This document shows, in pieces, positions 1-64,000 of a stretch of 64,000 bases of DNA. The stretch is from Hyalangium ruber (GTDB lineage: Bacteria > Myxococcota > Myxococcia > Myxococcales > Myxococcaceae). The position numbers and the translations under genes are program-made. Numbering within the stretch: position 1 is the stretch's first letter; the number at the start of each line of letters is the position of its first letter. The notes beneath the pieces are model-generated. The model did no database searches. It was given only the letters and a program-made list of their open reading frames with translations, and was not told where the DNA came from. The stretch spans positions 1 through 64,000 of the forward strand of contig NZ_JAXIVS010000005.1 in the NCBI RefSeq assembly GCF_034259325.1, read 5' to 3'.

Positions 1-24
1 CGTATAGACGACATGGCAGGCCCC

Positions 25-402
25 TCAAGGCTCGTCTTTTCGCCGCGTGGTCGTCCGTTCTGCACCCACTCTGCGCGGGCGGCCCAGGTCATCTCTGAGC
101 CGGAGGGGGGCACGGCGAGCTCTTACGTCAAAGTTGCCCTGAATCCGTTGCAGTTTGCCGAGCAGGTGCAGACAGCTAGCGACTTCCAGGTGCGTGCTTC
201 CGAACACCGCCTCCCGCAGCGCGAGCGCCTGTTCGCCCCGCGCCACGGCCTCGGGGTACTTGCCTGCCTTGTCGAGCGCTGTCGCCTCGTCAAAGGCCTT
301 TTGCGCCTCCTGCACCCGCGCATCCGGTTGCGCCTCTCCAGCCGCCGTACTGGCTGCACAACACAGGACCACCACCGCGATGCATCCGAGCACTCGTCGC
401 AT
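25..402 (-). pseudogene. TPR protein, N-terminal remnant
   Basis: Residues 1-22 form a clear Sec signal peptide. About residues 30-92 read as kinesin-light-chain-type tetratricopeptide sequence (motifs such as ALDKAGKYPEAVARGEQAL and EVASCLHLLGKL). After the motif IQGNF the frame turns into Arg-rich, low-sense sequence up to the stop, where these proteins normally go on with more TPR units. I read this as the 5' end of an exported TPR gene whose 3' part has been lost or replaced. No neighbour on this strand explains it. Alternative: a short exported TPR protein with an odd tail. The TPR part is fairly sure; the truncation is inference. Confidence 0.55.
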
Positions 403-692
403 GTCTTCACCCGGGCCCGATCAGAGCCCCGCCTGCTTCACAAGGGGGGATCCAATCCGGTGCGTTGGGCAAAGTCCAGAGGCCATGGTGAGTAGGTCGG
501 CTGGGCTAACTGCCTGCTCGCAAGCACGCAGGCCTGTCCCCCCGGGGGCTGCGCGGCCTGTCCACCCATGTCCTGGTTTCAAGACTTCTGAGCCATCTTG
601 GCGGACGAAAGAAGAGACGGTCGCGGTAGGGACGGCACTTCGCCTCATCGACTCGGGCCGCCCCCCGCACAGATCCCCGTCCGTCCGAGGCA

Positions 693-1361
693 TCAGCAGG
701 CCGTCGGAACACACACTCCATCGCAGTTGTAGGTGCACTGGATGAAGGACCGGCAGCTCACCCGCCACACGGCATCGGGGTCCTGGCACGTGCCGTTGCT
801 TCCCGCGCGCAGGCAGCCTCGGGTGTCGAGCGATTGGGACAGGTAGTAAGTCCCTTCAAAGCACATGGGGGGGAAGGTGGTGCCGATGCCACACCATCCG
901 GCCCGGTAGGCATACTCGCTCTCGGCGGAGGTGGTGATCATCTTCCGGCCCGTGGTCCCAGCGTGCGGGACGCAGCCGCGAGTGCACGTGGTGGCATTCA
1001 TGTAGATGCCGTTGCAGAAGTCCGCGCAGGACGAGGAGCACCCCACGCTCGTCGGCTGCCAGCCACTGGGACAACCCCCGCCGCATTGCGTGAACGTATC
1101 GGTGTTGGGGGCGCAGGTGACCTGGTTGTAGTAGCCACTACACGAGCCGCCACAGGCGGCCGTATTGCATTGCTGGCTCGTCACATGCTGGCCCGCGGGA
1201 CAGGTGGTCCCACAAAGCGTCAATTCCTGTGCGACTTCGCCCGCCTCGACCTCGGTCCCAGGCTCTTGCGGCGCTCCGTCCGTCTGGGGGCTGCATCCCC
1301 CTGCTGCAAGCATGGCGCAGAGCGCTGCGGTCAGGGCCGAAAGTCTCATCATCCCTTGCAT
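693..1361 (-). CDS. Cys-rich secreted lipoprotein, function unknown
   Basis: The 222-residue product starts with a lipoprotein signal ending in the lipobox AAGGC (Cys about residue 23), so it should be lipidated and exported. The mature part is rich in cysteine and glycine and carries repeated units of the type CGxxCPxGxxxTSxxCxxxCxxxCxG (about residues 45-130), which look like small disulfide-bonded modules. The ATG at 1361 was chosen because AGAGAGGG lies 9 bases upstream and the signal peptide starts there; the frame is open 18 codons further upstream. I do not recognise a named family. Proteins of this style are common in myxobacterial outer-membrane lipoproteomes (general knowledge). Confidence 0.75.
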   Translation of the reverse strand: MQGMMRLSALTAALCAMLAAGGCSPQTDGAPQEPGTEVEAGEVAQELTLCGTTCPAGQHVTSQQCNTAACGGSCSGYYNQVTCAPNTDTFTQCGGGCPSGWQPTSVGCSSSCADFCNGIYMNATTCTRGCVPHAGTTGRKMITTSAESEYAYRAGWCGIGTTFPPMCFEGTYYLSQSLDTRGCLRAGSNGTCQDPDAVWRVSCRSFIQCTYNCDGVCVPTAC

Positions 1362-1733
1362 GGTGAAATCCCTCTCTTTTGAGCTGTGTCTCGGGGTGAA
1401 GCCTTCGCATACCATCGGTGCGTTGTTGCGTCCATGGCACTGCCCTCGCTGTCTGCGAGGTTGGCCCCGACGCGGGGACCACCCAGAGCTCTTGGTTTTG
1501 TGTCATCCGCAGCAGTGGCCCGTCGTCTGCCGCCTCTTCATGGTAGGGCGGCTTGAGCAGGCGTCTTCCCTACTGGGCTACGCGGTGCGCACGCAGACGT
1601 GGCACTCGGCACTCCGGCACTCCTCAGCAGCCCTCCTCTTCCTCTCTGCTCTCGCTGCGCAAGGGGGAAGAGAACCTGCGCGTCTTCCGGTTCCCCTGAG
1701 CCAGCACCTGTGCCACCGGGGTGGCAGTCATGC
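1362..1733. other. Intergenic region, no gene seen
   Basis: 372 bases between the Cys-rich lipoprotein and the MDR oxidoreductase, both on the minus strand. The oxidoreductase stops at 1734, so this stretch holds its 3' flank and the lipoprotein's promoter. Open frames here are short and of low-sense composition. A GGCACTC motif recurs three times near 1600-1622. No convincing terminator or RNA was seen. Confidence 0.5.
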
Positions 1734-2753
1734 TCAGGCGCTGGGCTCGCCTCTTGTGGCTTCGGCTCTGCCCTCGCTGGGAAGCGCCACCTGGATGACG
1801 ACCTTGCCCCGGGCATGCCCTTCTTCAAGGTAGGCCAGGGCCTCAGGCACCTTGTCGAGGGGGAAGGTCCGGTCGATGACCGAGCGCACCCGCCCGTCGC
1901 CCAGGCAGTCGCGCAGGAACTCCAGATCCTCGAGGTTGCTCTTCATGGTCACGTAGCCCAGGCGCTTGCCGCTGAGCAACGAGTGCAGGGGGCCCAGCAG
2001 CACGGCCGCGGCCATCTGCCTGCCCGCACCGCCTGTCATCAGGAAGCGCCCGCCAGGGGCCAGGACGCGCTTGTAGTGGGACAGCGGGTGGTAGCCGTTG
2101 ACCGCCAGGATGAGATCGTAGCGGGCGTCACTCTGGGTGAAGTCAGTCTGTGTGTAGTCGATGACCTGGTCGGCGCCCAACGAGCGGACCTGCTCCACGT
2201 TGCGGGGGCTGCACACCGCGACGACCTCCGCGCCGAGCACCTTGGCCACTTGCACGGCATAGGTGCCCACGCCGCCGGAGGCCCCGTTGATCAGCACCCG
2301 CTCGCCCGGCTTCAGGCAGCCCTCGCGTCGCAGGCCCTGCACGGCCGTCACCCCGGCCAGCGGCGCCGCCGCCGCCTCGTCGAACCCGATGTTGGCGGGC
2401 TTCAAGGCCAGCACACCCTCGGGCGCGCAGACGCGCTCGGCGAAGGCACCCCAACCGCTGCTGCCCAGCTCGCCCATCACCGCGTCCCCGGCCTTGAAGC
2501 GCGTCACCCCGGGCCCCACGGCGTCGACGACCCCGGCCAGGTCGCAGCCCAGCACGTTGTAGCGGGGCTTGAAGAGGCCCACCGCCAGACGCGCCAGGAA
2601 GGGGTCGGCCCGGAGGATGTGCCAGTCGGCCGCGTTCATCGAGCAGGCCCGCACTCGCACCCGCACCTGGCCCGGGCCGGGCACGGGGTCGGGGCGCTCC
2701 TCCAGCCTCAGGAGGGAGGGAGGGCCGTACTCGTAGAAGGTGATTGCGCGCAT
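1734..2753 (-). CDS. MDR-family NAD(P)-dependent oxidoreductase (quinone reductase-like)
   Basis: A 339-residue medium-chain dehydrogenase/reductase. The N-terminal GroES-like half contains GPGQVRVRV and LGCDLAGVV; the Rossmann half has a nucleotide-binding GASGGVGTYAVQ (about residues 148-159). The cysteine and histidine ligands of zinc alcohol dehydrogenases are not evident, which fits the zinc-independent quinone oxidoreductase branch that reduces enones or quinones with NADPH. The length is normal. No operon partner is apparent: the next minus-strand gene upstream starts beyond 3.8 kb and stops at 2788, 34 bases before this start, so weak co-transcription is possible. The substrate cannot be told from sequence. 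Confidence 0.85.
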   Translation of the reverse strand: MRAITFYEYGPPSLLRLEERPDPVPGPGQVRVRVRACSMNAADWHILRADPFLARLAVGLFKPRYNVLGCDLAGVVDAVGPGVTRFKAGDAVMGELGSSGWGAFAERVCAPEGVLALKPANIGFDEAAAAPLAGVTAVQGLRREGCLKPGERVLINGASGGVGTYAVQVAKVLGAEVVAVCSPRNVEQVRSLGADQVIDYTQTDFTQSDARYDLILAVNGYHPLSHYKRVLAPGGRFLMTGGAGRQMAAAVLLGPLHSLLSGKRLGYVTMKSNLEDLEFLRDCLGDGRVRSVIDRTFPLDKVPEALAYLEEGHARGKVVIQVALPSEGRAEATRGEPSA

Positions 2754-2787
2754 GGGGGCTCTGAGGATGCGATGGCGGGCTGAGCCA

Positions 2788-3864
2788 TCAGTAGACGCCG
2801 ATCAGGTGGATCTGCACCCTCGGGTTGCCGAGGTACTCCTCGAGGCGCCAGCGGCTCCGGATTCCATCGTCGTGGATGCCTACCCCCGCGTCGGGCGGTG
2901 CGCTCGTCTTGGCCAAGGCGTTCCGCAGCCGCGAGAGCGCCCAGACATCGAAGGTCGGATCGCCGGAGCTCTTGAGCACCTTGAGGTCGCGGAGCTTGCC
3001 ATCTGGCTCCTGCCAGACCTCGACGACCGCGGCGAGCGCGAGGATGGGCGCGGTGACATCCACCATGTACATGTTCGCGGCGCGCCCGGCCTCGACTGCA
3101 GCCTGGAGCCGGTTCCGCTGCTCGAGGAGGTGGTCCCTCTTCTCGGGCGCCACCACGGGGCTGCCCGTCTTGCCGAAGCGCTGGACGGCCTCGACCTGCT
3201 CCCGCGCCATCCGCGCGCCGATGACCTCCGCGTTGGGTGGCGGAGGATCTACCAGTTGCTGCGAGAAGGAGCGCTGCAGCTGCCGGAAGTACGGCGTGGT
3301 CGCTCCACGATCCGCCCGTGCCGCCGCGAGCGTGTCCGCGGCCCAGCCATCGATGCGGGCCTTCGCTTCTTCCGCCTGGTACTCCGCCACGGCCTGCGGA
3401 TCCGGAAGCTCTTCTGGCCGGTTGCGCACAATGTGCCCCCGGGACGGCGGCTCCTCCATCACAGGTACCCCTCCCGGCAGGTCCTTCGGCAGGAGCGTCA
3501 GCCGAGGCGCAGCACGAGGGGCATCCTGCTGCTGGGGGGTAGCAGCCACCGGCGCTGGGGCTTTGACACTCTCTGGTGCGACAGCGTCCTCCTGCGCCCG
3601 GGCCACCGTGGCAGGCTGCGGCTGGCGCGTCACCTTGCTCGGAGGCTTTGCGCTCGTCCGAGGGGGCGGCTGCACTTCGGGCTCAGCGAGCGGTTGAGTG
3701 GCGGGAGAGGGAGACGCGTAGACGATCTCCAGTTCCAGGGCGCTCGGAGGCACCGTCCGCTGCTCGGGCTCCGTGAACCAGCCCCTCGACAGCACGAATA
3801 TGGCCACGGCGTGCAGGAGCACCGAGGCCAGGAGCATGAGAGGGAGTTGGGAGCGTCTCGACAC
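2788..3864 (-). CDS. TonB-like energy-transducing or C-terminal TonB-domain protein
   Basis: The predicted 358-residue protein has a short basic N-terminus, one membrane helix (about residues 6-26), then a Pro/Ala-rich linker (about 40-130) as in TonB/TolA proteins. A charged middle follows. The C-terminal section (about 260-330) contains VEVWQEPDGKLRDLKVLKSSGDPTFD, typical in style of a TonB C-terminal domain; only a fragment of that motif is quoted exactly. It would span from inner membrane to periplasm. The start is uncertain: GTG 3864 begins just before the membrane helix, while GTG 3894 is in frame. The open frame runs further upstream, but that part overlaps the divergent TPR gene and has no coding character. 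No exbB/exbD neighbours are present. Confidence 0.7.
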   Translation of the reverse strand: MSRRSQLPLMLLASVLLHAVAIFVLSRGWFTEPEQRTVPPSALELEIVYASPSPATQPLAEPEVQPPPRTSAKPPSKVTRQPQPATVARAQEDAVAPESVKAPAPVAATPQQQDAPRAAPRLTLLPKDLPGGVPVMEEPPSRGHIVRNRPEELPDPQAVAEYQAEEAKARIDGWAADTLAAARADRGATTPYFRQLQRSFSQQLVDPPPPNAEVIGARMAREQVEAVQRFGKTGSPVVAPEKRDHLLEQRNRLQAAVEAGRAANMYMVDVTAPILALAAVVEVWQEPDGKLRDLKVLKSSGDPTFDVWALSRLRNALAKTSAPPDAGVGIHDDGIRSRWRLEEYLGNPRVQIHLIGVY

Positions 3865-3909
3865 GGCAGGGAGCTTGCCTCGGCAGGAGGTCACAGTGAA
3901 GCTCACGCA

Positions 3910-4352
3910 ATGAAAAGAGTTCTGCTCGTAGTCCTGGGAGGCGGGCTTCTGGCCGTGCTCATCTTCAGCGGAGGTGGAGTCGACACCACGGAGGCGGGGA
4001 TCGACGCCTATAACCGTGGAGACTTCCTCCAGGCTGAACCGCTCCTGGCGCGGTGCGCGCGGCAGAAAGCACTGGGCTCCGAGTGGCCCAGGCACCTCCA
4101 CTGCAGGCTGAAGCACGCCGAGGTGCTCTTCATGCTCGGCCGCGTGCCCGAGGCGGAGGCCTCCCTCATGGAGTCCTTGGAGTCCTCCACGTGGCTTGGT
4201 GAGGAGCACCCGCTGGTCGGGCGGATCCACAGTGCCCTGGCGAGGCTCTACCAAGAGACTTCGCGCCTGCCACGCTCCAGGCGCAAGGGCAGGAGCAGGA
4301 GGCCCGTGCGCTCGGGGAGCGGCTGGATTCGCGGGTGGCCAAAGAAGAATAA
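3910..4352 (+). pseudogene. TPR-like membrane-anchored protein, apparent frameshift
   Basis: ATG 3910 opens a product with an N-terminal membrane or signal segment (residues about 3-20) followed by TPR-like helices (AYNRGDFLQAEPLLARCAR, HAEVLFMLGRVPEAEASL). From about 4257 the reading frame becomes Arg-rich nonsense that runs into the next gene. The frame shifted by +2 reads FAPATLQAQGQEQEARALG and ends with RVAKEE at a TAA (4350-4352). Joining LYQE to that frame with one extra base near 4257 gives a sensible protein of about 147 residues. Either one base was lost in this lineage or the assembly has an error. The gene is divergent from the TonB-like gene, with 45 bases between starts. Confidence 0.65.
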
Positions 4353-4371
4353 ACAGCATGCGGAAATAGCC

Positions 4372-6660
4372 ATGATGCCGATGACGCAGCCCTTGAAGTG
4401 GATGAGCCTCGTGAAGGTATCGACCCTGCTCCTGCTCGCCGCTGTTGCCGGCTGTGGCGGAGGTGGTGGTGAGGAGACGCCCAACACGCCCCCCTCATGC
4501 CTCGTGCGCGAGGCCACCATCCCCGTCACTACCGTTGACGAACAGGGAGGCTCCGCCTCCCTGGCCTTCACCGTGTCGCTCGAGCGCTGCCGCGTCGTCT
4601 CCATCGCCACGGGCGGCACTTACTCCCTGGCGCTGCTCAGCGACGGCACGGCCGCGAGCTGGGGGTTCAATGGCGAGGGCCAGCTCGGCGATGGCACCAC
4701 CACCGTGCGCGCCACTCCCGTCGAGGTGTCCGGCCTGACCGGCGTTACCGCCCTCGCCGGGGGCATCAACCACTCTCTGGCCCTGCGCAACGATGGCACC
4801 GTCTGGGCTTGGGGCTCCAATAAAGAGGGCCAGCTCGGCGATGGCACCATCACCCAACGCCTCATCCCAGTCCAGGTGCCCGGACTCGCGAACATCACGG
4901 CCCTCTCCGCCGGCGGCGACTTCTCCGTGGCCCTGCGCAACGATGGCACCGTCTGGGCCTGGGGCTCCAACAGCGTCGGCCAGCTCGGCGATGGCACCAC
5001 CACCCAACGCTCCACCCCAGTCCAGGTGCCCGGCCTGACGGGCGTCACCGCCCTCTCCGCCGGCGGCTCCTCCGTTCTGGCTCTGCGCAACGATGGCACC
5101 GTCTGGGCCTGGGGCTCCAACGGCCTCGGCCAGCTCGGCGATGGCACCACCCCCCAACGCCCCACTCCGGCCCAGGTGCCCGGCCTGACGGGCGTCACCG
5201 CCGTGGTGATGGGCGCCAACCACGCTCTGGCCCGGCGCAACGATGGCACTGTCTGGGGCTGGGGAAACAACTACCGAGGCCAGCTTGGCGATGAGGACGA
5301 CACCTCCCCCAGGAGCCCGCGCCAGGTGCCCGGGCTGGAGGGCATCACCTCCGTCGCGGTCGGCTATCAGCACTCCCTGGCCCTGCGCAGCGATGGCACC
5401 GTCTGGGCCTGGGGCACCAACAGTGAGGGCCAGCTGGGCAGCTCGACCCTCATCCGGAGCCCCACGCCTGTCCAGCTACCCGAGCTCACGGGCGTGAGCG
5501 CCATCGCGAGCTCGAGCCACTGCCTGGCCCTGCTCCAGGACGGCACCCTGCGGGCTTGGGGCTCCAACAACGATGGCCAGCTGGGCAATGGGACCACCAA
5601 CCAGCGCTTCACGCCCGTCCGGGTCTCCGGATTGACGGGCGGGCGTGCCGCCGCCGCCGCCGGCTACTTCTCCGTGGCCCTGCGCAGCGATGGCACCCTC
5701 TGGAGCTGGGGCTCCAATAGAGAGGGCCAGCTTGGCAATGAGCACGCCACGCATCGTCCCACGCCGCTCCAGGTGCCCGGGCTCACGGGCATCAGCGCCT
5801 TCTCCGCGGGCTTCTACCACTCCCTGGCGGTGCTCGGTGACGGCACCGTGCGCGCCTGGGGAAGCCATGACATTGGCCAGCTCGGCGATGGGAGCCCCAT
5901 GGGCGGCACCCGTCCGACTCCCGTCCCGGTGTCAGGGCTGACAGGCGTCACCACCGTGGCCGCCGGCCACTCCCACTCTCTGGCCCTGCGCAATGACGGC
6001 ACCGTCTGGGCCTGGGGCGGCAACCATGAAGGCCAGCTCGGGATTGGGCTCGGCGACAGCAGCTCCACCCCTGTTCAGGTGCTCGCGCCCAGTGGCTTTA
6101 CCGCGCTGGCTGCCGGCACGTTCCGCTCTCTGGCCCTGCGCAATGACGGCACCGTCTGGGCCTGGGGAGAGGCCGCCAGCAATATTCCCGCCCAGGTCTC
6201 CGGGCTGAGCGGCATCACCGCCCTCTCCATGACCTCCCAGCACGCGCTCGCCGTGCGTCACAACGGCACCGTCTGGGCCTGGGGGAACAACTTTCAAGGC
6301 CAGCTCGGCAATGGGCGCACCTCTTCCTACGAGGAGCCGGCCCAGGTCCCTGGGCTGACGGGCATGACGGCCGTCGCCGCCGGCTACAGCCACTCCCTGG
6401 CGCTGCGCGATGACGGCACCGTGTGGGCCTGGGGGGCCAACTTCATCGGCCAGCTGGGTGACGGCTCGACCACGCCACGGCTCACCCCCATCCAGGTGCC
6501 TGGGCTCACGCGCATCACCGCCATCTCCACGGGGTTCCTCCACTCCCTGGCACTGCGTGATGACGGCACCCTGTGGGCCTGGGGCTACAATACGGACGGC
6601 CAGCTCGGGGATGGAACTTCGGGGGCCTATCCCACCCCGAGTCCGGTCCTGCGCCTGTAG
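4372..6660 (+). CDS. RCC1-repeat (regulator of chromosome condensation-like) lipoprotein
   Basis: Starts with a lipoprotein signal ending in AAVAGC followed by a glycine run. After a short linker come, by my count, 14 tandem units of about 50 residues with the core SLALRNDGTVWAWGSN..GQLGDGT, the signature of bacterial RCC1/BLIP-II-like beta-propellers. Fourteen blades would build two seven-bladed propellers. The protein is 762 residues if it starts at ATG 4372; ATG 4375 and 4381 are alternatives. Expected at the outer membrane or cell surface; such propellers usually bind proteins. It is in frame with the frameshifted gene upstream, which makes a false long open frame from 2740. Confidence 0.85.
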   Translation: MMPMTQPLKWMSLVKVSTLLLLAAVAGCGGGGGEETPNTPPSCLVREATIPVTTVDEQGGSASLAFTVSLERCRVVSIATGGTYSLALLSDGTAASWGFNGEGQLGDGTTTVRATPVEVSGLTGVTALAGGINHSLALRNDGTVWAWGSNKEGQLGDGTITQRLIPVQVPGLANITALSAGGDFSVALRNDGTVWAWGSNSVGQLGDGTTTQRSTPVQVPGLTGVTALSAGGSSVLALRNDGTVWAWGSNGLGQLGDGTTPQRPTPAQVPGLTGVTAVVMGANHALARRNDGTVWGWGNNYRGQLGDEDDTSPRSPRQVPGLEGITSVAVGYQHSLALRSDGTVWAWGTNSEGQLGSSTLIRSPTPVQLPELTGVSAIASSSHCLALLQDGTLRAWGSNNDGQLGNGTTNQRFTPVRVSGLTGGRAAAAAGYFSVALRSDGTLWSWGSNREGQLGNEHATHRPTPLQVPGLTGISAFSAGFYHSLAVLGDGTVRAWGSHDIGQLGDGSPMGGTRPTPVPVSGLTGVTTVAAGHSHSLALRNDGTVWAWGGNHEGQLGIGLGDSSSTPVQVLAPSGFTALAAGTFRSLALRNDGTVWAWGEAASNIPAQVSGLSGITALSMTSQHALAVRHNGTVWAWGNNFQGQLGNGRTSSYEEPAQVPGLTGMTAVAAGYSHSLALRDDGTVWAWGANFIGQLGDGSTTPRLTPIQVPGLTRITAISTGFLHSLALRDDGTLWAWGYNTDGQLGDGTSGAYPTPSPVLRL

Positions 6661-6746
6661 CTGCCTTCACGCGCCCGGGAGTTCAACCGCGCGGCAATGC
6701 TAAATTCACCTCCCGTGAATCGTTGCCTTCTCGAGGAGGGTTGACC

Positions 6747-7838
6747 ATGCAGCGCACTCTCAGGATCTCCAGGCTCGCCGCCGCGCTCGTCTCTTGCGCA
6801 CTCTTCATGACGGTGACGCCAGCCCACTCCGCGGATGTCTACAACTCGCAGTTCACTGCGATCGCGGCCCCTGAATGCATCATGGACTGGGACATCACCG
6901 GGAGGTTCAAGGTCAGGCTCACCCAAAACGAGCCATATCCGGCGCCGACCTTGAACCGCTTCGAGATGGCGGTGCGCTACATCCACGACGTCAACACGCC
7001 GATCACGACGAATTTCGGCCACCTGGGCACGCTGCCGGTCACCAACTACAACCCGGAGACGCCCTACTCGACGGATTGGTGGCGATGGCAGCGCGGCAAG
7101 CTCAACACGGACGCCAACACGACGTCCGGCTTTCAGCTCAAGTGCGCCGACGTGGGCTCGTTCATCAACACGTGGACATTCCCCTATCAGACCATCATCG
7201 GCGGCGGGCCGCACACGGCATACGGCTACACCTTCATCGATCCGCAGCTGAGTCCGGCGTCTATCTATTACGCCCCCCAGGCCTTCGATTGGAATCCGGC
7301 GACCGATCTCATGTTGCAGTTCCACGCGGAGATGCCGCTCTTCCTCCGCTGGGGACCGCCGGACAATCCGGGGACGGGAGACCTGGGCGTCGCTCAGCTC
7401 AGCATGTTCCTGTATCTGTACGATACGACGAGCGGGAAGATCCTGGCGTACGTCCTTGGCGTTTACGACAACAGGTCCTCCTGGTCCCCTCAGGTGCTGC
7501 ACGACAGCCAGGTCCCCTTCTTGACCACGCCATGGCAGACCAACGAGTACATCACGGTGTCTCCGTACTCCCAGACGTTCAGGACGCACACGTGGACTGG
7601 ATTGCAGTTCTTCAGGCTTCACATCCCCCAGTCCAAGTTCCTGCTCGCGGTCACCAAGCTGAACGAGTACTGCACCCAGCATCCCACCGCGGCCAACTGC
7701 AACTTGCTCTTCAGTAACAACCCGCAGTCCTACAAGGTGATGAGCTTCGGAGTCCTGCATGAGGTCTTCCGAGGGCCCAACAACCAGGTGTCCTCGGGGA
7801 TCCACTTCTCCGAGGCCGGCCTCTACTACGCCAGATAG
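6747..7838 (+). CDS. Secreted protein of unknown function
   Basis: A 363-residue product with a Sec signal peptide (cleavage near AHSA-DV, about residue 28) and no lipobox. The mature part is aromatic- and Asn/Thr-rich and has a few cysteines (for example CIMDWD, LKCADVG, EYCTQHPTAANC), in the manner of an extracellular beta-rich protein. ATG 6747 is fixed by a strong GAGGAGGG six bases upstream. It follows the RCC1 lipoprotein by 86 bases and could be read from the same transcript. I recognise no family. Confidence 0.75.
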   Translation: MQRTLRISRLAAALVSCALFMTVTPAHSADVYNSQFTAIAAPECIMDWDITGRFKVRLTQNEPYPAPTLNRFEMAVRYIHDVNTPITTNFGHLGTLPVTNYNPETPYSTDWWRWQRGKLNTDANTTSGFQLKCADVGSFINTWTFPYQTIIGGGPHTAYGYTFIDPQLSPASIYYAPQAFDWNPATDLMLQFHAEMPLFLRWGPPDNPGTGDLGVAQLSMFLYLYDTTSGKILAYVLGVYDNRSSWSPQVLHDSQVPFLTTPWQTNEYITVSPYSQTFRTHTWTGLQFFRLHIPQSKFLLAVTKLNEYCTQHPTAANCNLLFSNNPQSYKVMSFGVLHEVFRGPNNQVSSGIHFSEAGLYYAR

Positions 7839-7926
7839 CGGAGTGTTGGGCCACTGGCTCTAGCAGTACGCAGCTGACTGACATGCCGGGTGCTGGCTAC
7901 TGTGGGCAGCACCAAGGAGAGCGCAC

Positions 7927-8682
7927 ATGGGAATCACGATGTCACCGCAGGACTACGCCACGGCGTTCCGCCTGCTCGCTTCAACCGCCAGGCACCACGA
8001 AAACATCGGGCGGGTCGTGGAGGAGCGGATCCTGCCCCGCCTGCCCAAGCGTCCTTCGCTGTTGGACGTGGGCGCGGGGCCGGGCACGGTGGCCCAGCGG
8101 ATCGCGCCGCACTTCGGCTCGCTCACCCTGCTCGAGCCCAATCGGGATCAGATCGCCGGGCTCCAGCTCGAGGGGGCGAAGATCCTCCACGAGCCCCTGG
8201 AGCGCTACGCGTCATCGGAGCAGTACGATCTCGTCCTCTGCTCACACGTGCTGTACCACGTGCCTCTCGCCGACTGGGGAGGGTTCATCGACAGACTGCT
8301 CTCGTTCGTGCGCCCTGGGGGGTACTGCCTGATCGTTCTGGGCGCTGCCCGAGGACCGAACTATCAGCTGCACCGCGACTTCACGCAGACCGTCATCTCC
8401 AGCGAGCAGCTGCTCGCGACGTTGCAGCAGAAGCGGCTCCCGCACGAAGTCGTTGCGACCGTGAACGGGTTCTCCGCGAAGACCTTCGAGGAGATGTACA
8501 CGCTCTGTCGCTTCTTCGTGCTCGAGGATTGCTACACGCCAGCGCAGCTTTCAGCCCTGAGCCCGGACGAGGTGCGCAGGCTCGATGACAAGATCCGGAT
8601 GCACGCCGAGCGTTGCCGGGGCGCCGATGGGGTGTACCGACTGGAGCAGGACGAGGATCTGGTCATTCTCCCCAAGTCCTAA
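7927..8682 (+). CDS. Class I SAM-dependent methyltransferase
   Basis: A 251-residue protein with the SAM-binding motif LLDVGAGPGT (about residues 45-54), the acidic strand-2 motif LLEPN, and a motif-II-like YDLVLCSHVLYHV. The C-terminal half contains FEEMYTLCRFFVLEDCYT, which probably shapes the acceptor site. The overall plan resembles small-molecule methyltransferases of the histamine N-methyltransferase type, but the acceptor cannot be told. ATG 7927 has AAGGAGAG nine bases upstream. No biosynthetic neighbours suggest a pathway. Confidence 0.85.
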   Translation: MGITMSPQDYATAFRLLASTARHHENIGRVVEERILPRLPKRPSLLDVGAGPGTVAQRIAPHFGSLTLLEPNRDQIAGLQLEGAKILHEPLERYASSEQYDLVLCSHVLYHVPLADWGGFIDRLLSFVRPGGYCLIVLGAARGPNYQLHRDFTQTVISSEQLLATLQQKRLPHEVVATVNGFSAKTFEEMYTLCRFFVLEDCYTPAQLSALSPDEVRRLDDKIRMHAERCRGADGVYRLEQDEDLVILPKS

Positions 8683-8747
8683 CCGCCACCGCCTGCCCTA
8701 TCAGGCCACCGTGCCTCAGGACGCGTGAGCGCCAGAACACGACCGCT

Positions 8748-8787
8748 AAAGTCTGCTGACGGCTTCCTACGTACAACATAGGATCTT
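8748..8787 (+). promoter_or_regulatory. Conserved upstream block of kinase copy 1
   Basis: The block begins AAAGTCTGCTGACGG and ends ACATAGGATCTT, and it is almost identical to 22727-22766 before copy 2. It sits just before the leader hairpin and probably carries the promoter. No textbook sigma-70 spacing is obvious, so the exact boxes are not assigned. Confidence 0.45.
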
Positions 8788-8790
8788 CCC

Positions 8791-8815
8791 GAGGAGAGAG
8801 AAGTGCTCTCTCCTC
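8791..8815 (+). promoter_or_regulatory. Leader hairpin before kinase copy 1
   Basis: GAGGAGAGAG (8791-8800) and CTCTCTCCTC (8806-8815) form a perfect 10-base-pair stem with a five-base loop, ending eight bases before the GGGAGA ribosome-binding site. Copy 2 keeps a stem at the same place with different bases (22772-22796), which supports a structural role in the mRNA leader. Confidence 0.6.
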
Positions 8816-8832
8816 CAGCGGGAGATCCCTTC

Positions 8833-10347
8833 ATGAGCCCCAAGTCCGTCTCCGAGGCCCCTTCCCTCCTCCTCCCGGGGACTCAGGTGGGCGACTGGCG
8901 CGTGGTGGAGCGACAGGGCCAGGGCACTTACGGAGTCGTCTACCGCGCCGTCCGGGTGGGACAGGAGGACTCAGGCCCCGTGGCACTCAAGCTGGCCGTG
9001 TACCCGGGGGATCCTCGCTTCGCGCGGGAGGTGGGCCTGCTCTCTCGCATCCGCCACCCGAGCGTCCCTCTCCTGCGGGGCCACGGGCTCTGGCGCCACG
9101 CCTCCGGAGCGGAGCACCCTTTCTTCGTCATGGAGTGGGTGGAGGCCACCCCGCTCTACGCCTGGGCCGAGCAGCATTCCGCCTCCTGCAGGCAGGTGCT
9201 CCGACTGCTGGCCCAGGTGGCTCGCGCGCTCGCCGCCACCCACTCCGCCAACGCCGTCCACCGCGACGTCAAGGGCGCCAACGTCCTGGTGCGCGCGGAT
9301 GGCAGCGCTGTGCTCATCGACTTCGGCGCCGGCCACTTCCAGGGAGCCCCCCGCCTCACCTGGCAATCCCTTCCTCCGGGCACGGTCGCCTACCGCTCCC
9401 CCGAGGCCAATCTGTTCCTGCTGGCCTCCGTCCGGGCCCGCGATTCCTACTACCCGGCCACTGCGGCCGATGACTTGTTCTCCCTGGGCGTCACGGCCTT
9501 CCGCCTCGTCTCGGGCGAGTACCTCCCGGACATGGCGCCCTTTCAGGATGCGGCGGAGTCCTGGCACCTGCTGTGCCCGGATCCGCGGCCCCTCCTGGAG
9601 CGCAATCCCCGAATGCACCCGCGGCTGCGGGAGGGCATCCTCCGCCTCCTCTCGGAGTCTCCCGAGGCCCGTGGCACGGCAGCGGAGCTCGCCCAGGCGC
9701 TGGAAGCCGCCGCGGAGCACGCGGGCCCCGAGGCCGATCTCCCTCTGCTCACCGCGCAAGCACCGCAGCCTTTGCCCTTACCCCGTGAACAGGCCCTGGC
9801 TCCCGTACCCACCCGAGCGACACCGCCGCCCGAGGAGGCACCCTCGGGCGTGGTGCCACTCCCGAAGGAGGCCGGCTTCCGGACGCGTGTCCTGGCGTGG
9901 AGACCCTGGCTGGCCCTGGCCACCCTGGGGATGCTCGGGCTCCTCGTGGGGGCCGTGCAGGCAGTGCATGCACGGCTCGAGCGGCTGGCTGCGCGCGGGC
10001 AGCAGTCCTCTGCTTCCGAGGTGCCCGATGCGGGCACTGCCGCCGTGGGGGACTCCGCGCCAACAGCGCCCTTGGCCTCCATCCATGTCCCCTCCAAGAC
10101 GGAGGCCATGGCTCGGGACATGCCTCCCAAGCCTCTTCCCGGGCAGACTCGACCCGATGAGAAGGGCCACTGCCCAGGCCGCAAGCTGGTGGCCCTCAAC
10201 GGTGGTTGCTGGGTAGAGACCCTCCCGATGACCGCCAAGGAGTGCGCGGAGAACGGTTGGGTGTACAGCCAAAGCCGGTGCTACGCCCCTGCCCTCACTC
10301 CGCCCAGCAAGCCTCCGCCCACGTCGAGTCCGCCGGACTCCCGCTGA
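8833..10347 (+). CDS. Ser/Thr protein kinase, membrane-anchored, copy 1
   Basis: A 504-residue Hanks-type kinase. Visible motifs are the Gly-loop GQGTYG (29-34), the ATP lysine in VALKLA (53), HRDVKGAN (143-150) and IDFGAG (162-167), so it should be catalytically competent. After the kinase domain comes a Pro-rich linker, one membrane helix (about 366-386) and an outside tail with a short Cys motif (GGCWVETLPM) and a Pro-rich end. The kinase would face the cytoplasm. The start at 8833 is set by GGGAGA six bases upstream; copy 2 has the equivalent signal. A second copy lies at 22811-24319. Copies differ in a few residues, including a three-residue deletion in the membrane helix of copy 2. The substrate is unknown. 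Confidence 0.9.
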   Translation: MSPKSVSEAPSLLLPGTQVGDWRVVERQGQGTYGVVYRAVRVGQEDSGPVALKLAVYPGDPRFAREVGLLSRIRHPSVPLLRGHGLWRHASGAEHPFFVMEWVEATPLYAWAEQHSASCRQVLRLLAQVARALAATHSANAVHRDVKGANVLVRADGSAVLIDFGAGHFQGAPRLTWQSLPPGTVAYRSPEANLFLLASVRARDSYYPATAADDLFSLGVTAFRLVSGEYLPDMAPFQDAAESWHLLCPDPRPLLERNPRMHPRLREGILRLLSESPEARGTAAELAQALEAAAEHAGPEADLPLLTAQAPQPLPLPREQALAPVPTRATPPPEEAPSGVVPLPKEAGFRTRVLAWRPWLALATLGMLGLLVGAVQAVHARLERLAARGQQSSASEVPDAGTAAVGDSAPTAPLASIHVPSKTEAMARDMPPKPLPGQTRPDEKGHCPGRKLVALNGGCWVETLPMTAKECAENGWVYSQSRCYAPALTPPSKPPPTSSPPDSR

Positions 10348-10495
10348 GCCCTGGTCTCATCCGCCTGGCTGTCTCTGGCGACTTCAGGGGAAAAAGAACA
10401 CCCGGCTCGCCTGATGGCGGCCGGAGCGAGTGCTTCTGCCGACCTCGCGGTCCGGGCGACAACTACGCTGGCAAGGGGGAACTACGACTGTAGGA

Positions 10496-10834
10496 TCAGG
10501 TATCGCCGAGTTCGCTGAGGTACTCGCACAGCACCCGAACCACGTCGTCCTCGCGAACCAATCTTTGCCCCGAAAACTTCAGCGGTGAATCAACGAACGA
10601 CACCGCGTATACGTCGTCCTCATGCCAGGCCACGTTCACGCCTCGCTTCGCGCGGCCCCGAGAGAGCACCAGCGACGCATGCGACACAACCGGATGCACG
10701 TCGGCGAACGCCGGGTCATGCTTGATCATGTCGACCAGCCTCCTCATTGCCGCCAGCGTCGGATGAAGCACGCGATAACACTCTAGACTCCCGAAAGCAC
10801 TGTCGACCTTGCCCCATTCGTCAGCTACCGCCAT
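10496..10834 (-). CDS. Small protein of unknown function, possible immunity protein
   Basis: A 112-residue acidic protein, preceded by GAGGAGG nine bases before its ATG. The composition is natural, with motifs such as RRLVDMIKHDPAF and GVNVAWHEDDVYAVSF. I recognise no family. The upstream open frame on the same strand overlaps its start and looks like the C-terminal end of a larger protein, an arrangement common for polymorphic-toxin immunity genes. The local GC content is lower than in the flanks. The immunity role is inference from context only. Confidence 0.55.
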   Translation of the reverse strand: MAVADEWGKVDSAFGSLECYRVLHPTLAAMRRLVDMIKHDPAFADVHPVVSHASLVLSRGRAKRGVNVAWHEDDVYAVSFVDSPLKFSGQRLVREDDVVRVLCEYLSELGDT

Positions 10835-11036
10835 GGCTTAATTGCCTCCTCAAGCGCGTCACCGGTGAGCCGCTCTCCATTACGGAAAAAGTCGGTGGCC
10901 ACTTCCCATTTTTTGTTCCTAGAATTTCACGCAACTTAGAGAGCTTTGGCATCTCCAATGTGCTCATGGCATGGCCCACAAAGCCAACCTTGGCACCCAA
11001 AGTCGCAAAGGCACTGCTTGACAGGTGCCGCTCCAA
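10825..11036 (-). pseudogene. C-terminal remnant of a larger protein, possibly a toxin tip
   Basis: One frame, open directly after a TAA at 11037-11039 (first usable codon TTG 11036), reads sensibly up to ILGTKN. From there the -1 frame reads WEVATDFFRNGERLTGDALEE and ends at TAG 10825-10827, whereas the zero frame becomes low-sense. The switch falls exactly on A-AAA-AAT (plus-strand 10908-10914), a canonical -1 slippery heptamer layout. Either the gene is decaying or it uses ribosomal frameshifting. It lacks a proper start and overlaps the start of the downstream small gene, so I treat it as a remnant. Confidence 0.45.
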
Positions 11037-11052
11037 TTAGAATCCCAGCACA

Positions 11053-11997
11053 TCATTGGGCTCGAATGTATTTGCCCGGATTCGCGTGCTGCCTGAAGTT
11101 GCTGATGAACAATGGCAGCGTGACGGTTTCGTGCGCGATCGCGCGGAAGTGCGCCGCCGCGGGCATGAGTTGCGGACCTCGGAAGGCGACCGCCAGCTCC
11201 GCCCATCCGGAGCCGCCGCTCAGCTCCCGGAACACCACCCCTTTCGGCCGCATGGCTTGAGCCGACATCGGAGCAATGGTGATCCCGAGCCCCGCTTGCA
11301 CCATGCCGACGACCGAGGGCCAGGAGCTGGCTTCCTGATGGATGAACGGCGAGAAGCCCGCGCCGAGACACAAGCTCGTGATCGTGTCGTGCAGGCCTGG
11401 CGCCGAGTGCCGGGGAAACAGGATGAAGGGTTCGCTCGCCAGTGACGCCAGGGCGACGGCCTTCTGGCGTGCTCTGGGGTGCCGCGCCGGGAGCGCCAGC
11501 ACGAAACGTTCCCGGAGCAGCTGTTCGACCGTCACTCCCTCATGCCGAAAAGGGGCCCGGACGATGGCGAGATCCAGCTCGCCGGTGCTGAGCGCGACGC
11601 CGATGTCCAGCTTCTCGCGATCGTCGAGTTCGAGCTTCACCTCCGGAAACCGTGACCGGAATCGGAGCACGATGCGAGGGAGAATCCCGAAGGCCGACGA
11701 CGCACCGAAGCCGACCCTCAGGGTTCCGGTCTCTCCCTGAGCCGCCCGCCGGACCGTGGAGATCACCTCCGCGCGCCTCGCCAGCAGCTCCCGGGCGTCT
11801 TCCAGGAAGCGGCTCCCCGCGGAGGTCAGGGCCACGTGGCGACTCGTCCGAGTGAGGAGCTCCACCCCCAGCCCGGCCTCGAGCTTGCGGATCTGCTGGC
11901 TGAACGGTGGCTGGGCCATTCCTACCCGGGCAGCGGCCCGGCCAAAGTGCAGCTCCTCCGCGACGGCGACGAAGAGTTGAAGCTGGCGGAATTCCAT
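11053..11997 (-). CDS. LysR-family transcriptional regulator
   Basis: A 314-residue LTTR. The N-terminal winged helix starts MEFRQLQLFVAVAEELHFGR with the recognition part QPPFSQQIRKLEAGLGVELL; the C-terminal two-lobed effector domain contains LRVGFGASSAFGILP and SVVGMVQAGLGITIAP. It is divergent from the S9 peptidase gene, and a perfect inverted repeat sits four bases before its start codon. This suggests self-repression and control of the neighbour, as is usual for the family. The effector is unknown. Confidence 0.9.
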   Translation of the reverse strand: MEFRQLQLFVAVAEELHFGRAAARVGMAQPPFSQQIRKLEAGLGVELLTRTSRHVALTSAGSRFLEDARELLARRAEVISTVRRAAQGETGTLRVGFGASSAFGILPRIVLRFRSRFPEVKLELDDREKLDIGVALSTGELDLAIVRAPFRHEGVTVEQLLRERFVLALPARHPRARQKAVALASLASEPFILFPRHSAPGLHDTITSLCLGAGFSPFIHQEASSWPSVVGMVQAGLGITIAPMSAQAMRPKGVVFRELSGGSGWAELAVAFRGPQLMPAAAHFRAIAHETVTLPLFISNFRQHANPGKYIRAQ

Positions 11998-12000
11998 ATC

Positions 12001-12017
12001 CAGACGATATCCGTCTG
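12001..12017. promoter_or_regulatory. Putative LysR operator
   Basis: CAGACG (12001-12006) and CGTCTG (12012-12017) form a perfect 6-5-6 inverted repeat in the short region between the lysR start and the S9 peptidase start. The size and position fit an LTTR recognition site. Confidence 0.5.
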
Positions 12018-12073
12018 AATCCGGGGTGAAAGATATATTGGTCGTGCATGATCCCGCTTCCTACTCTGCGGTC

Positions 12074-14305
12074 ATGCGACGCCTCCTCTTCCGCCTCGGC
12101 ATTCTGCTCACCGCCCTCGCCGGTACACCCACGCTGGCGCTCGAGCCCGGTGCTTCAGCCTCCGCCACACCGGACAAGCAGCTGCAGGCGCGGCTGGATC
12201 TCTCCTATCGGTACAAGCGGCTCCCGGAGCTCATTCGTGACAGCCTGATCCCGCAGCAATGGCTCCGTGAGGGAGACCGGCTGATCTTCTGGTCGGCGGT
12301 GGGGCCGGACGCAGGCACCTGGGTGCTGGTCCATGCTCGAACGGGATCCATGAAGCCGCTGCTGTCCAGCGCCGAGCTGCGGACCCAGCTCTCGCGGCTG
12401 ATGGGGAAGCCGATTCAACTGCCGGATCAGCTGGACTTCGCCATCGCTCCGGACCAGCGAGGGATTGTCTTCCGGATCGAGGAACAGTTCTTCGGACTGG
12501 GCCTGTCGGATGGCCTCGTCACGGCGCTGCCTCCGGCCAGCCTGAACGCCCTGTCACTGTCCCGGGACAACCTCCTGGCTCCCGACGGTCAAGCCATCGC
12601 GGTGCAGCGCGACGGCGGCTTCGCGGTGCTGGGTGGCGACGGACGCACGCGGCTCGAACGCAGCGGAGAGGAGAACCACGGCTGGCAGATTCCCAAGAAA
12701 GCCTGGTCTCCCGACAGCCGCTTCTTGGTGGTCTGGCGCGAGGATCTGCGCGGCGTCCACAAGATCCCGATCGTGGACTACTCGAGTGCGCTCGAGCAGG
12801 TGACCCGGATTCCCTACGTCAAGGCGGGCACGCCCCTGGGGCAGCAGGCGTTCTACGTGGTTGAACCGGCCACCGGCCGCGTGACACGCATCCCTCCCAC
12901 GGAAGGAGAGACCTATGACTGGTTCGCTGGCTGGCGCCCTGGCAGCAGCGAGGCGCTGATCCTTCACCTGTCCCGCGACGGCAAGCGACTGGACCTCTCC
13001 GCGGTAGAGCCTGCCTCGGGGAAGCGCCGGCGAGTGCTCCGCGAGGAGCGGCCGGAGAGCTTCGTGGCCGGGTTGGATTTCGCCGAGGAGGGCTCGGCAC
13101 GCCAGGTCACACCGCTGCCGGACGGCACCGGCTTCCTCTGGCTGTCCGAGCGCGACGGATGGCGGCACGTCTATCTGTACGACTTCGCGGGCAAGCTCGT
13201 GCGCCAGGTCACCCAGGGTGCCTTTCCCATTCACCAGGTGGCCGGCGTCGCGCCGAAGGGCGACGCGCTCTTCCTGCTGGCCTCCGCCGACAGCGCCGCA
13301 CCGTACGAGCACCTGCTCTACCGGGGAAGCCTCAAGGGGGACGCGCTGAAGCGGATGTCGTCAGGCTCCGGCATGCACAGGATCGCCTTCTCGCCTTCGG
13401 GCAGCTACTACGTGGACGCATGGTCCTCGCGGACGCAGCCGCGGCTGCGGGACATGGTCTCCACGGACGGCAAGACACGCCTTCGTCTCACGACGGCCGA
13501 TGCGAGCGCCCTCGAGGAGTGGGGCTACACGCCTCCGGAGGCACTCACCGTGCTGGCCGCCGATGGCACCACACCCCTGCACGGCGTGCTCTACAAGCCA
13601 CGCGATTTCGACCCGGCCAGGCGCTACCCGGTCATCGCCTGTATCTATGCGGGACAATTCATCACGGTCGTGCCCTGGAACTTCATCGGCACCTCCGCGT
13701 CGCTCCAAGCCAATGGCTTCGCGCAGATGGGCTTCATCGTCATGGTGCTCGATCCCCGGGGCACTCCGGGCCGGAGCAAAGCCTTTCAGGACGCGACCTA
13801 TGGCCGGGTCGGCCAGAGCGAGATTCCCGACTACGTCGCGGGCCTCAAGCAGGCCGCCGCGACCCGTCCCTGGATGGACATGGAGCGTGTCGGCATCTTC
13901 GGCCACTCGTGGGGCGGCTACTTCGCCCTCCGCGGCATGCTGATGGCTCCGGAGGTCTTCAAGGCGGGCTACGCGGGGGCCCCGGGCGCGTTGGAGGAAG
14001 AGGCGCTCATCAACGAGCCCTACCTCGGCCTCCCCAGCATGAATCCCGCCGGCTACCAGGCCGGGTCCAACCTGGCATTGGCCGGGAACCTCCAGGGATC
14101 GCTCAAGATGATGCATGGCTCCAGCGACGTGAACGCGTCCCTCTCCACGACGATGCGCATGGCCGACGCGCTGATCCGCGCAGGCAAGCACTTCGAGCTG
14201 CTCATCATGCCGGGACAGCCCCACAATCCCCAGCCGCCCGCGGATCGCTACTATTTCGACGACATCCAGCTGTTCTTCGTCCGAACCCTCGGCGGTCCAC
14301 GCTGA
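12074..14305 (+). CDS. S9-family (prolyl oligopeptidase / DPP-IV type) serine peptidase, exported
   Basis: A 743-residue protein starting with a Sec signal peptide (cut near TLALE, about residue 23). The N-terminal two-thirds has WD/propeller-like repeats (for example PDSRFLVVWRED, GTGFLWLSERDGWRH). The C-terminal alpha/beta-hydrolase contains the nucleophile elbow GHSWGG (Ser about residue 611), an Asp in HGSSDVN (about 685) and a His in GQPHNP (about 717), the Ser-Asp-His triad of S9 peptidases. It should cleave short peptides, often after proline or alanine, in the periplasm. ATG 12074 was preferred over the in-frame GTG 12026 because the signal peptide begins there. It is divergent from the LysR gene, which probably regulates it. 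Confidence 0.88.
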   Translation: MRRLLFRLGILLTALAGTPTLALEPGASASATPDKQLQARLDLSYRYKRLPELIRDSLIPQQWLREGDRLIFWSAVGPDAGTWVLVHARTGSMKPLLSSAELRTQLSRLMGKPIQLPDQLDFAIAPDQRGIVFRIEEQFFGLGLSDGLVTALPPASLNALSLSRDNLLAPDGQAIAVQRDGGFAVLGGDGRTRLERSGEENHGWQIPKKAWSPDSRFLVVWREDLRGVHKIPIVDYSSALEQVTRIPYVKAGTPLGQQAFYVVEPATGRVTRIPPTEGETYDWFAGWRPGSSEALILHLSRDGKRLDLSAVEPASGKRRRVLREERPESFVAGLDFAEEGSARQVTPLPDGTGFLWLSERDGWRHVYLYDFAGKLVRQVTQGAFPIHQVAGVAPKGDALFLLASADSAAPYEHLLYRGSLKGDALKRMSSGSGMHRIAFSPSGSYYVDAWSSRTQPRLRDMVSTDGKTRLRLTTADASALEEWGYTPPEALTVLAADGTTPLHGVLYKPRDFDPARRYPVIACIYAGQFITVVPWNFIGTSASLQANGFAQMGFIVMVLDPRGTPGRSKAFQDATYGRVGQSEIPDYVAGLKQAAATRPWMDMERVGIFGHSWGGYFALRGMLMAPEVFKAGYAGAPGALEEEALINEPYLGLPSMNPAGYQAGSNLALAGNLQGSLKMMHGSSDVNASLSTTMRMADALIRAGKHFELLIMPGQPHNPQPPADRYYFDDIQLFFVRTLGGPR

Positions 14306-14420
14306 GGCATTCCATGGGACCACCCACCAGCGCTTCACGCCCTAGGGAGGTGTAGGACTTTGGAGCCATCGGATCCCCTGGAGCACAATCGCGAGACTCC
14401 CCCTCGCGCGTCCACGGGAC

Positions 14421-16373
14421 ATGGCACTCTTCCCCCCTGCTCCAGCAGCTCCGACTCCTGCCTTTCCCCAGCCGCCCGAGCCGCCGTCCACGCTCCCCAC
14501 GCCACACGCGAAGCTCCTGGGGCGCCTGGACTTCCTGCTCTCGGAGAACCTGCGAAGGGCCTCCCCGTGGGAGCTCGTCCGTTATCGCATCCTGGTGGGC
14601 GCCGCCTGCTTCCTGCTCCTGCTCAATGTGCTCTATGCGGCGTGGGCACTGCTGCTGAACCTCCCTCCCTACCAGCCCCTCACCGCGGCCCTGCTCTATG
14701 GGGGAACGCTGCTGTTGGCGCGCAAGTCCTCCACCCCTGCCCTCCCCGCCGCGCTCTTGCTGGGGTGCATCGGACTGGTGGTCGTGGGGGCCACCTTCTC
14801 GGGGGATGTTCCCTCGGCCAGCACCCATGCGGTGTCCATGCTGCTCCCCGCGCTCGCCGTGTACCTGGGCGGTGCGCGGGTGGGGCTGCTCTTCACGCTG
14901 ATCTATCTCCTGGTCATCGCGCTGCTCTACCCGCTCTACGTCACGCTGGCCGGCCTCTCCATCCCGTCCCCACCCCTCTGGCTGGCGCACTTCTTCGCGG
15001 CGTTCTCCTTCATGGGGGCCTGGGGACTGGGCGCACTGCACAACGCCGCGAAGGATGCGGCCCAGCGCTCGCTGGAGCAGACGCTGAAGGAGCTGCGGGA
15101 GGGAGAACGCAAGCTGCTGAGCCTCATCGAGAGCACCGAGGATCTGGTGGCCTCGGTCGACCTCGAGGGGCGCGTGCTGACCATCAACTCCGCGCTCAAG
15201 CACCTCTACCGCAAGCGCTTTGGCGTGGAGCTCGAGCCGGGCATGGCGTTCTTCGGCCCGATGGGTCCCGAGCAGTTCGAGCGCTGGGCGCCACACCTGG
15301 CTCAGGCACTGCAGGGAAAACGCGCGCGCTTCGAGGAGCTGCTCCCGGGCGCCTCCCAGTCCCTGGTGGACATCAGCGTCAACCCCATCTTCAGCGAGGC
15401 GGGGCAGGTGGTGGGACTGACGCTCATGGGCCGCGATCTCACCGCTCGCCGGCAGGCCGAGGTCCGGCTGGAGGAGATGCACCGCACCCTGGTGGATGTC
15501 TCCCGCCAGGCGGGCATGGCCGAGGTCGCCACCAGCGTGCTCCACAACGTGGGCAACACCCTCAACAGCGTCAACATCTCCACGTCCCTCGTCACGGATG
15601 GGCTCCGGCAGTCCCGCGTCTCGGGTGTGAGCAAGGCCGCGCGCCTCCTGCGCGAGTACACCTCGGTGCCCACTTCCGCCCTGGGGCAGGATCCACAAGC
15701 CCAGAAGCTGGCCACCTATCTCACCGCGCTGGCCGATGAGCTCCAGAACGAGCGCGAGGCGATGCTCCAGGAGATGCTCGCCCTCACCGGGAGCGTGGAC
15801 CACATCAAGTCCATCATCAGCATGCAGCAGAAGCACGCGCGCACCGCGGGCGCCGTGGAGCAGGTGGCGGTGCCTCAGCTCATCCACGAGGCGCTGCGTC
15901 TGCATGCCGTCTCCTTCGAGCAGCGGGGCATCCGCATCGAGCAGGACTATGCCCAGGTTCCTCCGCTGGTCGTGGACCGGCACAAGCTCTTGCAGATCCT
16001 CATCAACCTGCTGAGCAACGCGCGCCACGCGCTGGAGGCGAGCCCCCAGCCGGACAAGTGCCTCACCCTCCGTCTGCGGGGAAAAGCCGAAGGAGGGTGG
16101 CTGCTCATCGAGGTGGCCGACAACGGTGTAGGCATCGCCCCGGAACACCTGCCCCGCCTCTTCAGCCAGGGCTTCACGACCAAGAGGATGGGGCACGGGT
16201 TCGGCCTGCACATCAGCGCCCTGGCCACCGCGGAGCTGAACGGCCGGCTCACCTGTTCCAGCGCCGGCCTCGGGCAGGGCGCGACCTTCACCCTCGAGCT
16301 GCCGCTCATGGCGGAGGACAGCTCGAAGATGCCCTCCGCCTGGCTCCCCTCCTTCCCATCAAGCTCGACCTAA
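14421..16373 (+). CDS. Membrane sensor histidine kinase with PAS domain
   Basis: A 650-residue kinase. Six or so hydrophobic helices (about residues 55-205) form a membrane sensor; a coiled stretch follows, then a PAS-like domain (about 235-345, with LVASVDLEGRVLTINSALK). An atypical dimerisation segment contains LHNVGNTLNSVNIS, whose His is the likely phospho-acceptor. The ATPase domain has the N-box LINLLSNARHAL, the G1 box ADNGVGI and the G2 motif GHGFGLH. No response regulator gene is adjacent, so it is an orphan kinase. The HNVGN type of H-box recurs in myxobacterial kinases (family knowledge from memory). Confidence 0.85.
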   Translation: MALFPPAPAAPTPAFPQPPEPPSTLPTPHAKLLGRLDFLLSENLRRASPWELVRYRILVGAACFLLLLNVLYAAWALLLNLPPYQPLTAALLYGGTLLLARKSSTPALPAALLLGCIGLVVVGATFSGDVPSASTHAVSMLLPALAVYLGGARVGLLFTLIYLLVIALLYPLYVTLAGLSIPSPPLWLAHFFAAFSFMGAWGLGALHNAAKDAAQRSLEQTLKELREGERKLLSLIESTEDLVASVDLEGRVLTINSALKHLYRKRFGVELEPGMAFFGPMGPEQFERWAPHLAQALQGKRARFEELLPGASQSLVDISVNPIFSEAGQVVGLTLMGRDLTARRQAEVRLEEMHRTLVDVSRQAGMAEVATSVLHNVGNTLNSVNISTSLVTDGLRQSRVSGVSKAARLLREYTSVPTSALGQDPQAQKLATYLTALADELQNEREAMLQEMLALTGSVDHIKSIISMQQKHARTAGAVEQVAVPQLIHEALRLHAVSFEQRGIRIEQDYAQVPPLVVDRHKLLQILINLLSNARHALEASPQPDKCLTLRLRGKAEGGWLLIEVADNGVGIAPEHLPRLFSQGFTTKRMGHGFGLHISALATAELNGRLTCSSAGLGQGATFTLELPLMAEDSSKMPSAWLPSFPSSST

Positions 16374-16424
16374 CCCCTTCAGGGCCCTTTTCTCGCACCG
16401 CCCTGGGCGCTATGCCTCGGAGTG

Positions 16425-17996
16425 ATGAAGGACGAAGAGACCACTCAGACGCCCCCCGCCGCCCTCCCGCCCGCCACCTTGTCATTGGATGAGGTGCGTC
16501 GATGTACGCAGCTCCTCGCCGCAGTGGCCGAGAACCGCTTCCTGCTGGCCAGTCTCCCCGAGGACGATCGCAACGCGCTGCTGGCCTACGCCAGCCGCGT
16601 GGTGCATCCGGATCGCGACACCAAGTCGCGCCTGGCCAAGGCGCTCCGGCGCGAACGGAAGCAGGCCAAGCGCACGCACGACCGCGACATCCGCGCGACC
16701 ACCGAGATCCGCTCGCTGCGCCGCGCTCCCGTCTTCACCGTCCCGCAGCTTCCGCCGCCCCCTCCCTCGGAGGGGCCCGAGCGCATCCTCGAGGTCCCTC
16801 GCAACTGCTACGTCTGCAAGGCCGAGTACCGCAAGCTGCACTTCTTCTATGACTCGATGTGTACCCCGTGCGCGGACTTCAACTACGCCAAGCGCACGCA
16901 GCGCACGCAGCTGTCCGGCAAGGTCGCGCTGATCACCGGCGCTCGCGTGAAGATCGGGTATCAGGCCTCCCTGATGTTGCTTCGCTCGGGCGCGCAGGTG
17001 ATCGCCACCACCCGCTTTCCCAAGGACGCCGCCCAGCGCTACACGCGAGAGCCCGACTTCGCCGAGTGGTCCCACCGCCTGCACATCCACGGCCTCGATC
17101 TGCGACACGCGCCCAGCGTCGAGCTCTTCGCGCGGCACCTCGAGCAGACGCACCACCGACTGGACATCCTCATCAACAACGCGGCCCAGACGGTGCGCCG
17201 CCCACCCGGCTTCTACGCTCACCTGCTGGACGGCGAGCTGCGCCCCTTCCACGAGCTGCCGGCCGAGGTCCGCCCGCTCCTCGCCGGACACGAGGCGTGC
17301 ATCGCGGCGGTGCAGCCCGCCCTCGGTGAAGGCGGCGGGGATGCCTCGCGGCTGGTGCCCACCTGGCGCAGCAGCGATCCCGCGCTCGGCATCCACTCGT
17401 CCGCCGCGCTGTCGCTGCTCCCGTATGCCCTCGAGCAGGAGGGCGACACCCAGGCCCTCTTCCCCCAGGGGCGGCTGGACGCGGACCTGCAGCAGGTGGA
17501 CCTGCGGCAGATGAACTCCTGGCGGATGAAGCTCGCGGAGGTCTCCACGGCCGAGATGCTGGAGGTCCACCTGGTGAACGCGGTGGCCCCCTTCATCCTC
17601 TGCGGCAAGCTCAAGCCGCTGATGATGCGCGACCGCTCCAAGCCCGGCCACATCGTGAACGTCTCCGCGATGGAGGGCAGCTTCTCGCGCGGGACGAAGA
17701 CGGACAAGCACCCGCACACGAACATGGCCAAGGCCGCGCTGAACATGATGACGCTGACCTCCGCGCCGGACTATGCCCGGGACGGCATCTTCATGAACGC
17801 GGTGGACACCGGCTGGGTCACCGACGAGGACCCCGCGATGCACGCCGAGCGCAAGGTGAAGGAGCTCGACTTCCAGCCCCCGCTGGACATCGTCGACGGC
17901 GCGGCGCGCGTGGTGGACCCGGTCATCTCCGCGGAGGACACCGGCGATTTCGTGTGGGGCAACTTCTTCAAGGACTACCGCCACACCTCCTGGTGA
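16425..17996 (+). CDS. Short-chain dehydrogenase-like protein with N-terminal Cys4 motif
   Basis: A 523-residue protein. An N-terminal helical region (1-100) is followed by CYVCKAEYRKLHFFYDSMC and a further Cys pair, a zinc-ribbon-like knuckle (about 127-150). Then comes an SDR Rossmann domain (about 163-500) with TGARVKIGYQAS as dinucleotide loop, ILINNAAQT, and NVSAMEG with the active-site serine. Where classical SDRs have YxxxK this one reads TNMAK, so the catalytic tyrosine is replaced by threonine while lysine stays. The SDR core also carries a long insertion. The ATG at 16425 was chosen; GTG 16422 is directly before it. The true reaction is unknown, and it may not act as a normal dehydrogenase. 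Confidence 0.8.
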   Translation: MKDEETTQTPPAALPPATLSLDEVRRCTQLLAAVAENRFLLASLPEDDRNALLAYASRVVHPDRDTKSRLAKALRRERKQAKRTHDRDIRATTEIRSLRRAPVFTVPQLPPPPPSEGPERILEVPRNCYVCKAEYRKLHFFYDSMCTPCADFNYAKRTQRTQLSGKVALITGARVKIGYQASLMLLRSGAQVIATTRFPKDAAQRYTREPDFAEWSHRLHIHGLDLRHAPSVELFARHLEQTHHRLDILINNAAQTVRRPPGFYAHLLDGELRPFHELPAEVRPLLAGHEACIAAVQPALGEGGGDASRLVPTWRSSDPALGIHSSAALSLLPYALEQEGDTQALFPQGRLDADLQQVDLRQMNSWRMKLAEVSTAEMLEVHLVNAVAPFILCGKLKPLMMRDRSKPGHIVNVSAMEGSFSRGTKTDKHPHTNMAKAALNMMTLTSAPDYARDGIFMNAVDTGWVTDEDPAMHAERKVKELDFQPPLDIVDGAARVVDPVISAEDTGDFVWGNFFKDYRHTSW

Positions 17997-18012
17997 GCAC
18001 CTCCGCGGTGCT

Positions 18013-18795
18013 TCACTGCCTTGGCTGCACCGCGGGGGCGGGCTCGAGTCGCGGCGGCGTGACTCCCTGGCTCCGAGCGAGCCGGGAGAAGACCGTCCCG
18101 GCGGCCCGTGGAGTGATGCGCTGGTAGCGGGCGTAGGCCGCCACCAGCGCGGCGCGGAGGGACTCCGAGTCCGTGGGGCCATGCCGGGCGACCGTCGCCG
18201 CGAGTGCCTCGAGAAGGTAGGCCTCCGGCGCCATGAAGGTGCGGGTGAGGAGAACCGGCTCCACACCGAGGGACCGCAGGACGGGCCCGAAGTACTGCTC
18301 ACTCTCACAGGCCAGGATGGCGACGGGCCGCGGCTTGGCTCCCACGGGCGCCCGCGTCTCGGGGGGAGCCCGGTCCATGAGCCGGTCATGCCCCGCCCAG
18401 ACCACGAGGTCAGCGGAGCTGCCACCAGCGGCCGCTCGCAGGAAGTCCTCGAGGGCATCATCGATCCGATCCCCCGCGTAGGCCCGAAGCGAGAGCCGGA
18501 CCGTGCGCTCACCACGGCCAGCGGTCCGCTCGAGCACCAGCTCACGCAGGACCACGGCGTCTGGCGGGCCATCGCGCCGGCTCCGCACCTGAAACCCGGG
18601 AGCGCGCTTCAGGAAACGCTCCGCCCCATAGGCTGCGCCCCAGTACAGGTTGGCCTCCAGGGAGCGGGGGTCCCCAGCGCCGCCGCGGCCACAGGCCAGC
18701 TGTGCCCCATCGCACAGCGGCACGAACACCTCGACTTCAATGACTTGAGCGGGCGAGACCGCGAGCAGGGCCATCAATCCGAGCGTGAGTGACAT
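18013..18795 (-). CDS. Secreted protein with His...Cys motif arrangement, function unknown
   Basis: A 260-residue protein with a short signal peptide (residues 1-16). The core shows two strand-like segments, each followed by a possible catalytic residue: [13 protein letters not shown] (His about residue 138) and [13 protein letters not shown] (Cys about 164). This order and spacing resembles clan-CD cysteine peptidases (caspase/CHAT-like folds), where a His after one beta-strand pairs with a Cys after the next. That is inference from pattern only. A pair of cysteines near the N-terminus ([14 protein letters not shown]) suggests export with a disulfide. It is divergent from the S41 peptidase gene by 127 bases. 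Confidence 0.6.
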
Positions 18796-18922
18796 GGGCT
18801 TCCTCTAGGAACATGCCACTGTAACGGCCGTGCGTGTCAAATGGGTCTGTGCGGCTGGAGACGGTCTCCGCCGGCCTGCAGCCGCGCACGTGACGGACAA
18901 GGGTGACGACTAGGATGGTGCA

Positions 18923-20146
18923 ATGAAGCGGATGACGACGATGGTGCTCGCGCTGGCGCTGACCGCGGCGGGCTCGGCCTTTTCGCAGCCCCAGCCCGCC
19001 GAGCCCGCCACCGCGGAAGGCAGCGGCTTCCGCGAGGACGCGCGCTCGATCGAGAAGCGGGTCAACGCCCATTACGCCTATCTGGACCGTCTTCCCGACG
19101 GGCGGATGCCTCTCTCCGCCAAGCTGCGTGCCGAAGCGGAGCAGGTCCGAGACAAGCGCTCGCTGCTTCGCTTCGCGGAGCGAGCGCTGCTGACCCTCGC
19201 CGATCATCACGCCATCACCGGCAGCTCCTTCGCCGACAGCTGGGCGGTCGTCCCAAGCTATTCCGATCTCTGGATCGAGAAGCGCGGACCCGATTTCAGA
19301 GTGGAGGCCGTGCGGCAGGACTCACCCGCCGAGCGCGCGGGGATCAAACCGGGAGACCGGTTGACGGCCATCGAGGGTGTTCCGACAGCACGAGCGGTCG
19401 AGGCCTTCTGGGCGAACCTCGGCTTGACCTCCACCGAGGAGCGAGCGGGCTTTGCCGCGCGCGTCCTGGCCGCCGGGAAACGGGATCGGCCACGGGTCCT
19501 CTCGGTTCAGCGCGACGCGAGCCCACCTCGGCAGCTGACCTTGCCGAACCTCTATACGGTTACCCGCGAGCGCCCTCTCCTCTCCGCCACGCCCGCGGGG
19601 GCCGATCTGCTGATCACGATCCATGACTCCCTTGGCAATGAGGGGACCATCGCGGCCTTCGATGCGGCGATGGCGCAAGCGCGGCCGGATCAGCGGGTGA
19701 TCATCGATCTCAGCGAAACGCCGAGCGGCGGCAACACGGTGGTCGCACGGGCGCTCATGGGCTGGTTCGTATCGAAGCCAACGGCCTATCAGATGCACAA
19801 CCTCCCTGCCGAGGAGCGGCAGACCGGAATCCCCCGCCAATGGATCGAGCAGGTGCTGCCGAGGACAGGGAAGCACCATGCGGGGCCCCTGCTCATTCGC
19901 GTGGGTCGCTGGACCGGCAGCATGGGCGAGGGTCTGGCCCTCGGCTTCAATGCCATCGGAGCGGACGTCGTGGGAGATCCGATGGCAGGGCTGCTGGGCG
20001 CCATCTACGATCACGGCCTCAGCCACTCCGGTCTGATCCTGAAACTTCCGACGGAGCGGCTCATGGCGGTGGACGGGACGCCCCGCGAACGCTTCATCCC
20101 GAAGGCGGCACGAGCGGCAGGAGACGGGACACCCCCTCGGAGGTGA
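18923..20146 (+). CDS. S41-family C-terminal processing peptidase-like protein, exported
   Basis: A 407-residue protein with a Sec signal peptide (about 1-22). It contains a PDZ domain (about 115-165; QDSPAERAGIKPGDRLTAIEG is its carboxylate-binding part, and only a fragment is quoted exactly) and a ClpP/crotonase-like S41 domain. The likely nucleophile is the Ser in WTGSMGEG (about 332), matching the Ser of the TASAGE-type motif in tail-specific peptidases; a catalytic Lys is not obvious. It would act in the periplasm on peptides or proteins. No partner gene is adjacent. Confidence 0.75.
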   Translation: MKRMTTMVLALALTAAGSAFSQPQPAEPATAEGSGFREDARSIEKRVNAHYAYLDRLPDGRMPLSAKLRAEAEQVRDKRSLLRFAERALLTLADHHAITGSSFADSWAVVPSYSDLWIEKRGPDFRVEAVRQDSPAERAGIKPGDRLTAIEGVPTARAVEAFWANLGLTSTEERAGFAARVLAAGKRDRPRVLSVQRDASPPRQLTLPNLYTVTRERPLLSATPAGADLLITIHDSLGNEGTIAAFDAAMAQARPDQRVIIDLSETPSGGNTVVARALMGWFVSKPTAYQMHNLPAEERQTGIPRQWIEQVLPRTGKHHAGPLLIRVGRWTGSMGEGLALGFNAIGADVVGDPMAGLLGAIYDHGLSHSGLILKLPTERLMAVDGTPRERFIPKAARAAGDGTPPRR

Positions 20147-20195
20147 GCCGGCCGCACCGCTTGGAGTACGGCCCCATCCCGTTTCGTCCCGTCTG

Positions 20196-22052
20196 CTAGC
20201 GCGGCGGCAGCCACGACTCCTGGGTCCGGTACAGGCCGAAGGTGGTGGCCAGCCACAGCCGTCCATCGGGGCCGAACTTGGCGGACTGGAGCTCGGGGAG
20301 CCCCGCGGGGAGGGTGACCTTCTGGAGGGTGTTCGAGAAACCGCCCAGGTAGAGCTCGCTGTTCGGGTAGAGCACCGCCAGCGTCTGCCCGTACTCCCCC
20401 ACGGCGGACATGGAGATCGCGGCGCCCAGGGGCCGGGGCGCGCCGTCGGCGTCTATCCACTCGTCGGCGAGGCCGAAGCTGAAGCGCACCCGCATGCCGG
20501 ACTGCCAGGCGTTGGTGCCGAACCAGCGCCGGTAGCTGGCGAACGCGGAGGGGCCCCGGTAGGTGGGCTTGGTCCAGGCGAAGCCGTGGTAGCCGAGGGT
20601 GAAGCGGGCCTGGGGGTTGGACTCCAGGCGCATGGGGTTGATCTCGGTCCAGCCCATGGAGCCGTTCCCCGGGGTGGCCTGCATCATCACGCCGGAGGTG
20701 TCCTGCTCGTTGGCGGTGGACACCACGAGCACGGGCCGAGGATCGTTCGGCACCCACTGAGCCTGGTGGATGGTCTCGGTGGGGCGGTTCAGCGTGCTCT
20801 CGATCTGGATCTGCCGGCCCTCCTTGTCGAGGATCCAGAACCGAGCCGCCGTGCCACCCACGAAGAGCCGCTCGCCGTCGGGGCTGAAGGCCACACAGCG
20901 CATCCCCCCGTCGAAGGTAAGCCCGCGATACCACTGCACGCCGTCGTCGCTCACGTAGACGGTAGACTTCGGGCCGTCGCTCTGGAGCACCGCCACCCGC
21001 CCATTGCCCGCCACGGTCACATCCACCGATGGGCGGTTGGAGAGTCCTGGGACGCGGTCGTAGCTCCAGGCCGTGGCGGTGGCGCCCAGCCGGACGACCC
21101 CCTGGGCGGTGGTGGCCACCAGCTCGTCGGGGAAGGCCACCACCGTGAGGGTGAACGCGCCCGTGTACGGCACGCGTGGGGCCCAGGTGGTGCCCTCGTC
21201 CGTGCTCTCGTCCACCTGCCCATTCCGACCCACCCGCACCAGGGCGCCGCCGGGCTGCTGGGCGTAGAGGTAGCCCTGGGTGATCGGGCCGCGGGTGAAG
21301 GTCAGGCCCTCATCGGTGGAGCGGAGCAGCTCGCTGGTGGTGCCGTCGTTGCGCTCCAGCAGCAGGGTGCCGGCGGCGCTCTCGAAGGGCTCGCGGGCGC
21401 CAGCGTGCTCCCCCATCGGCTCCCAACTGCTCCCATCACGGGTGCGGTAGACGAAGCGATCGTCTCCTACCAGGTAGAGCCGCTGCCCGCTGCCAGTCAC
21501 CGACACGTACTCGAAGGTGCGGGGCAGGATGACTTCGGTGAACGACGCCCCCTGGTCGGCTGAGTGGAACAGGCGGGGCGGCTCGGTGGCCCACAGCAGC
21601 CACGCCGCGTCCGCCGCCAGCACCGCGCTGACGCTCGCGGTGGCCCGCTGGACCCCCGCCGGCAGCGCGATGGACGTGAAGGTGCGCCCGCCATCGCTCG
21701 AGCGGGCGATGTCCGTAGCGGAAGAGCTCCAGAGGGCCCCGTCGGAGGCCACGAAGAGCTGGAAGGGCGGCGCGGCGCCGCGCAGCTCCCAGGTGACTCC
21801 GCGATCACTGCTGGCGGCAATCCTCCCCTCGATGACCGAGTACAGCGTGCCGTCCGGGGCCTGCGCGAGGTTCGTGGGAACCTGCGGCTGCGCTGCGGTG
21901 ATGAGCTCCGGCGTGAAGGTGGTGGGCACCGTCCAGCCGGGCGGGCCCGCATCGGGCTCCTGTCCCGCATCGGCTGGACCGGAAGTCGAGGAACCCAGCA
22001 GATCGCATCCGGCAAGCGGGACGAGCAGGAGGACAAACAGCAGGGGGCGCAT
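20196..22052 (-). CDS. Lipoprotein with BNR/sialidase-type propeller repeats
   Basis: A 618-residue lipoprotein; the signal ends in the lipobox PLAGC (Cys about residue 16), and ATG 22052 starts directly at it. The body has at least seven Asp-box-like repeats of the form SxDxGxTW, for example SSDRGVTWE, SSDGGRTFT, SADQGASFTE, STDEGLTF, STDEGTTWAP and SDDGVQWY. This indicates one or more BNR beta-propellers as in sialidase-like or photosystem-assembly-like proteins. The arginine triad of true sialidases is not evident, so a binding role is more likely. Surface or periplasmic location is expected. Confidence 0.8.
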   Translation of the reverse strand: MRPLLFVLLLVPLAGCDLLGSSTSGPADAGQEPDAGPPGWTVPTTFTPELITAAQPQVPTNLAQAPDGTLYSVIEGRIAASSDRGVTWELRGAAPPFQLFVASDGALWSSSATDIARSSDGGRTFTSIALPAGVQRATASVSAVLAADAAWLLWATEPPRLFHSADQGASFTEVILPRTFEYVSVTGSGQRLYLVGDDRFVYRTRDGSSWEPMGEHAGAREPFESAAGTLLLERNDGTTSELLRSTDEGLTFTRGPITQGYLYAQQPGGALVRVGRNGQVDESTDEGTTWAPRVPYTGAFTLTVVAFPDELVATTAQGVVRLGATATAWSYDRVPGLSNRPSVDVTVAGNGRVAVLQSDGPKSTVYVSDDGVQWYRGLTFDGGMRCVAFSPDGERLFVGGTAARFWILDKEGRQIQIESTLNRPTETIHQAQWVPNDPRPVLVVSTANEQDTSGVMMQATPGNGSMGWTEINPMRLESNPQARFTLGYHGFAWTKPTYRGPSAFASYRRWFGTNAWQSGMRVRFSFGLADEWIDADGAPRPLGAAISMSAVGEYGQTLAVLYPNSELYLGGFSNTLQKVTLPAGLPELQSAKFGPDGRLWLATTFGLYRTQESWLPPR

Positions 22053-22155
22053 AGGCAGGGCTCCAAGGAGGGAGCCGCGAGCATTGGCCTCCAGTGGCTC
22101 AGGGGTCAACTCACAGGCTGACGCCGTATCGATCCAACTGCTAGAGCGCTCGTGC

Positions 22156-22695
22156 ATGCGAATCGCTGTCTCTGGCACTCACCGCTCGGGAAAGTCCACC
22201 CTCATCGAAGAGCTGTCCGACCTCCTCCCCTCCTATGTGACGGTGGATGAGCCGTACCACCAGCTGGAGGAAGAGGGGTACGCGTTCGCGACGCCCCCGT
22301 CGGTCGAGGATTTCGAAGCGCAGCTCGCACGGTCCATCGCCAACCTGGAGGATGACGCTCGCGACGTGTTGTTCGACCGGTGTCCGGTGGACTTCATCGG
22401 ATACCTGTTGGCCCACGAGGACTGTGACGCGTTCGACGTTGACGCGTGGCTCCCGCGCGTACGCAGAGCCCTCCAGAAGCTCGATCTGATCGTGCTGGTC
22501 GGGATCGAGCGGCCGGACCGGATCGCGCTCTCCGCCTCGGAGGACGAGGAGCTGCGCCTGGCGGTTGACGAGAAGCTGAAGGAGCTCCTCCTCGATAATC
22601 CTTACGCCTTGGACGTGGAGGTGCTCGAGGTCGAAGGTGCGCTGAGAGCGCGTGCGAAGCAGGTTCTCGAGCACCTTCCTGACGCATCCCGGTAA
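22156..22695 (+). CDS. Small P-loop NTPase (AAA_28-like nucleotide kinase)
   Basis: A 179-residue protein starting MRIAVSGTHRSGKST, a classical Walker A (GTHRSGKS) at the extreme N-terminus, as in NadR-type and AAA_28 kinases. A Walker-B-like DVLFDRCPVDF follows at about residue 72. Length and layout fit a nucleoside or metabolite kinase; the substrate is unknown. The start is fixed by the P-loop. No strong ribosome-binding site is visible. It is divergent from the BNR lipoprotein and directly precedes kinase copy 2. Confidence 0.8.
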   Translation: MRIAVSGTHRSGKSTLIEELSDLLPSYVTVDEPYHQLEEEGYAFATPPSVEDFEAQLARSIANLEDDARDVLFDRCPVDFIGYLLAHEDCDAFDVDAWLPRVRRALQKLDLIVLVGIERPDRIALSASEDEELRLAVDEKLKELLLDNPYALDVEVLEVEGALRARAKQVLEHLPDASR

Positions 22696-22726
22696 TCGCT
22701 CGCCATCCTTCCAGAATACGACCAAG

Positions 22727-22766
22727 AAAGTCTGCTGACGGCTGCCTACGTACAACATAGGATCCT
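22727..22766 (+). promoter_or_regulatory. Conserved upstream block of kinase copy 2
   Basis: Matches 8748-8787 at nearly every position (AAAGTCTGCTGACGG ... ACATAGGATCCTT). Probable promoter region; exact boxes are not assigned. Confidence 0.45.
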
Positions 22767-22771
22767 TCTGA

Positions 22772-22796
22772 GTGGAGGGAGGTGCCACCCCTCCAC
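22772..22796 (+). promoter_or_regulatory. Leader hairpin before kinase copy 2
   Basis: GTGGAGGG (22772-22779) pairs with CCCTCCAC (22789-22796) around a nine-base loop. The stem bases differ from copy 1 (8791-8815), but pairing is kept at the same distance from the GGGAGG ribosome-binding site. Confidence 0.6.
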
Positions 22797-22810
22797 CGGG
22801 AGGTCCCTTC

Positions 22811-24319
22811 ATGAGCTTCAAGTCCGTCCCGGAGGCCCCTTCCCTCCACCTCCTCCCGGGAACTCAGGTGGGCGACTGGCGCGTGGTGGAGCGACAGGGC
22901 CAAGGCACTTACGGAGTCGTCTACCGCGCCGTCCGGGTGGGCCAGGAGGACTCAGGCCCCGTGGCCCTCAAGCTGGCCGTGTACCCGTGGGATCCTCGCT
23001 TCGCGCGGGAGGTGGGCCTGCTCTCTCGCATCCGCCACCCGAGCGTCCCGCTCCTGCGGGGCCACGGGCACTGGCGCCACGCTTCCGGAGCGGAGCACCC
23101 TTTCTTCGTCATGGAGTGGGTGGAGGGCACTCCGCTCTACGCCTGGGCCGAGCACCATGCCGCCTCCTGCAGGCTGGTGCTCCGACTGCTGGCCCAGGTG
23201 GCTCGCGCGCTCGCCGCCACCCACGCCGCCAACGCCGTCCACCGCGATGTCAAAGGCGCCAACGTCCTGGTACGCGCGGATGGCAGCGCCGTGCTCATCG
23301 ACTTCGGCGCGGGTCACTTCCAGGGAGCCCCCCGCCTCACGTGGCAATCCCTGCCTCCGGGCACGGTCGCCTACCGCTCTCCCGAGGCCAATCTGTTCCT
23401 GCTGGCCTCCATCCGGGCCCGCGATGCCTACTACCCGGCCACTCCGGCCGATGACTTGTTCTCCCTGGGCGTGACGGCCTTCCGCCTCGTCATCGGGGAG
23501 TACCTCCCGGACATTGAGCCCTATCAGGATGCGGCGGAGTGCTGGCACCTGCTGTGCCCGGATCCGCGGCCCTTCCTGGAGCGCAATCCCCGAGTACACC
23601 CACGGCTGCGGGAGTGGATCCTCCGCCTCCTCTCGGAGTCTCCCGAGGCCCGTGGCACGGCAGCGGAGCTCGCCCAGGCGCTGGAAGCCGCCGCGGAGCA
23701 CGCGGGCCCCGAGGCCGATCTCCCTCTGCGCACCGCGCAAGCACCGCAGCCTTTGCCCTTACCCCGTGAGCAGGCCCTTGCTCCTGTACCCACCCGGGCG
23801 ACACCGCCGCCAGAGGAGGCACCCTCGGGCGTGGTGCCACTCCCGAAGGAGGCCGGCTTCCGGACCCGTGTCCTGGCGTGGAGACCCTGGCTGGCCCTGG
23901 GGATGCTCGGGATCCTCGTGGGGGCCTTGCAGGCAGTGCATGCACGGCTCGAGCGGCTGGCTGCGCGCGGGCAGCAGTCCTCTGCTTCCGAGGTGCCCGA
24001 TGCGGGCACTGCCGCCGTGGGGGACTCCGCGCCAACCGCTCCCCTGGCCTCCATCCATGTCCCTTCCAAGACGGAGGCCATGGCCCGGGACATGCCTCCC
24101 AAGCCTCTTCCTGGGCAGACCCGACCCGACGAGAAGGGCCGCTGTCCCGGTCGCAAGCAGGTGGCCATCAACGGTGGTTGCTGGGTGGAGACCCTCCCGA
24201 TGGCCGCCGAGGAGTGCATGGAGAACGGCTACGTGTACAGCCAAGGTCAGTGCTACTCCCCTGCCCTCACTCCGCCCAGCAAGCCTCCGCCCACGTCGAG
24301 TCCGCCGGACTCCCGCTGA
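22811..24319 (+). CDS. Ser/Thr protein kinase, membrane-anchored, copy 2
   Basis: A 502-residue paralogue of the kinase at 8833-10347 with all catalytic motifs kept (GQGTYG, VALKLA, HRDVKGAN, IDFGAG), a single C-terminal membrane helix (WLALGMLGILVGALQAV) and the same Cys/Pro-rich tail. Changes scatter through the whole protein, for example Val to Ile, Trp for Gly near residue 60, and a changed tail sequence AAEECMENGYVY. Both copies appear intact and under constraint, which argues against a very recent assembly duplicate. GGGAGG lies six bases before ATG 22811. Confidence 0.9.
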   Translation: MSFKSVPEAPSLHLLPGTQVGDWRVVERQGQGTYGVVYRAVRVGQEDSGPVALKLAVYPWDPRFAREVGLLSRIRHPSVPLLRGHGHWRHASGAEHPFFVMEWVEGTPLYAWAEHHAASCRLVLRLLAQVARALAATHAANAVHRDVKGANVLVRADGSAVLIDFGAGHFQGAPRLTWQSLPPGTVAYRSPEANLFLLASIRARDAYYPATPADDLFSLGVTAFRLVIGEYLPDIEPYQDAAECWHLLCPDPRPFLERNPRVHPRLREWILRLLSESPEARGTAAELAQALEAAAEHAGPEADLPLRTAQAPQPLPLPREQALAPVPTRATPPPEEAPSGVVPLPKEAGFRTRVLAWRPWLALGMLGILVGALQAVHARLERLAARGQQSSASEVPDAGTAAVGDSAPTAPLASIHVPSKTEAMARDMPPKPLPGQTRPDEKGRCPGRKQVAINGGCWVETLPMAAEECMENGYVYSQGQCYSPALTPPSKPPPTSSPPDSR

Positions 24320-24371
24320 GCCCCGGTCTCATCCGCTTGGCTGCCTCTGGCGGATTCAGGGGAAAAGAAAA

Positions 24372-24398
24372 CCCCGGCTCGCCTGATGGCTGCCGGGG
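24372..24398 (+). terminator. Hairpin terminator of kinase copy 2
   Basis: CCCCGGC (24372-24378) pairs with GCCGGGG (24392-24398) around 13 bases, 52 bases after the stop. There is no clean T-run. The same place in copy 1 (about 10402-10424) keeps a shorter CCGGC/GCCGG version. A folded 3' end is likely; true factor-independent termination is uncertain. Confidence 0.45.
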
Positions 24399-24422
24399 CC
24401 TTGCTACAGTTCCCGCTGCCCT

Positions 24423-24451
24423 GTGGAGGCGGCGGGAATTGAACCCACGCC
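24423..24451 (-). other. tRNA/tmRNA 3'-end fragment (candidate attachment site)
   Basis: Read on the minus strand, GTGGG-TTCAATT-CCCGC is a complete T-arm (five pairs including one G-U, seven-base loop), followed by CGCCTCCAC, which looks like an acceptor-stem 3' strand and discriminator. No D-arm, anticodon arm or matching 5' acceptor strand is in place. The sequence resembles the 3' end of ssrA (tmRNA) more than a usual tRNA (recollection of tmRNA ends, not a search). Such fragments are typical scars of integrases that target the 3' ends of tRNA or tmRNA genes. Confidence 0.5.
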
Positions 24452-24480
24452 GGGCGGTGCGAAACCTCTATTCGTAGCGG

Positions 24481-24561
24481 AGAATTGATGCCCTCTGTGG
24501 TTTCAAGGGCTTACGGATGATTAATAATCAGAATTCTTGAAAGAATTGATGCCGCTCTGTG
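24481..24561. repeat. AT-rich arm-like repeats
   Basis: AGAATTGATGCC followed by CTCTGTG occurs at 24481-24499 and again (with one extra base) at 24542-24561. Between them lies the inverted repeat AATTCTT-GA-AAGAATT (24532-24547). The stretch is much richer in A and T than the surroundings. Paired direct repeats beside a tRNA-like end resemble integrase arm sites. Confidence 0.4.
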
Positions 24562-24579
24562 CCGTGAAGTTTCTTCAGG

Positions 24580-24954
24580 CTACCTCACTGAGAGAATGCG
24601 CTCTCGCTCCAGGACTTGGCGGACCTCTTCGCTTGCGGCCTTGATGTTCCCCTTCGGAAAGGGGATGTAGGTAAGCCCGGCGATGTTCGAGAAACTGGAA
24701 CAACCATCCTCCAGCATGATGATCGCACGCCTGAATCCGAGGCGCCCTTGGAAGAGCCCTGCTTCGTGGACGACGTTCTCACGGGCTCGCCGCGTTTGAT
24801 CAGCCTGTTCATCCTCCGGCGTCATGATGAGGAATGCGAAGACGGCTGAGTCGAGCATCTCTTCCAGCCGCTCCTTTGTCGTCAAGCCAGCGGCAGGCGC
24901 CATATTGAACTCGTCCGCCTTGAGCCCAAGCCGCTCTTGGATTTGGTAGTTCTG
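24580..24954 (-). pseudogene. TIR-like nucleotide-binding protein (PF10137-like), N-terminally truncated
   Basis: The readable part runs QERLGLKADEFN, then TTKERLEEMLDSAVFAFLIMT, then NVVHEAGLFQGRLGFRRAI, then a C-terminal FSNIAGL and FPKGNIKAA. This order is what I know from the predicted nucleotide-binding TIR-like family (PF10137, also found as the effector domain of some CBASS systems). Full-length members start with a GHGRS-type segment and WRxLKDF before ERLGL; here the frame becomes unrelated just upstream of 24954 and stops at 24997-24999, where the toxin gene on the other strand begins. An ATG at 24903 exists but would leave out conserved sequence. It is probably a dead or relic effector. 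Confidence 0.65.
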
Positions 24955-24998
24955 ACTTCCAGCATTCGTTAAGCGCGCGCCAGAGCGGAAGGATGATC

Positions 24999-25625
24999 AT
25001 GCGGCCACGCTGGACAGTTGTCGGGGCGTTGCTCCTGTTCGTAAGCGGGTGCGGAACGACCGGGGCCATCCCATCACCGGGGGCACAGGCAGCGCGCTCC
25101 AAACTGGAAGGGCCACGGATCAGCGTCGTTGCTGGGAGTTTCAAGCCCACTTTTTACTATGGCCCGTGGCAGTGCAGTCAGCGGTGGATGACCTACTGCC
25201 ACAGGCAGTGTGCAGCCGAGGGCTACGCCCTCAAAGGCTGCATGTGGATTGCTGATCTCAAGCTGGATTGGGAGGGGACGCTCCACAACGCGGGCGGACG
25301 CTACGCGATCACTCACTGTTGCTGTGCCTATCCCGTACTCTCGAAGGAGGCGACGAAAGCAGCCCGCACTCGGTGGGAGAAGTTCCGCGACTCCTTTCGG
25401 AAGGACTGGGGCGAGAAATTTGGAGACTGGCCAGCGGGAGAAGACGCGTCTTGGCCCGGCCATCATCTCCGCGATCTCAAGCATGGCGGCGATCCAGTTG
25501 ATCCCGACAACATCCTGCCGACGCCCCCCACCATTCACGACCTACTGAACAAGGAGTATCCGAGGTGCTACGACGGGCTGCCGCCCTGGAATACGGTCGG
25601 ACCTGATCTTCCCTACGTGGATTAG
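24999..25625 (+). CDS. Lipoprotein toxin with HNH/GHH-like C-terminal domain (SitA-like candidate)
   Basis: A 208-residue protein. The lipobox is FVSGC (Cys about residue 18), so it should be an outer-membrane-directed lipoprotein. A Cys-rich middle section follows (WQCSQRWMTYCHRQCAAEGY, ALKGCMWIADLK, HCCCAYP; about 57-115). The C-terminal 80 residues read WPGHHLRDLKHGGDP...NILP...TIHD, a layout like HNH/GHH-superfamily nucleases of polymorphic toxins. ATG 24999 has GGAAGG six bases upstream (ATG 24993 is an alternative). An SMI1/KNR4 gene follows directly, the usual immunity partner. Lipoprotein toxins with swapped C-termini and cognate immunity genes are known in Myxococcus as SitA/SitI, spread by outer membrane exchange. 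Membership of that system is inference. Confidence 0.65.
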   Translation: MRPRWTVVGALLLFVSGCGTTGAIPSPGAQAARSKLEGPRISVVAGSFKPTFYYGPWQCSQRWMTYCHRQCAAEGYALKGCMWIADLKLDWEGTLHNAGGRYAITHCCCAYPVLSKEATKAARTRWEKFRDSFRKDWGEKFGDWPAGEDASWPGHHLRDLKHGGDPVDPDNILPTPPTIHDLLNKEYPRCYDGLPPWNTVGPDLPYVD

Positions 25626-25630
25626 TGACG

Positions 25631-26104
25631 ATGCCGACGCCCATTGACAGCTTGCTTGAAGAGATTTCACGCGATCACTTCCCGCATCCACCCGCCACGC
25701 CTGCGGAGATCGAGGCATTCGAGCAGCGCGTAGGCTGGAAGCTGGATCCAGACCTGCGGGCCTTCTATCTGCACTGCGATGGAGCAGAGTTGCTCAAGCC
25801 CCGTCCGGTTTCGCCTTATCGGATCCTTCCCTTATCCAAGATCGTACGAGCGCGCGTTGCCATCTACGGAGAGGATGAGGACAAGCTGGGCCCGGCTTCT
25901 GTGTACGCCGTGTGCGACGTTCAAGACGGCAACTACATCGTGATCGACGTGAGCCAGCCGGTGAACGGTCGCTATCCCCTCTTCGACGCGTGGCACGAGG
26001 CATGGCCGGATCCGTACTACTGCGAGAAGGTCGAAGACGCGTTCTCAGAGTTCTTGGAAGCGGCTTTGCGTTCCCGCCGTCCCGCCTACTGGCTGGAACG
26101 GTAA
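25631..26104 (+). CDS. SMI1/KNR4-family immunity protein
   Basis: A 157-residue protein with the SMI1/KNR4 (SUKH) pattern: the early TPAEIEAFEQRVGWKLDPDL segment (only part quoted exactly), LRAFYLHCDGAELL, the central SPYRILPLSKI, then GNYIVIDVS, and a C-terminal FSEFLEAALRS helix. SUKH proteins are the commonest immunity proteins of polymorphic toxins and would neutralise the toxin encoded directly upstream. GTG 25625 overlaps the toxin stop codon TAG; ATG 25631 is six bases on. The tight coupling supports a toxin-immunity unit. Confidence 0.85.
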   Translation: MPTPIDSLLEEISRDHFPHPPATPAEIEAFEQRVGWKLDPDLRAFYLHCDGAELLKPRPVSPYRILPLSKIVRARVAIYGEDEDKLGPASVYAVCDVQDGNYIVIDVSQPVNGRYPLFDAWHEAWPDPYYCEKVEDAFSEFLEAALRSRRPAYWLER

Positions 26105-26207
26105 AGAGAAGACCCTCAAGGTGCACCGCGCCCGCATCATCCAGAAGCTGGGAGTGGACTCGATGGCGGAGCGGGTGCGGTTCGTGGACCGGCTGGCCCA
26201 GAGCTGA
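26103..26207 (+). pseudogene. C-terminal stump of a LuxR/FixJ-type response regulator
   Basis: Directly after the immunity gene stop, an open frame reads KTLKVHRARIIQKLGVDSMAE and ends with RLAQS and TGA 26205-26207. This is the recognition helix and C-terminal end of a GerE/LuxR HTH as in FixJ-like regulators (usually SEKTVKVHRxRVMxKL). Nothing of the receiver domain or first HTH half is present; upstream sequence belongs to the immunity gene. I take it as the right-hand scar of the accessory insertion that began near 24423. Confidence 0.7.
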
Positions 26208-26383
26208 GCCCGCGCTGTGTAAGCACAAAGTCCTATATCCACTTCCTGACACTTCCAGTAAAGAGCGGGGCGCTCGCTGGCTGTCTCCAGCGGAGCCCAG
26301 TGATGCGTCACGGGGTGCTTGTCGACCGCTCGAACCCGGGCGGCACCGCCATCTCCGTGCATGACACCTGATGCGGAGAACTC

Positions 26384-28255
26384 ATGAGTGACACCCAGCG
26401 CCTGCCAGAATCCCTGGTGGGATACACGCGCCTGTCCACTGTTGCCACCCTGCTGCTCACCTCGGCCGCGCTCGCGCAGCCTGCGGGCCTGCCAGCGTTC
26501 GAGCTGGAGCGGCTGCAACTCAATCCCGGCGCCCGTGACAGTCTCGTGTTGTCGACGGGCGACCTGCTGCAGCGGGGCCAGTACCGCCTCGGCCTCACCG
26601 CGCATTATGAGCGCGAGCCGCTCGTGCTCCTCGAGCACGGCGAGCAGAGCGCCACCATCATCTCCGACCGCGTAACGGCGCACCTGAGCGGCGCCTACGC
26701 CGTCACCGACTGGCTCGAGCTGGGCGCGCAGGTGCCCGTGGTGGCCCAATGGGGCCCGGACATCTCGGCGCTGGGCCTGTCCGCGCCCCGTACCCTGGCA
26801 CTCGGCACCCCCTGGCTGCAGGGACGCGCCGGCCTCCTCTCCGAACGGGGGGGTGGACCGCTCGACCTGGGCGTGCACCTCGGCGCGGCGCTGCCCCTGG
26901 GCAGCTCGGCGGCCCTCACCCGGGATCAGGGCTTCGTCTTCTCCCCTCGCCTGGGCCTCGGCAAGCAGCTCGGAGACACCTGGCGCGTGGGCGCTGATGT
27001 GGGCGCGCTCGTCCGCACCAAGACGTACGCGCTCTCCGGCAACACGCGGAGCCCCCAGGACGAGCTGGGCGTGGAGGTGCATGGCGGCCTCAACCTCTCC
27101 GCCGCCCTGTTCGGCCTCAAGGAGGAGCTGGTGGTGCGCGGCGCGCTGCCCGTGGCGCGCTCGCCCTCCTCCCTGGAAGTGCTGCTCGGCCTGCGTGCCC
27201 CCCTGGGCGCTGGAGCCGAGGTGTACGCCATGGGCGGCCCCGGCTTCGGAGAGACTCCCGGCACTCCGCGGTTCCGCGTGCTCGCGGGCGTCTCGTTCAC
27301 CCCCGAGGCCGCTCCCGTGAGCCGGTGCGTGGAGGGCCAGCCCTACGCCCTGGCCCAGTGCCCGGAGCTCGACGCGGATGGCGACGGCGTGAAGAACGTG
27401 GCCGACCGCTGCCCGTCCGACAAGGGACTCGCCCAGCTCAACGGCTGCGCCGACACCGATGACGACAAGGACGGCATCCTCAGCCTGGCTGACCGCTGCC
27501 CCGCGCAGGCGGAGAACACCAACGGCTATCAGGACGACGACGGCTGCCCAGATGATCCGGATACGGATGGGGATGGCCTCGCCGACTCGAAGGACGCGTG
27601 CCCGCGCGACGCGGAGGACCTGGACGGCTTCGAGGACGCCAACGGCTGCCCGGATCCGGACAACGACCAGGACGGCCTCGCCGACGCACGCGACGCCTGC
27701 ATGAACGAGGCGGGCCCGAAGGAGAACCGCGGCTGCCCCGACAAGGATCGCGATGGGGACGGCCTCGTCGACCGGCTCGACAACTGCCCCGACGAGAAGG
27801 GCCCCGAGAAGAACAAGGGCTGCAAGGAGAAGCAGTTGGCGCAGATCGACGAGGGGCAGATCCGCATGCTCGAGTCCGTCTTCTTCGAGCAGAACGAGGA
27901 CGTCATCAGCAAGCGCAGCTACAAGCTGCTCGACACGGTGGCGGCCATCCTCCAGTCGCACCCGGAGATCCAGAAGCTGCGCATCGAGGGCCACACCGAC
28001 AACAAGGGCGATGCCGCGTACAACCTGGAGTTGTCGCAGCGCCGTGCCGAGGCGGTGGCGAAGTACCTCGTGGGCAAGAGCGTGGTGCGCGAGCGCCTGG
28101 ACCCCAAGGGCTTCGGTCCGGCCCAGCCCATCGCCAGCAACGACACCCAGGAAGGCCGCGCGAAGAACCGCCGCGTGGAGTTCAAGATCGTTGGAGACGT
28201 CGAGGGCGTGAAGACGCAGCAGGGCGCGCCCACCTCCGATACCCTCGAGAAGTGA
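26384..28255 (+). CDS. OmpA-family outer-membrane protein with TSP3 (calcium-binding) repeats
   Basis: A 623-residue protein. It has a signal peptide (about 1-31) and a 300-residue beta-barrel-like region rich in alternating hydrophobic strands. Then come six or so thrombospondin type-3 repeats with DxDxDGxxDxxDxCP motifs (DADGDGVKNVADRCP, DTDGDGLADSKDACP and others, about 330-475). Last is an OmpA/MotB peptidoglycan-binding domain with LRIEGHTDNKGDAAYN and SQRRAEAVAKYL. It should anchor the outer membrane to peptidoglycan, with calcium-stiffened repeats between. GGAG lies six bases before ATG. The DUF4215 protein gene starts 12 bases later, so the two are probably one operon. Confidence 0.88.
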   Translation: MSDTQRLPESLVGYTRLSTVATLLLTSAALAQPAGLPAFELERLQLNPGARDSLVLSTGDLLQRGQYRLGLTAHYEREPLVLLEHGEQSATIISDRVTAHLSGAYAVTDWLELGAQVPVVAQWGPDISALGLSAPRTLALGTPWLQGRAGLLSERGGGPLDLGVHLGAALPLGSSAALTRDQGFVFSPRLGLGKQLGDTWRVGADVGALVRTKTYALSGNTRSPQDELGVEVHGGLNLSAALFGLKEELVVRGALPVARSPSSLEVLLGLRAPLGAGAEVYAMGGPGFGETPGTPRFRVLAGVSFTPEAAPVSRCVEGQPYALAQCPELDADGDGVKNVADRCPSDKGLAQLNGCADTDDDKDGILSLADRCPAQAENTNGYQDDDGCPDDPDTDGDGLADSKDACPRDAEDLDGFEDANGCPDPDNDQDGLADARDACMNEAGPKENRGCPDKDRDGDGLVDRLDNCPDEKGPEKNKGCKEKQLAQIDEGQIRMLESVFFEQNEDVISKRSYKLLDTVAAILQSHPEIQKLRIEGHTDNKGDAAYNLELSQRRAEAVAKYLVGKSVVRERLDPKGFGPAQPIASNDTQEGRAKNRRVEFKIVGDVEGVKTQQGAPTSDTLEK

Positions 28256-28266
28256 GGCGACATTTC

Positions 28267-31200
28267 ATGGATACGTATGACATTGAAGCTCTCTGCCAGG
28301 AGTCGGCGGCCGTGAAGCGCTCGCGCGCGGGTATCTCCGCGGCGGCGCTCGCGCTCGCCCTCCTCTCCACCCTCACCGGCTGCGGGACGGATGTCTCGCA
28401 GCCTCCTCCCCCCGGGCCCACGCTGGCGAGCCAGTCGCGGCCCCTCGCCGGAGACGGAAAGCTCCAGCCCGGCGAGCAATGTGACGATGGCAACACCACG
28501 AACGGCGACGGCTGTTCCAGCACCGGCGTCATCGAGTCCGGCTACCTGTGTCACGTCCCCGGCCGGGCCTGCTCCCTGGCGAGCCTGTGCGGCAACAACA
28601 CGACGGACTCGGGCGAGGCCTGCGACGACGGCAACGTGACGGACAACGGCAACGGCTGCTCGGCCACGTGCGACCTGTCGCTGTGCGGCAACGGCGTATT
28701 CAACAACCGCCAGTACCCGTCCTTCGCACAGGAGATCTGCGACGACGGCAACCGCTTCGAGGGTGACGGGTGCAGCCGGCTGTGCGAGGTGGAGCCCGGC
28801 TTCGCCTGCGCGGGCAACCCGAGCCGCTGCGTGCCCGCGGGCGTGGCGCTGTTCAACACCGGCGTCGACGCGAACAACCGCCGTCTGGAGACGGGGAAGG
28901 ATCCCCACTGGTTCTACGTGGGCACCACCACGGGCGCGGACCCCGGCCCGCGCAACGCCTCGGACTGGCCGCAGGAGGTCCAGACGGCGCGCTTCATGGC
29001 GCCGCAGGACTCGTTCACCTGCGTGTACCAGGACTTCATGGTGCCTTCGACGACCCACGTCCCGCAGTTCCGTCTGCAGCTGGCCACCTTCAACGACAAC
29101 GACTTCTCCAGCGCCAAGGTGAACGGCGTGAACATCACGCCCGTCATCGTCAACAACCCACCCGGCCAGCCCTGGCAGAAGAACATCTTCCGAGAGTTCG
29201 GCACTTCGGCGGCCTGGCGCGCCGGCCTCAACCGCATCGAGCTGTGCAATGAAAACGATCCCGGCGAGGAGCCCAACGCCTACCGCTATCTCTTCGTGGA
29301 CGCGTACGACGACAAGTGCGGCGACGGGGTGATTTCGCTGCGCGAGGAGTGCGACGACGGCAACACCACCCCGGGCGACGGCTGCAACGCGAGCTGCGGC
29401 ATGGAGCCCGGCTACGCCTGCACCGGCCAGCCCAGCCAGTGCGCCGCCACCTGCGGCAACGGCGTGCAGAACGCGGGCGAGCAGTGCGACGACGGCAACA
29501 CCACCTCGGGTGACGGCTGCAACAGGAGCTGCCGGGTGGAGGCCGGCCACGCGTGCCCCATCGCCGGACAGCCCTGCGTGACGACCTGCGGCAACGGCGC
29601 CATCGACCCCGGCGAGCAGTGCGATGACGGCAACGGGTACAACTCCGACGGCTGCTCCGCGGCGTGCCGCATCGAGCGCGGCTACGAGTGCGCGGACGCT
29701 CCGTCCGCCTGCGCCCCCCTGTGCGGCAACGGCCGGATGGACAGCGGGGAGCTGTGCGACGATGGCAACACCACCCTGGGGGATGGGTGCTCCAATGCCT
29801 GCACCCTGGAGCTGGGCTACGCGTGCCCCACCGTCGGCCAGCCCTGCGTGCAGACCTGCGGCAACGGCACGGTGGACCCCGGTGAGCAGTGCGATGACAA
29901 CAACCTGGCGCCCCTCGATGGCTGCGGCACCGAGTGCCGCGTCGAGCCGGGTTACGCCTGCAGCACGCCCTCGAGCGGGTCTTCCGTGTGCGCCGCCACC
30001 TGCGGCAACGGCACGCTGGATCCGAACGAGCAGTGCGATGACAACAACACGACGGCCGGTGATGGCTGCACGCCGGGCTGCCGCGTCGAGACCGGCTACT
30101 CCTGCAGCGGGCAGCCGAGCACCTGCGGCACCGTGTGTGGCGACGGCATCCTGGCGGGCGGCGAGCAGTGCGACACCGGCAACACCACCGCCGGTGACGG
30201 CTGCGATGCGTCGTGCCACATCGAGACCGGCTGGAGGTGCCCGGCACCCGGGACGGTGTGCTTCCAGACGTGCGGCAACGGCACGGTGGAGTCCGGCGAG
30301 CGGTGCGACGACGGCAACACCACCGCCGGCGATGGCTGCGGCGGCACCTGCCAGGTCGAAAGCGGCTACCTCTGCAGCGGCGCCCCCAGCGCCTGCCTCA
30401 CCACGTGCGGTGACGGCATCGTGGCGGGCACCGAGGTGTGCGACGACGGCAACCTGTCCGGGGGCGACACGTGCTCCCCGCGCTGCCTGTGGGACGTGGG
30501 CCAGGCCTGCACGGCTTCCGGCGTCTGCGACGGCATCTGCAACCCCGCCAACAACACCTGTGCGCTCGCCAACGTCTGCGGCAACGGCCTCGTCGAGGGC
30601 TCGGAGAGCTGCGACGACGGCAACACCGCCTCCGCCGACGGCTGCAGCTCCACCTGCGCCCTCGAGCCCGGGTCCAGCTGCTACGGCAACGCGCCGTCCA
30701 TCTGCCACCTGAACTGCGGCGACGGCAATCTCGGCGAGGGCGAGCAGTGCGACGATTCCAACGTCACGGCCGGTGATGGCTGCGCCACCCACTGCACCAT
30801 CGAGGCCGGTTACAGCTGCACCGGCAACCCGTCGGTGTGCGCGGTGCGGTGCGGCGATGGCGTCAAGGCCGCGTCCGAGGCCTGCGACGACGGCAATACC
30901 GTCTCCGGTGACAGCTGCAACTCCGCCTGCGCCGTGGAGAGCGGCTCCAGCTGCCAGAACACGGGCGTGCAGGCCTTCTTCACCCGCCGCGGCCGCACCG
31001 ACTGCACGCAGGTGTCGAGCCTCACCGCTCCGTCGCTGGCCTCCAGCACGTCCCAGCCCGTGCTGAGCGTGCCGGGCCGCTACCGCATGCACTACGTCTC
31101 GGGAGCCGTCAGCTACTCGGGCGGCGTCAACTGGTACCCCGGCATCCTCGGCGTCAACGTCGACGCGGGCGCCGGTGTGCAGCGCTTCTCGCTCGGCATC

Positions 31201-32268
31201 GACTCCCCGACCGTCCCGCCCTCCGCCACGCGTGATGAGGCCATGACACTCGGCTTCCCGCTGCTGCGCGACTTTGACGCGGGCACGGGAGAGGTGCGCC
31301 TGGCCCTCATCGACACGGACTGCGACCTCGGCGACAACAGCGACACCGCCGTCACCTACCGCGTGGACGCGCTGTCCATTTGCCAGTGGATTCCCGCCAT
31401 CACGAGCCCTTCCTCGGGTGGCCTCTCGGGTCCGAACATCGGGGGCACCGCCTCGCCGGGCGCCACCGTGCATGTGTACATCGACGGCGGCACCACGCCG
31501 GCCTGCACCGCCACCGCCGATGCCTCCGGCCATTGGACGTGCACCCTCTCCGGCGTCGACGCAGGGCCGCACTCGGCCGTGGTCACCTCCACCCTCGTGG
31601 GTGCCACGGAGACCGCACCCGCCATCAACTTCACCCTCGACCTGACGCCGCCGGCCGCGCCCGTCATCACGGGTCCGAAGCCGGACTCCGTGCTCGCCAT
31701 CTCGACGCCCGCGCTGAGCGGTGCGGCGGACCCGAGCAGCGTGGTGACGGTGCGCGAGGGCTCGACGGTGCTGTGCACCGCCACCGCCAATGACAGCGGC
31801 GAGTGGAGCTGCACGCCGTCCACGCCGCTCGCCGATGGCCCACACACCGTGACGGCCACGGCCTCCAACGCCGCGGGGACCACCAGCCCGGTGTCCAACT
31901 CCGTCACCTTCACCACTGACACCCAGGCGCCCGATACCACCATCCGCCACGGCCCTCCCTCGAGCACCGAGGACAACGCCGCGGCGTTCGGTTACGCGTC
32001 GAACGAGAATGGCGTGCGCTACGAGTGCAGCCTGGATAGCAGGGACTACGCTCCTTGTGAGGACGCCTACGACGTCAAGCCCGGGGAGCACACGCTGAGC
32101 GTGCGCGCCGTGGACGCCGCGGGCAACGTGGATGCCACGCCCGCCGTGTACACGTGGACGGTGGAAGACACCCGCACCTTCGCCGGTGGTGGATGCAGCG
32201 CGGCGCCCGCCTCGTCGTGGTTGGCGCTGCTGGGCCTGCTGGGGCTGCGCCGCAGGAGCCGCCGCTGA
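28267..32268 (+). CDS. Giant Cys-rich DUF4215 surface protein with MYXO-CTERM tail
   Basis: A 1333-residue protein. The N-terminal 38 residues contain a lipobox-like LTGC, then by my count 15 DUF4215 repeats of the form CDDGNTTxGDGCxxxC, each followed by LExGYxCxGxPSxC-type spacers. A DUF4114-like or jelly-roll segment (about 185-345) interrupts repeats 3 and 4. After the repeats come Ig-like domains (about 1040-1220, with STPALSGAADPSS) and an Ig-like segment ECSLDSRDYAPC. The end is GGGCSAAP, a hydrophobic helix and RRRSRR: the MYXO-CTERM sorting signal, where the Cys is processed and lipidated on the way to the surface. Likely a large cell-surface or adhesin-like protein acting with the upstream OmpA protein. 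Confidence 0.88.
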   Translation: MDTYDIEALCQESAAVKRSRAGISAAALALALLSTLTGCGTDVSQPPPPGPTLASQSRPLAGDGKLQPGEQCDDGNTTNGDGCSSTGVIESGYLCHVPGRACSLASLCGNNTTDSGEACDDGNVTDNGNGCSATCDLSLCGNGVFNNRQYPSFAQEICDDGNRFEGDGCSRLCEVEPGFACAGNPSRCVPAGVALFNTGVDANNRRLETGKDPHWFYVGTTTGADPGPRNASDWPQEVQTARFMAPQDSFTCVYQDFMVPSTTHVPQFRLQLATFNDNDFSSAKVNGVNITPVIVNNPPGQPWQKNIFREFGTSAAWRAGLNRIELCNENDPGEEPNAYRYLFVDAYDDKCGDGVISLREECDDGNTTPGDGCNASCGMEPGYACTGQPSQCAATCGNGVQNAGEQCDDGNTTSGDGCNRSCRVEAGHACPIAGQPCVTTCGNGAIDPGEQCDDGNGYNSDGCSAACRIERGYECADAPSACAPLCGNGRMDSGELCDDGNTTLGDGCSNACTLELGYACPTVGQPCVQTCGNGTVDPGEQCDDNNLAPLDGCGTECRVEPGYACSTPSSGSSVCAATCGNGTLDPNEQCDDNNTTAGDGCTPGCRVETGYSCSGQPSTCGTVCGDGILAGGEQCDTGNTTAGDGCDASCHIETGWRCPAPGTVCFQTCGNGTVESGERCDDGNTTAGDGCGGTCQVESGYLCSGAPSACLTTCGDGIVAGTEVCDDGNLSGGDTCSPRCLWDVGQACTASGVCDGICNPANNTCALANVCGNGLVEGSESCDDGNTASADGCSSTCALEPGSSCYGNAPSICHLNCGDGNLGEGEQCDDSNVTAGDGCATHCTIEAGYSCTGNPSVCAVRCGDGVKAASEACDDGNTVSGDSCNSACAVESGSSCQNTGVQAFFTRRGRTDCTQVSSLTAPSLASSTSQPVLSVPGRYRMHYVSGAVSYSGGVNWYPGILGVNVDAGAGVQRFSLGIDSPTVPPSATRDEAMTLGFPLLRDFDAGTGEVRLALIDTDCDLGDNSDTAVTYRVDALSICQWIPAITSPSSGGLSGPNIGGTASPGATVHVYIDGGTTPACTATADASGHWTCTLSGVDAGPHSAVVTSTLVGATETAPAINFTLDLTPPAAPVITGPKPDSVLAISTPALSGAADPSSVVTVREGSTVLCTATANDSGEWSCTPSTPLADGPHTVTATASNAAGTTSPVSNSVTFTTDTQAPDTTIRHGPPSSTEDNAAAFGYASNENGVRYECSLDSRDYAPCEDAYDVKPGEHTLSVRAVDAAGNVDATPAVYTWTVEDTRTFAGGGCSAAPASSWLALLGLLGLRRRSRR

Positions 32269-32319
32269 GGCTGTGAGCAGTCCCTGAAAGACCCCCGGGG
32301 GTCCACGTAAGGCATGCAG

Positions 32320-32359
32320 CACGGCCCCGCGTTCCTGAAGAGAGGGACGCGGGGCCGTG
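32320..32359. terminator. Strong hairpin between convergent genes
   Basis: CACGGCCCCGCGTTCC (32320-32335) pairs with GGGACGCGGGGCCGTG (32344-32359), a 16-pair stem with one G-U and an eight-base loop. It lies between the DUF4215 gene stop and the LysR gene stop, so it can serve both. A perfect palindrome GACCCCCGGGGGTC precedes it at 32290-32303. No long T-run is present. Confidence 0.65.
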
Positions 32360-32367
32360 GAGGCTGG

Positions 32368-33267
32368 CTACGCGCGCTTTCGCCGCGAGCCGCCGTGCAG
32401 CGGCAATTTCGGCTCGGCCAGCGTTGCCATGGCATCCACGAAGAGGCGGACCTTTGCCGGAAGCTTCAGCCGACTTGGGTAGACGACGTGGATGGCCCGC
32501 AGCATCGCGGGCCTGGGGCCGAAGAGGACCTTCAGCCGGCCGTCACGGACTGCATCCCGGCAGAGGATGGCCGGGACGCGCGCGATGCCGACCCCGGCGA
32601 TCGCCGCCTCGCACGCGAGTTCGAGGTCATTCACGGTCAGGACCGGATCGATTCGAGTCTTCACTCCCTCGGCCTCCCACGTCTCGAACGCACTGAAGCC
32701 AATGCAGCGTGCGGAGCGGAGCTCCCTGGCGCTCGGCGTGCCGTACTTCGACAGGAAGCGAGGGCTCGCTACGAAATGGACCGGACCCTCGCCGAGCTTT
32801 CGCGCCACGAGTGACGAGTCGTCGAGCGGGCCGATGTGAATCGCGACATCCAGCCCCTCTTCGATGAGGTGGACCCGGCGGTCCGCCAGCACCAGCTCCA
32901 CCCGCGCCTGGGGATGGCGGGCGAGGTACTCCGAAATCACGGGGGTCAGGTAGCGCCGCCCGTAGAGCATCGGCGAGGAGACCCGCAACAGGCCGACTGG
33001 CTCCGCCTGCCGCTGTTGCACCTCACTGTTCGCCTCGTCGATCTGTGCGGCGATGGCGGCGCAACGCTCGTAGTACGTCGCTCCGGCCCCAGTGACCCGC
33101 AGGCGCCGCGTCGTTCGCTCCAGAAGCCGCACCCCAAGCCGCTCCTCCAGCTTGCGGATACGCTCGCTGATGGTCTGCTTGGTGATGCCGAGCTGGCGCG
33201 CCGCCCGGGTGAAGCTCTCCTCTCGAACGACCGCGGCGAAGAGCATCATGTCGGCGGGTGAGATCAT
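32368..33267 (-). CDS. LysR-family transcriptional regulator
   Basis: A 299-residue LTTR. It starts MISPADMMLFAAVVREESFTR, with the HTH part LGITKQTISERIRKLEERLG; the effector domain contains LLRVSSPMLYGRRYLTPVI, in the style of the DsdC/YafC-like proteobacterial group. ATG 33267 was chosen because the HTH begins there; the frame is open 35 codons further up but without coding sense. It is divergent from a glutathione S-transferase gene with a shared intergenic inverted repeat, so control of that gene is likely. Confidence 0.88.
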   Translation of the reverse strand: MISPADMMLFAAVVREESFTRAARQLGITKQTISERIRKLEERLGVRLLERTTRRLRVTGAGATYYERCAAIAAQIDEANSEVQQRQAEPVGLLRVSSPMLYGRRYLTPVISEYLARHPQARVELVLADRRVHLIEEGLDVAIHIGPLDDSSLVARKLGEGPVHFVASPRFLSKYGTPSARELRSARCIGFSAFETWEAEGVKTRIDPVLTVNDLELACEAAIAGVGIARVPAILCRDAVRDGRLKVLFGPRPAMLRAIHVVYPSRLKLPAKVRLFVDAMATLAEPKLPLHGGSRRKRA

Positions 33268-33285
33268 GACCGTCAAGCCTAGCCT

Positions 33286-33315
33286 GACAATGAGTTCGCC
33301 TGTGGCTGCATTGTC
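33286..33315. promoter_or_regulatory. Putative LysR operator in front of gst
   Basis: GACAATG (33286-33292) and CATTGTC (33309-33315) form a perfect seven-base inverted repeat with a 16-base spacer in the 103-base region between the divergent lysR and gst starts. The total of 30 bases is wider than the simplest LTTR box, so it may combine two half-sites. Confidence 0.45.
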
Positions 33316-33370
33316 TGTGCGCCCCGGTCGCCGCATGTTGCCGCTTCCCGCCACCCCCAGGAGCGCACCC

Positions 33371-33985
33371 ATGAAGCTCTATTTTGCCCCCAGAACCCGA
33401 GCGACCCGTGCCCGATGGCTGCTGGAGGAGCTCGGAGTACCGTACGAGCTGGTCAAGCTCGACCTCGCTCGACAGGAGAACGCCACCCCCGCATACCTGG
33501 CGGTGCATCCGCTGGGCGAAGTCCCCGCCCTGGTGGATGGGGACGTCACGCTGCTCGAGTCCCTGGCCATCTGCCTCCATCTGGCCGACCGGTTCCCGGA
33601 GAAGCACCTGGCGCCACCGGTGGGCTCCGCGGAGTGCGGCCCTTATTACCAATGGATGGTCTTCGCCGAGGTGAGCCTCGACCCCGTGGTGATGGCGTTC
33701 TACAGGCACGCGCAGTTGCCCGAAGAGCAGAAGGCCCGCGCGCACTCGGAGGAAGCGCTCGCGAAGCACAGGACCCGCCTCACGGCCGTGCTCGACGTCA
33801 TCCAAGGGGGCCTCGGCGGCCGTGAATTCCTCGTGGGAGGGGCGTTCACCGCCGCCGATGTGGTGATGGCGTCCATCCTCCACCTGGCAAACACGCTGAA
33901 GCTGCTCGACGACCATCCGCGGTTGGTGGAGTACGTCAAGCGCCACAGTCAACGTCCTGCGGTGAGGAAAGCCGTCTCGGGGTGA
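33371..33985 (+). CDS. Glutathione S-transferase
   Basis: A 204-residue cytosolic GST. The N-terminal thioredoxin-like domain reads [20 protein letters not shown] with the glutathione-site motifs GEVPALVD (the cis-Pro) and LLESLAI; the C-terminal helical domain has the N-capping motif [10 protein letters not shown]. It conjugates or reduces electrophiles with glutathione; the substrate is unknown. AGGAG precedes ATG by seven bases. It is paired with the divergent LysR gene, a common detoxification layout. Confidence 0.88.
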
Positions 33986-34100
33986 GGCCGATCGAGATCC
34001 TCGTCGAGGTCGGACGACGCCTTATGGTAGGCGGCCAGGAAGACCTGATCGTGGACGTGACGCTCAACCTCCTCGCTCAGCGCAAAAAAGGGTTGAATCC

Positions 34101-34958
34101 ATGGCGGAGCAGGACCTGAAGGGCAAGACGTTCCTCGTCACCGGGGCCAACTCAGGCATCGGGCGGTCCACGGCGGAGGCGCTCGTTTCACGCGGAGCCG
34201 CGGTGGTCATGGCCTCGCGCTCGGCCGAGCGCACCCTGCCCGTTCTCGAGGACATCCGCCGCAAGCACCCGGGCGCCGACCTGGAGTTCCTCGCGCTGGA
34301 CCTCGCCTCGCTGCGCGCAGTGAAGGAGTCCGCCGAGCGCTTCCTCGCCACTGGCCGGCCCCTCGACGTGCTCATCAACAACGCGGGCATCGCCGCGACG
34401 CCCGGGGTGACGCAGGACGGCTTCGAGGTGACGTTCGGGACGAACCACCTCGGGCCCTTCCTCCTCACCTCGCTGCTGCTCCCCCGGCTGCAGGAGGCGA
34501 AGCGGGCGCGCATCGTCAACGTGGCGAGCCGCGCGCACCAGCGGGTGCCCGGCATCGACTGGGCCATGCTCGAGCGGCCCACGCGGAGCGTGCAGGAGCG
34601 GCTGCGAATGTACGGGGTGAGCAAGCTGATGAACGTGCTGCACGCGGCCGAGCTGGCGCGGCGGCTGGCCGGCACCGGGGTGACGACCTACTCCCTGCAC
34701 CCCGGCGTCGTGGCGTCCGACATCTGGCGGGAGGCGCCCTGGCCCATCCGCCCGGTGATGAAGCTCTTCATGCTCTCCAACGAGGAGGGCGCGCGCACCT
34801 CGCTGTACTGCGCCACCGCCCCGGAGCTGGAGAGCGTGTGCGGCCGCTACTACGACAACTCCCGGGAGCGGACACCGAGCCGCCTGGCACAGGACGCCGC
34901 GCTCGCGCGCGAGCTGTACGAGCGCTCCGAGGCGATGGTGAAGCGCGTGCTCGGCTAA
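34101..34958 (+). CDS. Short-chain dehydrogenase (retinol dehydrogenase-like)
   Basis: A 285-residue classical [11 protein letters not shown] nucleotide loop (about 14-21), [11 protein letters not shown], the active serine in NVASRAH, and the YGVSK catalytic Tyr-Lys pair. The motif [12 protein letters not shown] after it is typical of the retinol-dehydrogenase/WWOX-like group that oxidises or reduces hydrophobic alcohols. All key residues are present. It stands alone, followed by the convergent imuB gene. Confidence 0.88.
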
Positions 34959-35018
34959 GCGCCACTCGTCACTCGGCGATTGTTACTGAAGCGAGGACGC
35001 GGAGCCGTGGAGGCAGGC

Positions 35019-36530
35019 TCAGTCGAAGAGGCCTTGGAGGTAGAAGCGACCGTCCTTCGCATCCCGGAAGACCCAAGCTGGCCCCAAGCCCTCGAAGTGG
35101 ACCCGGTAGTAGTCGCGGCTGTAGGGGTCGGCGGCCCACCACTCGCCGCTCAGGCGCTCGGGGCCCGCCATCGACGTCACCCGGCGCCGCTTGCCCAAGA
35201 GCCACGCCGCGAGCAGCTCGCCGGACTCGGCCACCTCGGCATCCAGCGTGGCCGGCTGCTCCAGCAGGCGTGAGGGACGCTCCCGGGCCACCTCGTCCAC
35301 GGGCACCTCCACTTCCGCTTCCGGCAGCAACTCCCCCGCCATGCCTCGTGGCGAGGACGGAGGACGAAAGGCCCGCGCCGCGTACGCCTGCTCGGGGCGG
35401 TGGACCGACTCCAGCGCCGCGGAGAAGAGCGACTCCTCGCCCAGCGTCGTGGCCAGCCGCGACAGCACCACCTCCAGCGCGGCGTCTCCCTCCGGGGTGT
35501 CTCCCAGCACGAGCTGCTGGCCCCGATCCTCGCTGTGCTCCTCCACCCGCACGGAGAGGCTCGCCACGGGGTTCTCCAGCCGCAGGTCCGCCATCTGGTG
35601 GCGCGCCAGGTCCAGCAGCAGCTTCGAGCGCGCCGCGGGCCGGGCCAGCGTGAGCGGCAGTTCCACCTTGCCGGTGGGATCGAGCTTCAACGTGAAGAGC
35701 AGCCGCACCGCCGCCTGGCGCCGCCCCGCCAGTCGCGCGCAGAGCCGATCCAGCAGCGTCTTGAGCGCGAACTGAAGGGGCTCGAAGGACTCGGCGGGCC
35801 AGTCCAGCGTCATCCGCTCCTCGAGCACCTCCTCCAGCACCTCCGCGACGAAGGGCGTGTCATCCCCTCCCCTGCACAGCGTGTGGGCTCGCAGGGCGCC
35901 CGCGCCTCCTCGCGCCGTCACCGCCCCCGAGGGCAGCGCCGCCACCTCTCCCAAGGTGCGCAGCCCCAGCGCGGCGAATGCCTCGCTCTCCTTGCCCTCC
36001 AGGGCCGCCAACGGCAGCGGCGCCAGCGCCCGAGCGCTCCCGCCTTCCGGCACCACCAGCACCGGGCGCGTGCCGTAGCGAGCCAGCACTCGGGAGGTGA
36101 ACAGCTCCGAGGCCACCACCGCCCGGCCCCGGTAGCCGTGGCCCGAGCAGACCTCTAGCGCCCGCAGGCACAGCCCCTCCTCTCCGCCAAAGAGGTGCGC
36201 CGCGCTCGCGTCGAACCACATGCCCTCTGGCGCCGAGAGCTGGAAGCCCGGCGCGACGCACATCAGCGCCTCGCCCAGCGAAGTCAGCGCGCGGGCCTCA
36301 TCATCGGCTCGGTAGGGAAAGTGTTGCAGCGAGGGCTCCAGGGCCGTCGCGGCCGTCAGCGTCATCCCCGTCCGCACGCCCACCTTCAGCGCGCTCGACG
36401 AGGCGAACGCCACCCGCCGCTGGCCGCGCACCTCTTCCTCGAGCGCGAAGGGCTGCCCCGCCAGCGAGGGCACCTCGATGACCTTGCGCTGCGCCGGAAA
36501 GCGCGAGAAGTGCAGATACCCCCACCGCAT
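35019..36530 (-). CDS. imuB: ImuB, Y-family polymerase-like mutagenesis protein
   Basis: A 503-residue protein that begins MRWGYLHFSRFPAQRKVIE and contains ATALEPSLQHFPYR, MWFDASAAHLFGGEE and an ALPSGAVTARGG helix-hairpin-like segment, the order of ImuB proteins. ImuB is a Y-family polymerase relative without the catalytic carboxylates; it works as a hub between the sliding clamp, ImuA and DnaE2 in damage-induced mutagenesis (family knowledge). GAGGAGGGGAAC sits directly before ATG. imuA lies 23 bases upstream in the same operon behind a LexA box. dnaE2 is not next to it. Confidence 0.85.
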   Translation of the reverse strand: MRWGYLHFSRFPAQRKVIEVPSLAGQPFALEEEVRGQRRVAFASSSALKVGVRTGMTLTAATALEPSLQHFPYRADDEARALTSLGEALMCVAPGFQLSAPEGMWFDASAAHLFGGEEGLCLRALEVCSGHGYRGRAVVASELFTSRVLARYGTRPVLVVPEGGSARALAPLPLAALEGKESEAFAALGLRTLGEVAALPSGAVTARGGAGALRAHTLCRGGDDTPFVAEVLEEVLEERMTLDWPAESFEPLQFALKTLLDRLCARLAGRRQAAVRLLFTLKLDPTGKVELPLTLARPAARSKLLLDLARHQMADLRLENPVASLSVRVEEHSEDRGQQLVLGDTPEGDAALEVVLSRLATTLGEESLFSAALESVHRPEQAYAARAFRPPSSPRGMAGELLPEAEVEVPVDEVARERPSRLLEQPATLDAEVAESGELLAAWLLGKRRRVTSMAGPERLSGEWWAADPYSRDYYRVHFEGLGPAWVFRDAKDGRFYLQGLFD

Positions 36531-36553
36531 GTTCCCCTCCTCCTCTGCCCTTC

Positions 36554-37423
36554 TCAGCCGCGCGTGCCCGCCCGCGAGCGGAGGGACGGCATCGGCGCGT
36601 CACGCCCCGGGCGCTGGCCGAGGATTCCGCACGCGTTGCGCGTCTCCCAACCGCGCCCGCGATAGAAGTCCGGGGTGAGGTCCGCCTGGGTCGGCGTCTC
36701 TCCGGCCAGCAGCGGCGCCTCCTCGCCCTCGGGCCCCAGCGCCGGGTAGAGCGAGGCCCACGGCATCACCGAGCGTGAGCCCAGGCCGCCCTGCCGGCTT
36801 CGCACCACCTCCACCGCGAGCCCCTCGGGCCCCAGCGCCTCGGTGCGAATGCGCGTCACGCCATCAGCCGGCGCGCTCGGAGACGACAGCACCAGCAGCA
36901 GGCCGCCTCCCCGGAAGGCCGCATCCGCCAGCTTCTTGCCCTCCGCCAGCGATAGCCGCACCCCGGAGGACTTCCCGCTCCCGGCGCTGCCCGACAGGCC
37001 CTGGGTGAGATCCACCACCACGCACGCGAACGCCCCGCTGCGGGCCAGCTGCACCGCCGTCCACGCCAGCTGCGCCTGCTCCTTGGGACGAACGATCAGC
37101 AGTCGGGACAGGTCCACGCCCATCGCCGCGGCGGCGGGCGGATAGAGCTCCTTGGGCCCATCCACCCAGGCGCACAGCCGCCGCTCCCGGTGCGCCGCCG
37201 CCACCGCGCGCAGCGCCAGGCTCGTACGCCCCGAGGCCACCTCGCCACAGAGCTCCACGGCCTGCCCCAGCGGGAACCCTCCCGAGGGCAGCAGCGCGTC
37301 TACCTCGTCCACTCCGGTGCGCAGCGTCGCCAGGTAGCTGCGGGGCGCGGCCTGCAGCTGGCGGATCCGCTCGCGCAGCTGCTCCACCACTGCTCCCGAT
37401 CGCTGTTCCGCCGTCGCGCTCAT
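36554..37423 (-). CDS. imuA: ImuA, RecA-like accessory mutagenesis protein
   Basis: A 289-residue RecA-fold protein with TGVDEVDALLPSGGFPLGQA at residues about 36-55, and a Walker A position reading GEVASGRTSLA, degenerate compared with RecA's GPESSGKTT (Lys replaced by Arg). Its helix pattern and the pairing with imuB identify ImuA. Such proteins modulate RecA and ImuB during translesion synthesis. A Myxococcus-type LexA box lies 29-45 bases before ATG, so SOS control is likely. The C-terminal tail after residue 260 is Arg/Pro-rich and variable. Confidence 0.85.
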   Translation of the reverse strand: MSATAEQRSGAVVEQLRERIRQLQAAPRSYLATLRTGVDEVDALLPSGGFPLGQAVELCGEVASGRTSLALRAVAAAHRERRLCAWVDGPKELYPPAAAAMGVDLSRLLIVRPKEQAQLAWTAVQLARSGAFACVVVDLTQGLSGSAGSGKSSGVRLSLAEGKKLADAAFRGGGLLLVLSSPSAPADGVTRIRTEALGPEGLAVEVVRSRQGGLGSRSVMPWASLYPALGPEGEEAPLLAGETPTQADLTPDFYRGRGWETRNACGILGQRPGRDAPMPSLRSRAGTRG

Positions 37424-37451
37424 ATCCCGTCAATCTCCGAGCCGGATCCCG

Positions 37452-37468
37452 CTACACACAAGTTCAGT
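37452..37468. promoter_or_regulatory. LexA (SOS) box upstream of imuAB
   Basis: CTACACACAAGTTCAGT matches the Myxococcus LexA consensus CTRHAMRYBYGTTCAGS (from memory) at 14 of 17 positions, including the whole GTTCAG core. It lies directly upstream of imuA, a typical SOS target. Confidence 0.7.
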
Positions 37469-37743
37469 ATGCTCATGGATCTGACGGGTGGCCCGAAGGA
37501 CCTGGGACGGTGGCCATGTGCGAATGCCGAGGGCCCTCGCGATCCTCGCGGGATCACGAGCCCTTTCCCCCTCAGCCCAACCTTGCAGGCCGGATCCGCC
37601 GGCAGGACGAGTCGAATCGCTCTGTCCACCCGGCCGCCTTCCAGCCGGAGGAAAATCCCGGGATTTCCGCTGTGGACAATCGCTCCGAGGCCGATTTCTC
37701 GGCTCCCGCCGCGCCGGGCCCTGGGGCCACGCAACTCCGGAGA

Positions 37744-37763
37744 CGCTGATTCGATAATCAGCG
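37744..37763. promoter_or_regulatory. Perfect palindrome upstream of PG amidase
   Basis: CGCTGATT-CGAT-AATCAGCG, eight-base arms with a four-base centre, 37 bases before ATG 37801. It may be an operator or a leader hairpin; no regulator is suggested by neighbours. Confidence 0.4.
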
Positions 37764-37800
37764 CAAGGTTTCCAAATTCCTCTTTCTCCGAGAATTTCCC

Positions 37801-38625
37801 ATGTCCGTGACTCGCGCGACGTCCGCCACCGCCCCCCGTATCGCCGCCACCGCCAGCTCCGTCACCGCCCCCGCCGCGGGCCTCCGCAAGGGCGATGAGG
37901 GCCCCCGCGTCAAGCAGCTGCAGGACGCGCTGGTGCAGCTCAAGTACATGACCCGGGCGCAGGTGAACACCGGCTACGGCACCTTCGGCCCCAAGACCGA
38001 GGCGGCCGTGAAGAAGTTCCAGGCCGACCACAAGGTGCCCAACACCGGCTACTACGGGGACCTGACCCACGCGGCGATGAAGAAGGCGCTGGCGGGCCCC
38101 GTGGTGACGCCCCCGAAGCCGGAGCCCAAGCCGGGCGTCTTCAAGAAGCCGCCGGTCATCAACGCGCCCTCGCCCAACTTCAACGAGCGTGGTGGCAAGG
38201 ACATCGACACCATCGTCCTGCACCACACCGCCTCCAACAACGGCGCGGGGGACCTGGCCCACATGCGCAACCCCGCCTCCGACGTGTCGGCGCACTACAT
38301 GATCGACAAGGACGGGAAGATCTACCAGCTGGTCAATGATCAGAAGCGCGCCTGGCACGCGGGCGCGGGCGAGCTGCACGGCGTCCCCACGGACGTGAAC
38401 GGGCGCTCCATCGGCATCGAGATCGTCAACGACGGCAGCGGCAAGACGCCCTTCACCGACGCACAGTACAAGTCCCTCACCCAGCTCACCGGCTACCTGA
38501 AGCAGGAGTACAAGGTGCCGATGAACAACATCGTCGGCCACAAGGACGTGGCGGTGCCCAAGGGCCGCAAGAGCGACCCGGCCGCCAACTTCGACTGGAA
38601 CCGGCTGCGCAAGGGCATCTCCTGA
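37801..38625 (+). CDS. N-acetylmuramoyl-L-alanine amidase (Amidase_2) with peptidoglycan-binding domain
   Basis: A 274-residue protein. Residues about 27-97 form a PG_binding_1 domain (LRKGDEGPRVKQLQDALVQL, FGPKTEAAVKKFQADHKV). After a Pro/Lys linker comes an Amidase_2/PGRP domain with TIVLHHTAS (zinc His), AHYMIDKDGKIYQLV, and a GHKDVAVPKG motif with the last zinc His. It should cut the bond between MurNAc and the stem peptide. No Sec signal is visible; the N-terminus is Ala/Thr/Ser-rich. Proteins of this build without a signal are often phage-type endolysins or secretion-system cargo, so its route outward is open. Confidence 0.88.
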   Translation: MSVTRATSATAPRIAATASSVTAPAAGLRKGDEGPRVKQLQDALVQLKYMTRAQVNTGYGTFGPKTEAAVKKFQADHKVPNTGYYGDLTHAAMKKALAGPVVTPPKPEPKPGVFKKPPVINAPSPNFNERGGKDIDTIVLHHTASNNGAGDLAHMRNPASDVSAHYMIDKDGKIYQLVNDQKRAWHAGAGELHGVPTDVNGRSIGIEIVNDGSGKTPFTDAQYKSLTQLTGYLKQEYKVPMNNIVGHKDVAVPKGRKSDPAANFDWNRLRKGIS

Positions 38626-38712
38626 TTCCAGAGCCCCCCGGGCGCTCACCGCGTTAGCGCGGACACGGCCAGGTACACCTGCCCTCGGGCAGCGCGTGCC
38701 TGGCCGTCGCCG

Positions 38713-39921
38713 TTACCCGGCGCACAGCAGCTTCACCTCCACGGCCTTGTCATCCGACTGGCGCAGACAGTTGCCCAGGAAGAAGAGGCGCGCGGGCCGG
38801 CCCTCCCCGGACGGGTCGTAGCGCAGGTCTCCCCCCGCCACGCTGCACGTCTGCACGGTACCGTCGCCGCGTGTCACCTCCACGCGCGCCAGCAGCGGAT
38901 CCGGCAGGTTCACCACCTCGATGCTCTGCGAGATGGCCGCCAGCTCGGCGATGGCCACCAGCGTGTCGCGGTAGCTCGCCTTGCAGATGGAGTCCAGGTT
39001 CTCCAGCCGGCTGTTGAAGCGCTCCGACATGGCCCGGTGCCGGAAGCCGGGACCGTACGAGGTCGGACACTCCGCGTTGCGCACGAAGGCGCCATCCGAC
39101 ACCAGCTCCGCCCGCTTGTCGCTCAGCGCCACCGGGCCGATGGTGGCCCACAGCACCTCGCGCCCCGCGCCCGTGCTGTCCTTCAGCCCCTGGAAGATGT
39201 TGAAGTAGTCCCCCACCGAGGTGAGCTCCGCAGCCTGCTCCGAGCAGAGATCCCTCGAGGTGTCCAGGGTGAGGAGCACCGGCGGCGGCCGCTGCAGGGT
39301 GCTGCAGTCCTCCTCGTCCGTGACGACCACCACCAGCAGGCGCGCCCCATCCCTCAGGAAGCCCCCGTTCCCTCCCTCCTCCAGGGGCGCGGAAGCCAGC
39401 GAGGAGGCCACCGCCAGCCGAACCGCCTCGAAAGGCGTCTCCTGGCCGCTGCCCTCTACCCCCTGCTTCACCAGCCGGCGGAACTTCTCCAGCACCTCCG
39501 GATCCGAGGACTCGATGTAGCGCTCGGTGCCCGTCCCCCCGCTCGGGGTGGGAACGGGCCGCAGCAGGCCCGCCTCATTCGGGTACTCCCGATAATTCTC
39601 GCGGTTATTGAAGAACGACCGCAGATACACCGACGTGGTGATGACGCCCACCCGGAAGTCCTGAGTCACCCCGCCCCCCTGGCGCAGCTCCTCCAGGAAG
39701 GCGGGCAGCTCGGTGGCGATGGCCTGTTGCTCCTCCGCCATCGAGCCCGAGTTGTCGATGACGAACAGGATGTCCGTCTTCTGGGGAGCGATGACGGGCG
39801 CCTCGGCCTCACAGCGACCGGGCAGGGTCGAGCCCGGCCGGTCCACGGGCGACTCACAGGCCGCCACTCCTCCCAGGGCGGCGAACAGGAGGATGAGACG
39901 AGGGGGAATACGGGCCTTCAC
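38713..39921 (-). CDS. von Willebrand factor A-domain lipoprotein
   Basis: A 402-residue protein with a lipoprotein signal (lipobox GVAAC, Cys about residue 20) and a vWA domain. The MIDAS motif is DILFVIDNSGSMAEE (DxSxS: DNSGS), with a later acidic VVVTDEEDCS. Such proteins bind proteins in a metal-dependent way at the cell envelope; the myxobacterial branch has many paralogues (general knowledge). The start is GTG 39921, supported by GGAGGGAG five bases upstream; the frame is open much further up but antisense to the lon leader. It is divergent from lon. Confidence 0.82.
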   Translation of the reverse strand: MKARIPPRLILLFAALGGVAACESPVDRPGSTLPGRCEAEAPVIAPQKTDILFVIDNSGSMAEEQQAIATELPAFLEELRQGGGVTQDFRVGVITTSVYLRSFFNNRENYREYPNEAGLLRPVPTPSGGTGTERYIESSDPEVLEKFRRLVKQGVEGSGQETPFEAVRLAVASSLASAPLEEGGNGGFLRDGARLLVVVVTDEEDCSTLQRPPPVLLTLDTSRDLCSEQAAELTSVGDYFNIFQGLKDSTGAGREVLWATIGPVALSDKRAELVSDGAFVRNAECPTSYGPGFRHRAMSERFNSRLENLDSICKASYRDTLVAIAELAAISQSIEVVNLPDPLLARVEVTRGDGTVQTCSVAGGDLRYDPSGEGRPARLFFLGNCLRQSDDKAVEVKLLCAG

Positions 39922-40144
39922 GAGGACTCCCTCCGCGACGCGCAACGCGCGTGGACGCGGCGCATCAGAATAGATCCGGGGTGCAGCATGCCCCACCCGC
40001 TCTGGCTCCGCGAGAACCGTCTGACAGGTGAACTCCCGGTCGGAAAAATGCACGTCGCGTTTGCCATGCGCGTTTTGGTTGCTACGTTGGGTCAACTGCC
40101 ACAGAAGAAATTTGATGTGTTCAACAGCCCGACACTCCCGGTCG

Positions 40145-40159
40145 GGCCCTTCGAGGGTC
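40145..40159 (+). promoter_or_regulatory. Small hairpin covering the lon ribosome-binding site
   Basis: GGCCCT-TCG-AGGGTC gives a six-pair stem (one G-U) whose right arm contains GAGGG, the best ribosome-binding site for lon, 11 bases before ATG 40170. It could limit translation until melted. This is a structural suggestion only. Confidence 0.3.
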
Positions 40160-40169
40160 AAAAACCAAC

Positions 40170-42680
40170 ATGTCTGACGACAAGAAGAAAGGTTCCGCCG
40201 CCAGCGCCATGCCGACGGCCATGGCTCCTCCGGGCCTGATCAACAAAGAGGACATCCCGCAGGTGCTGCCGATCCTGCCCCTGCGTAACTCGGTGTTCTT
40301 CCCCGGTGGCGTGCTGCCGCTGGCGGTGGGTCGCCAGAAGACCATCGCCCTCATCAAGGACGCGGTGCGTGACGACCAGGTCATCGGCGTCGTCACCCAG
40401 CGCCGCGCCGAGGAGGAGGATCCGGGCGCCAGCGACCTCTACTCGATGGGGACCGTGGCCCGCATCGTGAAGCTGCTGAAGATGGGCGAGGACAACTACT
40501 CGCTGGTGGTGCAGGGCCTGGCGCGCTTCCGCGTGCTGGAGCTGGTGCAGGAGGCCCCCTACCTCAAGGCCCGCGTGGACGCCGTGGAGGACAAGACGGC
40601 GGCCGAGAACGTCGAAGTGGAAGCGCTGGGCATCAACCTGAAGAAGCTCGCCCGTGAAGTGATCGAGCTGATGCCGGAGCTGCCGGCGGCGGCCACCGAG
40701 CTGGTGGAGTCGATTACGCACCCGGGCCACCTGGCGGACCTGATCGCCGCCAACGTGGACGTGCCCATCGAGGAGAAGCAGGCCGTCCTGGAGACGGTGG
40801 ACCTCAAGGCGCGCATGAAGCTCGTGCTGGAGCTGCTCAACCGCAAGCGCGAGATCCTCAAGCTGTCGAACAAGATCGACTCCGCCGTGAAGGGCGAGAT
40901 GTCGAAGACCCAGCGCGAGTACTACCTGCGCCAGCAGCTCAAGGCGATCAAGGAAGAGCTCGGCGAGATGGGCGAGGAGGAGGAGGAGCTCGACGAGCTG
41001 CAGGAGCGCCTGAAGAAGGCCGGCCTGCCGCCCGACGTGGAGAAGGTGGCCACCAAGGAGCTCAACCGCCTGAAGACCATTCCGGCGGCCTCGAGCGAGT
41101 ACACGGTGGCGCGCACCTACCTGGACTGGATCGCCGATCTGCCCTGGTCGAAGGTGTCCGAGGACAACCTGGACATCGAGAACGCCCGGCAGGTGCTGGA
41201 CAAGGACCACTACGGCATCAAGAAGGTGAAGAAGCGCATCCTCGAGTACCTGGCGGTGCGCAAGCTGAAGAACGACATGCGCGGCCCCATCCTCTGCCTG
41301 GTCGGTCCTCCGGGCGTGGGCAAGACGTCGCTCGGCCAGAGCGTCGCCAAGGCCACCGGGCGCAAGTTCGTCCGCCTGAGCTTGGGCGGCGTGCGTGACG
41401 AGGCGGAGATCCGTGGCCACCGGCGCACCTACGTCGGCGCGCTGCCGGGCCGCTTCATCCAGAGCATGAAGAAGGCCGGGACGAAGAACCCGGTGATGAT
41501 GCTGGACGAGATCGACAAGCTGGGCGCGGACTTCCGCGGCGACCCGAGCGCGGCGCTGCTGGAGGTGCTGGACCCGGAGCAGAACAACACGTTCAGCGAC
41601 CACTACCTGGATGTGCCGTTCGACCTGTCCAAGGTGATGTTCATCGCCACGGCGAACCAGCTGGATCCGATCCCTGGGCCGCTCCGTGACCGTATGGAGA
41701 TCATCGAGCTGTCGGGCTACACGTTCGAGGAGAAGCAGAGCATCGCGCGGATCCACCTGGTGCCCAAGCAGCTCAAGGAGCACGGGCTGTCGTCGGACCA
41801 CATCGAGGTGACGGACGAGGCGCTGCTGACGCTGACCACCTCGTACACCCGCGAGGCGGGTGTGCGTAACCTCGAGCGCCGCATCGCGGACCTGTGCCGC
41901 GCGGTGGCGGTGGAGGTGGCGGGTGGCAAGACGGAGAAGCAGACGGTCAACGGCGAGAGGGTGAAGGAGATCCTCGGGCCCGAGACGTTCTACTCCGAGG
42001 TGGCCGAGCGCACGGAAGTCCCGGGCGTGGCCACGGGTCTGGCCTGGACGGCGGCGGGCGGCGATCTGCTCTTCATCGAGGCGACGAAGATGGTCGGCAA
42101 GGGCGGCATGACGCTCACCGGTCAGCTCGGCGACGTGATGAAGGAGAGCGCCACGGCGGCCCTGAGCTACCTGCGCAGCAAGGCGGAGTCGCTGGGCATC
42201 AGCCCGACGTTCCTGGAGAAGACGGACGTTCACCTGCACTTCCCGGCAGGCTCCATCCCGAAGGATGGTCCTTCGGCGGGCGTCACCATCCTGACGGCGC
42301 TCACGAGCCTGATGACGGGCATCCGGGTGCGCAGCGACACGGCGATGACGGGCGAGGCGACGCTGCGTGGCCTGGTGCTGCCGGTGGGCGGCATCAAGGA
42401 GAAGGTGCTGGCAGCGCACCGGGCGGGCATCAAGCGGGTGATCCTGCCCGAGCGGTGCCGCAAGGATCTGGTGGACGTGCCGGATCAGGCGAAGAAGGAA
42501 CTGGAGTTCATCTTCGTGAGCCAGATGGACGAGGTGCTCAAGGCGGCGCTGGAGTCCTCGCCGTTCAAGGGCACGTCGAACGCGCCGGCCGGTGGCGAGC
42601 AGACCGCGGCGCCGGTGCCGGCCACGGGCACGGAGCCCTCGCCGGAGATCCGGGCCATGGGCGCCGAGATGCCTAACTGA
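40170..42680 (+). CDS. lon: ATP-dependent Lon protease (LonV-type)
   Basis: An 836-residue Lon. It has an N-terminal substrate domain ([22 protein letters not shown]), a long coiled-coil region, the AAA+ module with Walker A GPPGVGKT (about 379-386) and Walker [11 protein letters not shown], and a C-terminal Ser-Lys protease domain with PKDGPSAG (Ser about 702) and GGIKEK (Lys about 744). It degrades misfolded and regulatory proteins in the cytoplasm. Myxobacteria carry two Lon proteins, LonV (vegetative) and LonD/BsgA (development). The N-terminal sequence fits my memory of LonV. All catalytic residues are present; a strong terminator follows. Confidence 0.95.
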
Positions 42681-42702
42681 AGTCCGGTAGCGAGTTGAGA
42701 GG

Positions 42703-42740
42703 CGGGCGGGTTCCCATGTGGGGCCCGCCCGTTTTCTTTT
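42703..42740 (+). terminator. Rho-independent terminator of lon
   Basis: CGGGCGGG (42703-42710) pairs with CCCGCCCG (42724-42731) around 13 bases and is followed by GTTTTCTTTT. It starts 22 bases after the lon stop and is the clearest intrinsic terminator in the window. Confidence 0.85.
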
Positions 42741-42889
42741 GTCCCAAGTGACAGGGGCACGGTCTGGGGCGCAGGTCGCGGGTCCCTCGTCTCGGCGCGG
42801 GGCCCCCCGTCAGCGGACGGGTCCTCCCGCGCCGGCCGTCCCGCTCTCCCTCGGCTCACGGGTTCGAGTACCCCCGTGGTGCGCTCTTG

Positions 42890-42920
42890 CCAAACCTGTA
42901 TGGTTGTCAGACAGGTTTGG
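42890..42920. promoter_or_regulatory. Perfect 10-base inverted repeat upstream of Amidase_3 gene
   Basis: CCAAACCTGT (42890-42899) and ACAGGTTTGG (42911-42920) with an 11-base spacer, 27 bases before ATG 42948. It is either a dimer operator (spacing of 21 bases between arm centres, two helix turns) or an mRNA hairpin. No adjacent regulator gene explains it. Confidence 0.5.
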
Positions 42921-42947
42921 ACGGACCTGCGCATGGGGAACGCCGGG

Positions 42948-43850
42948 ATGAATACGGGTGTCGGAACCGCCATGCGGAGAATCGTGGGAACGTTGCTGGG
43001 GCTGGTCCTGGTCACCGGATTCAGTGAGCGCGCGTACGCACAGCCGGCCCCAAGCGCTCCTCCCGAGCCCTCGAAAGTTTGGCCTGCCCTGGGCGCTCCG
43101 CTCACGGTTCAGCCGTTGAGTGTGCCCAAGGGCTTCCGCAAGAAGCGCATCTACCTGGACCCGGGCCATGGCTTCCGCGGCAACACGGGCAACAGCTCCG
43201 TCACCTGTGAGAACGAGGCGGACTTCACCCTCCGGGTCACCGAGGATCTCGCTCGACGGCTGGAGGCCACCGGACGCTTCCAGATTCGACTCAGCCGCAA
43301 GGCTGGGAAAGACGTCTCCTACCCTGACCGCGTCGCTGAGGCGGAGCGCTGGGGCGCGGACGTCTTCGTCAGCCTGCACTCGGACTCTCGCGGCGAGGCC
43401 ACCTGGTGGGAGCCCACTCCGGGCCAGTCCTGTCTCCGCCAGGATACGGGCCCGGGCTACAGCGTGCTCTGGGCCGACGACACCGCTGAGCCCCTGAAGA
43501 CCCGACGCGTGACCCTGGCGCGCGCTCTGTCCCGACGTATGACGGAGGCGGGTTTCCCACCCTACGACGGTGCCGACTACGTGGGCCTGTATGACGGCGA
43601 CACGCAGCCCGGCGTCTTCGTGAGCCGTCACGAGCCCGGGCGGCGCATCCACGTGCTGCGCCGGCCGCGCATTCCCTCCGTCATCATCGAGACGCACCAC
43701 GCGCTCGACTTCGAGGAGGCCGCTCGCTGGAAGGAGGAGCGCACCCTGGAAGCCTTCGGAGCAGCCGTGGCGCAGGGGCTCGTGGACGCGCTCTCCACGC
43801 CGCGCTCCTCTGCCCCTTCTACTTCGACCGGGGTCACGGCCAGCAAGTAG
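42948..43850 (+). CDS. N-acetylmuramoyl-L-alanine amidase (Amidase_3), exported
   Basis: A 300-residue protein with a signal peptide (cut near AYA-Q, about residue 32). The Amidase_3 domain has IYLDPGHGFRGNTG (first zinc His), CENEADFTLRV (Glu ligand), DVFVSLHSDSRG (second His) and, near the end, IPSVIIETHHALD with the catalytic Glu. It cuts cell-wall stem peptides in the periplasm. ATG 42948 was chosen with GGGGAA upstream; ATG 42972 (MRRIVGTLL) is an equally good alternative. It is downstream of lon but separated by a terminator, with an inverted repeat in its own leader. Confidence 0.85.
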   Translation: MNTGVGTAMRRIVGTLLGLVLVTGFSERAYAQPAPSAPPEPSKVWPALGAPLTVQPLSVPKGFRKKRIYLDPGHGFRGNTGNSSVTCENEADFTLRVTEDLARRLEATGRFQIRLSRKAGKDVSYPDRVAEAERWGADVFVSLHSDSRGEATWWEPTPGQSCLRQDTGPGYSVLWADDTAEPLKTRRVTLARALSRRMTEAGFPPYDGADYVGLYDGDTQPGVFVSRHEPGRRIHVLRRPRIPSVIIETHHALDFEEAARWKEERTLEAFGAAVAQGLVDALSTPRSSAPSTSTGVTASK

Positions 43851-43865
43851 CCCGCCCCCCGCGCC

Positions 43866-45131
43866 TCACCTGCAGGGATAGTTGCTCCGGCTGCACGTCA
43901 CGCCGTTGTTATAGGCGTCGTTGAAGTGCGTGTAGTACGCGTCATAGAGCGGATGCGTGGTGCCAGTCTCCGGCGCCATCTTGACGAAGATCTCCTCGTT
44001 CTCGTTCAGCGCGTCCTGCGTCCAGTTCTGGGAGCCCGTGTAGACCCGGTACTGGTACGCGCTGCCATACTTGCCGTACGCGAGGAAGAACTTGTCATGC
44101 ACCTTGTCCTTCCTCCGGATGGCCACGCCCGCATCAAGCAGCGTGTTGTAGATGGTCTGATCCATGCTGATCCCGTCCGTGGAGTCTCCGCCCACCACCA
44201 TCCACACCGCGCACCCGGAGGCCTTGAAGCGCTTGACCAGCTCCACGAGCCCAGGGCGCCCCCCAGTAACGTTGGCCATGCCGACGCGGAGCCGGCAGTT
44301 GGCATCCGGCGTCAGGTCGTTCAGCCGCGTCACGATGGTGTCTGTCTGGTTCACTCCCTCGGGAGAGGCGTACGCGTCCGCCGCCGTCGCCTGGTAGTAC
44401 CCACGCCCCGAGGCCGAGTCGTAGTAGTCGTTGCCCGAGAAGCGCCGCCGGTTCCACATGTCCGAGAAGTTGGCGTTCAGCCCGTTCATCAGGGTCGCAT
44501 CCCCGTAGACGGTGATCGCGTTGTTGAACGCATCCGAGCCGGAGGCGTACGTCAGGTTCGCCGAGCTGAACCAGGACACGTTGCTCCGAGCCACGGAGTT
44601 CGGATCCGTGGTCGCGCTGAACGTGAACATCTTCGTGTGCATGTCACCATCAGCGCTGGTGCTGATGCAGCCGGTTCCACCGCTGGAGTTCTGGCAGAAC
44701 TTACGCGAGGTGAGCTGCTTGATCGTCACCACCGCGGGATCGGTGGAGCTCTCGTTCTTCCCGTCGATGACCACCATGACCGAGACGCCCCGGTTCTGCG
44801 CGTTCAGTAGCGCGGTGGCCACGCCATCCATGCTCAGCGAGTGGATCGTCCCCTTGATGCTCGAGCCCGCTGGCGCCGCGTCGATGAGCCGCCGCAGCTC
44901 GTTGTGGATCGTGTAGTCCCGGCCCGAGTACGCCGGGGGATTGGTGAAGTGTGCCCAGACTGGGTAGCCCGCGATCGTCGCGGACGCGGACTGGATCCCC
45001 GCCTGAACCGTCCCCAGCGCCTCGGCCTCCGCGATTGGCTCCTCGCCGCAACCACTCCCGACCGTCAGTCCGAACAGCCCACAGGCCAACGCGGCCCGGC
45101 ATGACTTCTGGAGGCTCCCTCTCGAATGCAT
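43866..45131 (-). CDS. Phospholipase D-like lipoprotein
   Basis: A 421-residue lipoprotein with the lipobox VGSGC (Cys about residue 28). Two PLD half-sites are visible: DMHTKMFTFS (HxK, about 164-168) with SANLTYASGSD, and KVHDKFFLAYG (HxK, about 343-347) with GSQNWTQDALNENEE. Both have the HxK core and the downstream Asn/Glu of HKD enzymes, so a phosphodiesterase of the PLD superfamily is likely (phospholipid or nucleic acid). A cysteine-bearing C-terminus (VTCSRSNYPCR) suggests a disulfide. It stands convergent to the Amidase_3 gene with 15 bases between the stops. Confidence 0.85.
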   Translation of the reverse strand: MHSRGSLQKSCRAALACGLFGLTVGSGCGEEPIAEAEALGTVQAGIQSASATIAGYPVWAHFTNPPAYSGRDYTIHNELRRLIDAAPAGSSIKGTIHSLSMDGVATALLNAQNRGVSVMVVIDGKNESSTDPAVVTIKQLTSRKFCQNSSGGTGCISTSADGDMHTKMFTFSATTDPNSVARSNVSWFSSANLTYASGSDAFNNAITVYGDATLMNGLNANFSDMWNRRRFSGNDYYDSASGRGYYQATAADAYASPEGVNQTDTIVTRLNDLTPDANCRLRVGMANVTGGRPGLVELVKRFKASGCAVWMVVGGDSTDGISMDQTIYNTLLDAGVAIRRKDKVHDKFFLAYGKYGSAYQYRVYTGSQNWTQDALNENEEIFVKMAPETGTTHPLYDAYYTHFNDAYNNGVTCSRSNYPCR

Positions 45132-45237
45132 GGCGATGCTCCCCTTCTCAGCCGAAGGTGGCCGGCTGATCGTTCGCCCCGCCTAGCATCTGCTTTTCTT
45201 ATTTCCCAATAAATTCAGGATAGACCTGAAATACCAG

Positions 45238-46638
45238 TCACAGCGAGCGAAGCCGCTCGGCCACCCTGCGCAGGTCCGCCTCGAAGTGGGCCCGAGCCTC
45301 CTCGCGGGCCTGCTCATCCGGCATCCGCAACAGCGCCGAGGGGTGGAAGGTCGCCATCCACCACGGTGTCCAGGGTGTCTCGAAGACCTGGCCCCGGCTC
45401 CGGTTGATGCGGAAACCCGGCCCCAGGAAGGTCTGGGCGGCCGTTGCCCCGAGACAGACGATCATCCGGGGCTTCACCGCGGCCACCTCCGCCTCCAGCC
45501 ACGCCTTGCATGCAAGGACCTCGCGCCGATTCGGTGTGGCGTGCAGCCGCCGCTTCTCGTCTCCGGTCCACCCGAAGTGCTTCACCGCGTTGGTGACATA
45601 GGTGTCCTCGCGCCGGATGCCCACCCGCGCCAGCACCTCGTTGAAGAGCTGTCCCGCGGGCCCGATGAAGGGTCGCCCCTCGCGGTCCTCTTGATCGCCT
45701 GGCTGCTCGCCCACGAACATCACCGGTGCTCCCAGGGGCCCCTCTCCAAAGACGGCCTGCGTCGCGCGCTCGTGTAGAGGACACGCCTGGCAGCTCTTCG
45801 CCGCCGACGCCAGCGCGGGCAGATCCCGGCGCTCGGGCAGGAAGTGGCTGGCCTCGGACACCTCCAGCTCGGGAGTCACCATGGAGGCCGTGCGCTCCGG
45901 CGCCTGCCGCACCAGCGCGGGAATGAGCCTTGCCTCGGGCAACGTGGCCCAGTGCTTCTTCGGCATCTCCGCGCGCATCGCCTTCACGTTGAGCCGCGCC
46001 GGGTTGAAGGTGGAGGCGTAGTAGGTGGACCACAGTGCTTCCAGCGCGTCGCCCTCCGGCGCCTCCGAGCGAGGCACGCCTTCCCCGTACGTGAGACGCT
46101 CCAGGTCCCAATGCACGCAGGCATCTGGCGTGAGGATGCTCCAGCGCATCGTCGCGAAGCGCTCGACGAAGAACGGCGCCACATGTCGGACGATGAGGTG
46201 ATCGGGCCGGTGCCACGCGATGAAGTGCTCCTGCCCTTCCCGCTCGACTCGCCGGAAGCGCACGAAGGCCTTCATCTTGTGCGAATCCCTCCGCACCGCC
46301 TTCTCCAGGCTCCTCAGCCGGTACACGTCCGCGTCGCTCTCCACCTCCAGCAGTTGGCGCTCCCCGTGGGTGAGCCGCCACAACACCCGGTAGAGCAGCG
46401 CCCACCGCCCCGGCTCCCGGTGGCACGCTACGAGCTCCGCCAGCGACAGGAACGCCTTCGGCACGGCCAACGCGGGCCCGGTGCCCGCATCCGGCAGGGG
46501 CTCCGCCGCCAGGAGCGAGCCCTGCCTGCCCCGCGCCTCCTCGAAGAGCACCTGCCCGGGCGCCTCTCCGCGCGCGATCAGCGCCCGCGCCACGCTCCGG
46601 AACGACTCGAGGTCCGGCTCCAGGCCCACGCGCGTCAT
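45238..46638 (-). CDS. TIGR03915-type domain fused to UdgX-like uracil-DNA glycosylase
   Basis: A 466-residue fusion. The N-terminal half (about 1-250) matches in style the DUF4130/TIGR03915 DNA-metabolism domain (YRLRSLEKAVRRDSHKMKAF, MRWSILTPDACVHWDLER). The C-terminal half is a family-4/UdgX uracil glycosylase: CQACPLH iron-sulfur cysteine motif, FVGEQPGDQEDREGRPFIGP, and KRRLHATPNRRE, which is the R-loop whose His in UdgX forms a covalent bond to the abasic site. The end contains ATFHPSALLR. UdgX proteins tightly trap uracil-DNA (family knowledge). ATG 46638 overlaps the stop of the radical SAM gene as ATGA, so both are co-translated. Confidence 0.88.
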   Translation of the reverse strand: MTRVGLEPDLESFRSVARALIARGEAPGQVLFEEARGRQGSLLAAEPLPDAGTGPALAVPKAFLSLAELVACHREPGRWALLYRVLWRLTHGERQLLEVESDADVYRLRSLEKAVRRDSHKMKAFVRFRRVEREGQEHFIAWHRPDHLIVRHVAPFFVERFATMRWSILTPDACVHWDLERLTYGEGVPRSEAPEGDALEALWSTYYASTFNPARLNVKAMRAEMPKKHWATLPEARLIPALVRQAPERTASMVTPELEVSEASHFLPERRDLPALASAAKSCQACPLHERATQAVFGEGPLGAPVMFVGEQPGDQEDREGRPFIGPAGQLFNEVLARVGIRREDTYVTNAVKHFGWTGDEKRRLHATPNRREVLACKAWLEAEVAAVKPRMIVCLGATAAQTFLGPGFRINRSRGQVFETPWTPWWMATFHPSALLRMPDEQAREEARAHFEADLRRVAERLRSL

Positions 46639-47885
46639 AGCTCTCCCGTGCGCGCCGCCACCGCGCTGGAGAAGAGCGAGAGCTGCGTGGGAGGAGGCCG
46701 TACCCGCTCGGCCAGGCGCGGCGAGTCCAGGAGCACCGTGGGCCGGTGGTCCGCCGTCACGATGAACGGCTTCACGCGGGTGAGCGACACCCGCAGCCGT
46801 CCCAGGTCCGCGAGCGTTACCTGGTGCCACCGCCGGATGCGCAACAACCGGTCCACGGTGCGCACGCCCAGCCCTGGCACCCGCAGCAACATCTCGCGCG
46901 GCGCGCGGTTCACATCCACGGGGAACGCGTCACGTCGACGCAGCGCCCAGGCCAGCTTCGGATCCATGTCCAGCGGCAAGTCGGGCTGCTCGGGCGGGGC
47001 CAGCTCCCCCACGGAGAAGCCGTAGAAGCGCATCAGCCAGTCGGCCTGATACAGCCGGTGCTCGCGCACCAGCGGCGGAGACTTCGCCGGCAACCGCACA
47101 TCCGAGCTGGGGATGGGGCTGTAGGCCGAGTAGTACACCCGCTTGAGCCCATAGCGCGTGTAGAGGTTGCTGGCGGTGTCCAGGATGATCGCGTCCGGAG
47201 TAGGCGTGGCGCCCACGATCATCTGCGTGCTCTGGCCCGCCGGCGCGAAGCGCGGCGCTTGGGGGCTCTCCTGACGCTCGGCCTTCGACTGCTCTACCCG
47301 CGCGTGGATCTCCCGCATCGTCTCGCCCGTGGTGGCGAAGCTCTTCTCCGGCGCCAGCCTGCGCAGGTCGCCATCCGTGGGCAGCTCGATGTTGGCGCTC
47401 AGGCGGTCCGCGTACTTTCCCGCCGCGTCGATCAGCTCGCGCGAGGCTCCGGGTACGGCCTTCAGGTGGATGTAGCCCTGGAACTGGTGCTCCTCACGCA
47501 GGGTGCGCGCCACCTCGATGAGCTGCTCCATCGTGTAGTCCGCGCTCTTGAGGACGCCGGAGCTCAGGAACAGCCCCTCGATGTAGTTGCGCTTGTAGAA
47601 GTCGAGCGTGAGCCGCACCACCTCCTCGGGGGTGAAGCGCGCTCGCGGCGTGTCGCTGGAGATGCGGTTGACGCAGTACTGGCAGTCGTAGATGCAGAAG
47701 TTCGTCAGGAGGATCTTGAGCAGCGACACGCACCGCCCGTCGGGCGTATAGCTGTGGCAGATGCCGGTGCCCTCCACACTGCCCAGGCCTCCCGGGAGCG
47801 TCTTGCGCTTCCCTCCACTGCTCGCGCACGAGGCGTCGTACTTGGCCGCATCGGCGAGGATCTGCAGCTTCTGGCGGACATCCAT
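46635..47885 (-). CDS. Radical SAM protein of the putative DNA modification/repair type (TIGR03916)
   Basis: A 416-residue protein with the radical SAM cluster motif CIYDCQYC (C64, C68, C71) and, before it, CASSGGKRKTLP and HSYTPDGRC. The C-terminal 70 residues (VNRAPREMLLRVPGLGVRT) form a helix-hairpin-helix DNA-binding element. The gene pair with the UdgX/TIGR03915 fusion is the known arrangement and implies a DNA repair or modification job, though the reaction is not established as far as I know. ATG 47885 was chosen; ATG 47906 is seven codons upstream. Confidence 0.88.
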   Translation of the reverse strand: MDVRQKLQILADAAKYDASCASSGGKRKTLPGGLGSVEGTGICHSYTPDGRCVSLLKILLTNFCIYDCQYCVNRISSDTPRARFTPEEVVRLTLDFYKRNYIEGLFLSSGVLKSADYTMEQLIEVARTLREEHQFQGYIHLKAVPGASRELIDAAGKYADRLSANIELPTDGDLRRLAPEKSFATTGETMREIHARVEQSKAERQESPQAPRFAPAGQSTQMIVGATPTPDAIILDTASNLYTRYGLKRVYYSAYSPIPSSDVRLPAKSPPLVREHRLYQADWLMRFYGFSVGELAPPEQPDLPLDMDPKLAWALRRRDAFPVDVNRAPREMLLRVPGLGVRTVDRLLRIRRWHQVTLADLGRLRVSLTRVKPFIVTADHRPTVLLDSPRLAERVRPPPTQLSLFSSAVAARTGEL

Positions 47886-47997
47886 GGGGCTCCCCCTGAA
47901 CCCCATCTAAACCTTCAATTTCTCAGGCAAATTCCGCCATCCACGCAGCAAAACTGGAACGGGCGTTCAGCCCTGCTTCTCGGACAGGAGCCAATCG

Positions 47998-48978
47998 ATG
48001 AAGTACACGTATCTGGGCCGCACGGGACTCAAGGTGTCGCGCATCTGCCTGGGGTGCATGAGCTACGGCACCCCGGCATGGCGCCCGTGGGTGCTGGACG
48101 AAGAGGCCGCGCAGCCCTTCTTCCGCAAAGCAGTCGAGAGCGGCATCAACTTCTTCGACACGGCGGACATGTACTCGCAAGGCGTGAGCGAGGAAGTCAC
48201 GGGCCGAGCGCTGAAGCGCTACGCGCGGATGGAAGAGGTGGTGTTGACCAGCAAGGTCTTCTTCGACATGGGCGAGGGGCCGAACATGAGCGGCCTGTCG
48301 CGCAAGCACATCGTCCAGGGCTGCGAGGCGAGCCTGCGGCGCTTGGGCGTGGAGACGATCGATCTGTACCAGATCCACCGGTACGACCCGCGCGTCCCCC
48401 TCGAGGAGACGCTGGCGGCGCTGGACCAGCTCGTGCGCCAGGGGAAGGTCCGCTACCTCGGAGCCAGCTCCATGTTCGCGTGGCAGTTCGCGCGAGCGCT
48501 GGGCATGGCCGAGCGCCACGGCTGGGCACGCTTCGTCTCGATGCAGAACCACTACAACCTGGTGTACCGCGAGGAGGAGCGCGAGATGCTGCCCCTGTGC
48601 GAGGCGGAGGGCATCGGCGTCATCCCCTGGTCCCCGCTGGCGCGAGGCATGCTGACGGGCTCGCGCAAGTCGCAGAAGGACCGCGCCTCCACGACCCGCG
48701 CGAGCACGGACGCATTCGCGGACGCGCTCTACGACCACCCGAGCGACTGGGACGTGGTGGAGGCGGTGAAGCGGGTCTCGGAGGCGCGAGGCACTCCCAT
48801 GGCGGAGGTGTCCCTGGCGTGGCTGCTGTCGAAGCCCGCGGTGACGGCGCCGATCGTGGGTGCCACGAAGATGGAGCACCTGGAGGCGGCCATCCGCGCG
48901 GTGGAGGTCCAGCTCACGGCGGACGAGGTAAAGGCGCTCGAGGCGCCCTACCAGCCCCACCCGGTCCGAGGGATGTAG
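47998..48978 (+). CDS. Aldo/keto reductase
   Basis: A 326-residue TIM-barrel reductase. It begins MKYTYLGRTGLKVSRICLGC; the catalytic set is Asp in NFFDTADMYSQG, Tyr in the same motif, Lys in VLTSKVFF and His in YQIHRYD. The C-terminal NADPH site contains IPWSPLARGMLTG and VGATKMEHLEAA. This is the AKR class related to YajO/perakine reductase-like enzymes. CAGGAG precedes ATG by eight bases. It is divergent from the radical SAM gene. Confidence 0.9.
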   Translation: MKYTYLGRTGLKVSRICLGCMSYGTPAWRPWVLDEEAAQPFFRKAVESGINFFDTADMYSQGVSEEVTGRALKRYARMEEVVLTSKVFFDMGEGPNMSGLSRKHIVQGCEASLRRLGVETIDLYQIHRYDPRVPLEETLAALDQLVRQGKVRYLGASSMFAWQFARALGMAERHGWARFVSMQNHYNLVYREEEREMLPLCEAEGIGVIPWSPLARGMLTGSRKSQKDRASTTRASTDAFADALYDHPSDWDVVEAVKRVSEARGTPMAEVSLAWLLSKPAVTAPIVGATKMEHLEAAIRAVEVQLTADEVKALEAPYQPHPVRGM

Positions 48979-48982
48979 CGCC

Positions 48983-49951
48983 TCACGGCTCCTTCGTGAG
49001 CGCGTCCACCTGCTCTTGGAGCCCGGCCGTCTCCTCGAAGAAGGAGTCCATGGAGGCGGCCGGCGCCAGGCGGAACGCCGAGGGCAGCAGCGTGCGCGGG
49101 AAGCCCAGCGCTGTGTCGAAGTCCTCGTTGCCCAGCAGTTCCTGCGCCTGCAGAAGCAGGCCGAAGCCCAGCACGACCGCGGTGACCATCGTCGCCAGAC
49201 GGCGCGAGTCCCACCGCGTCACATAGCGCAGGTGCCAGAACAGGCCCCACCCCATCACCCCCAGGTAACCCAGCAGCGCCAGCCACGCGAGGCTCGGCCC
49301 CAGCGAGAGGCTGAAGCCCAGCACCGTGAGCACGCCGGGAATGCCGATGACGGCCAGCAGCACCACGCTGCCGATGGTCCCATGGGCGCGGAAGTGGAAC
49401 GGCCGGCGCGCGATCCGGCTCGCCACGGACCAGCCGCCCGCCCAGAAGAGCGCGAGCGCCACCGGCAGCAGCACCGAGAACACTACCTCGCCCCAGTCCG
49501 TCTTGTCGTAGCTCGTGACGTACGAGGAGAGCACCGAGAAGCCCACGGCCGCTCCGAGCGCCGACACGAAGCTCCAGGGCCGCTCGAAGATGCGCTGCTG
49601 CGGCCCCACTGGCGCCTCGCCCACCAGCGTGTGCGGCACCTCGTAGGTGCGCCCCCGGAAGCGCAGCACCGTGTCGCCCACCTGCACCCGCGAGTCCTGC
49701 GCCAGCGTCAGCTCGGCCAGCGGGGCCCAGGGCTCCACCCGGAAGGTGCCGTTCTGGCTGCCCACGTCGCGCAGCACCAGCGCTCCCTCTTCAGTGCGAT
49801 CGATGCGCAGGTGCGCCGCGGACACCTTGGGGTCATCCAGGATGACGTCGTTGAAGTAGCCGCGCCCCACCGTGACGGGGAAGCGCTCCAGCCGGTGGCG
49901 TGCGTGGAGGGAGTCCCCTTCCAGCACCTCCAGGAAAATTACTTCGTCCAC
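48983..49951 (-). CDS. FHA-domain membrane protein
   Basis: A 322-residue protein. The N-terminal FHA domain (about 20-95) has VTVGRGYFNDVILDDPKVSAAH (partly quoted) and RDVGSQNGTFR, the phospho-threonine-binding loops. Then five or so membrane helices (about 130-285) and a short acidic tail follow. It probably reads Ser/Thr-kinase signals at the inner membrane. The ATG lies inside the last codons of the HtrA-like gene (13-base overlap), so the two are translationally coupled. The reverse strand's aldo/keto reductase ends four bases from its stop. Confidence 0.85.
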   Translation of the reverse strand: MDEVIFLEVLEGDSLHARHRLERFPVTVGRGYFNDVILDDPKVSAAHLRIDRTEEGALVLRDVGSQNGTFRVEPWAPLAELTLAQDSRVQVGDTVLRFRGRTYEVPHTLVGEAPVGPQQRIFERPWSFVSALGAAVGFSVLSSYVTSYDKTDWGEVVFSVLLPVALALFWAGGWSVASRIARRPFHFRAHGTIGSVVLLAVIGIPGVLTVLGFSLSLGPSLAWLALLGYLGVMGWGLFWHLRYVTRWDSRRLATMVTAVVLGFGLLLQAQELLGNEDFDTALGFPRTLLPSAFRLAPAASMDSFFEETAGLQEQVDALTKEP

Positions 49952-51303
49952 GCGAGCCCCTCCAGGTAGTGGCGCGCGAGCTTCCGCGCGTTCTCCGGCG
50001 AGAAGCCCGCCAGGGTGAAGCTGGTATCCACGCCCTGCCCCGCCGAGGGCAGCGTCGCGGCGCGCAGGACCAGGTCATAGAGCCCGGGGAACTTCTTGTA
50101 GGCGCGCAGGCACAGCCCGGCCCTCAGCGTGAGCGCTCCGGAGCGCACGAACTCCGAGTGGCAGCGGAAGTTCGTCACGTCCTCGCGCGTGGCCTCCACG
50201 CTCGGCGGATCCGAGCCGAAGAACGCGCTGGAGAGCGCCGAGAACCGCAGGGCCCCGAGCTTCGTCGAGGAGACGTGCTGGTGGTTGTAGGCCACCACCC
50301 CCGTGCGGTGTTGCGAGGACAGGTACAGATCGTCCTCCGAGGAGCACTGGTAGTTGGTCACCGTGTAAGGCGTCTCCGGATCATGCGGAGTGTCTCCCCA
50401 GCACTTGAGGAACGGCAGCCACCGGCCGGGCACACGGTAGGGGCCCAGCGACTGCTGCGGAAGAGGCGTGGCGAGCAGGCGCTCCGTGATGCGCTGCTGG
50501 TGGTCCAGCAACTGGGTGCGCACCGTGGCCAGGAGCGCCTCCGAGCCGGTGTCCTCCGCCTTCACCGCGAGCGCCCGCGTCAGCAGCGCCCGGGCATGGT
50601 CCACCGGCACGAGGAAGCCCACCTGGTTGCCCATGGTGGCCACATTGATGCCCACCACGCGGCCCTCGCCCGTGAGTGTGGGCCCGCCGCTCATGCCCGG
50701 GTTGATGGCTCCACTGAAATGCACCCGATCATAGAGCGCGTCCTGGACGAGGCCGTTGTAGGTGCCCTCGACGATGGTGGTGCCCAGGTCCTGCGGGTTG
50801 CCCATGGCGAACAGGCGCGTGCCCTGGGGTGGCGGTTTGTCGAGCAGCGCGAAGAAGTCCGACACCGGCTGGCCGAGGCGGACGACGGCGAGGTCATGCA
50901 CCACGTCCACGTCCACCAGCTTCACCGGCACGGGCTCCTGACCATCGCGCACCAGCTCGGCGGTGTAGTCCTCCGGGTGGAACACCAGGTCGGAGACGAC
51001 GTGGTAGTTGGTGACGGCGTGCCCGTCGGCGCTCACGAAGAAGGCCGAGCCGATGGACGACTTGGTGCCCGAGCGGCGCTCGATGATGCGCACCTGCGCC
51101 ACCCGGCGCTTGATGCGCTCGAACAGCTCGTGGGTGGCGGGCGGCAGCGTGGCCACCGGCAGCGGAGGGACGACCTCCGGGGCCTGCTCGCCCTCCGGAG
51201 GGGGCTCGTCGGGCTGGGGGAGCACGGGAGGCTGGGCGATCGCCGGCGGCGGGGCAGGCACCGGGGCCTGCGCGAGCATGGCGAGAGCGAGAAAGGCGAA
51301 CAT
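49939..51303 (-). CDS. HtrA/trypsin-like serine protease, exported
   Basis: A 454-residue protein with a short signal peptide (1-11) and a Pro-rich linker (12-55). The trypsin-like domain has its triad in VTNYHVVSD (His about 99), VVHDLAVVRLG (Asp about 137) and NPGMSGGP (Ser about 204), all present. No PDZ domain is visible; a C-terminal 200 residues with several cysteines (LKCWGDTP, YQCSSEDD, FRCHSEF, GLCLRAYK) is instead a separate, unrecognised domain. It acts in the periplasm or outside. It is co-translated with the FHA gene. Confidence 0.85.
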   Translation of the reverse strand: MFAFLALAMLAQAPVPAPPPAIAQPPVLPQPDEPPPEGEQAPEVVPPLPVATLPPATHELFERIKRRVAQVRIIERRSGTKSSIGSAFFVSADGHAVTNYHVVSDLVFHPEDYTAELVRDGQEPVPVKLVDVDVVHDLAVVRLGQPVSDFFALLDKPPPQGTRLFAMGNPQDLGTTIVEGTYNGLVQDALYDRVHFSGAINPGMSGGPTLTGEGRVVGINVATMGNQVGFLVPVDHARALLTRALAVKAEDTGSEALLATVRTQLLDHQQRITERLLATPLPQQSLGPYRVPGRWLPFLKCWGDTPHDPETPYTVTNYQCSSEDDLYLSSQHRTGVVAYNHQHVSSTKLGALRFSALSSAFFGSDPPSVEATREDVTNFRCHSEFVRSGALTLRAGLCLRAYKKFPGLYDLVLRAATLPSAGQGVDTSFTLAGFSPENARKLARHYLEGLAWTK

Positions 51304-51330
51304 GCAGGGCGCACAGTACAATGGCCTCCT

Positions 51331-52119
51331 ATGACTGTCCTCCTGCGCGCTCTGGGGCTCTGCGCCCTGTTCCTCGCCCTCCCCGCCCACGCCGCCACGG
51401 ATCCGCTGGCCCAAGGCACGGAGGATCATGAGGCCCAGCTCATTGGCTGGTCCTCCGACGAGAAGCGCTTCGCGCTCCGGCTCTACCTGCGCGACGCCGC
51501 CATCACCGATGGGAGCCACACCGATCCCGTCGCCTGCGAGGGATACCTCACCAACGAGGGCAATCCCCTGCACGGAGGATTGGTGGTGCTGGTCTACGAG
51601 CGAGGCCGGCTGCTCTCCACCTTCCCCATCTACGACCGGGAGAAGTGTACCCCTCCGGAGGAGTCCAAGAAGCGTCAGGAGGCCGCCCAGAAGAAGCTCG
51701 ACGCGCTGGGTATCAAGCTGGACGCTCGGGGGCAGACCTTCATCCCGCAGTTCAACGGCCCTACCCTTACCGTGAACCAGGGCCCCCAGGCCCCCTTCAC
51801 CTTCGAGTTCGAAGAGCGCCTCCAGGGCACCACGACCCACCCCAAGTCCGGAGAGGCGCGCGGCACCTCGGAGCAGGAGCTCTACCTGCGCAAGGGCGAG
51901 ACGCGGCAGAAGGTGCTCACGCGCAAGGTGCCGTTCTCCTACTCCACCCGCATGACCGGCGCCCGGAAGGCGGCGCTGGATCGGGTGTTCGTCTCTCCCT
52001 CGGGCAACACGCTCGTGGTGCTCAGCAATGAGTTCGTGGCGAACATGGCCAGCCGTCGCAAGTCGCTGCGGCTGATGGGGGTGCTGGGCTGGTCCGGCGG
52101 CACGCTCAAGCCCCTCTGA
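51331..52119 (+). CDS. Predicted secreted protein, function unknown
   Basis: A 262-residue protein with a signal peptide (cut near AHA-A, about residue 21). The mature part includes HEAQLIGWSSDEKRFALRLY, a TFPIYDREKCTPPEESKKRQE segment with a Cys pair (VACEGY ... EKCTPP), and an MTGARKAALDRVFVSPSGN end resembling secreted proteins of the DUF2259 style. That assignment is weak. Its start lies only 27 bases from the divergent HtrA-like gene start, so the two promoters must overlap coding sequence. It is followed by the GH18-like gene after 22 bases. Confidence 0.7.
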   Translation: MTVLLRALGLCALFLALPAHAATDPLAQGTEDHEAQLIGWSSDEKRFALRLYLRDAAITDGSHTDPVACEGYLTNEGNPLHGGLVVLVYERGRLLSTFPIYDREKCTPPEESKKRQEAAQKKLDALGIKLDARGQTFIPQFNGPTLTVNQGPQAPFTFEFEERLQGTTTHPKSGEARGTSEQELYLRKGETRQKVLTRKVPFSYSTRMTGARKAALDRVFVSPSGNTLVVLSNEFVANMASRRKSLRLMGVLGWSGGTLKPL

Positions 52120-52141
52120 GCCCTCTCGACAAGGAATCTCC

Positions 52142-53176
52142 GTGAGTGCCGCCGCGAAGATCTGGAGCCTCGTGCGCCGCCCGGGCTGGCGCATCCTGAC
52201 GCCCGTCATCACGCTCGCCCTGCTCGTGTGCCTCGGCTACGCCCTCTGGTCCCCCGGGCAGGACGTCACCGATGGCCGGCATGACCTGGGGCGCAACGGC
52301 ATGTGGCTGCAGCACGGCTGGATGGGGGACGACAGCTGGTTCGAGCGCAACAACAAGAAGGACCGCATCCCGCACTTCCGGGACTCGGCGCGCGTCGCGG
52401 AGCTGGCGCAGCGGCTCCGCGAGCACCGCATCACCGATGTGTTCCCCCACGTCGCTCCGGCCCAGCTCGACGGAAAGCTGCCTCCCGTCGACTCGGTGCA
52501 GACCGAGCGCTTCCTCCAGGGCATGGAGGGGTTCCGTGTAATGCCTTGGGTCGGCGGCGTGCTGGATGACGACTGCTTCCCGAAGATCCCCGGCTGGCGC
52601 GCGGGCTTCGTCCGTTCGATCCAGGAGTTGTTCCAGGCCCATCCGCGGCTGGCCGGTGTCCACGTCAACATCGAGCCCTGGCCCAGCGGTCACCCGGAGC
52701 TGCTCACGCTGCTGGAGGAGATCCGCGCCGTGCTGCCTCCGGGCAAGCTCCTGTCCGTGGCGGCCTACCCACCTCCCACGCGGTGGCACCCCTACACCGA
52801 GGTGCATTGGGACGCGGCCTACTACCGCGAGGTGGCGCGGCGCACGGATCAGCTCGCGGTGATGATGTACGACACCGCGCTGCGCGTGCCGAAGGTCTAC
52901 CAGTGGCTCATGACCGAGTGGACCCAGGAGGTCCTCGCCTGGTCCGGCGGCACTCCGGTCCTCCTGGGGCTGCCCGCCTACGAGGACACGGGCGTGGGGT
53001 ACCACCACCCTCACGTGGAGAACGTCCCCACGGGCCTGCGGGGGATCCACGCGGGCCTGTCCGCCCGAAGCCTGCCCGCGAACTACCAGGGCGTGGCCCT
53101 CTACTCCGACTGGGTGATGGATGACGCCGAGTGGAGGCACCTCCGCGAGCACTTCCTGAAGCCCGCGTCCCCCTGA
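52142..53176 (+). CDS. Membrane-anchored GH18-like glycoside hydrolase domain protein
   Basis: A 344-residue protein starting at GTG 52142 (AAGGA upstream). An N-terminal membrane helix (about 17-38) is followed by a TIM-barrel-like region: WLQHGWMGDD, ITDVFPHVAP, VMPWVGGV, AGVHVNIEPWPSGHPEL and LAVMMYDTAL. The VNIEPWP strand end is where GH18 enzymes have DxxDxDxE, here with only a glutamate retained, so activity is uncertain. It may bind or cut a glycan at the periplasmic face. It is probably co-transcribed with the preceding secreted protein gene. Confidence 0.65.
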   Translation: MSAAAKIWSLVRRPGWRILTPVITLALLVCLGYALWSPGQDVTDGRHDLGRNGMWLQHGWMGDDSWFERNNKKDRIPHFRDSARVAELAQRLREHRITDVFPHVAPAQLDGKLPPVDSVQTERFLQGMEGFRVMPWVGGVLDDDCFPKIPGWRAGFVRSIQELFQAHPRLAGVHVNIEPWPSGHPELLTLLEEIRAVLPPGKLLSVAAYPPPTRWHPYTEVHWDAAYYREVARRTDQLAVMMYDTALRVPKVYQWLMTEWTQEVLAWSGGTPVLLGLPAYEDTGVGYHHPHVENVPTGLRGIHAGLSARSLPANYQGVALYSDWVMDDAEWRHLREHFLKPASP

Positions 53177-53181
53177 AAAGG

Positions 53182-53214
53182 AACGGGGAAGGAGCCTCGA
53201 GCCCCCTCCCCGTT
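53182..53214. terminator. Hairpin between convergent genes
   Basis: AACGGGGA (53182-53189) pairs with TCCCCGTT (53207-53214). It lies between the GH18-like stop and the stop of the hydrophobic protein gene and can serve both directions; the 3' end on the plus strand reads CGTTTCG. Confidence 0.6.
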
Positions 53215-53236
53215 TCGAGCCGCGAGCGGCGCGGAC

Positions 53237-54424
53237 TCAGTTCCGAGCGTTCAGGAAGCTCTGCACGTTGCCGAGCTGAGACACGCCGTTGGAGACGTTG
53301 CCGAGCACGCGGGCCACGCGGCTGTTGGGCGCCACGGTGTTGGCCAGCTCCGAGCCGGAGGTGATGGCGCCGAGGATGTCGCCGTTGCGAGCGGCCGAAG
53401 CCGTCTGCAGCACCTGGTTGCCCCGGGTGGCCCAGTCCGCCACCTTGTTCAGCCCGTTGGCCACGCCGCCGGCCATGCCGCCGATGGAGTCCGCCACGCC
53501 GCGCGCGCCGCTGGCCACCGCGCCGAGCAGGCCGCTCCAGTCGCCGTTGCGCACCGCGGTGATGCCCGAGCTGACCGCCGTGGCGCCGCGCTGCACCGCC
53601 GTGGCGACGTTGGCCACCGTGCGGGCCACGCCCGCGGTCGCCTTGCCCGCGAGCGCGCCGGCACCACCCGCGATGGCGCCCGCCATGCCGGCGATGCCAC
53701 CCAGGATGTCACCCTTCTTGAAGGCGCTCACCGCGCTGATCACCGCGTTGGCCACGCGGGCGACCACGCCGATGGGGCCCGGAATGAAGCTGGCCACCTG
53801 CAGGGCGATCTTCCCGATCTTCTTCAGGGCGCTGCCCAGCTTGCTGAAGAAGCCCTTCTTGCGCTTGAACTTGATCTCCAGCTGACCGGTCCGCGCGTCG
53901 AGGTTGATCTTCGCCTCGTACTTCTTGCCGCCGATCTTGAACTTGAACTTCACCTTGCCGGGGTTCTTCAGCGAGTCGATCGCCTTATCGAAGGCGGCGT
54001 TGATCTCGCTCTCCTTGGCCTTGTTCAGGTGCTTGGCGTCGACGCCGAACTGCTGGAGGAAGGCCTTCTTGTCCTCGATCGACGACTGCTTGAGCGCATC
54101 GAGCTGCGCATGCGGGTTGGGGGGCGCCGCGGGAGCGGGCTCCGCCACGGCGAGGCCGTTGTTCACCGGCGCCGCGCCGCCCACGTCCTGGGAAGGAGCG
54201 GCCGCCGTCGTCTCGAAGCTGCTCGCCGTCTGCTGCTGGGAGGGAGCGGCCGTCGTCGTCTCGAAGCCACTCTGGTCCAGGGTGGAACGGAACTGCGCGC
54301 TCGAGTTGCTGGTACGGGAGGGGGCGACGGTGTTCTGCTGCGGAGGGGTAAGGGCCGTCGGCTGAGGGCCCAGGGTGCTGGGGCGAACGAAGCCGTCAGC
54401 GCGGTTGCGGATGGGGGAGGTCAT
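53237..54424 (-). CDS. Gly/Ala-rich hydrophobic-segment protein, effector-like, function unknown
   Basis: A 395-residue protein without a signal peptide. The first 110 residues are Thr/Ser/Pro/Gln-rich and disordered. Residues about 115-210 are helical and basic (KFKFKIGGKKYEAKINLDA, IKFKRKKGFFSKLGSALKK). The last 180 residues are low-complexity Gly/Ala/Val helices with a recurring motif GDxxGxxxxxASGA (GDILGGIAGMAGAIAGG, GDWSGLLGAVASGA, GDILGAITSGSEL). This build resembles membrane-inserting or secretion-dependent proteins. It is divergent from the HEMAH zincin with a mirrored leader; both start MTSP. No family was recognised. Confidence 0.65.
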   Translation of the reverse strand: MTSPIRNRADGFVRPSTLGPQPTALTPPQQNTVAPSRTSNSSAQFRSTLDQSGFETTTAAPSQQQTASSFETTAAAPSQDVGGAAPVNNGLAVAEPAPAAPPNPHAQLDALKQSSIEDKKAFLQQFGVDAKHLNKAKESEINAAFDKAIDSLKNPGKVKFKFKIGGKKYEAKINLDARTGQLEIKFKRKKGFFSKLGSALKKIGKIALQVASFIPGPIGVVARVANAVISAVSAFKKGDILGGIAGMAGAIAGGAGALAGKATAGVARTVANVATAVQRGATAVSSGITAVRNGDWSGLLGAVASGARGVADSIGGMAGGVANGLNKVADWATRGNQVLQTASAARNGDILGAITSGSELANTVAPNSRVARVLGNVSNGVSQLGNVQSFLNARN

Positions 54425-54433
54425 GGTCGACAA

Positions 54434-54534
54434 CTCCAGAGGGTCGAATAGGCGTACGTCGTTGGAGGAGTTTTCGGCACAGCCCTCGCCCAAGTTGCCA
54501 TATTGCCTGGTATTTTTTCGCCCACCCTCTGGAG
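54434..54534. repeat. Mirrored leader of the divergent MTSP pair
   Basis: CTCCAGAGGGT (54434-54444) and ACCCTCTGGAG (54524-54534) are perfect 11-base inverted repeats. Each arm includes the ribosome-binding GGAG of one gene, and the likeness continues through the start codons into MTSP. The 119-base region between starts must hold both promoters. Confidence 0.65.
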
Positions 54535-54543
54535 GAGCGACCC

Positions 54544-55323
54544 ATGACGTCGCCAACCTATGAGACTTTGGACGGTTCCACGCCGGAGATCACCCCGCTG
54601 GCGGCGGAGCACGGGAAGCGGCTTCCCCTGTCCGCCTTCACCTTGCTGACGGGCGGAGATGTTTTCGAGTCCCGCCAGGGCAAGCCTCCCCCGGAGGGCC
54701 CCGCGCGTGCCCGGGCGTACGTGAAGGCCAAGGTGACGATGGTGGCCCACGGCGCGCCGCCCGAGCAGCTCCAGCGCGTGGAGGGCGACATCGTCCGGCA
54801 GCTCTCGGGCAACCTGCAGCTCATCGGCCGGCTGGAGGCCTCACGGCCCGTGGCGATCGATCTCATTCCCCCCGGCCAGCCGATGGCGCGCTACGGCTAC
54901 CCCCGCTCCGTCTCGCCGCAGGCTGCGGGGCTCTTCTGGGATCACCCGGACTGGGAGCGGGCGCGCATCGCCCTGCGCCAGGACAAGCTGGCCCCCGAGC
55001 CGCACCTGGTCTTCCACGAGATGGCGCACGCCATCCAGGGGCTGGCCTTCACCCAGGAGGAGAACGAGCTGGTCTACCGGACCATGCTGCGCACCTACCG
55101 CAGCCGCGCCATGGTGGATGAGGTGTTCGCCCTCTACAGCGAGCGCGAGTTCATCCCCACGGTGACAGGGCACGACCTGCGCGCCCCGGGCGTGTACGGC
55201 ATGGCGCGGCAGCGCTGGAACGAGGAGCACGTCTTCACCCGCTTCGTGCGCAACCTCTACTTCCCCTACAAGCCGCTGGCGGGCCAGGGCTCGGGGAACA
55301 GGGCCTCCTCGTTCGAGGGCTGA
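54544..55323 (+). CDS. HExxH zinc metallopeptidase-like protein
   Basis: A 259-residue protein without a signal peptide. VFHEMAHAIQGL carries the zincin motif HEMAH (about 158-162); an acidic DEVFALYSEREF about 30 residues later offers the third ligand. The part before (ARIALRQDKLAPEPHLV) fits the upper strand of a zincin cleft. The N-terminal 70 residues look like a leader or binding region. GGAGGAG lies before ATG 54544. The pairing with the hydrophobic protein suggests a secreted or injected protease and partner, which is inference. Confidence 0.75.
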   Translation: MTSPTYETLDGSTPEITPLAAEHGKRLPLSAFTLLTGGDVFESRQGKPPPEGPARARAYVKAKVTMVAHGAPPEQLQRVEGDIVRQLSGNLQLIGRLEASRPVAIDLIPPGQPMARYGYPRSVSPQAAGLFWDHPDWERARIALRQDKLAPEPHLVFHEMAHAIQGLAFTQEENELVYRTMLRTYRSRAMVDEVFALYSEREFIPTVTGHDLRAPGVYGMARQRWNEEHVFTRFVRNLYFPYKPLAGQGSGNRASSFEG

Positions 55324-55385
55324 AGGCCGCCCCACCCCGAAACGTGGAGCCGGGCGCTCGCCTCCCGGGCCCCCCTTGACACTCC

Positions 55386-55436
55386 ATCCGCTATAACGGA
55401 TATATAGCTACATCCGTTTTGACGGACGTCTGTCCG
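55386..55436. promoter_or_regulatory. Tandem operators upstream of the XRE-cupin operon
   Basis: ATCCG-N6-CGGAT (55386-55401) is followed 26 bases on by ATCCG-N6-CGGAC (55412-55427). The latter's right half also makes CGGAC-GTCT-GTCCG (55423-55436). These lie in an AT-rich stretch (ATATATAGCTA) just before the small gene at 55453. They are good candidates for binding by the XRE-cupin protein itself. Confidence 0.55.
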
Positions 55437-55452
55437 ATAAAGAGGTTCTCCC

Positions 55453-55584
55453 ATGAACGCCGCCGTCATCGACCTGCAAGACTTCCGCAAGAAGCGCGAG
55501 GCCGAGCAGTGTCAGATGACGCGAGCCACCCCCGCTCGGCCGTGGATGCCGGTATGGGTGTGGGTGGTAGTCTGGCCGGTATGA
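55453..55584 (+). CDS. 43-residue small protein or leader peptide
   Basis: Starts MNAAVIDLQDFRKKREAEQ, a natural helical beginning with AGAGGTT upstream; the tail becomes Trp/Val-rich (WMPVWVWVVVWPV). Its stop TGA overlaps the ATG of the XRE-cupin gene as ATGA, which suggests coupled translation. It is either a short leader gene or the 5' end of a formerly longer gene whose reading frame was cut short. Confidence 0.5.
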   Translation: MNAAVIDLQDFRKKREAEQCQMTRATPARPWMPVWVWVVVWPV

Positions 55585-56348
55585 AGTCGGTACGGGAGAA
55601 CAGCGGACGCAAAGGCCGAAGCGGTCCACCACGCCGCAAGAGTGCCGGGCCCGAGGCCTCGGCACCCGCGGACGTGTCCCCCGAGTCTTCTTCCGAGGAG
55701 CTCCTCTCGACGCGATCCCCCGCCATGCCTCCCGCCCCTGGCGACGAGGCGTGGGCGTACGAGGTGGCACACCCAGATGCCGACCAGGACATGGCACCCG
55801 TGGTGGGCCGCAACCTGAGGAGGCTGCGCATGCAGCGCGGCCTGTCGCTCGAGCGGCTGTCCAAGGCCTCGGGCGTAAGCCGGGCGATGCTCGGGCAGAT
55901 CGAGCTGGGCCAGAGCGCGCCCACCATCAACGTGCTGTGGAAGATCGCCCGGGCGCTGGACCTGCCGTTCTCGGCGCTGATCAGCAACACGGGTGGCACG
56001 GGCACGCGGCTGATGCGCGCGCAGCAAGCCAAGCGGCTCACCTCGCATGACGGGCGTTTCGCCTCCCGGGCGCTCTTCCCGTTCGACGAGCCGCGGCGGG
56101 TGGAGTTCTACGAGCTGACCTTGAGGACCCAGAGCGAGGAGCGGGCCGACGCCCACCCTCCTGGCACGCTGGAGAACCTGATCGTCACCCGGGGCACGCT
56201 GGAGATGGAGATTGGCGCCGAGCGCCACGTGCTTGCCCCGGGGGACGCCATCCTCTTCGAGGCGGACAAGCCCCACGTCTACCGGAACGTGGGGCAGGAC
56301 GATCTCACCATGTACCTGGTGATGACGTACGCCGAAGAGGTGGGCTGA
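55581..56348 (+). CDS. XRE-family regulator with C-terminal cupin domain
   Basis: A 255-residue protein: a Ser/Pro/Ala-rich N-terminal extension (about 1-70), a Cro/C1-type HTH (NLRRLRMQRGLSLERLSKAS, SRAMLGQIELGQSAPTINVLWK; partly quoted) and a cupin (about 170-250; HPPGTLENLIVTRGTLEMEI, APGDAILFEADKPHVYRN). This is the well-known architecture of regulators that sense a small ligand or metal through the cupin. Tandem inverted repeats upstream suggest autoregulation. It is convergent with the methionine-rich gene, one base between the stops. Confidence 0.9.
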   Translation: MKSVRENSGRKGRSGPPRRKSAGPEASAPADVSPESSSEELLSTRSPAMPPAPGDEAWAYEVAHPDADQDMAPVVGRNLRRLRMQRGLSLERLSKASGVSRAMLGQIELGQSAPTINVLWKIARALDLPFSALISNTGGTGTRLMRAQQAKRLTSHDGRFASRALFPFDEPRRVEFYELTLRTQSEERADAHPPGTLENLIVTRGTLEMEIGAERHVLAPGDAILFEADKPHVYRNVGQDDLTMYLVMTYAEEVG

Positions 56349-56349
56349 G

Positions 56350-56814
56350 CTACTTCGACATGCACATCATCATGGGCATGCCGTTGCACATCATCATCAT
56401 CGGCGCGCCCATGGCCATCATGCTGGTCATGGCGTCGCAGCACTCCTTCATCATCGCCATGTCCTGACCTTCCATCGGCATCATCTTGCACATCATGCCG
56501 TCCTTGGTCATCTCGCAGGTCATGCGGCACATCATCGGCGCCATCTGACGCATCATCATCGGCATCTGCATCATCATCGGCATGCCGCCCATCATGTTCA
56601 TGGGCATCATCCCGCCCATCATCATGGGGTTCATGCCGCCCATCATGTTCATGGGCATCATCCCGCCCATCATCGGGTTCATGCCCATCATGTTCATGGG
56701 CATCATCCCGCCCATCATGTTCATGGGCATCATCCCGCCCATCATCGGATTCATGCCCATCATCGGCATGTTCTGGTTGGGCATGTTCATGGGCATGGCG
56801 TTCGCGGTCATCAT
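56350..56814 (-). CDS. Methionine-rich (about 47% Met) small protein
   Basis: A 154-residue protein with 72 methionines by my count, plus seven cysteines in the C-terminal third. Residues about 17-75 are repeats of GGMMPMNMMGG; later come MMCRMTCEM, MMCKMMPMEG, KECCDAM and MMMCMSK. It is a real gene: GGGAGGAG lies eight bases before ATG 56814, and the repeat sequence is kept in frame with no stops. It has no signal peptide. Met/Cys-rich proteins can bind copper(I) or silver or soak up oxidants; which applies here is unknown. An aquaporin gene lies upstream on the same strand. Confidence 0.75.
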   Translation of the reverse strand: MMTANAMPMNMPNQNMPMMGMNPMMGGMMPMNMMGGMMPMNMMGMNPMMGGMMPMNMMGGMNPMMMGGMMPMNMMGGMPMMMQMPMMMRQMAPMMCRMTCEMTKDGMMCKMMPMEGQDMAMMKECCDAMTSMMAMGAPMMMMCNGMPMMMCMSK

Positions 56815-57041
56815 TTGTGGGCTCCTCCCGGCATCGCCGGAGTGAAGAAAGCGTCCCAGGGATAGAGCACCCGCACCGATACTTCGATTGAACCGTGGGG
56901 CATTGCTTCGCTTTCCTCCAAGGCAGCGGAGGCACTCCCCTTCGGAGCGGAGGATTGGCTGGCTGGGACGGATACCCGTCTGCTGGCGCGGACGGAGGCG
57001 TCACGCGGTGGACGGACGCCTCCTGTCACGAACCCAGCACT

Positions 57042-57860
57042 TCATGGACTCTCGGCCGGACGCTGAGGAGCGACCCGCTCGGCTCGCTCGCTCTCCAGAG
57101 CCTGCTCGGCCCGAGCGGCGGGGATCTCCACCGCCGGGCGATGGACCGTGCGGTAGACAGCCGCCGCCAGCCCTCCGCCCAGCAGCGGCGCGACGATGAA
57201 CAGCCAGAGTTGCTGTAACGCCCAGCCACCGACGAAGACCGCGGGCCCCAGGCTGCGCGCGGGGTTCACCGAGGTGTTCGTGAGGGGAATGCCCACCAGG
57301 TGGATCAGCGTGAGCACGAGGCCGATCGCCAGGCCCGCGAAGCCCACGGGCGCCCGAGCATCCGTGGCCCCCAGCACGGTCAACACCAGGAGGAAGGTGA
57401 GGACGACCTCGGCCAGGAAGGCCGTGCCCGCCCCGTAGTTGCCCGGCGAGTGAGCGTCGAACCCGTTGGCTCCCAGCCCCTGAGCCACGGCCGAGTAGCC
57501 CTCCGGGCCCCCCTTCGCCATCAGGAGCACGATGCCCGCCGCCATGATTGCCCCCACGCACTGAGCGATGAGGTAGCCGGGGACGTGTCGGCGCTCGATC
57601 TTCCCGCAGAGCATCAGTCCCACCGTCACCGCGGGGTTGATGTGGCAGCCCGAGATGGGACCGATGGCATAGACCATCGCCAGCAGCGACAGCCCGAACG
57701 CGAAGGAGACGCCCAGGAAGCCGATGCGATCACCCGCCAGGACGGCCGCGCCCACGCCTCCGATGACCAGGACGAAGGTCCCGACCAGCTCGGCCAGATA
57801 CCGACGCATCGCCTCGCTGCTCCTCGACCGAGCAGCCACCTTCACAGGGGGGTTCGCCAT
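57042..57860 (-). CDS. aqpZ: Aquaporin (AqpZ-like MIP channel)
   Basis: A 272-residue MIP protein with six helices and both pore loops: GCHINPAVTVG and TSVNPARSLGP (NPA motifs). Helix 1 begins YLAELVGTFVLVIGG. The selectivity-filter pattern (HINPA context with an Arg after the second NPA) fits a water-selective AqpZ. ATG 57860 was chosen with GGTGAGG upstream; ATG 57809 at MRRYLAEL would give the usual short N-terminus. The Met-rich gene is 227 bases downstream. Confidence 0.88.
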   Translation of the reverse strand: MANPPVKVAARSRSSEAMRRYLAELVGTFVLVIGGVGAAVLAGDRIGFLGVSFAFGLSLLAMVYAIGPISGCHINPAVTVGLMLCGKIERRHVPGYLIAQCVGAIMAAGIVLLMAKGGPEGYSAVAQGLGANGFDAHSPGNYGAGTAFLAEVVLTFLLVLTVLGATDARAPVGFAGLAIGLVLTLIHLVGIPLTNTSVNPARSLGPAVFVGGWALQQLWLFIVAPLLGGGLAAAVYRTVHRPAVEIPAARAEQALESERAERVAPQRPAESP

Positions 57861-58017
57861 GGCCAGCCTCACCGGCGGAGCGCCCAGGACTGAGGCGTCT
57901 CCACCACAAGAGTTCACTGCTCGTGACACTGCTCATGCATGTCCCGCAGGCAATTGCCCGCAGGGACCAGGCCCGACCGTCTATACTCGCGACGTTCGGA
58001 AGGTCGGGTTTCGTCTC

Positions 58018-59736
58018 ATGCATGGCCGTCGCGTCCTCTCTCCAGTCCTCCTCCTCGGCGCCGGAACCGGCGAAGCCACTTGCGGAATCCTCTATCTCGC
58101 GGGCTACCTGCGACGAGGAGGGATCGAGGCCTTCGTCCGGCTCTACGACGGGGACGAATCCGAGGACGAGGTCGTCCGCTCGCTCGAAGCCCTGGTGGCC
58201 CGCGTGCGGCCCCGGCTCGTCGGTATCAGCCTCAAGTGGTTCCACCACATCCACCGCGCGCTGCTCCTGGCTCGGACGCTGCGCAAGATCGACCCCGAGA
58301 TCCGAATCGTCGTGGGCGGCAACAGCGCGTCGTACTGGTGGCGGGAGCTGAACGCGTTCGATTGCATCGACCACATCGTCCTGGGCGACGGCGAGCTGCC
58401 GCTGCTGGCGCTCTGCCAGGGCGATCCCTCCCCTCCCAACTGCGTCACCCGGGATCCGGACGGCAGCCCGCGGCGGTTGCCCCTGGCGTACGTGCAAGGC
58501 GCCAAGAACAGCGAAGACATCTACTACTCGCACTTCAACGACATCTTCCTGAGTCAGCAGGATCGCCACGCCTTCTCGGGGTGGGTCGCTCCCGGCAAGG
58601 GGTGCGGCGAGAACTGCCTCTATTGCGGCGGGGCTCGTGGCAACCAGAAGGCGGCGTTCGGACGCGCGAAGCCGTTCCTGCGGTCCGAGGAGAGCGTGCG
58701 CCGCGACCACCAGGAGATCGCCCACCAGACGTGGCAGATGCGCTACGACTTCTCGGGTAGCTCGGCGGAGTTCCTGCAAAGCACCTGGGCGGGAGTCGAT
58801 CTCTCACGCCACTCCTGCACGTATTTCCTGTGGGGAGTGGCCCGGATCGAGCTCATCGACGCGCTGGCCCGGACCTTCGAGAAGGTCTACATGGTGCTCG
58901 ACATCGGTTGCTTCTCGGAGCAGCAGCGGCTCGAGCAGATGCGGCGCGGCCTGCTCAAGCCATGTGCAACGGACCAGGAGCTGCTGAAGCTCATCGACAG
59001 CTGCCGGCGCCATCCGAACCTGGGTATCGAGATCTCCGGAATCGCGGGCCTCCCCTTCGCCAGCGCCGCCACGCTCGAAGAGGAAGTCCGCCTCGTGGAG
59101 CGCGTGATCAGCCTCGACTGCGTGGTGGGCTACCAGCGACTCGAAGCGCAGCCCGGTGCGCTCGTCACCGAGCACCCCGCGCGGTTCGACATGGAGACCG
59201 AAGCGCGAACGTTCACGGAGTTCCTCGACTACTTCGAGCGACGCGAGCCCGGCGACGTGTCGGTGCCGATGCTGCGCTTCCGCGACGCGGCGCTCGAGAA
59301 AGCGGTGCAGCGCACGTCGGATCACGTGGATTCCCTCGCATGGAAGCACCGAGACGCGAGGCGAAGGATCGCGATCAACGGCCGTACGCGCCTGCGGAAC
59401 ACCGCCCCCTCGACGCTCCGGTTCAAGCTCGGCGATTGGTTGGGACACCACCGGGTTCCGGCGAAGGTGGCGCAGGAACAGGTGACCGTCGTGCGGTCCA
59501 TCGACGGCACAGGCCTGGCTTGCGCACCCTCGGTCAGCCCGCGAAGGTTCACCGACCCGACGCTGGATCAGGGCGAGGACGGCAGGATTCTCCTGAGCAC
59601 CCTGGCTGCCTTCGAGCAACCGACGACGGTCGCCAGCGCGGTGACGCAGTTGGGAGCGAAGGTGAAGCTCGACCCGAACTCGGCGCGAGAGGTCATCGAC
59701 CATCTCGTTGACGGACGCTTCCTGCAGCCGGCGTGA
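58018..59736 (+). CDS. B12-binding-domain radical SAM protein
   Basis: A 572-residue protein. An N-terminal Rossmann region (about 5-140) resembles the cobalamin-binding domain (VLLLGAGTGEATCGILYLAGYL, LVGISLKWFHHIH, IVVGGNSA; partly quoted). The radical SAM core has GKGCGENCLYCGG (C about 196, 200, 203). The C-terminal 60 residues (LLSTLAAFEQPTTVASAVTQ ... EVIDHLVDGRFL) look like a small winged-helix or PqqD-like tail. Substrate unknown; such enzymes methylate or rearrange unactivated carbons. The start at 58018 is uncertain, as the frame is open upstream. It is divergent from aqpZ. Confidence 0.8.
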   Translation: MHGRRVLSPVLLLGAGTGEATCGILYLAGYLRRGGIEAFVRLYDGDESEDEVVRSLEALVARVRPRLVGISLKWFHHIHRALLLARTLRKIDPEIRIVVGGNSASYWWRELNAFDCIDHIVLGDGELPLLALCQGDPSPPNCVTRDPDGSPRRLPLAYVQGAKNSEDIYYSHFNDIFLSQQDRHAFSGWVAPGKGCGENCLYCGGARGNQKAAFGRAKPFLRSEESVRRDHQEIAHQTWQMRYDFSGSSAEFLQSTWAGVDLSRHSCTYFLWGVARIELIDALARTFEKVYMVLDIGCFSEQQRLEQMRRGLLKPCATDQELLKLIDSCRRHPNLGIEISGIAGLPFASAATLEEEVRLVERVISLDCVVGYQRLEAQPGALVTEHPARFDMETEARTFTEFLDYFERREPGDVSVPMLRFRDAALEKAVQRTSDHVDSLAWKHRDARRRIAINGRTRLRNTAPSTLRFKLGDWLGHHRVPAKVAQEQVTVVRSIDGTGLACAPSVSPRRFTDPTLDQGEDGRILLSTLAAFEQPTTVASAVTQLGAKVKLDPNSAREVIDHLVDGRFLQPA

Positions 59737-59763
59737 GGCCGTGCAGCCCCGTAGGGCACATGC

Positions 59764-61041
59764 CTACCCCTGCCGCTTGCGCGTGGGGCTCTGTGCCGCG
59801 GCCGCTGCCTCCCGCAGCTTGTCCTTCTTGCTCTTGCGCTTGCCCTTCACGCCGCCCTGCGGGTCCAGCACCGGCGGGGCGAGCTCGGTCGGCTCGAGCC
59901 CCGCGAGGCGCTCGCGCGGGAGCTTGAGGTGGTGACGGCGCTCGATGAGGCGGAAGTGGGCCTCGGTGCTCGGGGTAACGAAGCTGACCGCCACACCGGA
60001 CTGTCCCGCGCGGCCCGTGCGCCCGATGCGGTGCAGGTAATCCACGGTGGAGCGCGGCAGATCGTAGTTCACCACCGCTGGCAGCCGCTCGATGTCCAGA
60101 CCGCGGGCAGCCACGTCCGTGGCGACGAGCACCTTCACGCGTTGGGCCTGGAAGTCCGCGAGCGCCTGCGTGCGCGCGCCCTGGCTCAACTCACCGTGCA
60201 GCGCCGCCGCGAGGATGCCGGCGCGATTCAGCTTCAGCGCGACGTGGTCAGCGCCATGGCGGCTCGCCACGAAGACGAGGACGTGGGACCACGCATGCGT
60301 CTCGATGAGCCGGCGCAGCAGCGGCGTGCGCTTGTCCGTGTCCACCTCGATGGCGCGCTGCTCGATGGTGCCCAGGGCCTCGGGCGTGTCGGCGGGCGGC
60401 TCGGAGGAGTCCACGCTAACGCGGGTGGGCTCGTGAAGGAGCTGCGCCGCGAGCGTCTGAACCGCCTGCGGAAAGGTCGCGGAGAAGAGCAGGTTCTGCC
60501 TGCGGGCGGGCAGCAACTCCAGGAGGCGCGTGAGCTCCTCGGAGAAGCCTAGCGAGAGGAGCCGGTCCGCCTCGTCGAGCACCAGTGTCTCCACCGAGGA
60601 GAGCCGCAGCGCATTCTGCTTCACGAGGTCCAGCGCGCGTCCGGGCGTCGCCACCACCAGGTCGGCGCCACCACGCAGCGCCATCATCTGGGGGTTGATC
60701 GAGACGCCGCCCACCGCGAGACAGGTCTTCAGCGGCCTCGGCAGATAGCGCCCATAGCGGCCAATCGCCTCGGAGATCTGCGCGGCGAGCTCGCGCGTGG
60801 GGACGAGCACCAGGGCGCGCACCTGTCTCGGGGCCCGGCCCGGGTGCGCACTCAGGGCGTGCAGGAGGGGCAGGACGAACGCGGCGGTCTTCCCTGAGCC
60901 CGTCCGCGCGCAGGCCCACACGTCGCGGCCCCGCAGCACCGCGGGGATGGCCTCGCGCTGGACCGGCGTGGGCGCGCCATAGCCGAGGTCGGCCACGGCA
61001 CGGGCGAGCGGCTCCGAGAGGCCGAGGGAAGTGAAGGTCAT
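59764..61041 (-). CDS. rhlE: DEAD-box ATP-dependent RNA helicase (RhlE-like)
   Basis: A 425-residue helicase with the Q-motif (GYGAPTPVQREAIP), motif I ARTGSGKT (about 45-52), Ia PTRELAAQ, II DEAD, III SAT, and VI HRIGRTGRAG. The C-terminal tail is Lys/Arg-rich (GKRKSKKDKL), as in RhlE-type proteins. It unwinds short RNA duplexes, typically in ribosome assembly or RNA decay and cold response. Its gene is divergent from hflX. Confidence 0.9.
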   Translation of the reverse strand: MTFTSLGLSEPLARAVADLGYGAPTPVQREAIPAVLRGRDVWACARTGSGKTAAFVLPLLHALSAHPGRAPRQVRALVLVPTRELAAQISEAIGRYGRYLPRPLKTCLAVGGVSINPQMMALRGGADLVVATPGRALDLVKQNALRLSSVETLVLDEADRLLSLGFSEELTRLLELLPARRQNLLFSATFPQAVQTLAAQLLHEPTRVSVDSSEPPADTPEALGTIEQRAIEVDTDKRTPLLRRLIETHAWSHVLVFVASRHGADHVALKLNRAGILAAALHGELSQGARTQALADFQAQRVKVLVATDVAARGLDIERLPAVVNYDLPRSTVDYLHRIGRTGRAGQSGVAVSFVTPSTEAHFRLIERRHHLKLPRERLAGLEPTELAPPVLDPQGGVKGKRKSKKDKLREAAAAAQSPTRKRQG

Positions 61042-61160
61042 GGACTGGGGGGCTCGGGTGACAAGAGGGGCGCGGAGACTATCCCGCCCACGCCTCCGAT
61101 GGCACCCAGGCGGGCAAGCGCTCGGAGTTTTGCCAGAGGGCCTCGGGCGGCGCAGGTGTT

Positions 61161-62561
61161 ATGAGCATCCGCATGCTGAAGACCCACCCTCCCCGTCCCA
61201 GTGCCGTCCTTGTCGGTGTACAGCTCCCCGGCGTCTCGGACGCGGAGCACGCCGCGGACCTCGCGGAGCTCGGCCGGCTGGTGAAGACGCTGGGCTACGA
61301 CGCGGTGGCCACCGTGAGCCAGCGCCGCGAGGGGCTGGCTTCCGGGACGGTGCTAGGCACCGGCAAGCTCAAGGAGCTGGCGCAGCTCACCGGCGGCAGC
61401 GGCGTCATCGCCTCTGGCGCTCAGGACCGGACCTCGAAGGCGCGCGAGCGCTGGGAGGCCGCGGACGCCTCCGAGGAGCCCGAGGAGCCCCAGGACGAGG
61501 AGGCCGCACCACCCTCGGAGGACACCCCGGGCGAGGAGGCACGGCGTCCCACGGCAGTCGTGGTGGACCACGAGCTCTCTCCGAGCCAGCTGCGCAACCT
61601 GGAGAAGGCCACCGGGGCGCAGGTGCTGGACCGCACCGGCGTCATCGTGGACATCTTCCACCGTCACGCGCGCAGCCACGAGGCGCGCATGCAGGTGGAG
61701 ATCGCCCGGCTCAACTACCTCGCGCCCCGCCTGCGCGAGTCCACCGGAGGAAGGGAGCGGCAGCAGGGCCGCGGCGCCGGAGACTCCGCCGTGGAGCTCG
61801 ACCGCCGGAAGATCCGCGACCGCCTCGCCGAGCTGCGCGAGGGACTCGCCGCCATCCAGAAGGACCAGGACCAGCGCCGCTACGCGCGTCGCGACCAGTT
61901 GCGCGTGGCGTTGGTCGGCTACACCAACGCGGGCAAGTCCTCGCTGATGCGCGCCCTGACCGGCAGCGAGGTGCTGGTGGCCGACCAGCTCTTCGCCACC
62001 CTCGACACCACGGTGCGGGCCCTGCAACCCGAGAGCCGTCCACGCGTGCTCGTCTCGGACACGGTGGGCTTCATCAAGAAGCTGCCGCACGATCTCGTCG
62101 CCTCCTTCCGCTCCACGCTCGACGAGGCGCTCGAGGCTTCGCTGCTGCTGTACGTGGTGGATGCGTCCGATCCCACCTGGGACGCGCAACTGGAGGTCAC
62201 CCGCACGGTGCTGCGAGAGATCGGTGCGGACACCGTCCCGAGCCAGCTCCTCTTCAACAAGGTGGACCGGCTGGATGCGGCGGCTCAGGAGGCCCTGCGC
62301 TCGCGCCACCCGGAGGCGCTGCTGCTCTCCGCGCACCGGCCGGAGGACGTGGGGCTCCTGCGCGAGCACATCCTGCGCGCCTTCGCGGCCTCGATGGTCG
62401 ATGCGGATCTGGTGATTCCCTACGCCTCGCAGTCGCGCATCAGCGAGGTGTACGAGCACACGACGGTGCTCTCCGAGGCCTTCGATGAGAGCGGTCGCAA
62501 GCTCCGCGTGCGCGGCCTGCCCGGTGCCATCGCGCGCCTCACGCAGGCTTTCGGAGCCTGA
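61161..62561 (+). CDS. hflX: GTPase HflX
   Basis: A 466-residue GTPase. The N-terminal HflX domain contains VATVSQRREG, a GTGKLKEL helix and VVVDHELSPSQLRNLE; a low-complexity acidic insertion (about residues 100-130, EEPEEPQDEEAAPPSEDTP) is unusual. The G domain has GYTNAGKSS (G1, about 253-261), the DTVGF G3 motif and NKVD G4. HflX binds the 50S subunit and rescues stalled or heat-damaged ribosomes. All nucleotide-binding motifs are intact. Confidence 0.93.
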   Translation: MSIRMLKTHPPRPSAVLVGVQLPGVSDAEHAADLAELGRLVKTLGYDAVATVSQRREGLASGTVLGTGKLKELAQLTGGSGVIASGAQDRTSKARERWEAADASEEPEEPQDEEAAPPSEDTPGEEARRPTAVVVDHELSPSQLRNLEKATGAQVLDRTGVIVDIFHRHARSHEARMQVEIARLNYLAPRLRESTGGRERQQGRGAGDSAVELDRRKIRDRLAELREGLAAIQKDQDQRRYARRDQLRVALVGYTNAGKSSLMRALTGSEVLVADQLFATLDTTVRALQPESRPRVLVSDTVGFIKKLPHDLVASFRSTLDEALEASLLLYVVDASDPTWDAQLEVTRTVLREIGADTVPSQLLFNKVDRLDAAAQEALRSRHPEALLLSAHRPEDVGLLREHILRAFAASMVDADLVIPYASQSRISEVYEHTTVLSEAFDESGRKLRVRGLPGAIARLTQAFGA

Positions 62562-62771
62562 GCGACGCAGCAGCCTGCCGCCCCCCCGGAGGCATGTGGA
62601 AGCCCTGAGCGTGTCTACCCCTCAAGCGCCCGCCGCTCGCACCCATCAGCTCAACTCGATCGCCGTGTCGAGACGGGGCACGGCGAACTCATACCGATCA
62701 AGGGTGGGTGATCTCCTGGATTTGCACCCTACCATCGCCAGCACCCGCGCAGCGCGCCACGAGCTGGTCCG

Positions 62772-63527
62772 TCACCGTGCCGCGCGCCCGCCGATCACCG
62801 GGAAGCGTTCGTAGGCCCGCTTGAGCGCGTCCAAGTGGGCGGGGTTGTCGAGATCAAGCGGAGCATCCGTGAGCTGCACAACCCACCCTCCCGATGCCGT
62901 GGGCCGCGCCCGCGTGAGCAACTCGGCATCGCGAGCAGGATCCGGGAACCCGATGGCCTTCGCGGCAGCGGCAGACCAATAGTTCAGCCACCCCAGGTGA
63001 CGCGGAATCTCAGGTGCGGGGATTGCCTCTGGGAACTTGAGTGCAGGCAAGCCCCGTGGTGGCTTTTCAGGCCCATAGAGCTTCGGGCCTGTTTGGTCCG
63101 CAATGACCTGCATCATGGGTGACAGGGCTATGAGGCCCCACTGTGCGCGGACGCCCTCCGCTACGTGCTCTAGCACATCTGCTGCTGCCGCGACGACGGC
63201 CGCGCCCTGCGGCAGCTTCGCATGGACCTGAAGCTGTGGCTGGCCCCCTGAACTCGTACTCGCGGGTCGGCGCCGCCCTGAAATCATCACCGGATAGCTC
63301 TCGTCACCATTGCAAACGAGAGGGAATTCCCCACGTGCAGCTGCCTCAGCAAGCCATACGTCGCGCTGCGGTAGCTCGATGAGCTGCCCTTCTTTTGAGA
63401 CTTCCCACGCCAATCGCAAGCCGGGAAGCGCCCTCTCCATACCTTCAATGGCAGCGAGCGAGCGGCCATCGTCGCCCATGAGAACTGAAGCGTAGACGTT
63501 CAGTACGAACCGAGTTCGAGTGGTCAT
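62772..63527 (-). CDS. DUF5953-like immunity protein
   Basis: A 251-residue protein with conserved-looking blocks: RFVLNVYASVLMGDDGRSLA, ERALPGLRLAWEVS, LIELPQRDVWLAEAA, PLVCNGDESYPV and HLGWLNYWSAAAAKAIGFPD. From memory this matches the myxobacterial family DUF5953, encoded beside DUF6310 proteins. The start ATG overlaps the stop of the upstream nuclease-like gene as ATGA, a toxin-immunity layout. The immunity role is inference from that. Confidence 0.7.
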   Translation of the reverse strand: MTTRTRFVLNVYASVLMGDDGRSLAAIEGMERALPGLRLAWEVSKEGQLIELPQRDVWLAEAAARGEFPLVCNGDESYPVMISGRRRPASTSSGGQPQLQVHAKLPQGAAVVAAAADVLEHVAEGVRAQWGLIALSPMMQVIADQTGPKLYGPEKPPRGLPALKFPEAIPAPEIPRHLGWLNYWSAAAAKAIGFPDPARDAELLTRARPTASGGWVVQLTDAPLDLDNPAHLDALKRAYERFPVIGGRAAR

Positions 63528-64000
63528 CGTTCACACCCGGTGACGGCGATATCAAAGCTGTCGTCTACCTCCAGCAGCGCGGCTTTGTGTGCCTCGGTGC
63601 TCACCCCAATGACGAAGCCATATCCACAGACCCGCGCAATGCTGCGCTCTTCCTCAAACTCTCTTATTTGGTCCCTGATCACCTGCTCCTGGAGGAAGTC
63701 ACTGTACGTGTCAAATTGATAGGTCTTGATCTCCCACAGCACACGTACGCCGACTTGCAGCGCATCAAAGCGCTTGCCGCCGACGAGCACGTCCATGCCG
63801 GGATAGCGGTTCGGCGGAAACTTATCGGCGCACTCGTTATGTGGATCATCTTTGCCTGCGTGCGGGACCGGGACGGGCCTGCACTCCGGGCTGCGAGGAG
63901 TGGATTCTGTCGGCACTGGGGGGAAGATGTCTCCGGAGCGCGACCCCTCTGGCTTCGGCGCTTGGTTCGCTGACGGTTCCTTGGCGGTCCGCGTTTGAGC
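63524..64000 (-). CDS. DUF6310-like nuclease toxin, 5' end beyond the window
   Basis: The frame is open to the window edge, so only the C-terminal 158 residues are visible. A Pro/Ser/Lys-rich linker is followed by CRPVPVPHAGKDDPHNECADKF, then FDALQVGVRVLWEIKTYQFD (only part quoted exactly), then ERSIARVCGYGFVIGVSTEAH. The D...ExK arrangement (FDALQ...WEIKTY) is that of PD-(D/E)xK nucleases. DUF6310 in myxobacteria has this build (memory). It should be the toxin of the pair with the downstream immunity gene. Whether it carries a signal peptide or lipobox cannot be seen here. Confidence 0.68.
   Translation of the reverse strand, partial: AQTRTAKEPSANQAPKPEGSRSGDIFPPVPTESTPRSPECRPVPVPHAGKDDPHNECADKFPPNRYPGMDVLVGGKRFDALQVGVRVLWEIKTYQFDTYSDFLQEQVIRDQIREFEEERSIARVCGYGFVIGVSTEAHKAALLEVDDSFDIAVTGCER

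Follow-up and report, generated by a model that had tools for sequence, protein, structure and literature searches.

Two adjoining genes of the myxobacterium Hyalangium ruber raise the question of whether they form one of the two-gene weapons that are passed between touching cells and by which clonemates are told from strangers. They lie in the window, the 64,000-nucleotide stretch that was analysed here (contig NZ_JAXIVS010000005.1, positions 1 to 64,000, forward strand), and a sequence-only reading had proposed a SitA-like lipoprotein toxin, delivered by TraA/TraB outer membrane exchange (OME), with a SUKH immunity gene. The pair is probably a sitAI-like kin-discrimination cassette delivered by OME, a judgement that builds on analogy with known systems and on co-occurrence with traA. 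As read from the sequence, a predicted lipoprotein signal is followed by a carrier that is short, conserved and rich in Cys, and then by an HNH nuclease end that is polymorphic; a SUKH gene is the constant neighbour.

The probable toxin and its SUKH gene

The toxin gene (24999 to 25625, forward strand) is an open reading frame encoding 208 amino acids from ATG 24999, with GGAAGG visible by eye 6 nt upstream of that codon, or 210 from the in-frame alternative ATG 24993, from which residues are numbered here. Its N-terminus is a predicted signal peptide ending in the lipobox V17-S18-G19-C20 (24993 to 25052, forward strand); a pattern search finds a lipobox in 98 of 109 open-frame loci of the family and not in the other 11. 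The putative delivery domain is a Cys-rich carrier of about 80 residues (25098 to 25334, forward strand; approximately residues 36 to 114), delimited by invariant Cys and Trp residues and by the structure model, and ending just past HCCC. The motifs behind the earlier proposal of a lipobox-bearing, Cys-rich carrier are all present in the window toxin, namely VSGC, CxxxWxxYCxxxC (C61 to C73), GCMWIADLK and HCCC, and the cysteines C61, C69, C73, C83, C109 to C111 and C192 are invariant in a 41-sequence alignment (A2). In the whole-toxin AlphaFold2 model (mean pLDDT 86.2), the carrier is beta-rich with one helix. Structure comparison of the carrier region returned PUR repeats and methyltransferases at Z 4-5, within background, from which nothing is concluded. 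Three HMMER matches between the Cys part of the whole-protein profile and viral 2A proteases (E 0.11) were judged to be due to chance. No sigma-70-like promoter or terminator was matched around the cassette.

The C-terminal domain (25335 to 25622, forward strand; residues 115 to 210) is a predicted HNH nuclease of the beta-beta-alpha-Me (His-Me) fold, with H157 and H158, N173 and H182 providing HH, N and H. This assignment, which sharpens an earlier suggestion of a GHH/HNH-like end, follows from the agreement of profiles and fold comparison, every single score being weak. H157, H158, D161, G165, G166, N173, P176 and H182 are invariant in alignment A2 (n = 41), and G165 and N173 remain nearly invariant in the more diverse alignment A3 (n = 20). 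The full HH-N-H pattern is found in 108 of 110 open-frame copies, the exceptions being L018, which has a deletion of the catalytic region, and L137, without the Asn. By itself, the C-terminus of the window toxin matched no Pfam nuclease model, and the Pfam HNH model PF01844 matched 5 of 16 members, all weakly (lowest E 0.014). When a nuclease-only profile was compared with 177,635 PDB sequences, the top three were Rhs2-CT (E 0.13), pyocin AP41 (0.28) and pyocin S8 (0.65); in the two alignments displayed, HH, GG and N stand in register, and in AP41 the last His does too.

Modelling of the domain alone gave a mean pLDDT of 83.7 for the best of five models and of 81.7 to 53.1 for the remaining four. 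Structural neighbours were sought by aligning the domain model to 110 chains preselected by Foldseek. The best rows, in a tool for which Z below 8 may indicate a common arrangement, were the GVE2 HNH nuclease (Z 6.0, the highest here), the Gme HNH nickase (5.6), Rhs2-CT (about 5.5) and the type I-F Cascade HNH (4.8), with colicin and pyocin DNases next from Z 4.4 downward. By entry, 5h0m aligned with Z 6.0 over 76 residues at 3.3 Å, 8cm0 with Z of about 5.4 over 63 residues at 4.2 Å, and colicin E9 (1v15) with Z 4.4 over 68 residues at 3.4 Å. Going by their titles and, for some rows, by the families to which they belong, 49 of the 50 listed rows are HNH or His-Me nucleases; many rows are the same colicins, and the exception is Atu4351. 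A whole-protein Foldseek search returned nothing at E < 0.001, ranking a gasdermin pore chain first (probability 0.08) and Rhs2-CT, 8cm0, second (E 0.24, probability 0.99). Rhs2-CT/RhsI2 and the colicin/pyocin DNases (E9, E7, AP41, S8) share the HNH fold and the HH-N residues, AP41 also the last His, whereas their carriers, an Rhs cage in the first case and receptor and translocation domains in colicins, are unlike the short Cys-rich carrier here. Their immunity proteins presumably have folds other than SUKH.

Directly after the toxin, as had been claimed, lies an SMI1/KNR4 (SUKH) gene (25625 to 26104, forward strand; PF09346, E 5.6e-19, 69.4 bits against a cut-off of 25.4). Its GTG start at 25625 shares one nucleotide with the stop codon of the toxin gene, and ATG 25631 is an alternative start. 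SUKH is described as immunity for many HNH toxin families, including WHH and GHH (PMC3482391). The constancy of this neighbour was surveyed at 145 loci from full-length and carrier searches, or 126 without duplicates; loci that came from IMG/VR, from scanning named genomes or from searching with the nuclease do not enter this count. A toxin was counted as open-frame when a single stop-free tblastn match ran from residue 50 or earlier to residue 200 or later, a definition under which damage to the signal region is possible. An intact SUKH gene is present downstream of all 110 open-frame toxins examined, and the gap between the matched parts has a median of 8.5 bases, is at most 18 bases in 90% of cases and reaches 673 at the largest. 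Sixteen toxins are broken. Beside these the SUKH gene is intact in 11 cases and partial in 2, and in the other 3 the stretch examined contains no SUKH gene. With L018 included, 12 of 17 disabled toxins stand beside an intact SUKH gene, and none of the other 109 open-frame toxins is without one. Among the SUKH-less loci (L045, L130 and L128), only L128 is a clear loss: L045 is an interrupted copy whose longer stretch, L143, has a SUKH start cut at the stretch end, and L130 is close to a contig end. This pattern, in which SUKH is mostly kept beside dead toxins and never missing from the open ones examined, should be expected of a toxin and its antidote.

Two further observations concern the same loci. 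At L132, L006, L012 and L116, a second full or partial SUKH gene, or a second piece of the cassette, lies behind the first, forming small poly-immunity arrays. Separately, the broken toxins L126, L127, L136, L186, L187, L188 and L190 change frame at approximately residues 93 to 126, some one way and some the other, and are followed by a SUKH match. These changes near the carrier-nuclease boundary may mark a site that mutates often, may have been selected because they silence the nuclease, or may be errors of assembly.

Distribution and polymorphism of the family

The toxin family is present in 60 of the 145 genomes of the order, which shows that the cassette is not a chance occurrence. It occurs in 7 of 46 genera, with one to eight matches per genome, and all toxin-bearing genomes fall within one taxonomic family. 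Named records with the family (47 loci) include Corallococcus, Myxococcus, Pyxidicoccus and Citreicoccus. H. ruber has a second copy (C14:301095-301721), 50% identical and accompanied by its own SUKH gene. A scan of 20 members gave a best Pfam match at E 0.013 (HNH) and a best NCBIfam match at E 0.0032 (a lipoprotein signal model); the family is clearly covered by no model of either collection.

Among the matches listed, the nuclease profile was found in at least 60 of 195 genomes of the phylum, with up to nine matches per genome; 59 of these genomes carry the family, and the other, G022, is without it and has a generic HNH open reading frame of 191 amino acids (E 2.7e-4). Eight further nuclease matches were fetched: six (L186, L187, L188, L190, L192 and L193) are frameshifted or incomplete family copies or a copy with the carrier, and in the other two (L189 and L191) no carrier can be recognised and stop codons lie upstream. 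The nuclease was not established on another carrier in any of the listed matches that were read. The family has no match in plasmid and phage records. In IMG/VR, eight family loci were found, one on a contig as long as a whole bacterial contig (74,417), so that they are at most candidates for phage carriage.

Pairwise identities over 109 loci (5886 pairs), with L018 left out, average 0.60 in the carrier, 0.57 in SUKH and 0.52 in the nuclease. The partial correlation between nuclease and SUKH given the carrier is 0.45 (p 0.001 by label permutation, a test that ignores phylogeny), and that between carrier and nuclease given SUKH is higher, at 0.61. Carrier identity of at least 0.95 coincides with nuclease identity of at most 0.65 in 18 pairs, and the reverse combination in none. 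A set of 73 carrier-matched pairs (35 loci), selected on residues 47 to 105 and not on the nuclease, locates the change. Identity falls from 0.99 at residues 106-111 to 0.70 at 112-117 and 0.37 at 118-123, then ranges from 0.40 to 0.86 through residue 189, rises to 0.98 at 190-195 and stays at about 0.85 to the end. Mean SUKH identity is 0.68 in these pairs, and in 18 pairs matched on the nuclease core it is 0.92 (minimum 0.79), with a carrier mean of 0.91 (minimum 0.77). The constant carrier of the 73 pairs, together with SUKH tracking the nuclease, suggests that nuclease and immunity can change together while the carrier stays. On these sequence comparisons, the family reads as a polymorphic toxin-immunity family at the level of alleles.

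The carrier had also been expected to recur with unrelated C-termini. No such case was found, the carrier being joined to an unrelated domain or fold in none of the 126 distinct loci, and non-modularity with varying alleles is likewise described for the published families SitA4, SitA6 and SitA7 (PMC8546572). Seven apparent carrier fusions (L124, L125, L128, L130, L131, L134 and L143) were rejected, being copies that are interrupted or have lost sequence through truncation or deletion; the last 25 or so residues of L128 are unrelated, and an Rhs gene next to L124 runs on the opposite strand. The SitA-like reading therefore stands for the HNH end, for the presence of traAB and for a nuclease polymorphic at the allele level, but not for a carrier combined with unrelated C-terminal domains.

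Proposed delivery and known relatives

Delivery is most likely by outer membrane exchange, on the analogy of SitA proteins. The toxin would be lipidated and sorted to the outer membrane; fusion of outer membranes by TraA and TraB would hand it on to neighbours in contact that carry matching TraA receptors. The carrier may then help the nuclease across the inner membrane, where the nuclease would cut DNA (or RNA), and cells with the matching SUKH protein would survive. According to PMC5562445, sorting to the outer membrane goes with the absence of Lys at +2 and of Ala at +7 after the lipidated Cys. The window copy has Gly at +2 and Ile at +7 and by this rule is predicted to go to the outer membrane. 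Among the 98 lipobox loci of the family, none has Lys at +2 and 10 have Ala at +7, which by the same rule speaks against outer-membrane sorting of those relatives.

The traA and traB genes that this route involves, for which a search of the genome had been proposed, are present, adjacent to each other on C19 at about 107.9-111.7 kb (TraA: NF033759, 1058 bits, cut-off 750; TraB: NF033763, 949 bits, cut-off 700). Across the order, TraA is above cut-off in 62 of 145 genomes, including 58 of the 60 with the toxin. The two toxin genomes without TraA and TraB above cut-off are G060 (960 contigs), with a TraA fragment covering 1-415, and G065 (800 contigs), with no TraA; this absence fits a missing stretch of a draft assembly. 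TraA is present without a toxin match in G077, G106, G119 and G121. The co-occurrence follows one clade, so that shared ancestry confounds it, and it is consistent with OME.

A separate observation concerns the genes downstream. The window encodes an OmpA/TSP3 protein (26384 to 28255, forward strand) that matches the TraB model at 252 bits, against a cut-off of 700. Next to it a large Cys-rich protein with DUF4215 is encoded (28264 to 32268, forward strand). The pair is like the traB/traA type, yet it is not TraAB, and TraB-like matches number 21 to 39 per genome in six genomes searched.

The strongest competitor, although rather unlikely, is that the same toxin-immunity pair travels by another contact route, such as outer membrane vesicles or a Tad-like or type VI system, instead of TraA/TraB. 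Tad-like and type VI killing are described in myxobacteria (PMC10433427), two toxin genomes are without TraA and TraB above cut-off, and the carrier matches no escort domain compared (SitA6). Against it stand the outer-membrane-type residues that follow the lipoprotein signal of the window copy and the TraA matches in 58 of 60 toxin genomes. Delivery by OME remains the preferred reading, with the carrier's lack of clear homology to SitA6 and the confounded co-occurrence counted against it. If it is correct, predictions of kin compatibility from annotated sitAI repertoires could miss this family, which is unnamed in Pfam and NCBIfam.

The common plan with SitA1/SitI1 of Myxococcus xanthus, an OME-delivered pair, comprises a lipoprotein, a C-terminal WHH nuclease, SUKH directly downstream and a genome with traAB, as described in PMC5562445. 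The two differ in the N-terminal part, which in the SitA1 query has 507 residues against about 80 in the carrier here, and in the overlapping sitB gene upstream of SitA1, in place of which no forward-strand open reading frame of at least 80 amino acids lies between 24477 and 24993. The carrier is also far below the SitA escort domain of about 375 residues given in PMC8546572. This length is not strict for SitA proteins, since the accepted SitA6 model has only 209 positions in all. SitA6, described as DUF2380/TIGR02269 with double-CXXCG immunity (PMC12077181), resembles the present toxin as a short, non-modular myxobacterial lipoprotein toxin with several copies per genome, H. ruber having nine TIGR02269 matches above cut-off, and differs in its immunity protein, which is not SUKH. 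Membership in SitA6 was rejected: hhalign aligned 66 columns, confined to the surroundings of the HH part, with a probability of 5.8 and a pair E-value of 0.0065, and a scan of 20 members at E up to 1 brought up neither TIGR02269 nor PF09533. The AHH model (PF14412) by which SitA4 is described was absent from the Pfam results for the scanned members. SitA7, compared by description only, is alike in being non-modular and in its predicted DNase (PMC8546572).

Elimination leaves SitA7 as the published family with which this one could most easily be identical, and such identity falls only slightly short of an even bet. SitA4 or another described family is improbable, and the remaining weight, about equal to that on SitA7, goes to the family being new; these odds are a matter of judgement. 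In a bolder and more tentative reading, this would be a seventh family of SitA type, so far unreported, whose delivery module is the smallest of any: a Cys-rich carrier of about 80 residues, probably disulfide-locked, would suffice to bring an HNH nuclease from the donor's outer membrane to the cytoplasm of its neighbour. Such a family would diversify by swapping the immunity gene and the nuclease core, leaving the carrier constant and the C-terminal tail less variable than the core. PMC8546572 reports that no envelope entry factor was found for SitA6 and SitA7; if delivery is by OME, a very short carrier would be a simple object for asking how an outer-membrane lipoprotein toxin reaches the cytoplasm.

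Flanking remnants and the remaining alternatives

The cassette looks inserted, as it coincides with a modest dip in G+C content (55-62% across 24.5-26.0 kb, in three steps of 500 bases, vs 63-73% elsewhere in 20-30 kb) and is flanked by remnants of TIR, tmRNA and LuxR genes. Upstream lies an N-terminally truncated CAP12/Pycsar TIR-domain remnant (24580 to 24903, reverse strand; PF10137, 73.2 bits, profile positions 39-117 of 119), which probably does not belong to the system. Immediately behind the SUKH gene, a C-terminal remnant of a LuxR/GerE regulator (26106 to 26207, forward strand; PF00196, E 5.4e-5, 23.2 bits against a cut-off of 23.5, profile positions 31-56 of 57) is a possible insertion scar and likewise no part of the system. 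A scan of the 126 loci found it in the window and in one match judged spurious (L252).

These surroundings bear on a second alternative, an intracellular or self-directed device, either a toxin-antitoxin pair or a phage defence, for which the lipobox would be incidental. The adjoining TIR remnant hints at a defence island, and the lower G+C and the tmRNA 3' scar point the same way. The TIR piece is truncated, however, and has no blastn counterpart at the other loci compared; most copies have a lipobox signal peptide, which is unexpected for a cytoplasmic toxin, and a carrier that is kept while nuclease and immunity diverge is the mark of polymorphic delivered toxins. Such a device is very unlikely. 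Myxobacteria are predators that secrete many hydrolases, and a nuclease of the usual secreted or surface-bound sort, serving nutrition or predation and with SUKH as an unrelated neighbour, would suit that lifestyle, but it is hardly credible against a SUKH gene that follows every open-frame copy examined, co-varies with the nuclease and stays intact beside 12 disabled toxins.

The tmRNA remnant is a 3'-end fragment (24421 to 24495, reverse strand; Rfam RF00023, E 4e-5, 17.7 bits, under the gathering score of 47), and ARAGORN found no intact tmRNA gene in the window. Similar 3'-end fragments are scattered through the same genome (C13:8949, C16:195743, C16:197292, C26:14810, C3:579987, C1:748741, C1:201852 and C31:32238), and another lies at L004:2752-2796 on the reverse strand. 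They are 87-96% identical to that of the window over 45-68 bases, and no intact tmRNA gene was found in the seven flanks of scattered fragments examined. A long match to the tmRNA fragment occurs at 2 of 173 loci searched, namely the window cassette and its close relative in G081, where the fragment follows the SUKH gene by about 150 bases. The fragments look like the product of repeated integration at the tmRNA 3' end, the one in the window being a possible integration-site scar.

What the first reader, a model, noticed from the sequence alone, without database searches (positions are those of the whole stretch)
56350..56814. Protein with 47% methionine and a Cys-rich end
72 of 154 residues are Met, arranged as GGMMPMNMMGG repeats, with seven cysteines in the C-terminal third. 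The gene has a strong ribosome-binding site. It is cytosolic by sequence, next to an aquaporin (a possible peroxide channel) and an XRE-cupin regulator. It could store or buffer copper(I)/silver, or act as an oxidant sink through methionine sulfoxide.
Basis: partly seen in the sequence, partly recalled or inferred. Interest (0 to 1): 0.7.

Follow-up and report, generated by a model that had tools for sequence, protein, structure and literature searches.

The report
Methionine-rich protein under sulfur control
Scattered soil bacteria make a small protein that is almost half methionine and has no other large hydrophobic residue; its gene is paired with a regulator whose predicted binding sites also sit on sulfur- and methionine-uptake genes, so the protein may be a built-in sulfur reserve.

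Summary
The minus-strand ORF 56350-56814 encodes 154 aa with 72 Met and 7 Cys and not one W, F, Y, L, I or V. It is conserved: 28 of 96 Myxococcaceae genomes, Sorangium, Anaeromyxobacter, about one fifth of sampled Pseudomonas and a few Alphaproteobacteria have it, without stops. It has a repeat part of variable length and a conserved ~55-residue C-terminal domain that matches no Pfam or NCBIfam family. In 43 of 47 loci a gene for an XRE-cupin regulator lies nearby, nearly always tail-to-tail; the aquaporin is not conserved. The regulator's promoter carries the palindrome TCCGYTATARCGGA. The other good copies in this genome lie before the cysH-cysG-cysDN operon, metNIQ, cysE-cysK and a porin; in relatives before metK, sulfate transport, ssuA and cysK. 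At cysH and metNIQ it overlaps the -10 box (repression). Related sites sit at a fixed distance upstream of the Met-rich promoter (activation geometry). The regulator's closest solved relative (1Y9Q) has methionine bound. Best explanation: a sulfur (Met and Cys) reserve protein made when sulfur is plentiful. The regulatory link is well supported by sequence; storage itself is inferred. Copper-storage and oxidant-sink readings have no genomic support but are not excluded.

The parts
56350..56814 (-). Met-rich protein gene, 154 aa, 72 Met, 7 Cys, no W/F/Y/L/I/V/H
56560..56814 (-). N-terminal part with GGMMPMNMMGG-type repeats, variable in length between relatives
56353..56559 (-). Conserved C-terminal domain (MTCEMxKDGMMCKMMP...CC...MGxPMMMMCNGMPMMM); predicted beta-beta-alpha-beta-beta, pLDDT 60-70; no Pfam/NCBIfam match
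56822..56829 (-). Ribosome-binding site GGGAGGAG
56860..56865 (-). Putative -10 box CTATCC of the Met-rich gene; its first base is 58 bp from the operator centre, as in relatives
56917..56930 (-). Proximal operator-like palindrome TCCG-N6-TGGA, followed by GGAAA
56979..56992 (-). Distal operator-like palindrome TCCG-N6-CAGA, 62 bp upstream of the proximal one
55581..56348 (+). XRE-cupin transcription regulator, tail-to-tail with the Met-rich gene; start chosen at the ATGA overlap with the small ORF
55453..55584 (+). Small ORF (43 aa, MNAAVIDLQDFRKKR...PWMPVWVWVVVWPV) ahead of the regulator; relatives with VID(L/F)..R..R at the same place in most other loci
55386..55401 (.). Operator ATCCGCTATAACGGAT just downstream of the -35 box in the small-ORF/regulator promoter
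55412..55427 (.). Second operator ATCCGTTTTGACGGAC in the same promoter
55376..55381 (+). -35 box TTGACA of the regulator promoter

Best explanation
The ORF is a real gene for a cytosolic protein that stores sulfur as methionine and cysteine. A methionine-responsive XRE-cupin regulator encoded next to it represses sulfur uptake, cysteine synthesis and methionine uptake when sulfur is plentiful, and at the same time activates this gene from sites about 60-70 bp upstream of its start of transcription. Half of the residues (79 of 154) carry sulfur. The repeats would be the reserve; the conserved C-terminal domain would fold, assemble or mark the protein for later breakdown. Shown by sequence: the family, its conservation, the regulator pairing, the palindromes at the regulator, at sulfur genes and upstream of this gene. 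Inferred: that this regulator binds them, the sign of regulation, the ligand, and storage itself.
For: XRE-cupin gene nearby in 43 of 47 loci over three classes, tail-to-tail in 41. Every sampled Myxococcaceae genome with the Met-rich gene has the regulator; none of the 49 sampled genomes without the regulator has the gene. Palindrome at the regulator promoter. Other good copies in this genome precede cysH-cysG-cobA-cysD-cysN, metNIQ, cysE-cysK and a porin. In relatives: metK, sbp twice (once with cysT, once beside a sulfite/nitrite reductase), cysK twice, metNIQ, ssuA-like, homologous porins and the regulator itself; 21 sites against 1 for the reversed control pattern. TTGAC(A/G)-N16/17-TATAAC puts the palindrome over the -10 box at cysH and metNIQ (read by eye). 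Upstream of Met-rich genes TCCGN6CGGA is exact in 13 of 36 loci (shuffles: mean 0.5, maximum 4), and the distance operator to -10 is 58-59 bp in several groups or 48 bp (one helical turn less) in another, while the distance to ATG runs from 73 to 144. Closest PDB relative 1Y9Q (E 9e-25) has D-methionine bound in its cupin domain (PMC7901475). A homologous XRE-cupin fused to rhodanese sits in family 2A encapsulin/cysteine desulfurase operons in related genomes; such cargo enzymes are cited as serving sulfur storage (PMC12407261).
Against: No expression or binding data. A pure reserve would not need so conserved a C-terminal domain. The sites upstream of the Met-rich gene lack the TATA core of the others. 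In Pseudomonas no operator shared by the two genes and no sulfur regulon was found. G007 has both genes but no site within one mismatch of TCCGTTATAACGGA. In G116 and G118 gene and regulator are unlinked. Several regulator relatives without a Met-rich neighbour sit beside glyoxylate-shunt or other genes. The -10 boxes were picked by eye before the spacing was measured. Methionine is costly to make.
Confidence: 0.5

Rival explanations
1. Metal buffer: Met and Cys bind soft metal ions such as Cu(I), Ag(I) or Hg(II) in the cytosol, the Cys-bearing C-terminal domain giving the tight sites and the repeats extra capacity.
For: Met clusters and conserved Cys (C-x8-C, CC, C-N/G-G) are plausible soft-metal ligands; 15 Cys and about 70 Met in the two-domain Pseudomonas forms.
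Against: No copper or silver gene recurs beside it and the predicted sites of the paired regulator mark sulfur genes. No His in the window protein. Several conserved Cys are Met in relatives. Met-only sites are weak against cytosolic thiols (general knowledge).
Confidence: 0.2
2. Oxidant sink: Met residues are oxidised to sulfoxide by HOCl or peroxide and reduced back by Msr enzymes, as proposed for periplasmic MrpX.
For: Met content; replacement of all other large hydrophobics by Met.
Against: No Msr gene or oxidant regulator recurs beside it; cytosolic by sequence; aquaporin not conserved; sulfur operators instead.
Confidence: 0.12
3. Methionine gauge or condensate: the low-complexity Met-rich part assembles and senses methionine supply or redox state, feeding back on growth or on the regulator, rather than acting as a bulk store.
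For: Low-complexity G/P/N/M repeats plus a conserved domain, the small conserved ORF in the regulator operon, and methionine-linked control.
Against: No direct evidence of assembly or signalling; the N-terminal repeats are poorly conserved in length and order.
Confidence: 0.13

Closest known systems
MrpX, periplasmic Met-rich peptide (Melnyk et al. 2015, reference seen in PMC7464077)
   Same: small bacterial protein with very high Met content
   Different: MrpX is periplasmic and tied to hypochlorite and an Msr; this one has no visible signal peptide, no Msr neighbour, a conserved Cys-bearing domain and sulfur-linked control
SutR/YdcN and other XRE-cupin regulators (E. coli, P. aeruginosa, V. 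cholerae 1Y9Q)
   Same: the neighbouring regulator has HTH_3 plus Cupin_2, a palindromic operator and predicted self-control; SutR is named a sulfur-utilisation regulator in the title of its paper (reference seen in PMC8464067), and 1Y9Q has D-methionine bound
   Different: the P. aeruginosa members are described as local specialised repressors (PMC7901475); here a sulfur regulon of several operons plus a Met-rich gene is predicted
Family 2A encapsulin with cysteine desulfurase
   Same: cited as a bacterial sulfur store; in relatives its operon carries a homologous XRE-cupin fused to rhodanese
   Different: sulfur is held in a protein shell, not in the residues of a protein; no sequence relation to the Met-rich protein
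Plant sulfur-rich seed storage proteins (2S albumins, delta-zein; from general knowledge)
   Same: reserve of Met and Cys in a protein
   Different: unrelated sequence, eukaryotic, secreted, far lower Met fraction
Csp copper storage proteins, SilE/PcoE (from general knowledge)
   Same: Cys- or Met-rich bacterial proteins that bind soft metals
   Different: Csp is a Cys-lined helical bundle; SilE and PcoE are periplasmic and use His and Met; neither was found by Pfam, NCBIfam or fold search

Membership tests
XRE-cupin regulators (for the neighbouring gene) | N-terminal HTH_3 and C-terminal cupin domain | tested here: met
   Pfam HTH_3 E 2e-15, Cupin_2 E 8e-12; PDB 1Y9Q E 9e-25
XRE-cupin regulators (for the neighbouring gene) | palindromic operator at its own promoter | tested here: met
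   two palindromes at 55386 and 55412, same in relatives; binding not tested
Sulfur-regulon regulator (works like SutR) | sites upstream of sulfur assimilation genes | tested here: met
   own genome and relatives; DNA binding itself not tested
Sulfur reserve protein | very high Met+Cys content | tested here: met
   79 of 154 residues
Sulfur reserve protein | made in excess of sulfur and broken down in starvation | not testable with these tools
   only promoter geometry suggests activation
MrpX-type oxidant scavenger | export to the periplasm | tested here: inconclusive
   no hydrophobic signal segment seen in the N-terminus MMTANAMPMNMPNQNMPM, similar N-terminus in other classes; no predictor run
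MrpX-type oxidant scavenger | Msr gene and oxidant regulator nearby | tested here: not met
   the only neighbour shared across genera within 6 kb is the XRE-cupin unit
Csp copper storage protein | four-helix bundle lined with Cys, recognised by family models | tested here: inconclusive
   no Pfam/NCBIfam hit; predicted beta-beta-alpha-beta-beta at low confidence
SilE/PcoE-type metal binders | periplasmic, His and Met metal motifs | tested here: not met
   no His in the protein; no visible signal peptide

The most novel reading that the evidence does not exclude
A genetically encoded bacterial sulfur store: a protein in which Met has replaced every other large hydrophobic residue, switched on by a methionine-sensing regulator at the moment it shuts sulfur assimilation off, and spread between Myxococcota, Pseudomonas and Alphaproteobacteria as a small gene cassette (small ORF, regulator, Met-rich protein).
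Probability: 0.42. Interest if true: 0.9.

Novelty: categorically new. Interest (0 to 1): 0.8.

Why it matters
Bacteria have known reserves for carbon, nitrogen, phosphorus and iron, but a dedicated protein that stores sulfur as amino acids is not known to me in bacteria. The family is undescribed in Pfam and NCBIfam, its composition is extreme, and it comes with a testable predicted regulon. It would also give a natural test of whether a domain can fold with methionine as its only large hydrophobic residue. Even if storage is wrong, I found no report of the predicted sulfur regulon of this XRE-cupin regulator in Myxococcota in the papers searched.

Tried and rejected
Aquaporin partnership: not conserved in the other loci. 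Reading in another frame: rejected by conservation, indels that keep the frame and the codon substitution pattern. Copper link: no recurring copper gene. A shared operator in Pseudomonas: a profile built from regulator promoters scored no better than shuffles on the Met-gene promoters in all but a few loci, and a genome search found little beyond the regulator's own site; the Pseudomonas promoters do share CTTG...TAGAAT and upstream blocks. Fold search with the domain model gave nothing: Foldseek best E 1.5, VIA-align best Z 2.7; the model is of low confidence, so no statement on fold novelty is made. No match on plasmids, with low-complexity filtering on. Literature searches for the protein found nothing; only open-licence papers are held.

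Full report
What is there. The minus-strand ORF 56350-56814 encodes 154 residues: 72 Met, 18 Gly, 16 Pro, 12 Asn, 7 Ala, 7 Cys and no W, F, Y, L, I, V or H. A strong ribosome-binding site precedes it. The protein has an N-terminal part of GMNPMMGGMMPMNMM-like repeats and a C-terminal domain of about 55 residues.

It is a real, spread family. One copy is in this genome. A profile of the C-terminal domain finds it in 28 of 96 Myxococcaceae genomes, 30 of 195 sampled genomes of the phylum, 39 of 199 sampled Pseudomonas, always with two tandem copies of the domain, and 2 of 385 sampled genomes of the class of Magnetospirillum. A scan of genome contigs gave 46 loci including Sorangium, Anaeromyxobacter, Labilithrix, Magnetospirillum, Telmatospirillum and Tianweitania. 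No match has a stop inside. Met is 35-50%, and W/F/Y/L/I/V together make 0-7 residues per protein. In the domain, 37% of codon differences between relatives are synonymous, against 13% expected by chance. Pfam and NCBIfam have no model for it. AlphaFold gives a beta-beta-alpha-beta-beta topology at pLDDT 60-70, with no convincing structural match.

The partner. Clustering of all ORFs within about 6 kb of 47 loci shows one neighbour shared across genera: an XRE-cupin regulator, present in 43 loci, tail-to-tail with the Met-rich gene in 41. The exceptions are L045 (regulator upstream), L049 (3.2 kb away) and four loci without it nearby, one of which ends soon after the gene. In most loci a small ORF with the motif VID(L/F)..R..R lies directly ahead of the regulator; in the window it is 55453-55584 and its stop overlaps the regulator start. 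The aquaporin is not conserved.

Co-occurrence. Among 92 sampled Myxococcaceae, 43 have the regulator at E 1e-30 or better; these include every sampled genome with the Met-rich gene. None of the 49 without the regulator has the Met-rich gene. The regulator thus occurs more widely than the Met-rich gene. In G116 and G118 the two are on different contigs.

The operator and its regulon. The regulator promoter carries ATCCGCTATAACGGAT just after the -35 box (TTGACA), plus a second copy; relatives have the same. In this genome the next best copies lie upstream of cysH-cysG-cobA-cysD-cysN, of metNIQ, of cysE-cysK, and of a porin (identities by NCBIfam, and Pfam). At cysH and metNIQ the palindrome covers a -10 box set 16-17 bp from a TTGAC(A/G) box (read by eye). 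In 13 other genomes the palindrome with up to one mismatch occurs 21 times against 1 for a reversed control. Twenty of these sites lie in regulator-bearing genomes: three at the regulator, seven at metK, sbp (two), cysK (two), metNIQ and an ssuA-like gene, four at homologues of the porin, three in one Sorangium region with ABC permeases, one at another porin-like gene, two unassigned. Of four sampled genomes without the regulator, three have no site and one has a single imperfect one. This window's regulator is the only close copy in its genome, which makes it the likely owner of the operator.

The sites at the Met-rich gene. Upstream of it lies TCCG-N6-(C/T)GGA followed by GGAAA; in several genera a second copy is 61-62 bp further up. 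Exact TCCGN6CGGA occurs in 13 of 36 loci against a shuffled mean of 0.5 and maximum of 4; TCCGN6YGGAGGA in 20 against a maximum of 1. These loci are related and the pattern was seen before it was counted, so the numbers overstate the certainty. From the operator centre to the putative -10 box the distance is 58-59 bp in Hyalangium-like, Pyxidicoccus-like, Sorangium and MAG loci, and 48 bp in the Archangium-like group, while the distance to the ATG varies from 73 to 144. That places the site near -60 or -70, one helical turn apart, the geometry of an upstream activator. This sign of control is inferred.

The likely signal. The closest solved relative of the regulator is 1Y9Q from Vibrio cholerae (E 9e-25), reported with D-methionine bound in its cupin domain (PMC7901475). 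In four related genomes a homologous XRE-cupin, 51-54% identical, is fused to a rhodanese domain next to the cysteine desulfurase of a family 2A encapsulin, with the shell gene ahead of it where the contig reaches that far. Cysteine desulfurase cargo is cited as serving sulfur storage (PMC12407261). So homologues of this regulator are tied to sulfur, and in one case to a sulfur store.

Interpretation. The simplest account joins these facts: when methionine or sulfur is plentiful the regulator binds, shuts sulfur uptake and assimilation, and turns on a protein in which 51% of residues carry sulfur. Breakdown later would return Met and Cys. What is not shown: binding, ligand, sign, abundance, breakdown. 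The conserved domain argues that the protein does more than hold residues; it may assemble, be the handle for breakdown, or bind a metal. In Pseudomonas the pairing is conserved but no shared operator or sulfur regulon was found, so the model is best supported in Myxococcota.

Noticed in passing
window 55453-55584 and upstream of the regulator in most related loci: A conserved small ORF of about 43-68 aa with N-terminal VID(L/F)..R..R; in Myxococcota and Alphaproteobacteria it ends in a Trp/Pro/Val-rich tail (MPVWVWVVVW). Cotranscribed with the regulator by position; no family model; role unknown.
   Followed up: partly
L179, L180, L181, L182: In four Myxococcaceae genomes a rhodanese-XRE-cupin fusion protein is encoded directly after the family 2A encapsulin cargo cysteine desulfurase, with the shell gene ahead of it where the contig reaches it.
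   Followed up: partly
L168, L170, L178: In another group of Myxococcaceae the XRE-cupin homologue (66-69% identical) lies next to genes that look like isocitrate lyase and malate synthase (by eye), so the regulator family may have changed targets there.
   Followed up: no
L113:2608-3948, L139, L142, L143: A Porin_O_P family porin follows the sulfur operator in several genera; it may be an outer-membrane channel for sulfate or sulfonates.
   Followed up: no
L105 (second Met-rich copy of Sorangium cellulosum So0157-2, found); L025: Sorangium So0157-2 carries two Met-rich paralogues about 0.9 Mb apart; L025 in another strain has a run of some 20 near-identical MMPQMMG repeats.
   Followed up: no
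Pseudomonas loci L017-L055, 200-270 bp upstream of the Met-rich gene: Conserved blocks TTAGA...TATT and ATATCCAT, and a near-invariant CTTG...CTAGAATCG promoter, with divergent sequence between them; binding protein unknown.
   Followed up: partly
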